From positions 1-36,480 of the IMG/VR virus record IMGVR_UViG_3300048836_000537: a stretch of 36,480 nucleotides of DNA; one strand, written 5' to 3'. Below, one piece after another: positions 1-36,480 of the stretch (the stretch's first letter is position 1; every line of letters begins with the position of its first letter). A program made the position numbers and the translations under genes. Origin of the DNA: a virus. Under the pieces are notes generated by a model that was given only the letters and a program-made list of their open reading frames with translations, ran no database searches and was not told where the DNA came from.

Positions 1-116
1 TTTTCAGTTTCTTAATTTTTGTAGATTGCTCCAAAGATCAAACTGATTTTGATCTTTTAAATTCTCCAGGTACAAAAGCTCGCCCAGTTATAATCGCCAA
101 AACGAATTGTGATTGA
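1..116 (+). other. Left flank with a partial open frame (host or phage margin)
   Basis: A frame beginning before the window is open from base 3 to the TGA at 114-116. Its translation begins FSFLIFVDCSKDQTDF, a hydrophobic stretch followed by a Cys, somewhat like a Bacteroidetes lipoprotein start, but I recognise no family. Its last codons lie inside the outermost terminal repeat (97-110), so if it is a host gene the prophage has cut it. A perfect 10-bp hairpin (33-42 with 48-57) lies inside it. The right flank does not visibly continue this frame, so its nature is open. Confidence 0.25.
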
Positions 117-139
117 AGTTTAAAACGAAATGTTATAAA
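97..139. repeat. Left prophage end: two transposase-binding-type repeats, inverted against the right end
   Basis: Bases 122-139 read aaaacgaaatgttataaa, the exact inverse of 36258-36275. A second, diverged copy in the same orientation starts at 97 (ccaaaacgaattgtgat), 23 bp further out, and matches the right end best when its flanking cc is included. Mu-type phages carry several transposase sites at each end, so this is the likely left attachment end. I could not find a terminal TG/CA or a clear 5-bp target duplication, so the exact junction is uncertain. Confidence 0.7.
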
Positions 140-176
140 AAATTCACACACAAATGTAAATAATAAATTGAATAGG

Positions 177-665
177 CTAGAGTCTTGGGTCATAAGTCGA
201 ATAATCATGCACCTGTGGTACCCTCCTTATAAAACCCTTTTCAATATTAATTAAAGATCGTTTAAGAGTTCTTAAGAGCGCTGGCAATACATGCCGGTTA
301 TACATTTCCCTCGGGCTTAAAGCGTAATCAATCTTTATTATTTCTGATTCGCAAATATCTCCTGCGTCTAGATCACCGTTAGCCCAAAACCATGATGCCC
401 CTGTAATAGGCTCTTTTCTTCGGTATGCCCACCTTATAGAGCTAGCGCCACGGCCGTAAGGTAGTGGGCTAGGATGAAATATTAGAGTACCTAAAAGCGG
501 TTCATTTAACTCATGCAAGGGTATTTTTTTTGTTGCAAGAGGTGCAATGGCTAGGTCACAATAAAAATAAGTATTATCATGCACAGCATGCCCAAGCTGC
601 TTAATTAGCTCTAAGGCCTTTTTATACGCTTCAGAGCCGCTATCGCCTATTATTTTAATTACCAT
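177..665 (-). CDS. Formyltransferase-like protein in the mom-like operon
   Basis: 162 aa, resembling the N-terminal catalytic domain of methionyl-tRNA formyltransferase and related N10-formyl-THF enzymes. The signature region runs from about residue 60 to 104, with HPSPLPYGRG (His64) and LDAGDI (Asp100), equivalent to the catalytic His and Asp of the family. The catalytic Asn two residues before the His appears to be Ile62, so ordinary formyl transfer is doubtful. The length is that of an isolated catalytic domain without the tRNA-binding C-terminal domain. It starts one base after the stop of the ABC-GNAT gene and is the last gene before the prophage end. By position and partner it may act with that protein in a modification pathway; the substrate is unknown. 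Confidence 0.7.
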   Translation of the reverse strand: MVIKIIGDSGSEAYKKALELIKQLGHAVHDNTYFYCDLAIAPLATKKIPLHELNEPLLGTLIFHPSPLPYGRGASSIRWAYRRKEPITGASWFWANGDLDAGDICESEIIKIDYALSPREMYNRHVLPALLRTLKRSLINIEKGFIRRVPQVHDYSTYDPRL

Positions 666-666
666 A

Positions 667-1788
667 TCATCCTATATATTTAAAGCCTTGTATTGCCCTG
701 AAATGGCCTCCAAAACCACCGTTTTTAACTTTTTCGCCTCTTGACATTGCGGCGTTAGCTAACGTCTTGATTGATTTAGCCTTGTTGTCAAATTTTATCG
801 CTCCGCTGACCTGTACCCATGATCTACTTTTTCTTAGCGCATGACATAGCTGGGGGTGAGAGGTATGGAATAGTGTTGTAAAATTGTGCCCATTTCTGCC
901 CTTCCCCTCAAGATGCAACCGGCATACCTCATTTAGGAAGGCGGTTCCAACACCGGCGCCCTGCCACTCAGGCATGACAACCAAGCGTGTCGCCCTGTAA
1001 TGTTTTCCTTGAAACATTGGGCAAACGGCTAGATGAGCTACCGGCTCATCTCCAACAAAAGCAATGAAGTACTGCGCCGCAACGGGGTGCGGTAAGTCTA
1101 AATAATAATGCGGCTTAAAATAACGCCACATTGTTCCCGGAACTCTGTAAATTGTGAGTTCAATTTGCGGGCGCCGAAGACAGTCGCGGCTAAAAAACCG
1201 CGCCTCTTTCGTGTCATATATCCAATCAGGTTGTAGCCAATCAATGATATCATAATGGCAGCTCAGCAGCACTACCTTGCCACCAGTCCGCCTCCAGCTT
1301 TTAGAAAAGGCCGAGGCTCCTACTTTAGCAATCTGTCGATCAATAACGCTAGTAAATTCATCTATGACTACTGCCTTGGGGCTTTCGCATATCAGCCTTG
1401 CTAATCCAGCCCTAAATTGTTCACCGTTACTCAAAACTTTGAAAGGCCGTAGCCATGCTGGAACGTCCCCAAGACCAACAGAGGAAAGTGCGCCAGTAAC
1501 ATCATTGAAGTCTCCATCGGGATCAATAGCGTCAATAATTGGCAAATCGTCCGGCCATCCATTATACAGGTCATGTATTTTTACACCAGGGAAGATATTA
1601 GAACCTAAACTCGTTTTGCCGCTACCTGAAGGGCCTACAATTAGGCCAATCTGCCATGGCTTTTCATCAATATTTAACTCCGCCGTATGTGACCATTTAT
1701 ATCCGCTTTCAGCGTTAAAAAGTGACTTTACGCGCTCCGCCCTGTAGCTGTCAAAATCAGCACACGAGTGGTTAATTTCTATTTTCAT
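667..1788 (-). CDS. ABC-type ATPase fused to a GNAT acyltransferase domain (Mom-position protein)
   Basis: 373 aa. The N-terminal half is an ABC-class ATPase: Walker A GPSGSGKTS (52-60), signature-like LSNGEQFRAGLA (119-130), Walker B AVVIDEF (139-145) and an H-loop at His178. It has no membrane segments, so it is not a transporter. The C-terminal part (about 205-340) is a GNAT domain with the acyl-CoA loop RLVVMPEWQGAGVG (268-281), followed by a SHPQLCHAL stretch. This architecture corresponds to COG2401 (ABC ATPase fused to a predicted acetyltransferase). Mu Mom, an adenine-modifying enzyme, also has a GNAT fold and lies at the same genome end. The start codon overlaps the stop of the 50-aa ORF as ATGA, implying translational coupling. 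Function in DNA modification is inferred. Confidence 0.75.
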   Translation of the reverse strand: MKIEINHSCADFDSYRAERVKSLFNAESGYKWSHTAELNIDEKPWQIGLIVGPSGSGKTSLGSNIFPGVKIHDLYNGWPDDLPIIDAIDPDGDFNDVTGALSSVGLGDVPAWLRPFKVLSNGEQFRAGLARLICESPKAVVIDEFTSVIDRQIAKVGASAFSKSWRRTGGKVVLLSCHYDIIDWLQPDWIYDTKEARFFSRDCLRRPQIELTIYRVPGTMWRYFKPHYYLDLPHPVAAQYFIAFVGDEPVAHLAVCPMFQGKHYRATRLVVMPEWQGAGVGTAFLNEVCRLHLEGKGRNGHNFTTLFHTSHPQLCHALRKSRSWVQVSGAIKFDNKAKSIKTLANAAMSRGEKVKNGGFGGHFRAIQGFKYIG

Positions 1789-1937
1789 ACGGTAACTACT
1801 TTAAGTTTCAGGTTTTGTTGTTTTAAATGGTTGAATAGTTGAATTTGCTCAGCCTCCGACTGGCAAATAATTACAAGCCCATATTGTGGCTTGTAAGTGT
1901 AGCTTTTTTTAGTGGTTTCTGATTCCGTTTTTTTCAT
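1785..1937 (-). CDS. Small protein translationally coupled to the ABC-GNAT gene
   Basis: 50 aa starting MKKTESETTKKSY and ending LKLKVVTV. The frame is open further upstream to 2048, but that extension crosses the 14-bp inverted repeat and looks spurious, so I take the internal ATG at 1937. It has a basic/polar N-terminus followed by a compact alpha/beta-like segment. It has no cysteines, so it is not a homologue of the zinc-binding Com protein of Mu, though it occupies the com position and is coupled to the next gene by ATGA. I do not recognise the family; a role as a regulator or partner of the downstream enzyme is inferred from position only. Confidence 0.55.
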   Translation of the reverse strand: MKKTESETTKKSYTYKPQYGLVIICQSEAEQIQLFNHLKQQNLKLKVVTV

Positions 1938-1970
1938 AGTTTTGCAATTGTCCAAAGAATAAATAAAATA

Positions 1971-2026
1971 GGTGCACGAACACCGGTAAGGCTTAAAATA
2001 GGCCTTTGTCGTGGTGTTCGTGCACC
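1971..2026 (-). promoter_or_regulatory. Perfect 14-bp inverted repeat upstream of the mom-like operon
   Basis: ggtgcacgaacacc (1971-1984) is perfectly inverted at 2013-2026, with a 28-nt spacer that can itself form a small aaggc/gcctt stem. It ends 33 bp before the start of the 50-aa ORF. A TATTCTTTG sequence resembling a -7 box (one extra base) lies between repeat and start. It could be an operator or an mRNA leader hairpin. Mu mom is also controlled by upstream operators and by an RNA hairpin, but the mechanism here is not shown. Confidence 0.6.
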
Positions 2027-2054
2027 TTTGTTTTGTGGCTCTGGACAAGCCATG

Positions 2055-2072
2055 AAGAGGCAGAGGCCTCTT
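2055..2072. terminator. Hairpin after the last tail gene
   Basis: aagaggc (2055-2061) and gcctctt (2066-2072) form a 7-bp stem with a 4-nt loop directly behind the stop codon of the 2074-2823 gene. The T-tract lies on the + side, so for the leftward operon this is at best a weak terminator or a processing hairpin separating tail genes from the mom-like operon. Confidence 0.35.
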
Positions 2073-2073
2073 T

Positions 2074-2823
2074 TTATATTATGTAGCCGATCTGAATCGT
2101 AATGTAGGCAGTTGCAAGAATGCCTCCAGTCATCTGGTAAACTTTTACTTGCCCACTATCCTTGTCTATCGAGTACCTGAATAGGAAATCACTCGAGCTA
2201 TCAAAACATAGGCCTGAAAGGTAGGCGGTAGGCCTATAGCCAACTGGTATGGTGGCAAGCACAGTATTTTCACTTATGTTGGCTTTTACACTCAGCTCCA
2301 GTCTGGCAGTACGACCTCTTTTAAGTACAATTTGCCTATAAGCGTTGTTAGCCGGAATAATATTAGCACCGAGGGTAAGGTCTGCAATTGACTCAGAAAG
2401 GTCTGAAAGTCTTATAACGCTATCGCCTTGTAATGAAGTTATAGATTCGGGATCAGCTTGCACTGAGCATATGGCTTTCCTGATTTTGTATACTTGGCGT
2501 TCGAGCCCATCAAAAAATGTCTTACTTCCAGCAGCATCGTTTTGCTCCATGAAGTTCCAATATGTGGTCGTTACGCCAGCGGGAGTCGAGAAGTTATGAG
2601 GGAATACGTGCCAAATTTCACCATTATGATATATTGCTCCCTCGCTAACCGATGTGTAGTTGCCTTGCAACTGCAGCTGGCAGCCGTACAAGATTACGGA
2701 GTCGGATACACCAAGGCTCCTGCAGATGTCAGAAATGGCTAGCCTAACTGAATCATCAATAAACCTAAAGTCATCTAGGGCTAATGGAAATCCTCCATTG
2801 AAGTTTGTTTCAAACTTGTTCAT
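2074..2823 (-). CDS. Tail-fibre or baseplate-associated structural protein
   Basis: 249 aa, beginning MNKFETNFNGGFPLALDDFRF. The N-terminal 100 residues look like a mounting domain (several Gly/Tyr-rich strands, LYGCQLQLQGNYTSVSEGAIYHNGEIW), the middle is probably helical, and the C-terminus is beta-rich and ends in YITIQIGYII. It follows the gpI-like baseplate gene by one base and is the last structural gene of the late operon. This fits a fibre or fibre-adaptor protein, but there is no diagnostic motif and the call rests on position and composition. Confidence 0.45.
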   Translation of the reverse strand: MNKFETNFNGGFPLALDDFRFIDDSVRLAISDICRSLGVSDSVILYGCQLQLQGNYTSVSEGAIYHNGEIWHVFPHNFSTPAGVTTTYWNFMEQNDAAGSKTFFDGLERQVYKIRKAICSVQADPESITSLQGDSVIRLSDLSESIADLTLGANIIPANNAYRQIVLKRGRTARLELSVKANISENTVLATIPVGYRPTAYLSGLCFDSSSDFLFRYSIDKDSGQVKVYQMTGGILATAYITIQIGYII

Positions 2824-2824
2824 G

Positions 2825-3301
2825 TTAATAAGTTTTAATTAGAAATTGAAATCCCGCTGCCTTATGCTGGTCAATGAGGCTATACAGGTAATTATCATAG
2901 TTAAGGGTCGCTGGTACCCAAACCGTGAAGTCAAACCCGGTTCTCTCGCTTGAATTGTAAAGGGTGTTAGCGGTTGATGCCTCTGCAGAATTATAAAGAT
3001 ATACCGGCCTGTTCTCGTCAGTATTAAATATATAAAAAGGGTTTGCTCTCGAGGCATCAGTTATATAGATTTGTCGTGCGTCTCCATCATTAAACATAAC
3101 TTTATTCAGCATGAATTCCATGCTTCCTACTTGCCCGGAGACTGATGCCAGGAATATTCTGGACTCCTTGAATACTAGAAAATCATTATACAAGGAAACT
3201 AGCGGGGAGACAAGGGCATTAAGCCATGATAAAAATTTGGGTGACCTTAAAAACCAAGGTGTAAGCCCTTTGACAAGCTTACTAAAATCAAGATTATACA
3301 T
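2825..3301 (-). CDS. Baseplate protein, Mu gp48 / P2 gpI-like
   Basis: 158 aa. In Mu-type phages the gene directly after the baseplate J-like gene encodes the gp48/gpI protein that links baseplate and fibres; this gene overlaps the J-like gene by 8 bp. The N-terminus (LVKGLTPWFLRSPKFLSWLNALVSPLVSLYNDFLVF) resembles the helical start of that family, and the C-terminal FDFTVWVPATL...LIDQHKAAGFQF resembles its DUF2313-like end. Assignment is by order plus weak similarity. Confidence 0.55.
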   Translation of the reverse strand: MYNLDFSKLVKGLTPWFLRSPKFLSWLNALVSPLVSLYNDFLVFKESRIFLASVSGQVGSMEFMLNKVMFNDGDARQIYITDASRANPFYIFNTDENRPVYLYNSAEASTANTLYNSSERTGFDFTVWVPATLNYDNYLYSLIDQHKAAGFQFLIKTY

Positions 3302-4112
3302 GTGGATAATAATTTATACTTGTTGATAATGGAAATAAGGGGTCAATCTTGAAATAGCCGCTTTCGGGCACGTGGCTTAGCTCTATTTCCTCGTAAGGGT
3401 AGCTCTCGTATTTTTGCATTAATGAATATACCTGGCAATCCTGAACACCTTTTGTTTCCATTATTGCAGTTACAAGGGATGAACGTTTTAATCTCCCGTC
3501 AAATTGTAGGCTTTTAAGGTGGTTCAAGATAGATTCCTCGACGATTTTCTTACTATCAGTGATTTGTTCACCGCTTTGCTTTATGATTAGAGGATCATAA
3601 TAGATAGAAATATTCATCTTGAGCAAATTGGCTGGTGCGTTAACTATTCTTACAGGAGTTCCGGCGTATTTCATCTGTGCTATAAATGAACTAAAACTAT
3701 TTAGCTCAACAACAGATAATGGCTCAAGCTGCCCGTTAACGTCCTTTGCAACCTTGATAACAAGACCATCAGCCGCCTCCTTGACACTGCATTGCGATAT
3801 CAGGGGCATAACATCATTAATGGGGTAGCCAAGCCTACCATTTACGTTGGTTAGACTAACGCCTAGCTTGAAGCCAAGACAAATTTGCCTGTACCATATT
3901 AAGCTACCTGGCTTTTGAGAAGCAATAATCCCCTCGATTTCCGCCCTAAATAAATCCCACATAGTTTCTATAGTAAAAATGGCAGTGGCTGTAACGTATG
4001 CCCATAAACGCCAAATTGCCGTTACGCTTGTTGAGTCAAGGGCTGACAGCTCCGCTTTGGCCTCTTTAGCCAGGATTATTTCTGAATAAATTTTTTCAAT
4101 ACTTCTTGCCAT
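3294..4112 (-). CDS. Baseplate J-like protein (Mu gp47-type)
   Basis: 272 aa, the usual position and order for the wedge protein gp47/gpJ. It has an N-terminal helical region with WRLWAYVTATAIFTIE, a central domain with PVRIVNAPANLLKMNISIYYDP and a C-terminal part with LKSLQFDGRLKRSSLVTAIMETKGVQDC, typical of the J family repeat that asks for connector alignment. It is shorter than Mu gp47, as often seen in Bacteroidetes elements. It overlaps the next gene by 8 bp, consistent with coupled translation. Confidence 0.65.
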   Translation of the reverse strand: MARSIEKIYSEIILAKEAKAELSALDSTSVTAIWRLWAYVTATAIFTIETMWDLFRAEIEGIIASQKPGSLIWYRQICLGFKLGVSLTNVNGRLGYPINDVMPLISQCSVKEAADGLVIKVAKDVNGQLEPLSVVELNSFSSFIAQMKYAGTPVRIVNAPANLLKMNISIYYDPLIIKQSGEQITDSKKIVEESILNHLKSLQFDGRLKRSSLVTAIMETKGVQDCQVYSLMQKYESYPYEEIELSHVPESGYFKIDPLFPLSTSINYYPHV

Positions 4113-4179
4113 TACATACTGTTTTGATTACAATCTAAGAGGACGAGCCACTTTGGCAATCCCCAAGTTGAACTTATTT

Positions 4180-4587
4180 TTAACTTAAGATTTTAAATAA
4201 GACTGGATAATAATCTTCTGTTTCTACAAACTCTAGATCCGTCATTGATAAATTGCTGTATTCAATCTCCCTTTGGGTGTTCTGGAGGAAATCTTGTATC
4301 TTCTTTTCGAATTCCTTGTTTCTCTCGTCTTTAGGATTGCTAGTTATTTTCAAGATCTCTTCTTCAGTACCAAGTTCAGCCCTTAATTCAAGTAATGATT
4401 GATTGAAAAATTCACGATCTTTCTTTACTTGAGTATGGATATTTGAAAGATGATATTTAGTGCTTAATGGTAGCCTGTGTGTCAACAATCCCCTCATTCT
4501 TACTCCAAATTTGTCATGATATCCTGCGAGTTCAGCTTCTAATTCAAGTGATTCTCCAAGCGTGATAATTTTCTTTTTTGCTTCCAT
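4180..4587 (-). CDS. Unknown phage protein, DUF1617-like in layout
   Basis: 135 aa, charged and helical, beginning MEAKKKIITLGESLELEAEL with LLTHRLPLSTKYHLSNI near residue 40. The pattern of a short beta start, a Lys/Leu loop and long helices recalls small phage proteins such as DUF1617, but I cannot confirm it. It lies between the fibre genes and the baseplate J gene, with 67 bp separating it from the latter. It may be a fibre chaperone or minor structural protein. Confidence 0.4.
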   Translation of the reverse strand: MEAKKKIITLGESLELEAELAGYHDKFGVRMRGLLTHRLPLSTKYHLSNIHTQVKKDREFFNQSLLELRAELGTEEEILKITSNPKDERNKEFEKKIQDFLQNTQREIEYSNLSMTDLEFVETEDYYPVLFKILS

Positions 4588-4615
4588 ATAGTTTTTTGGT
4601 TGTTAATGATTTGAT

Positions 4616-5365
4616 TTATAAAACATCTAGTGCCTCAACCCACGCGCTTCCGTTCCAAGTGTAAACAGGACAACTAAACCATCCGTTGGTGTAGTATGCA
4701 TGCGCCTTGTAAACGACTGCTGGAGTATAGGTAATCTTCACCCATCCCCATGCACCATTCCCAGCTTGATCATAGCCAGTATTAACACCGCCACCGCCAC
4801 CGCCACCGTATGCATTACCATGCCCAGCCACTTCTGCGTATTGATGCCCATTTCCACCAGCACCGTTGTATGATGTACCTCCAGCACCGCCAGACGTGCC
4901 TAGCGCACCGGCACCCCCAGCGGAAGTCCAAGAGCCAGCGCCACCACCGCCACCGCCTCTAGCTGCGCCAGTCGTTCCAGAACCACCATTACCGCCATTT
5001 CGCAAGTACGTTCCTACGTTTGCTGTTGATGCTGTACCACCGCTTACATAATTCCCACCAGCACCACCTTTACCAACGCATAAGTTTGCACCGAAGATGC
5101 TGTCAGTTCCAGCCGAGCCAGCACCGTACGCTGTTGCGCCAGCACCACCACGTCCAACGGTTACGGTAAAGGATTGGCCAGGAGTTACAGCTATGCTTGT
5201 TTTCTTTGCATAGCCGCCACCAGCACCACCACCAGCACCCCTCACGTCATTAGCGGACATGCCTCCACCACCGCCACCGCCCAAGCATTCGACATCTATT
5301 GATGTAACCCCTGCTGGTACTACCCAAGTTTTGGATAAGGTTATTGTTTCTGTTGTTGTCGCCAT
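4616..5365 (-). CDS. Glycine-rich tail-tip/fibre protein
   Basis: 249 aa. After a short beta start (residues 1-30, with the VPAGVTSIDVECLGGGGGGG pattern typical of phage glycine-rich fibre-tip domains), residues 30-200 are dominated by Gly-Gly-Ala-Gly runs of the kind that form polyglycine sandwiches in fibre tips. The C-terminus contains NGWFSCPVYTWNGSAWVEA, a small module common at the ends of phage fibre proteins. It starts two bases after the stop of the histidine-repeat fibre gene, and the two are probably parts of one receptor-binding apparatus. Confidence 0.7.
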   Translation of the reverse strand: MATTTETITLSKTWVVPAGVTSIDVECLGGGGGGGMSANDVRGAGGGAGGGYAKKTSIAVTPGQSFTVTVGRGGAGATAYGAGSAGTDSIFGANLCVGKGGAGGNYVSGGTASTANVGTYLRNGGNGGSGTTGAARGGGGGGAGSWTSAGGAGALGTSGGAGGTSYNGAGGNGHQYAEVAGHGNAYGGGGGGGVNTGYDQAGNGAWGWVKITYTPAVVYKAHAYYTNGWFSCPVYTWNGSAWVEALDVL

Positions 5366-5367
5366 GA

Positions 5368-7185
5368 TTATACTGCTGTTTTAACCCAAACCATAGAAGT
5401 GTCGGCAGGTGCAGTTGTTCCCTTGTAAACCCTGCATGATGTATCACGAGATATCGCACCCGAAGCGTTTGCAACCAGTAATTGAGTGCCTGTACCCGAT
5501 AGCCCTGTTAATCCAGAATGCGTATGCGAACTCGGTGCGTAATCATGCGTATGTGAATTTGGTGCGTAAACTCCATCATGATTATGCGAACTTGATGCAT
5601 AAGGATGCGAATGGATTGGAGCGTAAACCGTATCATGATTGTGTGTATCTGATGCGTACGGATGCGTGTGGACTGGAGCATACACCCCGCTATGGTTGTG
5701 AGTATCCGAAGCATATGGATGCGAGTGAACTGGTGCATATACTCCATCGTGATTATGTGAACTAGGAGAATAATCGTGAGAGTGCGAATTTGGTGCATAT
5801 ACTCCACTATGATTATGCGTGTCAGATGCGTATGGGTGCGTGTGCGCTAATGCGTAGTTTGCAGGATTGAAATTCTTACTTGACCATAATACAGAAGGAG
5901 TGTAATTCTGACTAACAGTTCCGAAGCTTGTTGCAAAATTTATCGCCCATCCTGTAGCCCAATCTGCATCTATTCCAGCATGCCCACATAAAACTTCGTT
6001 TACATAAACTTGCGGATAAGTCCAAATTGTATTAGCTTCCCCAATCCAAATACATTCAGAAGTTCCATCATGCCCAAACCTTACATTGTAGGTTGTATCA
6101 TTACTGTCTGATGCTTGAGTAGCAAAAACATTATACCAAGTGTGATCTTGATAATTATAGCCACCAACTTCAAATGTTAAAGATTTACCAGTATTGTATT
6201 GGTAAACTTTTATTGTCATTCTAACCATTGTAGAACAACCATAAGTAGCTACAGGCAACTTAATTTTTATCGCTCCAGTTACAGATGAAGCATTGCTGAC
6301 GCTTGATGCTCCTACAGGGTTAACAATTCGAGTGAATCCAGAATCTGCCAAATAATTTGAATAATCTGCTCTACCACCGTTAGCAGTTCTAGCATTTGTT
6401 AATCTAGCATCGGTAGTATCAACAACTTGATTTCCATTGATAGTTACACTCTTGTCAGCCATAACACGCAATACTACATTCCCCTTTCCATCGCAGATGT
6501 AAGTGTTTGCACCTTCGCCTGTTGTAGCCCCATTATAATCTCTATAGTTGATATATAATGTTTTTCCACTACTACGCCCCCAAATTTCATTCCCACTACT
6601 AATACCTAAAACTGGAGTCATAAGCGAACCCGAAAATGATGCACCCGATGCTGAGAAATCGCCTTTTATTTTAAGGTTTCCATTATTAGAACTTAAAGCC
6701 ATTAATGGAGTAGGAGAATTAGTTACATCGTTATTTGTTGCCGCTTCCCATATCCAACCATATCCAGCCACATTCTCAATATTGTGCCTTATAGCCCAAC
6801 TTGTTACATCACCGTATTGAGTAACTACCTTGCCATTTGGCGCATTATGAGCAGGACTGCACATGTAATCATACCATGTTGTCATTGAAGGGTTATACCA
6901 GCTTATGCCTCTTGATTGTCCGCTAGGTGCTGATGAAGTGTTTATTTGTAGAAGCCCAGCTAATGATAAAGAGTTGACCGCAAGATTACTGTTAACCGTT
7001 CCTCCAGATTTTGGCATATAGCTCGCTGGATCGAAGATTACGATTGATTGAGTTGTTCCATCGTTTTTCTTGATAAACATTCTACCATCCCTTGAGTTGA
7101 TAAGGATTTCTCCTTCAACTAGGTCGGTAGTGGCTGGTACTCTACCAGCCACCGCAGTTGTTTTATGCTTGATCTTGTTTGCCAT
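5368..7185 (-). CDS. Tail fibre with HxH histidine repeats
   Basis: 605 aa. The N-terminus (MANKIKHKTTAVAGRVPATTDLVEGEILIN) is a short attachment module also seen in the next gene. The middle is beta-rich. Residues about 447-556 carry twelve HxH motifs in repeats of the type YASDTHNHSGVYAPVHTHP, the pattern of metal-binding trimeric fibres such as T4 gp12. The last 50 residues, with VYKGTTAPADTSMVWVKTAV, resemble a C-terminal fibre module. It is a receptor-binding or intermediate fibre. The HNH triplets here are part of the repeats and not a nuclease. Confidence 0.75.
   Translation of the reverse strand: MANKIKHKTTAVAGRVPATTDLVEGEILINSRDGRMFIKKNDGTTQSIVIFDPASYMPKSGGTVNSNLAVNSLSLAGLLQINTSSAPSGQSRGISWYNPSMTTWYDYMCSPAHNAPNGKVVTQYGDVTSWAIRHNIENVAGYGWIWEAATNNDVTNSPTPLMALSSNNGNLKIKGDFSASGASFSGSLMTPVLGISSGNEIWGRSSGKTLYINYRDYNGATTGEGANTYICDGKGNVVLRVMADKSVTINGNQVVDTTDARLTNARTANGGRADYSNYLADSGFTRIVNPVGASSVSNASSVTGAIKIKLPVATYGCSTMVRMTIKVYQYNTGKSLTFEVGGYNYQDHTWYNVFATQASDSNDTTYNVRFGHDGTSECIWIGEANTIWTYPQVYVNEVLCGHAGIDADWATGWAINFATSFGTVSQNYTPSVLWSSKNFNPANYALAHTHPYASDTHNHSGVYAPNSHSHDYSPSSHNHDGVYAPVHSHPYASDTHNHSGVYAPVHTHPYASDTHNHDTVYAPIHSHPYASSSHNHDGVYAPNSHTHDYAPSSHTHSGLTGLSGTGTQLLVANASGAISRDTSCRVYKGTTAPADTSMVWVKTAV
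5510..5850 (-). repeat. Internal DNA repeats encoding HxH units
   Basis: The segment of the fibre gene consists of related tandem units encoding Y-A-S/P-x-x-H-x-H-x. Copies such as gatgcgta(t/c)gg(a)tgcg and gcatatactccatc recur several times with few changes. Such repeats can change copy number by recombination and so alter fibre length. Confidence 0.6.
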
Positions 7186-7199
7186 AATTTGTTGATAAA

Positions 7200-8225
7200 T
7201 TAGAATGAACCACCATCAATAATGGCATTCTTTACGAGGTCGTTAATTGTTGCTCTTTTCTGGGTAACCTCTGAGTTGTCATAATAGGGAACATAATCTG
7301 CCGCCGCATCAGCAGCCGCATCAACTGAAAGTCCACTGATATCTAATCCTACCCATAGCTCTTGGCTTGTAGCGGAAATGTTTATTCCCTGCGAGCTGCG
7401 AACGGTTTGATTTAAATATCCGGGTGTTCCACCTGCCTGCGTTTGCACCTTGTACATACCAAGCTGTGAAATAAAATCTGTTTTTAAAATCTTCTTGTTT
7501 CGCGCTGCTCCCAAGGCCGCTGAATCGATAAATATTATATAATCAGATTCATTCAAGGTCGACGAGGCCGTTAATTCACTCAAATTAAGGTCGACTGAAT
7601 TCCCTGTTATATCAACTCCGCTACCTCCAATGTAAGTTGACGAACCGGCGAACTGAACAAAATTGATATTGCTGGTTCCTAGAGAAATGTTATCAGTTGA
7701 GCATACCCAAGCTGTTTCACTATATGTTACTCCTTCGCTAACAAAAACCGCGGCATTAAGAAGCTCGGCCGCGCTGTCAGCATCAGATGAACGTACCCAT
7801 GCGCCAGTTTTAACAACATAGATACCGTTAGTCTTACTGTCGGCCTGATACTTGAGTAAAACACGATCATTAACGGCAAGATCAATTCCATCAATTGATT
7901 GTAGCCCTGATGCAGTTATATTAAATACTGACACAACTCTGACTGGATCTTTCCATTTTAAACCCGCTATGAGCTGATCAACCTCAACCTTTGAATAAAC
8001 ACTTAGGTTCGATCTTGCGCTTGCTTTATCAGGCACATCTGCTAGGTTCTGGTCTTTTCTCATGTAATCGGCAATGGCACCAGCATTGAACAGCTTTATT
8101 TTAACTGTTGCCGTTTGGCATATATACAAATCACCGGTATCAGTGGCAAAAAGAAATTCCCCGGGGTTTAACCCGGTTGTCGGTAAATTAGCGGCTAGCC
8201 CTCGCCTTACTTTAATTATACTCAT
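7200..8225 (-). CDS. Tail fibre / appendage protein with N-terminal attachment module
   Basis: 341 aa. Residues 1-45 (MSIIKVRRGLAANLPTTGLN, PGEFLFATDTGDLYIC) form the N-terminal module found in many phage fibres and in major tropism determinants. Residues about 95-190 contain a repeat common in phage fibres: KDPVRVVSVFNI, IDGIDLAVNDRVLLKYQ, NGIYVVKTGAWVRSSDAD. The C-terminal half is low in motifs. It is the first of three consecutive fibre-type genes. It may form the shaft to which the downstream fibres attach. Confidence 0.7.
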   Translation of the reverse strand: MSIIKVRRGLAANLPTTGLNPGEFLFATDTGDLYICQTATVKIKLFNAGAIADYMRKDQNLADVPDKASARSNLSVYSKVEVDQLIAGLKWKDPVRVVSVFNITASGLQSIDGIDLAVNDRVLLKYQADSKTNGIYVVKTGAWVRSSDADSAAELLNAAVFVSEGVTYSETAWVCSTDNISLGTSNINFVQFAGSSTYIGGSGVDITGNSVDLNLSELTASSTLNESDYIIFIDSAALGAARNKKILKTDFISQLGMYKVQTQAGGTPGYLNQTVRSSQGINISATSQELWVGLDISGLSVDAAADAAADYVPYYDNSEVTQKRATINDLVKNAIIDGGSF

Positions 8226-8268
8226 TCTTTTGGGTTTAAATCGTTTTTAAATTAAGTTTCAAATTCAT

Positions 8269-8727
8269 TTAAAATGTTCCAAGGTCTAGTACCCCATCTT
8301 TCATATAAATCCCTTCAACGCTTACCCCGCCGTCTCCTATTTCCTCAATCTCGTTAGTTTTCACGGCGTCAATAAATGTTTTTATACCTCGTACAACCTC
8401 GTCACCTCTCACGTGCACATAGTCGCTATCATTAAGCCCCGTAGTCCCCGATCCGGAGCCTGATCCGCCGCCGCCAGTCATAGCTAACCATTGCAGAATA
8501 GTTGGTAGGAATGGTGTAAGGCTTTCTGTTTCGGTGACAATTTGCTTGACTACTTTTAAAGGCCATATTTTAAGTGCAGCTCCTGGAGCAATATCATCAG
8601 TTAAATTAAGTATCAAGTCACGGTTTGCAAGCATGATCAGGAACATGCCCTCGATGGAGCCATATTCTTGAATGGCTAAATCAATAAGAGACTGCCCGGC
8701 ATGTACACGAGTTATTTTTACTTTCAT
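8269..8727 (-). CDS. LysM-like baseplate/tail protein with Gly-Ser linker
   Basis: 152 aa. Residues 1-60 resemble a LysM-type or tail X-like module (THE VHAGQSLIDLAIQEYGS start and APGAALKIWPL end), used in contractile tails to hold tube, hub and spike together. A GGGGSGSGSGTTG linker at about 93-105 leads to a C-terminal segment with VHVRGDEVVRGIKTFIDAV, a short module frequent at fibre N-termini. Its start overlaps the stop of the spanin-like gene as ATGA. It probably links baseplate and fibres. Confidence 0.5.
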   Translation of the reverse strand: MKVKITRVHAGQSLIDLAIQEYGSIEGMFLIMLANRDLILNLTDDIAPGAALKIWPLKVVKQIVTETESLTPFLPTILQWLAMTGGGGSGSGSGTTGLNDSDYVHVRGDEVVRGIKTFIDAVKTNEIEEIGDGGVSVEGIYMKDGVLDLGTF

Positions 8728-9179
8728 TTAATCCAGCGTGTTAATATTTTTAGTCCAACGGACATGAGCAAGATCACCCACAATATTGCTCCCGACCATA
8801 CTAGAAAGAGTTGGAAACCGCTCAATCTTTTTTCAACTTCGTATGGGGCGGGAACAGGAATATCCTTATACACCAAGCTATCTTTAGTCTTGACGTATAA
8901 AGTGTCATGCATGTACTTCGTCTTGTATTGAAATTGGCCATTGCTGAGTTCAATAAAGCTCTTTATATTATTTCCTTTTACTTCAGAAAGCGCCTTTAAA
9001 TAGACATTATTGAGCGAGTCACAGGCAAACAAGGCCGTCAGGAGTGAGCTATCGGCCGGAATCGGCACGGGAATTAATCTTTCCGTCACCACCGTGCTTG
9101 ATTTCATTAATGGAAGTGATTTACGAGAGCAGCCGGATATAACGATCAGCCCAATTATTAAAAGAAATATTTTTTTCAT
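8724..9179 (-). CDS. Probable unimolecular spanin (lipoprotein with C-terminal membrane anchor)
   Basis: 151 aa. It begins with a lipoprotein signal, MKKIFLLIIGLIVISGCSRK, with the lipobox Cys at residue 17, and ends with a single strongly hydrophobic segment (about 122-147) followed by RWIK. A protein anchored in the outer membrane by lipid and in the inner membrane by a C-terminal helix is the arrangement of u-spanins such as T1 gp11, which join the two membranes at the last step of lysis. It lies directly after the coiled-coil and endolysin genes, with 4-bp overlaps. Confidence 0.6.
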   Translation of the reverse strand: MKKIFLLIIGLIVISGCSRKSLPLMKSSTVVTERLIPVPIPADSSLLTALFACDSLNNVYLKALSEVKGNNIKSFIELSNGQFQYKTKYMHDTLYVKTKDSLVYKDIPVPAPYEVEKRLSGFQLFLVWSGAILWVILLMSVGLKILTRWIK

Positions 9180-9565
9180 TCAGCCTTGACCTTTAAAAGT
9201 TTATTAAGCTCATTTACCTTTTTTATCAATGTGGCATTTTCCTCTTTTAACTTGGACATTTCTTTCTCTAGCCGTGCTAAAGACTCATGGAGCTTGCTGT
9301 TTTCTGATATAGTTTCTTCGAGCTTCTCGACCAGCGCTTTATTTTCCCTAGTTGAAGTGTCCAACTTGAGAATTACCTCGGCGTAGTTCTTGCGTATCGA
9401 GGTAAGCTCATCAAGTGTTTTAGTGTACTCCGTGCTCAATAAACTGATGGAATTCTGGAGCTCGGATATAAAATCGTTATTTCGTTTTTTTTGGGAGTAC
9501 CTCCAAGTTAGAACTCCTGTTAAGGCGCCACTTCCAAGAATGGCCATAATCATTTCATACCACAT
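9176..9565 (-). CDS. Membrane-anchored coiled-coil lysis protein (holin- or i-spanin-like)
   Basis: 129 aa. An N-terminal membrane segment (about 5-22) is followed by RYSQKKR and then an almost uninterrupted heptad pattern to the end, with LARLEKEMSKLKEEN as an example. This is the layout of an inner-membrane spanin or a pinholin-like protein. It lies between the M23 endolysin and the lipoprotein spanin, and its start is 3 bases after the endolysin stop. No other holin candidate is visible in the cassette. Confidence 0.5.
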   Translation of the reverse strand: MWYEMIMAILGSGALTGVLTWRYSQKKRNNDFISELQNSISLLSTEYTKTLDELTSIRKNYAEVILKLDTSTRENKALVEKLEETISENSKLHESLARLEKEMSKLKEENATLIKKVNELNKLLKVKAE

Positions 9566-9568
9566 GAT

Positions 9569-9952
9569 CTAAGAAAATTTAAAGTAATTACTCGGGTTTA
9601 CCCACGTGCCTCCTATCTTGACTGTAAAGTGCAGGTGAGGGCCGGTGCTCATCCCAGTGCTGCCCACATTTGCTATAACTTGGCCTTCGCCTACTTTTTC
9701 ATTCAACTTAACGTGGCGATTACTTAAGTGGGCAAAGCCGTATCTCTTACCGGTGATTGAAAGCATTGCCAGGCATTGACCGCCTTTAGCATCGTTCCAG
9801 TAGGCAATGATAGTTCCGGCCTCGGGAGCAATAATACTTGTGCCAAGTGGAGCTGCCAGATCAACGCCATTGTGAAACGACTTTATTTTTGAAATGGGGT
9901 GAATCCTTTCACCAAACCCGGAACTAATTCTAGCTAATAATGGAGCTCTCAT
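9569..9952 (-). CDS. Endolysin, M23-family peptidoglycan endopeptidase
   Basis: 127 aa, a nearly bare M23 (LytM/gp13-type) domain. The zinc ligands are visible as His27 and Asp31 (HNGVD) and the GPHLHF motif (His106, His108); His75 in GFAHL is the further active-site His. It has no signal peptide, so it needs a holin. It lies between the baseplate and lysis-membrane genes. In Bacteroidetes phages a short M23 domain is often the lysin; it could alternatively act in the tail tip during entry. Confidence 0.8.
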   Translation of the reverse strand: MRAPLLARISSGFGERIHPISKIKSFHNGVDLAAPLGTSIIAPEAGTIIAYWNDAKGGQCLAMLSITGKRYGFAHLSNRHVKLNEKVGEGQVIANVGSTGMSTGPHLHFTVKIGGTWVNPSNYFKFS

Positions 9953-9955
9953 AAA

Positions 9956-10249
9956 TTATTCTTTATGCACGGCGTCTACCTGTATATTGCCGGCGTTAAA
10001 CGTGAGTGATTTAATTGTCTTGTTATCCATTTTAAATTGTAAACGGATTTCCCTGTTTAGCTCGCTTGACCCTTCCTCAAGAATATAATTTGACAAGCCA
10101 ACGCCAGCCTTAACATGCTGCCTAAAATCTCCCTGGTTAGCCGCCAGTAGGCATCCAATCTCTTGGTTAAGCGATTCGCCAGTCAAGAAATCGCCCTGGT
10201 CAATTAAAAGGTCGTAGTCATCACCTATCAGGATATCGTATCGCTTCAT
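9956..10249 (-). CDS. Baseplate wedge protein, gp25/Mu gp46-like
   Basis: 97 aa, the usual length of the gp25-like wedge component. DYDLLIDQGDFLTGESLNQEIGCLLAANQGDF fits the N-terminal half of Mu gp46-type proteins, and NREIRLQFKMDNKTIKSLTFN the C-terminal strand pair. The gene order hub, spike, gp25-like matches Mu gp44-45-46. The start overlaps the stop of the spike gene by 4 bp. Confidence 0.65.
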   Translation of the reverse strand: MKRYDILIGDDYDLLIDQGDFLTGESLNQEIGCLLAANQGDFRQHVKAGVGLSNYILEEGSSELNREIRLQFKMDNKTIKSLTFNAGNIQVDAVHKE

Positions 10250-10746
10250 TTCATCAACTTGTTAATATCCGACTCGAATTTTTCCACTCTTGTAACTACA
10301 TCAGGTGTAATTGTGCCCGAGGGTGAATTTGGGGCTGCCACGAGAACTTTTAATGATTTCAATATGGTAGCTATTGAAACAAGAATATCTTTCAAATTAA
10401 CCTCGCTAGTGCTAAGGTTAAATTTTTTTGAAGCGCCATCCATTTCAAACTGAATACCCTCATGCTCGAGCCTGATCAGGTCGGCTTTGTCAACCTTTAT
10501 TATTATCAAGTCCCTGTAATTCCCGTTAGATAAATCAGCAACCGTTACCATGCTATTTTTTGCGGGTTTAACCAATAGATTTCCGCCGTCAGCGCAAAAG
10601 AGGGAAACGCCAGTGAATGTAAATTCACCGTATTTGATATCACATTCTGACTCCGTTACTCTTGTTACCTCGGCGGTGAAAATAACCTCTGGGCTTTCAC
10701 CAACGATCTTTTTTAAGGCTTCCTTTATTTCCCTTGACTTGCTCAT
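10246..10746 (-). CDS. Baseplate spike/assembly protein, Mu gp45-like
   Basis: 166 aa. The N-terminal part (VIFTAEVTRVTESECDIKYGEFTFTGVSLFC) looks like an OB-fold of the gpV/gp45 type, and the C-terminal half is a shorter beta/helical tail without the usual triple-helix spike tip signature. It lies between the hub (gpD/gp44-like) and gp25-like genes, as expected for the central spike. The 4-bp overlaps on both sides imply coupled translation. Confidence 0.55.
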   Translation of the reverse strand: MSKSREIKEALKKIVGESPEVIFTAEVTRVTESECDIKYGEFTFTGVSLFCADGGNLLVKPAKNSMVTVADLSNGNYRDLIIIKVDKADLIRLEHEGIQFEMDGASKKFNLSTSEVNLKDILVSIATILKSLKVLVAAPNSPSGTITPDVVTRVEKFESDINKLMK

Positions 10747-11687
10747 AGCTTCTTACCTATTTTAATATTTCTTGCCCCGCCACTTTGGCTAACCGTGGTT
10801 GTAACTTCGAGCACGTAATAAATGCCATTTTTATACTCATAATCTGAGTCATGAAGTGATATCTTGTAGCCAGCATCGCAAAACGGTATTAGCCAGCCCG
10901 TAAAAGTTCCCGAGTATCCAGTATAACTCTTTACCAATAATTGCTCATTGGCAAGCTTCTCAAGCGTGGCCTTGTCACTCACGCCTGATATTTTAAGCGT
11001 TACTGAATCGCCCCCTTTTTCACCGGCAATTGCCCTGATTACTTTCCCATCATTCCCTTTGCCCTCAACTGTAACTTCGACCTTGCGATCCTCGGCGTTC
11101 ATGTATTCAAGATCACTGCTTTCTATGTTTTCCTGAAAGCTATAAGCTGCCAGCCCGAAGAGCTCGCTATACTGGCCGTGAACATGAAGCTCCTTACCCT
11201 TGAGATAAATGTTGGACTTTGTTTCCTCTTGAAGTTTTTTAAGTACCTGGTACGCGGTTTGGGACTTGATTATATACTTGTCATATTTGAAGCTATAGTC
11301 GCATTTTAAAGAATAACCTTTAGGCAATAAATAATTAATAATGTCCTTTACATCAGGATTTTTAAATTCCTTATCATCAACTTTGACCTTAAGCAGGAAG
11401 AGCGAATCCTCGCAGTTAAGCTTGATTGTTCCGTCATCCGTTGATATGGAGTCTAAGTATCCCTCGAATTCAGTGACCATAATCGAATTATATCCCAATT
11501 CTATAATCACCCTGTCACCTCTTTTTATTTTCTGCTCGACCTCTATTGCCTTGTTAAAGCATGTTCCTGGAAGGGTAATAACGGCGGTGTCACTCAGCTT
11601 TTCAACTGAATGAACGACTTCAATGCTTTCTAGCATAGTTAAGCGGAAGTTGCCAATTGTTACGTTCCAGTTTAAATCAAGGTACAT
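10743..11687 (-). CDS. Baseplate hub protein, gpD / Mu gp44-like
   Basis: 314 aa. The fold pattern fits the hub family: an N-terminal tube-like beta domain with EVVHSVEKLSDTAVITLPG and GDRVIIELGYN, a middle region with YQVLKKLQEETKSNIYLKGKELHVHG and a C-terminal region with YTGTFTG-like strands (GYSGTFTGWLIPF) and LEVTTTVSQSGGARNIKIGKKL. The hub closes the tail tube at the baseplate and carries the spike. It overlaps the upstream DUF6046-like gene by one base. Confidence 0.7.
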   Translation of the reverse strand: MYLDLNWNVTIGNFRLTMLESIEVVHSVEKLSDTAVITLPGTCFNKAIEVEQKIKRGDRVIIELGYNSIMVTEFEGYLDSISTDDGTIKLNCEDSLFLLKVKVDDKEFKNPDVKDIINYLLPKGYSLKCDYSFKYDKYIIKSQTAYQVLKKLQEETKSNIYLKGKELHVHGQYSELFGLAAYSFQENIESSDLEYMNAEDRKVEVTVEGKGNDGKVIRAIAGEKGGDSVTLKISGVSDKATLEKLANEQLLVKSYTGYSGTFTGWLIPFCDAGYKISLHDSDYEYKNGIYYVLEVTTTVSQSGGARNIKIGKKL

Positions 11688-12223
11688 TACTTTTCAATTA
11701 GAAGGTTAAACACGTCATCTGAATAAGCCTTGATTGCAAACGCCTGGTTATTTATCCCCTTGGTAAATGGCAGCTCAAGAGCTTCAATAGCTATTGATTC
11801 GATGCCCCTGTTATTTATCAAGCTGCATTCAACGTCAATTGCAGAGTGTCTTTCAAAAAATACTCTAAGCTTGTCAACTTCCTCCGGGTAATCGCCGGAT
11901 TCATTAATAAAAATACCAACGATGCTTATTTCAACATCGTCCTCCGTCCATCGCTCCTTTATAGTGCCTCGCTTGTTCCCCTTGGCAACCGTTCTTCGAG
12001 TAATTATATTACGGAAGCCCATGCTTATTAATGGGTCAATTGGGAAGGTAAAGTCATCGAGTCCATCCGCTTTAAAGGTCAATGGGCATTGGCTAACTTT
12101 TAAACCAGATGATTGGCTAGGCTCTATCCTTTGATTAGTATCAAAGTTGATAGATACAACCTTGCCTTTCCATAGCAAGGGCGGTAAACTAATACCTGAA
12201 GCAATTATCTTGTTCTTTTCCAT
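11687..12223 (-). CDS. DUF6046-like tail/baseplate protein
   Basis: 178 aa, following the tape measure gene with a 1-bp overlap. This is the place of Mu gp43, the DNA-circularisation/hub-adaptor protein. The features (VSQCPLTFKADGLDDFTFPIDPLIS, RRTVAKGNKRGTIKERW, INESGDYPEEVDKLRVFFE) agree with the Bacteroidetes phage family DUF6046 as I remember it. Probable role: baseplate component between tape measure tip and hub. Confidence 0.55.
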   Translation of the reverse strand: MEKNKIIASGISLPPLLWKGKVVSINFDTNQRIEPSQSSGLKVSQCPLTFKADGLDDFTFPIDPLISMGFRNIITRRTVAKGNKRGTIKERWTEDDVEISIVGIFINESGDYPEEVDKLRVFFERHSAIDVECSLINNRGIESIAIEALELPFTKGINNQAFAIKAYSDDVFNLLIEK

Positions 12224-14424
12224 TATGATGATGTGGCATAGGCCATATTAAGAGTCTGTAATAAAACTTCTTCTATTTTTCTTTTTAAGTCGGTGGTGTT
12301 CTCCTTAAGGTTTCCTTCAAAGGATATACTTTCAACCATATTTTTCATGTTAATATGAATCTCGGTATTCCTGGAGCCGCCTGATGCAATTCCTTGGACT
12401 TTCCCGCCAGCCGTGCTATTATCAATCGATGATCCGCTTTTGTTGAAATCTATTGATCCGCCAAGGCCTGGGACAACCGCTGGCTTAATTTTAGACTTAT
12501 TCCAGCTTTCCGTTCCTTTTTTAACCCCTTTAGCGGCGGCCTCGCCAAGATCAAGAAACTGATCCTTCGGGAATGCCTTATTCCAAAGCTCCTTTATCCA
12601 CTTTATTGGTTTCATTAATGCATTAATGATTTTATCCAGGATGCCAGAAATAAATGACCATAATTTGGAGAATACGTCCTTGACGGGGCTTAGAAGATTT
12701 CTGCCTAGCCAACCTGATATATTACTAAATAGGCCTAGGATGTTTGTCCATATTTTTACGAAAAAGTTTCCTATTCCTTGAAATACCGAGACAAGACCAT
12801 TCCAGAGCCAAGCACCGGCGTTTATGATACCGGTAATGATAGTCTTCCAAAAATTATAGATAAGTGTGAAATAGGGCTTAACTATTTTTTCCCACAACCC
12901 TTTTATAACTACCCCTATATTTGTGAATACGGCTTTTGTAACTTCCCAAACGGAGAAAAGAATCTGCCTGAATTTTTCTGATTTATCCCATAACATTTTA
13001 AATAGCCCGGCAAGTAGAGTAATGCCGAGAGCAATCCAGCCTACAATCGGAATACTGTAAATGGCAATGCCTAAACTTTTAACTGACGCCGTCAAGGCCT
13101 TTGTAGCCACGGCGGCCATTAATGACACGCCTAGCCAAGTACCTTGGCTGGAGATCATTGCCCATGTAGCAGGAATAGTCTGCCACATGGCTTTAGCACG
13201 TTGTTTAAGTGAAATGAAAAAAGCGGATTCCGAGGCAACGGCGATCATGTTTACAAGTGTAAGCGTTGACGTGAGGCCTTGAACCGCTAGAACAGATGTT
13301 TTAAAATATGGTAGAACGCCATGGGCAAAATTGAAGACACTAATTTTTAAATTATCGAACCTGGCGTTTAGCCTGCTCATTCTCTCGGTATACTTCGACA
13401 TTACAATCGTTGCTTGCTCGGTAGCCGAGTTTGTGCCGGTGATCTTTTGCTTGTACTCGTCAATAAGATCAACTTGAGAAATAAGGGCAATACCAGCGTT
13501 TGAATTCTCTCGCCCGAAAATCTGTGACATTAGTGCCGTATCATTTAGAACCGGCTTCAAAAGCCTAAGCCTGTCAGCGAAAGTTTTACTCTTGTCGCTC
13601 AGGCCTTCAATGTCAATACCGGCTTTAGTTAACGCGTCTAGAGTAGTCTTGGGCATGAACCTGCCCTCTGATAAAATACTTAAAGAGTTTCTTATAGCGA
13701 TGCCTCCTTCAGCACCTTTCTTGCCTGACTTATCAAGTACCTGGATTGCCGCGTTCAATTCATTAAACTTTACTCCAGCTGACTTTGCCGCCATACCGGA
13801 GTTTTCAACCGCGGCTTTAATAGCCGGCAATTCAGCACTTCCTTCTTTAGCGGCGGCGGCCATTATATTCATCATTTCGGCCATGATCCTGGAGGCCTCT
13901 GTTGGGTCATCAAGAGATACCTGGTATTGATTCATGGCAGTTGTCAAAACCTCGGTTGCGGCCACTGTATCACCGCTCATTGACTTGCTTAAAACAGCAA
14001 CATGTTTGCCCATCGAATCAAGAGCTGAAGGAACTTTAGCGATTTCGGGGCTTAATTGAGAAAGTACCAGCTTGTAGCTTTCAACTCCCTGGGCGGCGCT
14101 GCTCCCGAAAGCCACGGCTGATTTTCTCGCGTACTTTTCAATCTCCGAGAGCTGATTTTTAGTTACGCCAGTTATCGCGTTTAGGTCAGTCAGAGAGGAG
14201 TTAAGAGCTATGCCAGGTTGAGACGCGCTGTCTATAGCGGCGTTTACCCTATCAAATGCATTGCTAATATTGTTAAGGGTGAACATTGTATCACCCAACT
14301 TTGTAATACCTGAGCGAAGATTACCAACTGTATCAACGGCGGCTTTCCCTGCTTTTTCAATTGCTGGGAAATATGCGGTAGCATTACCTGATACGTTAAT
14401 AATGTAGTTTATTTGGTCGCTCAT
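12223..14424 (-). CDS. Tail tape measure protein
   Basis: 733 aa, the largest structural protein. The N-terminal 370 residues show the TP901-type tape measure core (LTDLNAITGVTKNQLSEIEKYARK, AATEVLTTAMNQY, ALTKAGIDIEGLSDKSKTFADRLRLLK). It is followed by hydrophobic helices at about 375-480, which may insert in the host membrane at DNA entry, and a helical region rich in Trp (about 480-630). The C-terminus contains GSRNTEIHINMKNMVESISF. It measures tail length, so a tail of about 100 nm is expected. Confidence 0.85.
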   Translation of the reverse strand: MSDQINYIINVSGNATAYFPAIEKAGKAAVDTVGNLRSGITKLGDTMFTLNNISNAFDRVNAAIDSASQPGIALNSSLTDLNAITGVTKNQLSEIEKYARKSAVAFGSSAAQGVESYKLVLSQLSPEIAKVPSALDSMGKHVAVLSKSMSGDTVAATEVLTTAMNQYQVSLDDPTEASRIMAEMMNIMAAAAKEGSAELPAIKAAVENSGMAAKSAGVKFNELNAAIQVLDKSGKKGAEGGIAIRNSLSILSEGRFMPKTTLDALTKAGIDIEGLSDKSKTFADRLRLLKPVLNDTALMSQIFGRENSNAGIALISQVDLIDEYKQKITGTNSATEQATIVMSKYTERMSRLNARFDNLKISVFNFAHGVLPYFKTSVLAVQGLTSTLTLVNMIAVASESAFFISLKQRAKAMWQTIPATWAMISSQGTWLGVSLMAAVATKALTASVKSLGIAIYSIPIVGWIALGITLLAGLFKMLWDKSEKFRQILFSVWEVTKAVFTNIGVVIKGLWEKIVKPYFTLIYNFWKTIITGIINAGAWLWNGLVSVFQGIGNFFVKIWTNILGLFSNISGWLGRNLLSPVKDVFSKLWSFISGILDKIINALMKPIKWIKELWNKAFPKDQFLDLGEAAAKGVKKGTESWNKSKIKPAVVPGLGGSIDFNKSGSSIDNSTAGGKVQGIASGGSRNTEIHINMKNMVESISFEGNLKENTTDLKRKIEEVLLQTLNMAYATSS

Positions 14425-14442
14425 TTTTTTATTATAACTTTA
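14412..14442 (+). promoter_or_regulatory. Bacteroidetes-type promoter for the small + strand gene
   Basis: TTTG (14412-14415), a 19-bp spacer and TAACTTTA (14435-14442) match the TTTG-N19-TAnnTTTG consensus with one mismatch. It points against the late operon, into the 57-aa gene. The expected transcription start falls at or very near the ATG at 14448, so the transcript may be leaderless. Confidence 0.5.
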
Positions 14443-14447
14443 TTCAA

Positions 14448-14621
14448 ATGTTACACGTCCTTGTTACACTCTTTGTTTTGGCCTTAACTGCAGGGGTTGT
14501 TTTAGTTGGTATTTTCCTGTTAGCGGTTATAGTTAAGACTGTATTTGGTATTTTCAGGGGAGGCAAGATTGAGCCATTTTCTACTCCCTGGATAAAAGAT
14601 TACAGGTGGAGAAACCGTTAA
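14448..14621 (+). CDS. Small membrane protein on the opposite strand of the tail operon
   Basis: 57 aa, MLHVLVTLFVLALTAGVVLV onward: one long hydrophobic helix (about 3-36), then a basic/aromatic tail with FRGGKIEPFSTPW and DYRWRNR. It fills the otherwise empty gap between tape measure and tail chaperone and ends 3 bp from the convergent stop of the chaperone extension. It has its own promoter-like sequence. The strand, promoter and position suggest a gene expressed in the lysogen, but the function is unknown. It is not in the usual Mu gene order. Confidence 0.5.
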   Translation: MLHVLVTLFVLALTAGVVLVGIFLLAVIVKTVFGIFRGGKIEPFSTPWIKDYRWRNR

Positions 14622-14624
14622 CAA

Positions 14625-14795
14625 TTATGCTCCACCTGCTTTCTTTTCTTTTTCCCTGATGTCGAGAAGCTGGTTAAACTTTTCTGCCCAGGTGTGGTCA
14701 TCAAGCGTATCAGGGTCTATTTGCAAATAGTAGCTCATCATTGTATTGATATAGCCGAAAGGATTTGCTTTCATTTCACCCGATACGCTATCTAT
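14625..14795 (-). CDS. Frameshift extension of the tail assembly chaperone (gp42-like)
   Basis: Reached from the 14792-15106 gene by a -1 shift at 14795-14801. Reading continues IDSVSGEMKANPFGYINTMM and ends KKAGGA at the TAA of 14625-14627, adding 56 residues to make a protein of about 160 aa. The frame has a possible own ATG at 14774, giving 49 aa. Mu gp41/gp42 and lambda G/GT use the same arrangement, and both short and long forms are needed to load the tape measure with tail tube protein. Confidence 0.65.
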   Translation of the reverse strand: MDSVSGEMKANPFGYINTMMSYYLQIDPDTLDDHTWAEKFNQLLDIREKEKKAGGA

Positions 14796-15106
14796 AAATT
14801 TAGCAGCTCTGCCTCCTTTACAGAAATGATTTCACCAAGTTTCGAGGCCGCTCCAAAAAACAACTCATCGTTTGTTTTTATTTCCTCCGAGCCGCCTAGC
14901 CAAGTCGAGTTTAAAAGAGCCTCGTTTGACTTCATCGGGTTGGTTTGGGCTATCGTGGATGAATAGGCCACCTCAGTCCTGGTTGGTTTCCTCAGGTAGC
15001 CGATATGGCCGTCAACTACAATGGCAAATACTTTACCGTGCTTTGATTTCCAAGCTTCAATTACGGATGGCTCTACTTGGCCAATAAGATTTATTTTCTT
15101 CTCCAT
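14792..15106 (-). CDS. Tail assembly chaperone, short form (Mu gp41-like)
   Basis: 104 aa. It follows the tail tube gene by 2 bp and precedes the tape measure, the conserved place of the frameshifted chaperone. Residues 1-50 (KINLIGQVEPSVIEAWKSKHGKVFAIVVDGHIGYLRKPTRTE) are typical of small globular tail chaperones. It ends in ...ELLNL at a TAG codon placed directly behind the slippery heptamer. Confidence 0.65.
   Translation of the reverse strand: MEKKINLIGQVEPSVIEAWKSKHGKVFAIVVDGHIGYLRKPTRTEVAYSSTIAQTNPMKSNEALLNSTWLGGSEEIKTNDELFFGAASKLGEIISVKEAELLNL
14795..14801 (-). promoter_or_regulatory. -1 ribosomal frameshift site A AAT TTA (TAG)
   Basis: On the minus strand the mRNA reads CTA AAT TTA TAG in the zero frame. 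A-AAT-TTA is a classical XXXYYYZ slippery heptamer, followed at once by the UAG stop, as at the Rous sarcoma virus gag-pol site. The -1 frame is open from a TGA 30 nt upstream and continues through the gp42-like extension. I did not identify a downstream pseudoknot by eye. Confidence 0.6.
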
Positions 15107-15108
15107 GC

Positions 15109-15525
15109 TTACAGGGCTTTTTGGTTTTCAATTCGCATTGCAATAAATGGAAGCGTTACCTCCATGAACTTATCACCTTGCTTAAACTCCTTGCCGTCTT
15201 CAGTAAACTCGAGGCCCCTTATTTTATCAACGACGATGGCATCGCCATTTGAAGGATTTCCATAAGAAACAATGGCGTCAAGCCTAAGGTTGAGAATGCT
15301 ACCCTTTCCGGCTAACCTAAGTGTCTCTAACTCGGATTGAAGAATAGTAACCTCCCCCTCGTATGACTTGTTGCCTCTCTGGATGGACTGGGGCTCGTTG
15401 CCCTTGCCATATACATGCTCTTTTTCTTGCTTGGTGATGTATTTAACGCCCCTGAAGCCTGTTATAATCTTGTTGCCAATTGCCATGTTGCAGTCGGCGA
15501 ACTCGTATTGTCGTGTATCAAACAT
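15109..15525 (-). CDS. Tail tube protein
   Basis: 138 aa, directly after the sheath gene, the usual order. The sequence is beta-rich with FDTRQYEFADCNMAIGNKIITGFRGVKYI at the N-terminus and GDKFMEVTLPFIAMRI at the C-terminus, matching tube proteins of Bacteroidetes contractile phages (DUF-type tube). It forms the inner tube through which the DNA passes. There is no sign of truncation. Confidence 0.7.
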   Translation of the reverse strand: MFDTRQYEFADCNMAIGNKIITGFRGVKYITKQEKEHVYGKGNEPQSIQRGNKSYEGEVTILQSELETLRLAGKGSILNLRLDAIVSYGNPSNGDAIVVDKIRGLEFTEDGKEFKQGDKFMEVTLPFIAMRIENQKAL

Positions 15526-15549
15526 GATTAACTCCTTCTTAAATAGTTT

Positions 15550-16743
15550 TTAAATGGTTGTGAAACCGAGTTCAACGTCAATAAATCTACTATAACCATA
15601 TGGCTTTACACGAAGCTTAGCACCGAATATTCCAGTAGTTATAATATTTTGGTTTGTATCAATCAGGCATTCTACACCAGTATCATTTTGGTTCGATGGG
15701 TCATTACCAAGCTCGCCCTTTGAAGTCATACTTTTAATAATAGAATTCTCAATTAGCGTTTCAATACCCTTCGCATAAGTTATAGCAACTTGTCCCTCAT
15801 CGTTAACGGGTATCTCCTCGAGCATTTCGCTAACCATCACGCTATACGCGAGTCGACAGGCCTTATCTATTGTCCTTCTTGCAGTAATATGACGGTAATC
15901 ATCAGTTTCAAGGGTTGCTAGTGGATCATCAGTAAAATAATACCCTGACCTTCCAACATGAAACCTGAAGGAGATATAGCCTTTATCATGCACGCTCTCT
16001 AGATCAACGGCCTCAACTTTCGAGCTCCCGAGGTAAGCGGGGCTTAGAACTATGATAGCCCCGTCTTTAACCCTGCCTATATTGCGCTGAACGGGTATTT
16101 TGGCGAGCCTACCGGCTAAAAGTCCTATTGCGCAACCATTGCCAGCTATCGTGTCGCCTATCATGACCCCAACCCTATTGTTTTCCTCTAAAGTTAGGTC
16201 TGTAAGCTCTACAACGTTACCTGAAGGATAAAGCCCTGAGATAATTGTAAATATAGGAGCCATGAATGTATCAGCGCTCCATTCGCCTAACAGCTGCGCT
16301 GCTGCCCTCGCGGTTGCCACGTCTCCGTCTAAGCCCCCGGCCATCACTGGAGCATATCCGGCGGCTGGTGTTCTATGAACGAATAATGCCCTAATTTCAC
16401 CATTTGCGTCAATGAGTAAACCTTTTGCGGCTGTTGCTGATTCAAGGTTTAACATTTCCGTCATGCTAGTAGCTTCAGAAAAAACCTTTAACCAGAGTTT
16501 AGTCCCGTCACCGGCCTCCTGGTAAAACTCTTTCAGGAGTTTTGTAAGCCCAGAATTGTTTTCAGCGGTAATTCCAAGAACAGTTCTAGCGTCATCAAAT
16601 TTCCTGATAGCGTATGATTTTAAGAGCTCAAGCTTACCCGCAACGGGTGCGCCTGTTGTTATAATTCCAAAGCAGCCGTCAGGGCTGTTTGTGACTTGCC
16701 CTAGAGCTCCGTTAGCGAAGTCGATTTTAACTCGTGGAAACAT
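15550..16743 (-). CDS. Tail sheath protein (DUF2586-like)
   Basis: 397 aa. It shows the sheath pattern of N-terminal GVIITTGAPV-like strand (GCFGIITTGAPVAGKLELLKSY), a middle domain with APIFTIISGLYPSGNVVELTDLTLEENNRVGVMIGD and a C-terminal domain with RTIDKACRLAYSVMVSEMLEEIPV and RVKPYGYSRFIDVELGF. DUF2586 is the sheath family of Bacteroidetes and related Mu-like phages. Its presence shows that the particle is a myovirus. The ATG overlaps the previous stop by one base (TAATG). Confidence 0.8.
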   Translation of the reverse strand: MFPRVKIDFANGALGQVTNSPDGCFGIITTGAPVAGKLELLKSYAIRKFDDARTVLGITAENNSGLTKLLKEFYQEAGDGTKLWLKVFSEATSMTEMLNLESATAAKGLLIDANGEIRALFVHRTPAAGYAPVMAGGLDGDVATARAAAQLLGEWSADTFMAPIFTIISGLYPSGNVVELTDLTLEENNRVGVMIGDTIAGNGCAIGLLAGRLAKIPVQRNIGRVKDGAIIVLSPAYLGSSKVEAVDLESVHDKGYISFRFHVGRSGYYFTDDPLATLETDDYRHITARRTIDKACRLAYSVMVSEMLEEIPVNDEGQVAITYAKGIETLIENSIIKSMTSKGELGNDPSNQNDTGVECLIDTNQNIITTGIFGAKLRVKPYGYSRFIDVELGFTTI

Positions 16744-17243
16744 TATTGTACCTCCAGATTAGTTACAGTTGTAATATGCGTGTCAGCTAATGTTTCACCA
16801 TGCATTTTAGCATGTTGAATGTTCATAAAAGGCGTAGCGTCCTGGGTAAAGAATAGAGTTGAAATGTTCTTATGCCTTGCAAATATTTCTTTGGCCGCAT
16901 TGTGAAAAGGGTTTACCTTTTCTTGAACGACTTTATTAACTACCTTTTTTTTATTAGCGATGGTATTCGTGGTTGACTCCACTTCTTTTTCCAACTCCTG
17001 AGCTTTATTCACTTCAGGACTATTTTCCTCGTTAGAGGTGGCCTCTTGTTTCATGGCCTGTTCAGCTCCGGTTTCAAGCTCCTTGTCAATTTCCCTAGCC
17101 TCCATTCCGCTATTTTCCTGATTGGTGGCTGTTGCCTCTTGTTCGGCCGCCTTTTCTAATTCTTGTTCAACCTGGGCGTTATTCTCGACTTGTTTAGGAG
17201 CCGTCGCTTGCTCAATTATTGTTTGCTTTTTTTTCGTGGTCAT
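16743..17243 (-). CDS. Acidic low-complexity protein before the sheath
   Basis: 166 aa. Residues about 10-100 are Glu/Asn/Thr-rich and repetitive (EQELEKAAEQEATATNQ, TGAEQAMKQEATSNEENS), probably disordered. The C-terminal 55 residues form a conserved-looking domain with NAAKEIFARHKNISTLFFTQDATPFM and GETLADTHITTVTN. A short C-terminal domain of this type precedes the sheath in related Bacteroidetes elements as I remember them. Possible head-tail joining or minor tail protein; function not shown. Confidence 0.5.
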   Translation of the reverse strand: MTTKKKQTIIEQATAPKQVENNAQVEQELEKAAEQEATATNQENSGMEAREIDKELETGAEQAMKQEATSNEENSPEVNKAQELEKEVESTTNTIANKKKVVNKVVQEKVNPFHNAAKEIFARHKNISTLFFTQDATPFMNIQHAKMHGETLADTHITTVTNLEVQ

Positions 17244-17274
17244 GATTCTTGTTTTTACAGCTCTTGATTTTTAA

Positions 17275-17306
17275 TAAGGTGTCGCCATTTCACAGGCGAC
17301 ACCTTA
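17275..17306. terminator. Strong hairpin downstream of the major capsid gene
   Basis: taaggtgtcgcc (17275-17286) pairs perfectly with 17295-17306 across an 8-nt loop. It lies between the capsid stop (17327) and the next gene. There is no T-run on the leftward side, so it may stabilise the capsid mRNA or attenuate read-through instead of ending transcription. Confidence 0.5.
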
Positions 17307-17326
17307 CTTGATCTTAGAGAGAATTG

Positions 17327-18340
17327 TTAAACTTGGGGTGAGTATATTGCGCCTAGCATTTTATCCCGGAAGGGTAGCGCAACAAATCGTTTTTGGAAGT
17401 TTATAACATCGCCCTTTTGATCAGGATCTTTATATTTTGCAAATACGTCTACATCACCGTCAGCTCGCATTACTTCATCACGGCTCCAGATGATTGAAGC
17501 TGGAGTGTCAGTAGGTAGGGCAATAGCTTGGAATGGCACTTTTACACCTGTTTGTGCGTTCCATCTTGGTGTTTGGCTATTAGTAAAGTAGGTCATTCCC
17601 CATAATTTACCTGAAGCAAGCATCTCCTTGTAAAGCTTCATATCTTGGGCAAGTAAGTCAGCCTCATGAAGAGGGTTAAGCATTATCGCCAGAGCCGCTA
17701 TATCCACGTCAAGAGCAACAAACTTGGCTCTAATGGCTAGTATATCTTCGAAAGTAAGTAACCTTCTACCATTTTTTAAATCACCGGTAGCCGTTAAAAC
17801 TGGAGTGTTCGGGCCATCTTGAGTTGGTGCCCAGAAATGAGCGGCCAATTGTATAGAGCCTTTACGCAATGTGTTTCTATGCCCTCTAACCACTGATTCC
17901 ATTTTGTTATAGGAAGATTCCATTTCCTCTAAATTTCTAACTATGGTGCTATCAGTATCAAGGGTTCTCAAAACGATAGTTTTAGGAAGGTCTACACGTT
18001 GGGTCGAGTTAATAGGGTATACGGCGTTATCTATAAGTAAATTGGGGTCAACTCCTGCCTCTGCCAAGTTCAAGGTGTTATACTCTACCAGTTCGCTCAT
18101 GTCTCTACTCCATGCAAGAAAATCACCATTTGGGTAATATCCTTCCATCAGGATATCAGTCCAAATTTCCTTTTGAATTCCAGCAAACAAGGTATTTGCT
18201 TTAGGTTGGTAACTCATCAGGTGGCCAGCCACCAGGGAACCGGCGGCAACCGGCAGTGCGGCTAGTGAAAAGACCGTTGAAATAAGCAAGGCAACCACCA
18301 TGTTAAATAGCGCGTTACCGACATTGAATTGTTTTCTCAT
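17327..18340 (-). CDS. Major capsid protein
   Basis: 337 aa, after the prohead protease/scaffold gene, as in all HK97-fold phages. Motifs of Bacteroidetes Mu-like capsids are FAGIQKEIWTDILMEGYYP, DMSELVEYNTLNLAEAGVDP and ITFEDILAIRAKF-like LTFEDILAIRAKFVALDVDI. Unusually, residues 12-41 are strongly hydrophobic and look like a signal or membrane segment (NMVVALLISTVFSLAALPVA). This could be removed by the protease, or the true start could be Met42 (MSYQPKANTLF). A strong hairpin follows the gene. Confidence 0.75.
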   Translation of the reverse strand: MRKQFNVGNALFNMVVALLISTVFSLAALPVAAGSLVAGHLMSYQPKANTLFAGIQKEIWTDILMEGYYPNGDFLAWSRDMSELVEYNTLNLAEAGVDPNLLIDNAVYPINSTQRVDLPKTIVLRTLDTDSTIVRNLEEMESSYNKMESVVRGHRNTLRKGSIQLAAHFWAPTQDGPNTPVLTATGDLKNGRRLLTFEDILAIRAKFVALDVDIAALAIMLNPLHEADLLAQDMKLYKEMLASGKLWGMTYFTNSQTPRWNAQTGVKVPFQAIALPTDTPASIIWSRDEVMRADGDVDVFAKYKDPDQKGDVINFQKRFVALPFRDKMLGAIYSPQV

Positions 18341-18407
18341 AATTCTGAAAAGATTTGTTTAATGAAAAGTTTTGATTTTTTAACTGATCCTTTTTTAAAG
18401 AGCCCAG

Positions 18408-19352
18408 TTAGCTCTTTGCCTTGTAAGACTTCCTGAGTGATTCAAATTTCTCTGGGTCTTCAACTTTTAAAGCTGCAAGCTCAGCCGGGGCTTCCTTCAG
18501 ATAGCGCATGTAATCCCACCCCTCGCGGTCTGGAGCGCTAGAGCCAGCTGCTTTAATTTTCCCGCTTAAAGATGTTTTAGGCGCCATCGAGTCGAGCAGG
18601 TCTTTTGCTTGCTTAAAATCAGCTGTTGCAAGTTTCTCAAAGCTTTCTTTTTTGTCAGCGGTGATTCTACCTTCCTTTATGGCTAGATCAACGAGTTCCT
18701 TCGCTTGATTAGCCTTCATGGCTTGCAGATCATTTTCCGCTTTTTCTTTAGCGCTATTGGCTTTAATTAGATTTGCGCTCATCTCCATGATGGCTGCATT
18801 TAAATCCGTTTCTTCCGGATTTTTTCCTAAGCCGAGGGCTTTTGCAGCCTCGACGGAAAGAGTCACTTTCTCCATTTGTACTTTTGATTTGATGATGTTT
18901 TCAATTGATAGCTTTATTTCCTCCGCTTTAAGACTAGTATGACTACCATCCCTGGCGTAAAGCTTTAATGATGCCTTGTTGGAAGGAATAGCAACCGGGG
19001 ATGCTTCTAAAAGCTCCCACTCGGTTACAACAGGAATATTGCCAAGCCCCGGCACGTTTCTAAACTCGGCGTCATCAATATAAATTCCCATTGAAACGCC
19101 CTTTAAATACCCCCTGTCTACCTTGCCGCTAATTTTTTTAGCATCAGGATCATCGGTATCAAATTCCGAGTCAGCGATAAGCTTGGAGCCGTCTATACGA
19201 AGTTCGTTCCACTTACCAATAACGCAACGGTCATCATGCGAATCAAGCATGACCGGGTTAGCCCTGAACCTGTCAAATTTCCCACCGGAATTCAATATCA
19301 CGAAGCCGTGTGAGGTTATAACATTTTCGTCATTCAGAATGAAATCAGCCAT
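18408..19352 (-). CDS. Prohead protease fused to scaffold
   Basis: 314 aa from the ATG at 19352. A TTG at 19376 would add 8 residues but lies inside the -7 box of the promoter, so I reject it. Residues 1-130 are a prohead protease: catalytic-type His39 in LDSHDDR and Ser87 in LKGVSMGI. Residues about 150-260 are coiled-coil scaffold (MEMSANLIKANSAKEKAENDL), ending with a linker and charged tail. It is first gene of the leftward late operon; the protease would mature the capsid and itself. Confidence 0.75.
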   Translation of the reverse strand: MADFILNDENVITSHGFVILNSGGKFDRFRANPVMLDSHDDRCVIGKWNELRIDGSKLIADSEFDTDDPDAKKISGKVDRGYLKGVSMGIYIDDAEFRNVPGLGNIPVVTEWELLEASPVAIPSNKASLKLYARDGSHTSLKAEEIKLSIENIIKSKVQMEKVTLSVEAAKALGLGKNPEETDLNAAIMEMSANLIKANSAKEKAENDLQAMKANQAKELVDLAIKEGRITADKKESFEKLATADFKQAKDLLDSMAPKTSLSGKIKAAGSSAPDREGWDYMRYLKEAPAELAALKVEDPEKFESLRKSYKAKS

Positions 19353-19373
19353 TTTTTTGAATTGTTGAGAGGG

Positions 19374-19405
19374 CAAACATACTTCGCACGTTACTCCATT
19401 CCAAA
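19374..19405 (-). promoter_or_regulatory. Promoter of the leftward late operon
   Basis: Read on the minus strand: TTTG (19402-19405), 20 bp, TATGTTTG (19374-19381). This is a full match to the Bacteroidetes housekeeping consensus. Transcription would begin near 19367, giving a leader of about 15 nt before the ATG at 19352. No comparable box was found for the + direction in this divergent region. Confidence 0.65.
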
Positions 19406-19504
19406 AAACTGTCTAAGCGTTAAAAGCTTCAATAAAAGCCATGTAGAGAAATTATATTTTAACAGCGTTCTGTGTGATTTTTGCCTGAAACATTACTTCT
19501 TTAT

Positions 19505-19981
19505 ATGGCAAAAACTACCGTTGTTCAGACTCGTAACCCTGAAAAGTACGAGTACGCTTACCTTTTATACATGCAGGGAGTTGCACAAGGTGACATCTGT
19601 AAACGCGTTGGCATATCAGCCCCCACGCTTGTATCATGGAAGGACTCAGGAGGTTGGGAAGAGAAACGAGCCGCCAGAACAATTAGCATCGATGATCTCA
19701 TGCACAAAAGCTTGAAAATGATCAATGGCATGCTTGATGGCGAGTACAAGAACTTTAACGCCGATTCATTCGCTAAAGCGGTTGCGCAGTTAAAAACCCT
19801 CAAGAGCTCAAATACAATTGATGATGATATTAATGCTTTCATGGGTTTTCAAGACTATTTAATTCGTGAGCGTGCCAATTCCAAGCTGATAACTGACCAG
19901 TTTATAAAGACTCTCACGGCCTTGCAAGATTCTTACATTCAACTAAGACTAGGAGCGAATGGGAAATATTCGGGTAAGTAA
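19505..19981 (+). CDS. Terminase small subunit-like DNA-binding protein (Mu gp27-like)
   Basis: 158 aa from ATG 19505; the frame is open from 19481 but the first 8 residues overlap what should be leader. Residues about 20-50 form a helix-turn-helix (YMQGVAQGDICKRVGISAPTLVSWKDSGGW) typical of small terminase and gp27-like proteins. The rest is helical (FAKAVAQLKTLKSSNTIDDD). It overlaps the large terminase by 23 bp, as packaging genes usually do. It recognises phage DNA ends for packaging. Confidence 0.7.
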   Translation: MAKTTVVQTRNPEKYEYAYLLYMQGVAQGDICKRVGISAPTLVSWKDSGGWEEKRAARTISIDDLMHKSLKMINGMLDGEYKNFNADSFAKAVAQLKTLKSSNTIDDDINAFMGFQDYLIRERANSKLITDQFIKTLTALQDSYIQLRLGANGKYSGK

Positions 19982-21470
19982 GGAGACTCATTACAGGTGG
20001 CAGGAGCGTGTCCAGTGGCTATTATCTGAAACGTTCTCCTTCCCGGAGTCCGAGCATGAAAAGGAAAAGCGAATTGAACGGGCAAGGAAAGATTACCCTT
20101 TCTTTGTTGAAACTTACTTTCCACATCTGGCAACAAAGAAGTGCGCCAAATTTCATATTGATGCTGCCAAGTACCTTCTGGAGCATGATAATACCAGGGC
20201 TTTATTTGAATGGGCTAGAGGCCATGCCAAGAGCTCGCATTTAAGTTTATTAATTCCGCTTTGGCTGAAGATTCAGAAGCCTCGTAAAATATCCGTTATG
20301 GTACTCGTGAGTAAAAGCCAGGACATGGCCGTCCGGCTTCTCTCTGACCTGCAAGCGGAGCTACAATATAATCATGCTTTTATTAGTGACTTTGGGGAGC
20401 AGGTTAAAACAGGATCCTGGACCGAGGGAGAATTCAGGACAGTTGATGGATGCCTATTTGTAGCACTCGGGCGAGGCCAATCGCCTCGAGGCTTAAAGGA
20501 TAGGGGTAAAAGACCAGACTATATAGTCATTGATGACATCGATGATGATGAAATAATTGAAAACCCGAAACGTGTAGGCAAAGCTTTGCAGTGGGTTCTC
20601 ACCGCTCTTTCCGGCACGATGGCAATGGGAAGAGGTCGCTTTGTAATGGTAGGCAACAGGATAGGAAAGGACAGCATACTTTCTAGATACGCCCTTCAGA
20701 ATAATGTACATCGCACGGTTGTTAACGCTCTCGATAAAAACGGCGAACCTTCATGGAAGGAGAATTACACCGCCCTCGAAATTAAAGAAATGAGGGAATT
20801 TGTAGGAGAGCGAAATTTCCAGAAGGAGTACATGAATAACCCAATAAACGAGGGTACAGTGTTTCAGGAGAAGCATATTCGTTATGGGAAAATGCTTGAT
20901 TTAAAGTTTTACAAAACGCTCATTTGCTATACTGACCCTTCTTTTAAAAACTCGGCGACATCAGACTACAAGGCCACCATGCTTGTTGGCAAAACCCCTG
21001 AGGGCGTATTCCATGTAATCAAAGCTTATGCAGATCAAACATCGGTCACCAACATGGTAGCCTGGCATTACACTATATGGGATTACGTGGATGGAAAGGT
21101 TCCCGTGCTATATAACATGGAATCTAATTTTCTCCAGGATTTACTGCTGGATGAGTTTAAGACAGTCGGGCAAATAACAGGTCATCAAATACCCATCAGG
21201 GGGGACGCTCGAAAAAAGCCAGACAAGTTTGCCCGGATAGAGGCAATGTCGCCTCTATTTGAAAGAGGGCTAGTTGTATTTAACGAGAAAGAGAAAGACT
21301 CCCTGGGCATGATTACCCTCAAGGATCAGCTGCTAATGTTTGAAAAAGGCAGTAGGAGCCATGACGACGCCCCGGATGCGTTAGAAGGAGCTATCTGGTT
21401 GCTGAGTAAGCGCGGCAGAAATGCAAGTTCAACATATAAAGTTGGTCGAAGGACTTCACGTCAATTCTAA
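19959..21470 (+). CDS. Terminase large subunit (Mu gp28-like)
   Basis: 503 aa. The ATPase domain has a Walker A-type segment RGHAKSSH (87-94) and Walker B YIVIDDID (188-195). The C-terminal RNase H-like nuclease includes CYTDPSF (Asp326) and a final acidic HDDAPDALEG near residue 473. These are the packaging motor and headful nuclease of Mu-type phages. All key residues look intact. Confidence 0.85.
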   Translation: MGNIRVSKETHYRWQERVQWLLSETFSFPESEHEKEKRIERARKDYPFFVETYFPHLATKKCAKFHIDAAKYLLEHDNTRALFEWARGHAKSSHLSLLIPLWLKIQKPRKISVMVLVSKSQDMAVRLLSDLQAELQYNHAFISDFGEQVKTGSWTEGEFRTVDGCLFVALGRGQSPRGLKDRGKRPDYIVIDDIDDDEIIENPKRVGKALQWVLTALSGTMAMGRGRFVMVGNRIGKDSILSRYALQNNVHRTVVNALDKNGEPSWKENYTALEIKEMREFVGERNFQKEYMNNPINEGTVFQEKHIRYGKMLDLKFYKTLICYTDPSFKNSATSDYKATMLVGKTPEGVFHVIKAYADQTSVTNMVAWHYTIWDYVDGKVPVLYNMESNFLQDLLLDEFKTVGQITGHQIPIRGDARKKPDKFARIEAMSPLFERGLVVFNEKEKDSLGMITLKDQLLMFEKGSRSHDDAPDALEGAIWLLSKRGRNASSTYKVGRRTSRQF

Positions 21471-21479
21471 TAAAAACCC

Positions 21480-21773
21480 ATGAAACAATTTACAAATTTC
21501 ATTACTCAAGTATCTCGCTTACCGTTAAGGTGCGTCAAGCTAATATACTACCACCTGTATAAAAGTTACATTGAATTTCTCTTGGAGAGAAAAGTTAAGA
21601 AGGCCATTAGACTTTCAAAGCTTGAAAACCGCAGATATATTGTAACCCAGTTTTTTGGCCGCCCTGTTTGCGTTGCTAAATGCAATTTAAAGGAGGCAAT
21701 TAAACGAAGGAAATTCAAGAAGGGAGTAACAATACAGGATATTGAGAAGCATGCCTATTTCATCACTAAATAA
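21480..21773 (+). CDS. Small basic protein between terminase and head-tail genes
   Basis: 97 aa, starting MKQFTNFITQVSRLPLRC. It is strongly basic (many Lys/Arg), with an amphipathic start, YYHLYKSYIEFLLERKVKKAIR and a C-terminal VTIQDIEKHAYFITK. I do not recognise it. It is in the packaging operon with 9 bp to each neighbour. It may bind DNA or membrane. Confidence 0.55.
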   Translation: MKQFTNFITQVSRLPLRCVKLIYYHLYKSYIEFLLERKVKKAIRLSKLENRRYIVTQFFGRPVCVAKCNLKEAIKRRKFKKGVTIQDIEKHAYFITK

Positions 21774-21782
21774 CTTTATCAC

Positions 21783-22247
21783 ATGTTTTTGACCACCGAG
21801 GAGTTAAGTACCGTAATCTATGAATACCAGCTTCAGGAAATTACGGAATCACAACCTGACATTCCAACCTTGGCAATTAGCGCTGCCATAGAGGAAATGA
21901 AATCATATTTAAACCCATCCTCTCAGCTTCGGTGGCGAGACGGCCGCCCAAGGTATGATATTGCAGCAATTTTCGGGGCGCAGGGCATTGAGCGAAACGC
22001 GCTTGTACTCGAGCTTGCAAAAAGTATCGCTTTATACTACGTGTGCAGGTTAGCAAACGTGGACATTATTCAAGAAAAAGTTGTCGAGAGGTATGACCGG
22101 GCAATTGAATGGCTAGAAAAGGTATGTGGCGTTGGAAAGTACGCTAACGCTCCAAGCATCTCTCCTGACTTGCCTTTACTGGTAGATCAAGAGCCGCCAC
22201 AAGCCTTCAGGTTTGGAAGCAGGGAAAAATTTAATCATGACTTTTAA
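21783..22247 (+). CDS. DUF1320-like head-tail connector (Mu gp36-like)
   Basis: 154 aa. The N-terminal MFLTTEELSTVIYEYQLQEIT and the middle ALVLELAKSIALYYVCRLANVDIIQEKVVERYDRAIEWLEKV match the DUF1320 pattern seen in Mu gp36. That protein sits at the neck between portal and tail. In Mu it is encoded after the capsid; here it sits with the packaging genes on the opposite arm. The C-terminal 25 residues are Pro-rich. Confidence 0.65.
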   Translation: MFLTTEELSTVIYEYQLQEITESQPDIPTLAISAAIEEMKSYLNPSSQLRWRDGRPRYDIAAIFGAQGIERNALVLELAKSIALYYVCRLANVDIIQEKVVERYDRAIEWLEKVCGVGKYANAPSISPDLPLLVDQEPPQAFRFGSREKFNHDF

Positions 22248-22249
22248 AG

Positions 22250-23455
22250 ATGAAACAGAGAAAGAAACAGTTACTGGCGGCAAATGCCGTCAAGGAACCG
22301 ACTACTAAAAGGCGTGCAGATGGCTACGCCGCCAAAATTGCGCCTAAAAGTATTAGCAGGACAAGGCAAGATATAGCAACATGGAAGGCCGCTTTAAAAC
22401 AAGCCGAGAATGTTGACAATCCGAAACGGGTTCTATTGCACAAACTATACAAAGATATAGGCATTGATGCGCTGCTTACCTCCCAGCTGGGAAAGAGAAT
22501 AAGGAAAAGTAGTTCTGCAAATTTCGTGCTCAAAAAAGGTGATGTAATAGATGAGAATTCGACGGCATTGTTTAAAAAGGCCTCATGGAGGAAGAAGCTG
22601 TTTAGGATAATTGTTGAGTCTGATTTTTTTGGTGCCACATTAGTTGAGTTCATAACGGATAAAAATGGTAGTTTAAAAATGGTTGTATTACCTCGGCAGA
22701 ATATTATACCTGAAAAGGGGCTACTATTATTTGATGAAACTGCAACAACAGGTATTGACTACAGGAGCGTTAAGGAATACGAGACATGGGTTCTTGAATT
22801 TGGCGAGCCTGATGACCTAGGGCTCCTAAACAAGGCAGTTCCTCATGTTTTATTTAAACGTTTCGCTCAATCTTGCTGGAGCGAACTTTGCGAAATATAC
22901 GGGATTCCACCAAGAGTCATGAAGACTAACACTCAAGACCCGGCAATGCTATCTAGGTCTGAGCAAATGATGAAAGACATGGGTGCAGCCGCTTGGTTTA
23001 TAATTGATGAAACTGAGGAATTCGAGTTTGCAAAAGGCGCTGATACAAACGGTGACGTTTATAACAACTTGATTAGGCTCTGTAACAACGAGCTTTCCCT
23101 ATTACTCTCGGGGGCAGTGATTGGGCAGGATACCAAGAACGGCAATGAAAGCAAAGAGAAAATAAGCGTGGAACAGCTCGAGGGGCTTATTGATGCTGAT
23201 AAAACTCTTATAGAGGAGTACATGAACTCCCTCGTTCTGCCGGCTCTTTACAAGATTGGCTTTTTACCTGAAGGGCTAACATTTACTTTCGAGGCCTCGG
23301 AAAACACCGAGGAACTCTACACCAGAGTAATAGGTTTCCTGGAGTATTTTGATATTGACTCGGATTGGCTAAACGAGAAATTCGGTATAAAGATTATAGG
23401 CAAGAAGGAGCCAGCCGGAAAGGCAAATTTTCAGCAAGCCCCGGAGGAAGAATAG
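22250..23455 (+). CDS. Portal protein (DUF935, Mu gp29-like)
   Basis: 401 aa. Portal features: KRIRKSSSANFVLKKGD, TALFKKASWRKKLFRIIVESDFFGATLVEF, SCWSELCEIYGIPPRVMKTN and SLLLSGAVIGQDTKNGNESKEKISVEQLEGL, all typical of DUF935 portals. It is shorter than Mu gp29 (about 500 aa), as often in Bacteroidetes phages. It follows the gp36-like gene by 2 bp and is followed by the MuF protein, the conserved pair. Confidence 0.8.
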   Translation: MKQRKKQLLAANAVKEPTTKRRADGYAAKIAPKSISRTRQDIATWKAALKQAENVDNPKRVLLHKLYKDIGIDALLTSQLGKRIRKSSSANFVLKKGDVIDENSTALFKKASWRKKLFRIIVESDFFGATLVEFITDKNGSLKMVVLPRQNIIPEKGLLLFDETATTGIDYRSVKEYETWVLEFGEPDDLGLLNKAVPHVLFKRFAQSCWSELCEIYGIPPRVMKTNTQDPAMLSRSEQMMKDMGAAAWFIIDETEEFEFAKGADTNGDVYNNLIRLCNNELSLLLSGAVIGQDTKNGNESKEKISVEQLEGLIDADKTLIEEYMNSLVLPALYKIGFLPEGLTFTFEASENTEELYTRVIGFLEYFDIDSDWLNEKFGIKIIGKKEPAGKANFQQAPEEE

Positions 23456-25008
23456 GCACACGGCTTTCGGGGCTATACAAAACTACCAGGTGTGATTGCT
23501 GCGGAGAGCCTATGCTATTGGCCGAGAAAGCCCCAAAATTCAGCAAGGCCGTTTTTACAAGAGCTATGGAGCATTTACATAAAAGGGGCTTTTACGCCAC
23601 TGAAATGTTAAATGAAGCTCCGTTTAAAGCAGTTTTAAAGGAAACGGAAAAGCTATTTAACAGGGCGGTTCAGGAGGGTATTCAAGATAATGACGTTCCG
23701 GAAGAAATGCTCAGGAAATTACAGGATGATATTTTTGTATTCTCGGGTTTAAAGACCCACGCCCAGCTTAAAGAAGCCGCTAAAATGTTGCTTACCCCTG
23801 ATAGCAAGGTAAAGTCCTTTAATACATTTAGGCAGGAGGTGGAAGGATTACACCAGGCCTATAATGTTAATTATCTTGAGGCTGAGTATGTTTTCGCTAC
23901 CTCGAGCGCACAAATGGCGGCACATTGGTCTGACTACGCCAAGGACGGCGACAGGTATAACCTCCAATATCGTACTGCCGGTGACAGCAGGGTAAGAGAC
24001 TCCCACGCCGCTTTAGCTTATGTAACCTTGCCTGTAGACGACCCCTTCTGGAATGAATACTTCGCCCCAAACGGGTGGAGATGCCGGTGCAAGGTTGTAC
24101 AGGTTAGAAAGGGTAAATATCCAGAGTCGAATTCTGAGGAGGCAATTGAAGCCGGTATTAAAGCAACAACGAGGATTGACAAGGATGGTAATAACTCTGA
24201 TGCTATTTTCAGGTTTAACCCCGGTAAGCAACAAGTAATTTTCCCGCCCAAGCACCCTTATCGCGATTCAAACAAGCATGTCGAAAAGGTCTTGAAACAA
24301 ATTGACAATACTAGGGAAAGTGTAATTAAACAAGAAATTTCAAGCCTTAGCGATCTTAATGTTGTAGTGGCTGATTACGCTAAATTACGCCCTGAGATGT
24401 TTGCTCATGGCTTTAAAAGTCTGTCTTATGAGACACGGCCAAATGCTAACGGGGCGACTGACAGGAGGGGAAATATTTTCCTTAAAAGGGACAGGGTTGA
24501 TAACGTGATAGTCGGATTAAACAATATCAGGCAAGGCCAAAAGACCACCTATGCCCAGGAGGATGCGCTTGCCACGCTATGGCACGAGATCACTCACAAC
24601 GCAAACGGAAAACCTGATTATCTTACCGATCTCGAGAGAAGAAGGATGGAGCTATCTAACGAGTTTGTTGCCAGGAAAACTTTTGGCTTGTTCATGAATG
24701 ACCTTGGAGGCGAGTTGCAGAATAAATCATTCAAGACCGACAGGCCATCAACTGGATATAATGAGTGGGTTAAAAAATATGATGCTCTTGTAAAGTTTAC
24801 TAAAGCGGATGAAACGAAAGTGCTAAATGATGTTAGAACTCATTTGTTTAATGAATCTTACAAAGAGCAAACCACGGGACTTATTAATGCCATTACAAAC
24901 AATTCAGAAACATTCAAGGCGTCAAAAGTCAAGAAGGCTGTTATCTTCTGTACTGATCCATCAATGAGATTAAGTGATTTTGAAAATTGGTTAACCCGGG
25001 AGGATTAA
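23365..25008 (+). CDS. MuF/SPP1-gp7 minor head protein with C-terminal HExxH domain
   Basis: 547 aa from the first possible start, a TTG overlapping the portal by 91 bp; the first ATG is at 23512 (499 aa). Between them the frame encodes RCDCCGEP, so the start is uncertain. The MuF domain has YRTAGDSRVRDSHAAL (202-217) and VDDPFWNEYFAPNGWRCRCK (224-243). After a linker, a second domain contains LWHEITH (HExxH 407-411) and NEFVARKTFGLF (Glu433 as possible third zinc ligand). MuF proteins with variable C-terminal enzyme domains are known as phage polymorphic toxins. The protein would be carried in the virion and may be delivered. Confidence 0.75.
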   Translation: MAKREIRYKDYRQEGASRKGKFSASPGGRIGTRLSGLYKTTRCDCCGEPMLLAEKAPKFSKAVFTRAMEHLHKRGFYATEMLNEAPFKAVLKETEKLFNRAVQEGIQDNDVPEEMLRKLQDDIFVFSGLKTHAQLKEAAKMLLTPDSKVKSFNTFRQEVEGLHQAYNVNYLEAEYVFATSSAQMAAHWSDYAKDGDRYNLQYRTAGDSRVRDSHAALAYVTLPVDDPFWNEYFAPNGWRCRCKVVQVRKGKYPESNSEEAIEAGIKATTRIDKDGNNSDAIFRFNPGKQQVIFPPKHPYRDSNKHVEKVLKQIDNTRESVIKQEISSLSDLNVVVADYAKLRPEMFAHGFKSLSYETRPNANGATDRRGNIFLKRDRVDNVIVGLNNIRQGQKTTYAQEDALATLWHEITHNANGKPDYLTDLERRRMELSNEFVARKTFGLFMNDLGGELQNKSFKTDRPSTGYNEWVKKYDALVKFTKADETKVLNDVRTHLFNESYKEQTTGLINAITNNSETFKASKVKKAVIFCTDPSMRLSDFENWLTRED

Positions 25009-25020
25009 AGGTAAGATGTA

Positions 25021-25263
25021 CTATTCATTAAATATAGCGGTCAGCTCTTTTTCAAAAAGCTTCCTGAGTCTTTCTAAAGAGGCTTTATCAGACTTGTATT
25101 CAGCCCATGCCAGTAAACTGAACATTTTACTAGCGTCATTCCAGCTTTCAGCTTCTTTTAGCTCAAATGTATCATCTTGCAAGGCAGCCCGCAATTCTTG
25201 CAGGTTGTCTGTAAAATCAAGTATACTGGCTTTTTTAAGCTGTTCGTCTGTTAGCTCTTTCAC
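25021..25263 (-). CDS. Small acidic protein opposite the head operon, with own promoter
   Basis: 80 aa from GTG 25263, VKELTDEQLKKASILDFTDN to LFEKELTAIFNE; acidic and predicted fully helical. It lies 12 bp behind the stop of the MuF-HExxH gene, on the other strand, and carries a consensus promoter 24-56 bp upstream. No homologue is recognised. The alternative + strand frame over the same DNA is Ser/Leu-rich, looks like a shadow, and has no promoter. Position and own promoter suggest a prophage-expressed gene, possibly an immunity protein for the upstream enzyme domain. Confidence 0.6.
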   Translation of the reverse strand: MKELTDEQLKKASILDFTDNLQELRAALQDDTFELKEAESWNDASKMFSLLAWAEYKSDKASLERLRKLFEKELTAIFNE

Positions 25264-25287
25264 CTGCTTTAGCGTTGTTTAATCCCA

Positions 25288-25319
25288 CAAATATACACTA
25301 GAAAAGCCCTGATTCCAAA
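25288..25319 (-). promoter_or_regulatory. Consensus promoter of the small antisense gene
   Basis: Minus strand: TTTG (25316-25319), 20 bp, TATATTTG (25288-25295), a full match to the Bacteroidetes consensus. Start of transcription near 25281, about 18 nt before the GTG. It fires against the + strand head operon. Confidence 0.7.
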
Positions 25320-25323
25320 TAAT

Positions 25324-25872
25324 ATGTATAAGAATTTTATTCATGACGTTTTAAAAGATATCAAGGTTGAGCTTACTGATGAGTTTGATTTAAACTTTGA
25401 AAGGAAAGCTTTCTTTGACCAGCCTTGGCCTGAGACCAAATGGCCTAATAGGAAAGGTAGCCTTATGATGCGTTCCGGCGCTTTAAGAAGAAGCATCAGG
25501 GCGAGGTTAACAAATAATGAGCTTGTATTTTCAAGCTCCGTGCCATATGCGAAAATTCAAAATGAAGGGGGAGCTATTGTTATAACCGCCAAGATGAAAA
25601 AATTCTTCTGGGCGATGTATTACCGGTTAAGTGGCAGTTTAACTTATAGCATAAAAAGTAGGGATGTTAGCAACACTAAACGAAACAAGAAATTTACCAT
25701 CGAAGCCGAATACTGGAAGGCTTTAGCGCTTAAAAAAGTTGGCTCCCGGCTATACATTAAACCTAGGCCTTTCCTCGGGCATCATCGTCAAGTGGACGGC
25801 CTGATAAGACGAGTAATAGATGACAATTTTAAAACCGCCGCTAACGAATTTAAAAATAATTTAAAACCATGA
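25324..25872 (+). CDS. Phage virion morphogenesis protein (Mu gpG-like)
   Basis: 182 aa. The sequence MRSGALRRSIRARLTNNELVFSSSVPYAKIQNEGGAI is the hallmark of the virion morphogenesis / tail completion family (gpG, gpS, gp10-like): strip of Arg/Ser, then the YAxxHNxG-like YAKIQNEGG. The C-terminal RPFLGHHRQVDGLIRRVI is also typical. It acts at head completion or tail joining. It is overlapped by the next gene (4 bp). Confidence 0.75.
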   Translation: MYKNFIHDVLKDIKVELTDEFDLNFERKAFFDQPWPETKWPNRKGSLMMRSGALRRSIRARLTNNELVFSSSVPYAKIQNEGGAIVITAKMKKFFWAMYYRLSGSLTYSIKSRDVSNTKRNKKFTIEAEYWKALALKKVGSRLYIKPRPFLGHHRQVDGLIRRVIDDNFKTAANEFKNNLKP

Positions 25873-26360
25873 TAAACGATATTTTAACTGCCGTGGCCGA
25901 GAGGCTTTCAGGCGTTACCGCTATCAAGTACATTGATGAGGATTGGGGTCAACTTGATTATTATTCCGAGCATCCCCCGGTTAAATTTCCATGTGTATTA
26001 CTAGATATTCAACAGATGTCCTGGAGGAATCAGGGACGACTAGCTCAGGATGGAACTGTCACGATAAACATCAGGGTTTCGGACATGAAACTTTCAAACA
26101 CTAACGCTAAAGCTTCATCCTCTCAAAAAGAAAAGGCTGCCGCAATTTGGGAAATACTGGAGGCCATACACAAGTTATTACACGGTTGGAGACCTGGCGA
26201 ATTACCGGCGTTCAGTGACCTCACACGGTTATCATCAAGAAGGCTTAAAAGAGATGATGGCATTAGAGAGTTCGAGGTCATTTACTCGACCATTTACACG
26301 GATAGCGCTACAGTCATCGAGCCGCAAAAAAGGACGGCGAAACTATCCCTGAGAGTTTGA
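25869..26360 (+). CDS. Tail terminator / Mu gp37-like protein
   Basis: 163 aa, the last gene of the + arm. The N-terminal MINDILTAVAERLSGVTAIKYIDEDWGQLDYY and FPCVLLDIQ are typical for small phage proteins that cap the tail and determine the neck (gp37, gpU type), followed by TINIRVSDMKL and FEVIYSTIYTD strands. Identification is by size, position and pattern only. Confidence 0.5.
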   Translation: MINDILTAVAERLSGVTAIKYIDEDWGQLDYYSEHPPVKFPCVLLDIQQMSWRNQGRLAQDGTVTINIRVSDMKLSNTNAKASSSQKEKAAAIWEILEAIHKLLHGWRPGELPAFSDLTRLSSRRLKRDDGIREFEVIYSTIYTDSATVIEPQKRTAKLSLRV

Positions 26361-26367
26361 TTAAAAC

Positions 26368-26399
26368 AAAAAAGGCCACTAAAAATTAGCGGCCTTTTT
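26368..26399. terminator. Bidirectional terminator between the converging arms
   Basis: aaaaaggcc-a-ctaa / ttag-c-ggccttttt: a long stem broken by one A.C mismatch, flanked by A-runs on the left and T-runs on the right, so it works as an intrinsic terminator from both sides. It separates the head operon (ends 26360) from the early operon (last gene ends 26405). Confidence 0.85.
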
Positions 26400-26404
26400 C
26401 GATC

Positions 26405-26632
26405 TTAGACGTGTTCAAACACGCTTAGTTGTCTTGGTTTGTCATATTCTTTAAGCTCTTTTTTAACCGGTGTTGCAAGATAGTTATACAAGGTAGCAAT
26501 ACTAATGTGATAGATCGGGTATATATACTCCCTATAAACGTAAGCCGTTGAGACACCTGGTTGCTTATGACGGTTATAAGTATCAATAACTACTTGCATG
26601 TGCAATAACTTATTTTTCCGGTTGTACGCCAT
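26405..26632 (-). CDS. Small HTH-like protein, last gene of the early arm
   Basis: 75 aa. LLHMQVVIDTYNRHKQPGVSTAYVYREYIYPIYHISIATLYNYLAT contains a helix-turn-helix-like C-terminal part (ISIATLYNYLAT). Position after the early genes and before late genes is where Mu keeps its middle/late activator genes (mor, C), so a late transcription activator is possible. There is no close family match; the protein is shorter than Mor or C. Confidence 0.45.
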   Translation of the reverse strand: MAYNRKNKLLHMQVVIDTYNRHKQPGVSTAYVYREYIYPIYHISIATLYNYLATPVKKELKEYDKPRQLSVFEHV

Positions 26633-26706
26633 AATGACAGTTTTAGTTCCTATATTTGCAATGGGTGGTTACTATAGGGGTTCTTGTCAAGGGCTCCTTT
26701 TTTTAT
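26633..26706. other. Short intergenic stretch with control-like sequence
   Basis: Between the 112-aa and 75-aa genes. It holds tataggggttcttgtcaag on the + strand, sharing tataggggt with 35878-35886, and a lone TATATTTG on the + strand (26651-26658) without a -33 partner at 19-21 bp. It may contain the promoter or a regulator site of the 75-aa gene. Confidence 0.3.
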
Positions 26707-27045
26707 TTACACAGTTTGCTGATCAATTTCCTGAATGATTTTGTTGATAACCGTTAGCTCGTATATGCCAGCATGTTGAGTTAATCTAGTAAGCATTATG
26801 AGTAATGTTTCTGCCTCGGACATATTAAGGTTAAATTTAAAGCACTTTTTATTATTAAAGATCGTTTTCCTGAATTTGGACTCGTAAATTTGATATCCTC
26901 TAAATAATTGTGCTCTCCATGCTAAGCCATGCCCAGACTGCGCTAAATTCAAATACATAATAAGCCCTAACCTGATTGCTTCAGTTTCATTCTTGGTTAG
27001 CTTAAAACTAACTTTTTTCATGATTTCAATTACGCCCTGGCTCAT
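26707..27045 (-). CDS. Hypothetical early protein
   Basis: 112 aa starting MSQGVIEIMKKVSFKLTKNE. An aggagag sequence stands 5-11 bp before the ATG, an unusually good Shine-Dalgarno for this element, and supports this start. It is helical with a Leu-rich end (ETLLIMLTRLTQHAGIYELTVINKIIQEI). It is separated by one base from the HD-domain gene. Function unknown. Confidence 0.55.
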   Translation of the reverse strand: MSQGVIEIMKKVSFKLTKNETEAIRLGLIMYLNLAQSGHGLAWRAQLFRGYQIYESKFRKTIFNNKKCFKFNLNMSEAETLLIMLTRLTQHAGIYELTVINKIIQEIDQQTV

Positions 27046-27046
27046 T

Positions 27047-27706
27047 TTATCTCTCCTGTAGTTTATGGCTACTTTCTATAGTTGTCCACATATCTTCTTT
27101 CATATCTTTATGCTCATATGCCCATCTGCGCAGATAGGATGTCATCGCATAGAACCAATCTTTTTTTGATTTTGTGGAAAGCTTCATGTGCTCATACTTG
27201 GAGATCGGCTCGCCATTGTATTTGTGCGACTCAGCTAATTTCATATACTCATTAATCTCACCAGATAATATCACTCGTGGTAAGTACAACCATGCCGGCT
27301 CCATTGCCACCGCTAGTTTATCTGCTACACATAATTTTGAGTACTGGGCGCCATCTTTTTTGGCATAAAAACGGGAATGATATTTCGAGAAGTTAGCCCA
27401 CCGATTACAATTAGGACATGTATTTGAATTAATAAAATCATTAAATGAGCTTGAGCTTTTATGAAATTGACATTTATTGTCAAAAAGCCATCCCATTAAT
27501 TTTGCGCCTAGCTCAACATGTGTTTCCCCCTCTGGCCCATCCATATTAGGTTTTTTCCAATAGCCTAGATCATGTACTAAGAATGCAACCCACAATCTAG
27601 GGTCATATGGAAAATTATATAGCTTACTCCATGCGATTAGGACAAATAAAGGGTGAATCAAAAAGCAATGTGCTCCAAATAAAACTGATTTAGTTCCTAC
27701 TTTCAT
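27047..27706 (-). CDS. HD-domain metal-dependent hydrolase-like protein
   Basis: 219 aa from the ATG at 27706; an upstream start at 27763 would overlap the previous gene by 41 bp. The HD-superfamily ligands are visible: His18 (FLIHPLF), His45-Asp46 (LVHDLGYW), His63 (GETHVELG), His110 (YHSRF) and Asp129 (VADKLAV). CPNCN is inserted between, perhaps a metal site. HD proteins hydrolyse nucleotides, cyclic nucleotides or RNA. In a phage it could adjust nucleotide pools or act against host signalling; the substrate cannot be read from the sequence. Confidence 0.65.
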   Translation of the reverse strand: MKVGTKSVLFGAHCFLIHPLFVLIAWSKLYNFPYDPRLWVAFLVHDLGYWKKPNMDGPEGETHVELGAKLMGWLFDNKCQFHKSSSSFNDFINSNTCPNCNRWANFSKYHSRFYAKKDGAQYSKLCVADKLAVAMEPAWLYLPRVILSGEINEYMKLAESHKYNGEPISKYEHMKLSTKSKKDWFYAMTSYLRRWAYEHKDMKEDMWTTIESSHKLQER

Positions 27707-27722
27707 TTTGTTTGTTCTTATT

Positions 27723-28142
27723 TTAATTGTTCCATATTTCTGAATGCAAATAAGTTTCAGCATATTTCTTTGGCACCCCTTGAGGAATGCTCACCTCATA
27801 TTTTGAAATAAAATAATAAGCGAGATTGCGTTCCAGTTGGCTAAGCCTGATCCACTTTTGCAAAGCTTTCTTTTTGGAAGACCTAATTTTTTCATCATAC
27901 CTATTCCAGAACTGGTCAAAGTTGACATCGCTTTTAAGCTCGGTGAATTTTGCTGAAGGCGATCCCTCGAATACACGCTGTACCTCTGCAAGCTCACGCG
28001 GTAAGCGTTTGAGTAAAAATATTTGTTGCTCCTCCGAGAGGTCAGCCCCTGACTGGTCAAACTTAACCAGGAAGTTAAGCTCGTTAAACTCGAAATAAAC
28101 CTCTCCAGGAAATGCGCCGGATGTTAAAATAAACCTTCTCAT
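27723..28142 (-). CDS. Helical early protein with replication-organiser-like C-terminus
   Basis: 139 aa. The C-terminal 70 residues, VNFDQFWNRYDEKIRSSKKKALQKW, LSQLERNLAYYFISKY and VPKKYAETYLHSEIWNN, match a small helical domain found at the end of many phage replication initiator or organiser proteins (FxxFWxxYxxK...YLxxxxWx). Here it appears without the DNA-binding N-terminus. Mu-type phages replicate by transposition, so its role is unclear. Confidence 0.55.
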   Translation of the reverse strand: MRRFILTSGAFPGEVYFEFNELNFLVKFDQSGADLSEEQQIFLLKRLPRELAEVQRVFEGSPSAKFTELKSDVNFDQFWNRYDEKIRSSKKKALQKWIRLSQLERNLAYYFISKYEVSIPQGVPKKYAETYLHSEIWNN

Positions 28143-28144
28143 AC

Positions 28145-28333
28145 CTAATCGATAGTTATGGCCATACTTCTTAAAACCCTAAGCGTCTCAAGGCTTGTTA
28201 ACACTGCCTTTGAAAGATCAATTACCTCATTTTCTACTTCTTTTTCAACGGGGTCTGTTATATCAAGCATCTCTTTTTCGCCATCCATTACAATTCCCTG
28301 CATTGCTTTAATTTGTTCGTCTAGAGTGATCAT
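28145..28333 (-). CDS. Small acidic hypothetical protein
   Basis: 62 aa, MITLDEQIKAMQGIVMDGEK with a central acidic helix (DPVEKEVENEVIDLSKAV) and Leu-rich C-terminus. It precedes the 139-aa gene by 2 bp and follows the tRNA-like element. No family is recognised. Confidence 0.5.
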   Translation of the reverse strand: MITLDEQIKAMQGIVMDGEKEMLDITDPVEKEVENEVIDLSKAVLTSLETLRVLRSMAITID

Positions 28334-28369
28334 ACTTTTATATTGGTTTAGTTATTAGGTTAATTTGCT

Positions 28370-28471
28370 TGGAGTCCGGAGAGGGGTCGAACCTCTCGTT
28401 TAACCTTTTGCAGATTGGCTTTGCACCAATTCGGCTTCTGCGCCGTCACCATTTTTTGCGTCTGCCGGACT
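28370..28471 (-). tRNA. tRNA-like element (degenerate or unusual tRNA) in the early operon
   Basis: About 102 nt. 5' AGTCCGG (28471-28465) pairs with 3' CCGGACT (28379-28373), directly followed by CCA (28372-28370). The T-arm is canonical: AGAGG TTCGACC CCTCT. A middle hairpin has a TTGG/CCAA stem with a 7-nt loop TGCAAAG; the loop allows a GCA (Cys) or CAA (Leu) anticodon reading. The stem is lengthened by GCAGA/TCTGC, leaving a 6-nt bulge. The D-arm (CGC/GCG, loop with GG) is weak. If the T before CCA is discriminator U73, the acceptor has only 6 bp. It is not a standard tRNA. Confidence 0.5.
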
Positions 28472-28548
28472 TCCGGTGATCAGGTTGCGGTCACGTTACG
28501 CTTCAGTACACTTAACTAAACCCAATCACCTCTTTCTCTCACGTAGGT
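28472..28548. other. Untranslated stretch between the DUF3164 gene and the tRNA-like element
   Basis: No ORF. It reads (minus) through gtgattgggtttagttaagtg and ends in accgga next to the acceptor stem. It may be a 5' leader of the tRNA-like RNA. Confidence 0.3.
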
Positions 28549-29241
28549 TTATTTTTGTATTTGAACTTCCGTCATTCCAAGAGGAATACTTTCCCAAGCG
28601 CCACCATCCTTTTTTATATCGCACCTAACATACCAAGAGCTTAATGCCGGTTGATATGCCTCCTGTATTATTTGAACCCCCTCGATAAATGTCTTGTCCC
28701 CTGATTGGTTTGCCATCCGTTGTAATTGTAGTACCCTAGACGCCTTTATATTGCCTTTCTGATCCTTGCTTAATAGTCTCATCACCGCGTCAACAAGAGC
28801 GCCGGAGTTCTCATCCTTCGCCAATGATTTTATATAAGCTTCAACTTTGGCAATCCCCTCGTTAACCGTGTCACGGTAATCATCAGTTACATGTTGGCCA
28901 ATGGTAATCCTTACATCTCCAGCGGAGTTTGTAAATGTGTGTGATCTCTGGTCAGTCTTAACCTCGAAAAGCTCCTGCTTCATTTCAATGGCCTTTCTAA
29001 ACGTCTCGAGTATCGCGGTCTTTTTTTGGGAGAGAAGCTGGCTGAGTTTGGATAGCTCTGGCGTTGCCTGATCTATGCAATCGTCGACAATCTGCTTGTA
29101 AATTTCCCTTTCCTCGCGCTGTTTACGCTCGGCGTCTTTTCTCTCTTTCTCCTTTTTGAATGCTTCGAATTCGGCTCTTTCCTCGGGAGTCATTTTTACT
29201 AATTCACTTTCCATCTTGCTTTGATTTTGTTTGTTATTCAA
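28549..29241 (-). CDS. DUF3164 family protein
   Basis: 230 aa. The N-terminal 60 residues are a highly charged coiled coil (FEAFKKEKERKDAERKQREERE). The conserved body has SHTFTNSAGDVRITIGQHVTDDY, GIAKVEAYIKSLAKDENS, LVDAVMRLLSKDQKGNIKASRVLQL and a C-terminal WESIPLGMTE, which I recognise as DUF3164. The family is common in the early region of Mu-like and other transposable phages; function unknown. Confidence 0.75.
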   Translation of the reverse strand: MNNKQNQSKMESELVKMTPEERAEFEAFKKEKERKDAERKQREEREIYKQIVDDCIDQATPELSKLSQLLSQKKTAILETFRKAIEMKQELFEVKTDQRSHTFTNSAGDVRITIGQHVTDDYRDTVNEGIAKVEAYIKSLAKDENSGALVDAVMRLLSKDQKGNIKASRVLQLQRMANQSGDKTFIEGVQIIQEAYQPALSSWYVRCDIKKDGGAWESIPLGMTEVQIQK

Positions 29242-29488
29242 CTGGTGTAATTTGTACTGTAATTTGCTTGAAAACGTTAACCCTGCCCGAGCCCTTGCAG
29301 GTATCGCATTGACTTAATGGCTCGTCGTACTTGCAGCTAACGCAAACACTCTTATCCGTTAAAGGGCATGTTTTGCATTGCGTGGGAATGGCATAACCGG
29401 TTCCCGAGCAATTTCGGCAGCTGTCAACGTATTTACTCTCGTACTTCCCTGGCGCTATCCTGTAGGCTATTGATCTTGTCTGTCCCAT
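29234..29488 (-). CDS. DnaJ-type zinc-finger protein
   Basis: 84 aa. Eight cysteines form four CxxC pairs: Cys24-27 (CRNCSGTGY), 38-41 (CKTC), 49-52 (CVSC) and 61-64 (CDTCKGSGRV). The CxxCxGxG motif at both ends is that of the DnaJ zinc-finger centre and of stand-alone relatives. It likely binds two zincs and mediates protein or RNA contacts. It overlaps the DUF3164 gene by 8 bp and starts next to the previous stop. Confidence 0.65.
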   Translation of the reverse strand: MGQTRSIAYRIAPGKYESKYVDSCRNCSGTGYAIPTQCKTCPLTDKSVCVSCKYDEPLSQCDTCKGSGRVNVFKQITVQITPVE

Positions 29489-29725
29489 TTATAATTTTGT
29501 TTGGTGTGAAAAAGGAATTGAGAACCCGTAATCTAGTTGTTTCGATCCTTGTGATTCTTTACGCCTGAGCCTTTCTTTTATGCAATCAATCTTGTAGAGT
29601 ATAGCGCTCCTGGTGCGTAGAACGTGTTCTAAATTTTCAGCAGTCATACTATCTAAGAGAGAATCGGCTTTCGCCTGGAGCTCCTGAAGTAAGTCTCGGT
29701 CGGCTGTTACTGTTGCTTTTGCCAT
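29489..29725 (-). CDS. Small helical early protein
   Basis: 78 aa, MAKATVTADRDLLQELQAKADSL with a continuous helix to about residue 58 (HVLRTRSAILYKIDCIKERLRRKESQ), then a disordered tail. It is immediately adjacent to the zinc-finger gene and 5 bp from the GemA-like gene. No family recognised. Confidence 0.55.
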   Translation of the reverse strand: MAKATVTADRDLLQELQAKADSLLDSMTAENLEHVLRTRSAILYKIDCIKERLRRKESQGSKQLDYGFSIPFSHQTKL

Positions 29726-29730
29726 GTTAT

Positions 29731-30309
29731 TTAATTCCAGTTCTGGACATCTCCAGCGTTTACTATAACCTTTTTACTTAATATGCTGTGCAGCTTCTTG
29801 TTTAGAGTTGCTAGTTCCTCGGCTGACATGTTAAAAAGTAACTTGCCTGAAATTCTAGGCTGCATTAGGAACCCGTTCACGGCTTTCCAGTCATCGCTTG
29901 TCGCGTAAATGCCTAGTTTATTAAGGCAGCATAAAACATCGCTCCTGAGGGCTCTTATTTGAGCTGAAACGGGCTGCTTGTCATCGGTAAACCTCTTGAT
30001 TAGTTCATCAAGTTGTTCAAGGGTAAGATCAGCCGTGCTGCTTACTCCGTATGGCTCAAGAATGGCGTCCCTGAATTTATCAATTCCAAGGTTATTCCAT
30101 ATTGCTCTTAGCCGTCTAATGCGGCCACTTTTAATACTTTTGCTCATGTCTACGATTGCTATTTCAACTCCAGTTTCAAGTAACCTGGAGAATTGTGTTT
30201 CTGCCGATTGGCCAATAAAGCCTCCATGCACCTTGCCTTTTACCTTAATGTTAAGGATCAAAGCTGAAGGGTCATATTCATACTTTACTGTTTCTACTTT
30301 TTTTATCAT
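29731..30309 (-). CDS. GemA-like (Mu gp16/DUF1018-type) protein
   Basis: 192 aa. The region IRRLRAIWNNLGIDKFRDAILEPYGVSSTADLTLEQLDELIKRFTDD (about 62-110) resembles the core of GemA/gp16 of Mu, a protein of the early operon reported to affect host DNA topology and gene expression. The first 60 residues (beta-rich, MIKKVETVKYEYDPSALILN) are not part of that family as I know it. The ATG overlaps the upstream stop as ATGA. Assignment tentative but supported by place in the early operon. Confidence 0.5.
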   Translation of the reverse strand: MIKKVETVKYEYDPSALILNIKVKGKVHGGFIGQSAETQFSRLLETGVEIAIVDMSKSIKSGRIRRLRAIWNNLGIDKFRDAILEPYGVSSTADLTLEQLDELIKRFTDDKQPVSAQIRALRSDVLCCLNKLGIYATSDDWKAVNGFLMQPRISGKLLFNMSAEELATLNKKLHSILSKKVIVNAGDVQNWN

Positions 30310-30488
30310 GGGATATACTGTTGAATGTTGTAACCTGATTTTATAAGCTCGTTAATTACTTTAATTTTCTTCAGCGGCTCGCCCGAGGGAACGTGAACTG
30401 TTCTTTTTCTTGCCTCTACCCTGTAGATTCCCTTCAGCCGCCTGTGCAGGTAGTATCTTCTGGTTGCCTTGATTTTCGCTGCTTTCAT
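30306..30488 (-). CDS. Small basic protein overlapping the ATPase gene end
   Basis: 60 aa, MKAAKIKATRRYYLHRRLKG to SGYNIQQYIP, basic, in another frame than the RecA-fold gene whose last 42 codons it overlaps (30361-30488). Stop and next start overlap as ATGA, so it forms a translational chain with the GemA-like gene. Regular codon composition and this coupling argue it is real. An ATG at 30506 would add 6 residues. Its Tyr/Arg-rich sequence suggests nucleic acid contact. Confidence 0.55.
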   Translation of the reverse strand: MKAAKIKATRRYYLHRRLKGIYRVEARKRTVHVPSGEPLKKIKVINELIKSGYNIQQYIP

Positions 30489-31113
30489 TTTCTGTTTGAT
30501 TACCATGAAATAACTGTGACTTACCCTCGTCAATTACAAGAACTCCTCCCGGCACTCGGCCTGTGACATTACAGGCAAGCCCTTTAACATGAAAAATAAC
30601 TTTGGCAAGCTTCCTACATAATTTAGCCGCCGATGTATAGGGATCACCACGCTCCTCATGTGCCAAAAAGACAAATAACTTTGTATCATGCTTACTTATT
30701 AATTGGCTCAAGTCTTTAGCCCTTTTAAATTCGTCCTGGTAAATCGTTAAATTGTCAATGAACACTATATTTGGAGCCCTCTGCTTGCCTAACCTGTTAT
30801 CTAATTCCTCAACGCTTTCATACTCTAGTATATGGAGACTTCTACAATCCGGCTTTACACCTACACGCTGGAGCGATTCCTTAAAAGCCTTGCCGGTGCC
30901 CTCCTCGGCGCTAACGTAAAGCACCTTGTTTGTTCTGCTTAGATACCATGCTAGCTGAAGTGCAATCCATGTTTTACCGTTTTTTTCTTTACCGTAAATC
31001 AGCCAAGCGCCGTTAGCTTCAGGCTCCCCCAAAACCTCTTTCCAAATTCCGTCAACCTCGAGTATTTTATATTTGCGTTCATATAGATTTTTGACTGTAA
31101 TAGCCCTGGTCAT
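30361..31113 (-). CDS. RecA-fold ATPase (AAA_25/RepA-like)
   Basis: 250 aa. Walker A is GKEKNGKT (41-48) and Walker B is NIVFIDNL (115-122), with the RecA-like strand order and a LFVFLAHEERG sensor region (150-160). Residues beyond about 205 are disordered and Asn/Glu/Lys-rich. It resembles plasmid/phage replication helicase-like ATPases of the RepA/DnaB/KaiC group. In the early operon, behind the transposition ATPase, it may help replicative transposition or repair. Confidence 0.65.
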   Translation of the reverse strand: MTRAITVKNLYERKYKILEVDGIWKEVLGEPEANGAWLIYGKEKNGKTWIALQLAWYLSRTNKVLYVSAEEGTGKAFKESLQRVGVKPDCRSLHILEYESVEELDNRLGKQRAPNIVFIDNLTIYQDEFKRAKDLSQLISKHDTKLFVFLAHEERGDPYTSAAKLCRKLAKVIFHVKGLACNVTGRVPGGVLVIDEGKSQLFHGNQTENESSENQGNQKILPAQAAEGNLQGRGKKKNSSRSLGRAAEEN

Positions 31114-31116
31114 ATT

Positions 31117-32010
31117 TTACTGGTTGAGAATTAGTAAACTTTCCGCGCGCCTTAAACCCCCTATGTAGCCCGAGTCCGTGGCCAAACATCTTTTTACTAT
31201 TGTTCCTAGATCGGTTTTATCTGACATGTTCACCGAGAGAACATCCGTTATAAGCTTGCGGTAAAAGGATAGCTTCTCGCTTGAACCGGTTGGTACAACA
31301 GAGGTATATTTTTCAGAATACCTGCTAAAAAGCTCCTTGTAACCAACCTTCTTACTAGCTATACCTTTTTCAAACTTGTTGCGAAGCCCGTCCGCACCGA
31401 TCAGGTACCAGCCGCAAACGCCCTCGGTAGCGTTCCATAATTCTTTTATTTCAAGAAAAGCATTGTGCTCTAGGTCTCCTGCCTCATCAATGATTACAAT
31501 AGGTTGGGGAAGCACGCCCAGGTAATATTTTATGTCTGCTTTTACGTCAGCGTATTTTCCTCTATGCTCAACGCCTAACGTTCTTGCTATAAGCCTTACA
31601 AAAAGCTGCTTTGACTTAGCCTGGGAGGCATCGACGTAAAAGCAGTTTTGAATTGTCTTGCTCAAATATTTGGCGCTATATGTTTTACCAATGCCGCACT
31701 CGTCAACACATATTTTTGCCTTGCTGTGATTTTTACAGAATAGTATATCCTCCTCGATCATGTCAAAAACATCGGTGCGAGCCATGTTCCACTTGCGCTC
31801 GTTCATGCTTATACCAAATTCACGACCTAGGCTTAGCCATTGGCTGTCCTTTATAAGCCCCTCGCGTTCGCCGTTCTTTAGCCGGTTATATACTGATCCG
31901 TTAATGCCCCATTGACGTGCGAAAACGGTATCAGTGCCAGTAAAATTCTTTCTCTGCTCGAGCAAGGATTCTATTACTCTATCTTTAAATTCTTTGGTAA
32001 TTTGTAACAT
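31117..32010 (-). CDS. Transposition target-capture ATPase, MuB-like
   Basis: 297 aa. The N-terminal 60 residues contain a HTH of the MuB type (DTVFARQWGINGSVYNRLKNGE). The AAA+ domain follows: Walker A DECGIGKT (103-110), Walker B IVIIDEAGDL (171-180), with a final helical region. MuB delivers target DNA to the transpososome and gives immunity. It is next to the transposase, as in Mu. Confidence 0.85.
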   Translation of the reverse strand: MLQITKEFKDRVIESLLEQRKNFTGTDTVFARQWGINGSVYNRLKNGEREGLIKDSQWLSLGREFGISMNERKWNMARTDVFDMIEEDILFCKNHSKAKICVDECGIGKTYSAKYLSKTIQNCFYVDASQAKSKQLFVRLIARTLGVEHRGKYADVKADIKYYLGVLPQPIVIIDEAGDLEHNAFLEIKELWNATEGVCGWYLIGADGLRNKFEKGIASKKVGYKELFSRYSEKYTSVVPTGSSEKLSFYRKLITDVLSVNMSDKTDLGTIVKRCLATDSGYIGGLRRAESLLILNQ

Positions 32011-32032
32011 GACTATTGGTTTTAGGTTATAG

Positions 32033-34051
32033 TTAGAATCTATCTTTTAAACTTCTTTTAAATGACACTTCAACGCCTGTTAAAACTGGTTCATCAGGTT
32101 CTGGCAATATCTCGACACCGGCATGCTCTGGCCTTGATTTATGTAGCCTTGATATTTGAAATTTGTTGTTGAGGGTGAGTGGGGTATTGTCAATGATCGT
32201 TACCGGCTCTATCGCGTTCTTACGCTTGCGCTGGTATGCCTCAATTGTTATTACATATTTGCTCATTATTTCCCTTGCCTCTGCATCAGCCGGGGTTTGC
32301 TCTATCATCGAGCGATGATATTGTGGTTTTGGAAGGGCTTCGCAGATGAAAGTATCGCCCTGGTATACTAATGCCTTTAAAACTCCCCCCTGGTTATCAT
32401 CTAACCAATAGACATCAACATTCTCCCCCTCAACGAGTCTCATCAGGTTAATAAGATGCTGGCCAAAATATATTTTTCCATTATCCCCAAGTAGCCATTC
32501 GCGTTGCTGGAATTTTATGATTCCGGCCTTGCATGATGTTGTTGTCTTATATCCAAGATACCTTAGGAAAGCTTTGTAATTTGTTGGCTTCAAGTTCGGG
32601 TTTTGCCTTTCGCAGAAAACTTCCCATCTAGTTTTGTCGGTGAACTTTGAGTGAGGCATGTTATTCCAAGTTTCTATATCTCCAAGGCATTGCTCAGCGA
32701 GCTTATCATATGGAACTGTAGGAGTCTTGTGGCTCCCTGCCTGGTTTGATTCGGATAATGCGAAAGGGCGAGCAAGCCAACCGGCATGTTGCTTTTCTAA
32801 TTGATACCTTAACGGCTTGTAATAGGCTTCTATTCGTTTTCCTCTAGCATTATTAGCCTCAATTCTCACGTGCTCGAACATGTAGCCTGGCCTCAGGAAC
32901 GTTGAGGCAAAAGAGCTGTTTAAAGAGCTTTCGCACTCGATCTCTGCCGGTAATTGAAATCCCCATTCAGCGTAATTTCTGACTAGCTGGCGGTAGAATT
33001 CCAAGATAATACCTTCCTTGGTCTTTCCATAGACCCATGCAACAAACGCCTCGCTGCCCAGGTCAATACCGTTATAAAACCACATGCGCTGACCTTTAGC
33101 ATACTCGAAAGGCGGCTGCCTGTCGTCAATTGAAATTATGCACCCGGCAGTTTCAGGCTGTATAAGTGAATGGTAAGGAAGTGTAGCCCCCATTAGCCTC
33201 TGGCGGTCGCCGCTGCGCTTGGCCATCGCTCCAATTCTATTATCGTATGTATTTAGGTAATTGTAAACGGTTGACTTGCTAAGAGCGGGGAACCCTTTAG
33301 GCGAGTAAAGCTCACCGGTAGCGTTATTTATTACTTCAAGATAGCCGCTAAGGAATGACTCGTATTGCCTGGTGATATCGGCGTAAGTGGGCTTGAAGGT
33401 TTGAGTGGCAAACATATCGGTAAGAAGCTTTTCAAGTTCTTCATCGCCCTTCTTGGCGTTATTATTACCGTGCTTCTTGGAGATAAGTGAAACTAGCCCT
33501 TGTTGCTGAAACTTATTATATGTTTCTCTCCATCGTGACTCGGCCTCCGGAAGTGAGCTTTCTAAAGCAAACTTTGATTTCATTATAGGGGCGAAACTCA
33601 TGCAATCTTTCCAAATGGTGTTCATGACCCCGCTTGGCCCGTAACCCTTGCTAGCTCTCTCGGCTTCTCTCGCCACTCTCAGCCTTTGACATGCTCTAAG
33701 TAGGCAAGCGTTGGCTATATATTTGTCTTGCGTTTCCTCTTTTATTGAAGTGCCGTCCTCTGTGAAAGTGTAATCTCGGTACCACTCGACTATATCCTTG
33801 TCAACGCTAAAAAACTGCTCAAGTACATGCTTGCCTTTTCTAGGATCATGAAGTGACTCCTTTATATTTTGGGGAAGGCTGTCGAACTCGATCAACATCG
33901 GGTGGCCGCCGCCGCCAATACGCACTCTATTGATTCCGTAGCCTCGCTGTTCGGCTCTTTTAATTGATTTCGCCAGGGCTGAGTATGTATAGTACTCCGG
34001 CACCAGCTCGTCTATCGTTACAACTAGAATATTATTCCAAAAATTAGGCAT
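32033..34051 (-). CDS. DDE-family transposase, MuA-like
   Basis: 672 aa, matching MuA in size. An N-terminal Mu-type DNA-binding domain (about 1-75) is followed by a helical end-binding region (about 100-290) and the RNase H-fold catalytic core. Acidic residues: Asp309/310 in SIDDRQPP and Glu408 in NNARGKRIE. Where the second Asp of DDE is expected there is AEIECESSLNSSF (Glu370/372/374), so the middle residue may be Glu. The C-terminal beta barrel and helical tail (about 480-672) follow. It cuts and joins the phage ends for integration and replicative transposition. Confidence 0.9.
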   Translation of the reverse strand: MPNFWNNILVVTIDELVPEYYTYSALAKSIKRAEQRGYGINRVRIGGGGHPMLIEFDSLPQNIKESLHDPRKGKHVLEQFFSVDKDIVEWYRDYTFTEDGTSIKEETQDKYIANACLLRACQRLRVAREAERASKGYGPSGVMNTIWKDCMSFAPIMKSKFALESSLPEAESRWRETYNKFQQQGLVSLISKKHGNNNAKKGDEELEKLLTDMFATQTFKPTYADITRQYESFLSGYLEVINNATGELYSPKGFPALSKSTVYNYLNTYDNRIGAMAKRSGDRQRLMGATLPYHSLIQPETAGCIISIDDRQPPFEYAKGQRMWFYNGIDLGSEAFVAWVYGKTKEGIILEFYRQLVRNYAEWGFQLPAEIECESSLNSSFASTFLRPGYMFEHVRIEANNARGKRIEAYYKPLRYQLEKQHAGWLARPFALSESNQAGSHKTPTVPYDKLAEQCLGDIETWNNMPHSKFTDKTRWEVFCERQNPNLKPTNYKAFLRYLGYKTTTSCKAGIIKFQQREWLLGDNGKIYFGQHLINLMRLVEGENVDVYWLDDNQGGVLKALVYQGDTFICEALPKPQYHRSMIEQTPADAEAREIMSKYVITIEAYQRKRKNAIEPVTIIDNTPLTLNNKFQISRLHKSRPEHAGVEILPEPDEPVLTGVEVSFKRSLKDRF

Positions 34052-34086
34052 TGCGTTGGGTGGTTGGGTTGCTATTCTATTTTTTG

Positions 34087-34139
34087 CTCCTGAAGGCCTA
34101 TTCGATCCGGCCGCTCTTGCTTTTCTTCAGGAGTTTTTT
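34087..34139 (+). terminator. Hairpin with T-run between the transposase and upstream genes
   Basis: ctcctgaag (34087-34095) pairs with cttcaggag (34125-34133), loop with an inner ggcc/ggcc stem, and six T follow on the + strand. It can work as a rightward terminator, and its T-run merges with the -7 box of the + strand promoter. In the leftward early transcript it would form a leader hairpin 36 nt before the transposase start. Confidence 0.45.
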
Positions 34140-34146
34140 ACATTTG
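34116..34146 (+). promoter_or_regulatory. Promoter for the 58-aa + strand gene
   Basis: CTTG (34116-34119), 19 bp, TACATTTG (34139-34146): consensus -7 and a -33 with one mismatch. Transcription start near 34153, 20 nt before the ATG at 34173. Confidence 0.55.
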
Positions 34147-34172
34147 TAGTGCTAACTAAAAAATGTAGTATT

Positions 34173-34349
34173 ATGAATGATGAATTATCTTTTGACCAAG
34201 AGGTTGATTACCTTAAAGTCCAAGTAGAGTTTATTTTAACTCAAGTTTTAACCCTGACTGAGGAGCAGAAGGCCTTCCTTGAATCCGAGAAAAAAAAGAT
34301 TTTAGATTCAAATAAAGAAGGCCGCCCAATTGATGGAGGAACCTTTTAA
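34173..34349 (+). CDS. Small acidic protein opposing the early operon
   Basis: 58 aa from ATG 34173 (MNDELSFDQEVDYLKVQVEF). The frame extends further upstream to 34056, but that part crosses the promoter and hairpin. It is acidic and helical with a C-terminal EKKKILDSNKEGRPIDGGTF. Its own promoter and its orientation against the early genes suggest expression in the lysogen. It overlaps the 3' end of the minus-strand gene 34231-34542 by 119 bp. No family known. Confidence 0.5.
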   Translation: MNDELSFDQEVDYLKVQVEFILTQVLTLTEEQKAFLESEKKKILDSNKEGRPIDGGTF

Positions 34350-34542
34350 GTCTGGTAATAAGCGGTTGCTTAAATTTCATGTAATTACCTTCTGAGACGC
34401 ATAATAAGAGTTCCATTTTGTCTTGCGCAAGAAAGAATTCGCCAGGTAGTAATTCAGGCATGTTTTTTTTGCTACCTCTGGCAATTCTTATTCTTGTTAT
34501 GAGTCTGCCCTTAGCTCTTTGAGGGTTTAGATTCGTCTCCAT
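34231..34542 (-). CDS. Early protein with a tail-fibre-type N-terminal module
   Basis: 103 aa. Residues 15-60 (LITRIRIARGSKKNMPELLP, GEFFLAQDKMELLLCVSEGN) follow the same pattern as the attachment modules of the fibre genes at 7200-8225 and 5368-7185 (IxVRRG..NxPxxGLxPGEFxxAxDxxxLYxC). It is in the early operon, 4 bp behind the 35-aa gene. Its last 40 residues are antisense to the 58-aa gene and may not be functional. Why such a module is expressed early is unclear. Confidence 0.5.
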   Translation of the reverse strand: METNLNPQRAKGRLITRIRIARGSKKNMPELLPGEFFLAQDKMELLLCVSEGNYMKFKQPLITRLKRFLHQLGGLLYLNLKSFFSRIQGRPSAPQSGLKLELK

Positions 34543-34546
34543 TGTT

Positions 34547-34654
34547 CTAATTTTTAAGGTTAATATTTTCGTTTAAGCACTCGTTTACTTCTTTTATAAC
34601 CAGGATGGCCAAAGCAATCGTGGCGAAAACCTCTATTGCTAGTAGTATTTCCAT
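34547..34654 (-). CDS. 35-aa membrane peptide
   Basis: MEILLAIEVFATIALAILVI then KEVNECLNENINLKN. One hydrophobic helix (about 3-20) and a charged tail. An aggaggag sequence stands 5 bp before the ATG, among the best Shine-Dalgarno sites in the window, and the ATG overlaps the stop of the Ner-like gene as TAATG. Function unknown; small membrane peptides early in lysogenic operons may act in superinfection exclusion. Confidence 0.55.
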   Translation of the reverse strand: MEILLAIEVFATIALAILVIKEVNECLNENINLKN

Positions 34655-34902
34655 TATTGCTCCTCCTGGTTAATTATCTGGTCAAGCGCATCATCAAGTT
34701 TTTTACGCTCCTCGAATAGAGTTATAATGGCTTTTTTGACCTTGTCGGTCATTGGCCTGTTACCTTTCATTATCTCTCTTACCGTACCGTGTGTTAGGCC
34801 GCAAAGCTTTGCTATTGCTTTAGAGTCATTGTATTTTAGCTTATCCCTAACCTTTAGATTTTCAGGATATTTTACCCTGCCGTGTTGACTTTTGTTTTCC
34901 AT
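34654..34902 (-). CDS. Ner-like HTH regulator, first gene of the early operon
   Basis: 82 aa. A HTH lies at about 25-50 (YNDSKAIAKLCGLTHGTVREIMKGNR). The basic N-terminus and acidic C-terminal helix complete a compact DNA-binding protein. It is divergent from the repressor and first in the leftward early operon, as ner is in Mu, where Ner shuts down early transcription. The two operators upstream may be shared with the repressor. Confidence 0.65.
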   Translation of the reverse strand: MENKSQHGRVKYPENLKVRDKLKYNDSKAIAKLCGLTHGTVREIMKGNRPMTDKVKKAIITLFEERKKLDDALDQIINQEEQ

Positions 34903-34965
34903 CGCTTATATTTGTTCCCTTTTTAGTTTTACTTTCTGATTCTCTTTTGTTGCTAAACTCGATTG

Positions 34966-34996
34966 CAAATATAGTAAATAATCTAAGGAAAGCAAT
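34966..34996 (-). promoter_or_regulatory. Early promoter
   Basis: Minus strand: ATTG (34993-34996), 19 bp, TATATTTG (34966-34973). It matches the Bacteroidetes consensus with one mismatch in -33. The start of transcription would be near 34959, giving a leader of about 57 nt to the Ner-like gene. The left operator covers part of the -7 box. Confidence 0.65.
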
Positions 34997-35017
34997 GGAA
35001 AATAGTAAATAATCTAA
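34971..35017. promoter_or_regulatory. Two identical 16-bp operators
   Basis: atagtaaataatctaa occurs at 34971-34986 and again at 35002-35017, 31 bp apart (about three turns of the helix). One copy overlaps the -7 box of the early promoter and the other lies upstream of -33 and just before the repressor start. This is the layout for cooperative repressor binding that controls both directions. Confidence 0.7.
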
Positions 35018-35023
35018 TTTCTC

Positions 35024-35419
35024 ATGAATATTTCTGATAGAATAGTTAAATACCTTGATTTAAAGGGCATTTCAAAAAGCAAGTTTTATGCAGCTATGGG
35101 TGTGTCAAACGGTTTTTTAGATAAAAGGCCGAATATTGGGGCTGATAAGGTTGAGAAAATAATCGAAATATATACAGACCTTAACCTAAACTGGCTAATT
35201 ACCGGCAAAGGCGAAATGCTTAACCCGACCAATGAGATGGAGATGCAAAAGGAATTAGATGAGGGGTATCATTGTAAATTTTGTGAGATAAAGGATAAGT
35301 TAATTGATCAGCAGGCTCAAACAATTGAGGTGCTTCAAGAAATGATAAGCATGTTGAAGAAAAGAAACGGCAACGGTAACAATAATGACAATCATGAGCC
35401 TATCAGGCAAACAGGATGA
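35024..35419 (+). CDS. CI-like prophage repressor
   Basis: 131 aa. The N-terminal 65 residues are the HTH domain typical of Bacteroidetes phage repressors (MNISDRIVKYLDLKGISKSK, FYAAMGVSNGFLDKR, IIEIYTDLNLNWLITGKGEML). The C-terminal part has a CKFCEIKDKLIDQQAQTIEVL coiled coil for oligomerisation and an Asn/Gly-rich tail. It has no LexA-type peptidase domain, so induction is not by RecA self-cleavage. It is divergent from the Ner-like gene over the operators. Confidence 0.75.
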   Translation: MNISDRIVKYLDLKGISKSKFYAAMGVSNGFLDKRPNIGADKVEKIIEIYTDLNLNWLITGKGEMLNPTNEMEMQKELDEGYHCKFCEIKDKLIDQQAQTIEVLQEMISMLKKRNGNGNNNDNHEPIRQTG

Positions 35420-35481
35420 GAGTCTTAAAAGGTAGTATTAGCCTATTATAGCAACCAAAAATATTAATTAATTGTTTTGAA

Positions 35482-35763
35482 ATGACTACAGATCAAAAAG
35501 AGTATGCATTGAATTATCATCAGGCCCAAATTCACCTTTTAAAAGAGGAATGGGAAAAAGCGGCATCGATAATTGCACATTACGTTAGAGTTTTGGCCGA
35601 TAATCCAAACAAGTTTAATATTCCTGTTGAAAAAAACATAATTCCGATGTTACAATCAATGCCACCTATTCCTAGCATTGAATCATTTACATACCTTATA
35701 GAGATGGTAGTTACCTTACTAAATAACAATAATCTAGAAAAACCGCTGTATAAATTAAACTGA
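35482..35763 (+). CDS. Hypothetical protein behind the repressor
   Basis: 93 aa, MTTDQKEYALNYHQAQIHLLKEEWEKAASI with a hydrophobic C-terminal helix (SFTYLIEMVVTLLNNN). It lies in the same direction as the repressor, 62 bp downstream, and would be expressed in the lysogen. It may be a TPR-like helical protein. No known family; an exclusion or lysogeny function is possible but not shown. Confidence 0.5.
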   Translation: MTTDQKEYALNYHQAQIHLLKEEWEKAASIIAHYVRVLADNPNKFNIPVEKNIIPMLQSMPPIPSIESFTYLIEMVVTLLNNNNLEKPLYKLN

Positions 35764-35880
35764 TCCAAGCATCACAACATACGCGCACACAATTTTGTAT
35801 TACACTAAAACTTTTTTTCATCATAGTAGTTTTATTTACAGGCACTTACTTGTTTCTTTATTATAGTATCTGTATAGCTT

Positions 35881-35951
35881 ATAGGGGTCAACTCACGTCA
35901 TTTTAGGTACATTTAAGCCATTTTTTGTATCATAAAGGGGTCAACTCGTGT
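35881..35951 (+). repeat. Two copies of aggggtcaactc, 53 bp apart
   Basis: 35883-35898 (aggggtcaactcacgt) and 35936-35951 (aggggtcaactcgtgt) are direct repeats spaced by 53 bp (about five turns). They are between the last gene and the prophage end and may bind the transposase, a host factor or the repressor. Confidence 0.5.
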
Positions 35952-35968
35952 ATTTAAAAAACATGTTT

Positions 35969-36004
35969 TGTCCATCCAGATGTCCATCCAGATGTCCATC
36001 CAGC
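35969..36004 (+). repeat. Three tandem 12-bp repeats
   Basis: tgtccatccaga at 35969-35980 and 35981-35992, and tgtccatccagc at 35993-36004. They are head-to-tail within the non-coding end region. Tandem units of one helical turn suggest a protein-loading or bending site. Confidence 0.65.
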
Positions 36005-36030
36005 CATTTTTTAGGGCTTTTTTTAGCATT

Positions 36031-36060
36031 TAGATCATGATTATTTACTGAAATTATGAT
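36031..36060. promoter_or_regulatory. Third operator-like sequence in an inverted repeat
   Basis: gattatttact (36039-36049) is identical to 11 bp of the operators (in the opposite orientation). It lies in the dyad gatcatgatta...aattatgatc (36033-36060). In Mu the operator region also serves as transpositional enhancer, so a distal operator close to the end may join repressor and transposase control. Confidence 0.45.
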
Positions 36061-36106
36061 CCAAATTACAGACATGTGCCAACCCAACACCTATTGGTAG
36101 TAATGC

Positions 36107-36132
36107 ATAAAAAAAACGCCAATAAAGGCGTT
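36107..36132 (-). terminator. Leftward intrinsic terminator near the right end
   Basis: aacgcc (36115-36120) and ggcgtt (36127-36132) form a stem with a 6-nt loop. Read leftward the stem is followed by a run of T (36107-36114 as A on the + strand). It would stop transcripts entering the prophage from the host side. Confidence 0.7.
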
Positions 36133-36257
36133 ATATCAACGTTTTAGGCTATATTTGTGGTGATGGCACAAGCTCTATTAAACCTTGTAAAAGAGAGAAT
36201 TAAACCTTATGCGTAGGATCAGGGTATTTTTAAAAGCTTTTTTAAAGTTTATTAAAG

Positions 36258-36277
36258 TTTATAACATTTCGTTTTGG
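36258..36277. repeat. Right prophage end, inverted terminal repeat
   Basis: tttataacatttcgtttt (36258-36275) followed by gg is the exact inverse of 122-139 and also matches the outer left copy (97-113) at most positions. Beyond it lies AT-rich sequence and then the host psd-like gene. The exact junction and the target duplication were not seen. Confidence 0.7.
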
Positions 36278-36403
36278 AGGGCTTTTTTATACTTATAAGC
36301 TTATCTTGTTGATATTCAATTATAAAAAGGGCTTTTTTTTCTTTATTACTTATTACTTTTTGTTTTAACCCCTATAAATTGAAATTACATTAATTTTGCC
36401 GGA

Positions 36404-36480
36404 ATGAGAATACATAAAGAAGGGTTTTGGATAATTCTTATTTCCTTTATAGCATTAGGAATTCTTTCGCCACTATCGGG
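36404..36480 (+). CDS. psd: Start of a host phosphatidylserine decarboxylase-like gene (partial)
   Basis: The window ends inside this gene. The visible MRIHKEGFWIILISFIALGI matches the N-terminus of Bacteroidetes phosphatidylserine decarboxylases, which begin with (M)xIHKEG before a membrane helix. The enzyme makes phosphatidylethanolamine at the inner membrane. A TAATTTTG (36391-36398) just before the start fits a -7 box, but the -33 element is not clear. Only 25 codons are seen, so confidence is limited. Confidence 0.55.
   Translation, partial: MRIHKEGFWIILISFIALGILSPLS

What the first reader, a model, noticed from the sequence alone, without database searches (positions are those of the whole stretch)
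23365..25319. MuF head protein with HExxH domain, followed by an antisense gene with its own host-type promoter: possible toxin-immunity pair
Seen: MuF motifs, then HEITH and a downstream Glu; directly behind, an 80-aa acidic protein on the other strand with a perfect TTTG-N20-TATATTTG promoter. Known: MuF domains in temperate phages are fused to polymorphic toxin domains, often with immunity genes. Inferred: the HExxH domain is a protease effector carried in the virion and the small protein protects the lysogen.
Basis: partly seen in the sequence, partly recalled or inferred. Interest (0 to 1): 0.72.

Follow-up and report, generated by a model that had tools for sequence, protein, structure and literature searches.

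The report
Phage head toxin with antisense immunity
A phage of Bacteroidota bacteria carries, fused to a capsid-associated protein, a zinc-protease-like domain that appears to be a toxin; a small gene on the opposite DNA strand, with its own host-type promoter, most likely encodes the protein that protects the phage's host, and in sister phages with RNA-cutting toxins the same spot holds a small structured RNA instead of a protein.

Summary
In detail: 23365-25008 (+) encodes a MuF head protein plus a 248-aa HExxH domain; 25021-25263 (-) encodes an 80-aa acidic protein behind TTTG-N20-TATATTTG. The toxin-immunity interpretation is well supported by comparative genomics; no activity was tested. 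In about 190 related head modules, MuF either ends after its core, with the next gene following directly, or carries one of many unrelated C-terminal domains (two zincin classes, ADP-ribosyltransferase, glutamine deamidase, acetyltransferase, CdiA_C/LPD3/PBECR2 nucleases). The HExxH family has two subfamilies. Each has its own antisense small protein, found only there (65 of 71 loci collected by the HExxH domain; none has both), although the MuF backbones are equally similar. The small genes are under purifying selection. This is a Bacteroidota branch of the known MuF polymorphic toxins, with an uncharacterised gluzincin-type toxin and an antisense, self-promoted immunity gene. Unexpected: nuclease cargos lack this ORF in 37 of 45 loci. 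They have the same kind of antisense promoter closer to the stop (40 of 45), driving a 45-80 nt structured RNA; in the LPD3 class it contains a covarying 5-bp/7-nt hairpin matching a host tRNA-His anticodon arm at 12 of 13 positions, suggesting RNA immunity by tRNA mimicry.

The parts
23365..24261 (+). MuF core of the minor head protein (aa 1-299), start overlapping the portal gene by 91 nt
   Evidence: PF04233 3.8e-13, NCBIfam phageSPP1_gp7 2e-12; 41-60% identity to MuF cores of portal-related phages with the same order portal-MuF-tailS
24262..25008 (+). C-terminal HExxH (gluzincin-like) domain, 248 aa, proposed toxin
   Evidence: Absent in cargo-free relatives, replaced by unrelated domains in others; 22-member family with invariant HExxH...E; AF2 pLDDT 91.9, pTM 0.87
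24583..24597 (+). HEITH zinc-binding motif (aa 407-411)
   Evidence: H, E, H invariant in 22 relatives
24649..24651 (+). Glu429, proposed third zinc ligand (HExxH-x17-E) in MEL(A/S)NEFVAR
   Evidence: Invariant in 22 relatives
25021..25263 (-). 80-aa acidic all-helical antisense protein, proposed immunity protein (antisense family I)
   Evidence: Family found only directly behind HExxH subfamily I; pN<<pS; AF2 pLDDT 91.9
25288..25319 (-). Bacteroidota-type promoter TTTG-N20-TATATTTG of the antisense gene
   Evidence: enriched at the same place in cargo-bearing relatives only
22250..23455 (+). Portal protein (Portal_Mu/DUF935), upstream neighbour
   Evidence: PF06074 8.7e-64
25324..25872 (+). 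Virion morphogenesis/Neck1 gene that directly follows MuF when no cargo is present
   Evidence: Weak Phage_tail_S match 3.5e-4, below the curated cut-off; PHROG Neck1 6.3e-10; gap to MuF stop about 0 nt in cargo-free relatives

Best explanation
The region is a toxin-immunity cassette inserted at the end of a MuF minor-head-protein gene in a Mu-like phage of Bacteroidota. SHOWN by sequence: the C-terminal HExxH domain is an optional, swappable module; it travels with a cognate small antisense gene that has its own host-type promoter; both are under purifying selection. INFERRED: the MuF part places the protein at the portal or in the capsid so that it enters the recipient with the DNA (as proposed for MuF toxins); the HExxH domain is a zinc protease that cleaves a host protein and slows or kills the recipient; the antisense gene is read from the primary host sigma factor, independently of the late operon, so lysogens constantly make the helical acidic protein, which binds and blocks the protease. 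Lysogens are thus safe from leaky late expression and from incoming sibling virions, while non-lysogens are not. Pairing and immunity role about 0.85; protease activity about 0.75; delivery by the virion about 0.6.
For: Optional module: 97 distinct C-terminal extensions vs none (10-24 aa after the core) in the other relatives; MuF-to-next-gene gap about 0 nt without cargo, 219-343 nt (one 819) with this cargo. Other cargos are toxin-type domains: ADPrib_exo_Tox 8.5e-12, Gln_amidase 5.8e-13, LPD3 1.3e-15, PBECR2 3.6e-7, CdiA_C 7.3e-7. Co-variation: families I and II exclusive to toxin subfamilies; Mantel r 0.71 (p 2e-4) and 0.69 (p 0.01), partial on MuF core 0.38 (p 0.006) and 0.62 (p 0.017). 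Test on loci collected by the HExxH domain alone: 65 of 71 have family I or II at the stop, none both (about nine of these contigs were also in the training set). Purifying selection: pS 0.57-0.88 vs pN 0.15-0.34 in most pairs, dN/dS 0.15-0.29 where computable. Promoter statistics. Invariant HExxH...E; the 19 structural alignments with Z >= 5 are nearly all gluzincin metallopeptidases (3cia Z 7.9, rmsd 4.5, 192 residues). Published analogues: MuF toxins with small immunity ORFs (PMC5576092), MuF-ADP-ribosyltransferase Bxa neutralised by adjacent Bsi and BAH (PMC11699363). Cultured Hankyphage p00 has the same geometry: MuF-Gln_amidase plus an antisense ORF overlapping the stop by 18 nt.
Against: No experiment. 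Foldseek found no PDB or viral match at E < 0.001, and the alignment Z stays below 8, so the fold assignment rests on motif plus weak structural similarity. The MuF core co-evolves with the pair to some degree (core-immunity r 0.65 and 0.78), so shared ancestry explains part of the correlation. Family I is divergent (16-46% identity to the window protein). No complex was modelled. Temperate lifestyle is inferred from Mu-like head genes; no transposase or integrase was recognised by Pfam in the window (ten proteins scanned).
Confidence: 0.82

Rival explanations
1. The HExxH domain is a phage-assembly or processing peptidase (cleaves MuF, portal or other injected proteins), and the antisense protein is its regulator or inhibitor during morphogenesis rather than immunity.
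For: Zincin-like peptidases in polyvalent phage proteins were proposed to process the polypeptide (PMC5512222). An inhibitor partner would also co-vary.
Against: A large share of relatives lack the domain and still have an intact head module. The same position holds ADP-ribosyltransferases, deamidases and nucleases, which do not process heads. The partner has its own host-type promoter instead of being in the late operon. A separate prohead protease gene exists at 18408-19376.
Confidence: 0.1
2. The domain is an injected effector that helps infection (inactivates a host defence or reprograms the host), and the antisense protein limits its action in the lysogen; harm to competitors is not its purpose.
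For: Same anatomy; phage head-delivered effectors such as T4 Alt are known (PMC5512222). Low-toxicity MuF proteases were proposed to steer lysis/lysogeny (PMC5576092).
Against: Class-specific, swappable immunity resembles antagonism systems; nothing here distinguishes target from purpose. This differs from the best explanation in purpose rather than in parts.
Confidence: 0.25
3. The antisense gene is an unrelated lysogenic-conversion gene (moron) that uses the same insertion point.
For: Own promoter, accessory position.
Against: Exclusive one-to-one pairing with the HExxH subfamily across backbones and head-protein types, including a sense-strand case; no orphan copies in 395 Bacteroidota genomes, although the toxin itself was found in only 1-2 of them.
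Confidence: 0.03

Closest known systems
MuF polymorphic toxins of temperate phages (Jamet et al. 2017, PMC5576092)
   Same: MuF N-terminal head domain, variable C-terminal toxin domain (20% metallopeptidase there), small adjacent ORF as putative immunity
   Different: Described there for phages of Firmicutes; here Mu-like phages of Bacteroidota, immunity antisense with its own host-type promoter, two defined zincin-immunity pairings, and RNA elements in the slot of nuclease cargos
Bxa (MuF-ADP-ribosyltransferase) with immunity proteins Bsi and BAH, Bacteroides stercoris (Alexei et al. 2024, PMC11699363)
   Same: Bacteroidota prophage MuF toxin whose antibacterial activity is neutralised by adjacent small genes; homologues with other toxin domains
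   Different: ADP-ribosyltransferase, not zincin; neither antisense orientation nor RNA partners are mentioned in the text
Hankyphage p00 MuF-glutamine deamidase cassette (BK010646)
   Same: MuF + toxin domain + antisense ORF overlapping the stop + Neck1, a cultured phage
   Different: Gln_amidase toxin and an unrelated antisense protein family
Gluzincin metallopeptidases (M1 aminopeptidases, M4 thermolysin-like, DPP III)
   Same: HExxH plus downstream Glu and a helical C-terminal subdomain; best structural alignments
   Different: No significant sequence or Foldseek match; spacing HExxH-x17-E; 248-aa domain fused to MuF
Type III toxin-antitoxin systems (ToxIN)
   Same: For the nuclease sister cassettes only: an RNA next to a ribonuclease toxin
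   Different: Single antisense RNA downstream, convergent, own promoter; different toxin folds; a tRNA-arm-like hairpin. The window itself has a protein partner

Membership tests
MuF polymorphic toxin | N-terminal MuF domain in the packaging/head module | tested here: met
   PF04233 3.8e-13, between portal and neck gene
MuF polymorphic toxin | Variable C-terminal domain including known toxin domains | tested here: met
   97 distinct extensions, toxin Pfam domains
MuF polymorphic toxin | Cognate small immunity gene next to the toxin | tested here: met
   Class-exclusive pairing; protection itself not tested
MuF polymorphic toxin | Encoded by a temperate phage | tested here: inconclusive
   Mu-like portal, gp36 and MuF; portal relatives lie in many bacterial genome contigs, but no integrase or transposase was found by Pfam in the window
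MuF polymorphic toxin | C-terminal domain toxic, neutralised by partner; packaged and delivered by virion | not testable with these tools
   needs expression, pull-down and virion proteomics
Gluzincin metallopeptidase | HExxH motif with a downstream Glu ligand | tested here: met
   Invariant H407, E408, H411, E429 in 22 relatives
Gluzincin metallopeptidase | Gluzincin fold | tested here: inconclusive
   VIA-align rows with Z 5-7.9 are nearly all gluzincins, but Z < 8 and Foldseek has no E < 0.001 match
Gluzincin metallopeptidase | Zinc-dependent proteolysis | not testable with these tools
   needs an assay
Type III toxin-antitoxin | RNA antitoxin as partner of the toxin in the window | tested here: not met
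   The window slot holds a conserved protein-coding gene

The most novel reading that the evidence does not exclude
The convergent antisense slot behind MuF toxins is a general immunity slot with two molecular currencies: proteins for protease, ADP-ribosyltransferase, deamidase and acetyltransferase toxins, and small structured RNAs for nuclease toxins. The RNAs would be immunity made of RNA: decoys that mimic the nuclease's substrate, in the LPD3 class a tRNA-His-like anticodon stem-loop (GGA-UUGUAGU-UCC against host GGA-UUGUGGU-UCC), bound by an anticodon nuclease.
Probability: 0.5. Interest if true: 0.9.

Novelty: new variant of a known kind. Interest (0 to 1): 0.7.

Why it matters
MuF toxins are widespread but only a few have been studied. 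This gives a large set of matched toxin-immunity pairs in Bacteroidota phages, a simple rule for finding the immunity gene (antisense, own promoter, convergent with the MuF stop), two zincin-immunity families with no library annotation, and a cultured phage (Hankyphage) with the same layout. If the RNA slots are immunity, polymorphic toxin systems would use RNA as well as protein antidotes, and the RNA's loop would hint at which tRNA the toxin cuts.

Tried and rejected
(1) tblastn of the HExxH domain in the phage collection and peptide-pattern scans with the single sequence in genome and viral contigs found nothing; relatives appeared only through the portal. (2) Foldseek of the HExxH domain (PDB, BFVD) and of the antisense protein (PDB): no significant match. 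(3) Rfam: no family in the window or in ten sRNA loci. (4) ARAGORN: the slot RNAs are not complete tRNAs. (5) Antisense silencing of toxin mRNA as the main role of the slot RNAs: considered less likely because the conserved hairpins lie beyond the toxin stop and keep a fixed loop with covarying stems, which antisense pairing would not require; not excluded. (6) Orphan antisense genes: none clear in 395 genomes, but the toxin is rare there too, so the search has little power. (7) A simple 'RNA for every nuclease' rule has exceptions: 8 of 45 nuclease loci also have an antisense ORF of 55 aa or more near the stop (some may be chance ORFs), and in the other zincin class (c2) only 5 of 10 have it antisense. 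(8) The tRNA-arm pattern in its strict form fits 25 of 42 LPD3 RNAs, several being copies of the same contig; many others break only the outer pairs.
Full report
WHAT IS THERE. The window is a 36,480-base virus record with a Mu-like head module: terminase 19959-21470, gp36-like 21783-22247, portal 22250-23455 (PF06074, 8.7e-64), MuF protein 23365-25008, then a virion morphogenesis/Neck1 gene at 25324. The MuF protein has a core of about 300 aa followed by 248 aa with HEITH at aa 407-411 and Glu429. Behind it, convergent and 12 nt away, an 80-aa ORF runs on the minus strand from 25263 to 25021, preceded by TTTG-N20-TATATTTG at 25319-25288. That promoter is the consensus of the Bacteroides primary sigma factor (PMC7366714).

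THE C-TERMINAL DOMAIN IS CARGO. Direct searches with the HExxH domain found nothing, but portal relatives in viral and bacterial contigs gave 191 MuF cores, some of them copies of one contig. They are bimodal: MuF either stops 10-24 aa after the core and the next structural gene follows at about 0 nt, or it carries 120-314 aa more; 97 extensions are distinct. The extensions fall into unrelated classes recognisable as toxin domains: two zincin classes, ADP-ribosyltransferase, glutamine deamidase, GNAT acetyltransferase (weak), and CdiA_C, LPD3 and PBECR2 nucleases. Some Pfam matches are weak (CdiA_C 7.3e-7 to 9.5e-4).

THE HExxH FAMILY. The window domain belongs to a cluster of 22 distinct members (24-54% identity to the window) with invariant His-Glu-x-x-His, Met-Glu, Asn, Phe and Arg. 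The AlphaFold2 model is confident (pLDDT 91.9, pTM 0.87). Foldseek has no significant PDB hit, but in the VIA-align second look the 19 rows with Z >= 5 are nearly all gluzincin-type metallopeptidases (3cia Z 7.9, 192 residues, rmsd 4.5; DPP III; LasB, aureolysin). HExxH-x17-E plus this similarity makes a gluzincin-type protease the likeliest reading; activity is inferred.

THE ANTISENSE PARTNER. Each cargo class with non-nuclease chemistry has its own small antisense ORF ending at the toxin stop. For the HExxH family there are two: family I (window, L049, L057, L067, L068, L072, L082, L105, L111, L182, L189) and family II (L040, L060, L080, L098, L106, L110, L174, L178, L195). HMMs of these families, run on all ORFs of the first 197 loci, hit only at this slot, family I only behind toxin subfamily I, including the unused L159/L161 (2.8e-14), and family II only behind subfamily II. 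Toxin identity is 46% within an immunity family and 25% between; MuF core identity is 53.4% and 52.6%, so the phage backbone does not predict the pairing. Distances of toxin and partner correlate (Mantel r 0.71, p 2e-4; 0.69, p 0.01), also after correcting for the MuF core (0.38, p 0.006; 0.62, p 0.017).

SECOND SAMPLE. A scan of viral contigs with the HExxH alignment alone gave 71 deduplicated loci with enough downstream sequence; 65 have family I or II directly at the stop, none has both (about nine of these contigs were already in the training set). This includes 20 of 23 loci whose N-terminus is a different head protein that the core model does not match. In L333 family I lies on the sense strand. 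Of the rest, L332 and L363 carry weak relatives of families I and II, and L372 and L374 carry antisense ORFs that resemble L363's by eye. Antisense ORFs are under purifying selection (pS 0.57-0.88, pN 0.15-0.34 in most pairs; dN/dS 0.15-0.29 where computable). The window protein is predicted as a confident six-helix fold (pLDDT 91.9) with no PDB match and no library family.

PROMOTER. In 90 distinct cargo-bearing loci, the strict antisense promoter is present in 25 (shuffles mean 0.6, max 4) and the TAnnTTTG box in 76 (shuffles 13.1); the plus strand has 0 and 3; 42 cargo-free loci have 0 and 4. The partner is therefore predicted to be transcribed by host polymerase independently of the late operon, as immunity in a lysogen requires.

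MECHANISM. Best reading: a MuF polymorphic toxin with a zinc-protease warhead and a protein immunity gene. Shown by sequence: modularity, pairing, selection, promoter. Inferred from MuF biology (PMC5576092, PMC11699363, PMC5512222): delivery with the virion, toxicity, neutralisation by binding.

UNEXPECTED EXTENSION: RNA IN THE SAME SLOT. In nuclease cargos the space between toxin stop and next gene is typically about 100 nt and mostly lacks the ORF, but contains the same kind of antisense promoter followed by a hairpin and an intrinsic terminator. Antisense ORF: 37 of 42 non-nuclease vs 8 of 45 nuclease loci (p 2e-11); promoter box 30-140 nt from the stop: 3 of 42 vs 40 of 45 (p 1e-15). RNA type follows toxin type and recurs at loci collected by toxin alone. 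For 98 distinct RNAs the antisense strand folds more stably than the sense strand in 85 against 13 (p 4e-14; z vs shuffles -4.2). None is in Rfam at the gathering threshold. In the LPD3 class a long closing stem encloses a 5-bp stem with a 7-nt loop, mostly UUGUAGU. On 14 sequences the stem shows 95.7% pairing, 15 compensatory cells and covariation 0.578 (0 of 500 shuffles; slid versions at most 0.21). A covariance model from these 14 found L037 (6.8e-5), L108 (0.0035) and L059 (0.11), all unused in training, at their slots, and in 461 kb gave no match at E < 1 outside the LPD3-class loci; E-values are rough. Against about 54 distinct anticodon-arm cores of four host genomes, the consensus GGAUUGUAGUUCC matches tRNA-His at 12 of 13 positions; the next best match 10. 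This suggests RNA immunity by tRNA mimicry, reminiscent (from my own knowledge) of colicin E5, which cuts tRNAs with GU at positions 34-35. It is a prediction from relatives, not from the window. The literature searches I ran in the open library found no report of RNA immunity for MuF toxins; subscription papers and preprints were not covered.

KNOWN OR NEW. The kind is known (MuF polymorphic toxins). New here: the Bacteroidota zincin class with its two partner families, the antisense self-promoted arrangement as a rule, also present unremarked in the annotated Hankyphage p00, and the candidate RNA slot.

Noticed in passing
L384-L461, L009-L194 (antisense slot behind nuclease-type MuF toxins): Toxin-class-specific structured antisense RNAs of 45-80 nt with host-type promoter and terminator; LPD3 class contains a tRNA-anticodon-arm-like hairpin. 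Not in Rfam at the gathering threshold.
   Followed up: partly
L428:2563-2635 and 2762-2833 (-): Two copies of the LPD3-class RNA, about 200 nt apart (covariance model hits); L431 and L437 RNAs contain two anticodon-arm-like hairpins each.
   Followed up: no
L008:6133-7484, L026:8238-8435 (+), L107 about 8747-8965 (-): The second zincin class (c2) is followed in some loci by a Cys-rich small protein (CxxC...C(N/D)AFP), on the sense strand in L008 and L026 but antisense in L107; the three are homologous.
   Followed up: partly
L463 (BK010646, Hankyphage p00) 3040-4479 (+) and 4462-4761 (-): The cultured Hankyphage has the same layout: MuF-Gln_amidase with an antisense hypothetical protein overlapping the stop by 18 nt, homologous to the L056 antisense ORF.
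   Followed up: partly
window 17327-19405 (-): Prohead protease and a major-head-like gene lie on the minus strand, divergent from terminase-portal-MuF, with a Bacteroidota-type promoter match (19405, -) ahead of the protease: late genes seem split over two strands.
   Followed up: no
L469 (Flavobacterium phage FPSV-S1) 3211-4125 (+): An annotated site-specific DNA methylase gene sits directly behind the MuF-matching gene, at the place where the cargo cassettes of other phages lie.
   Followed up: no
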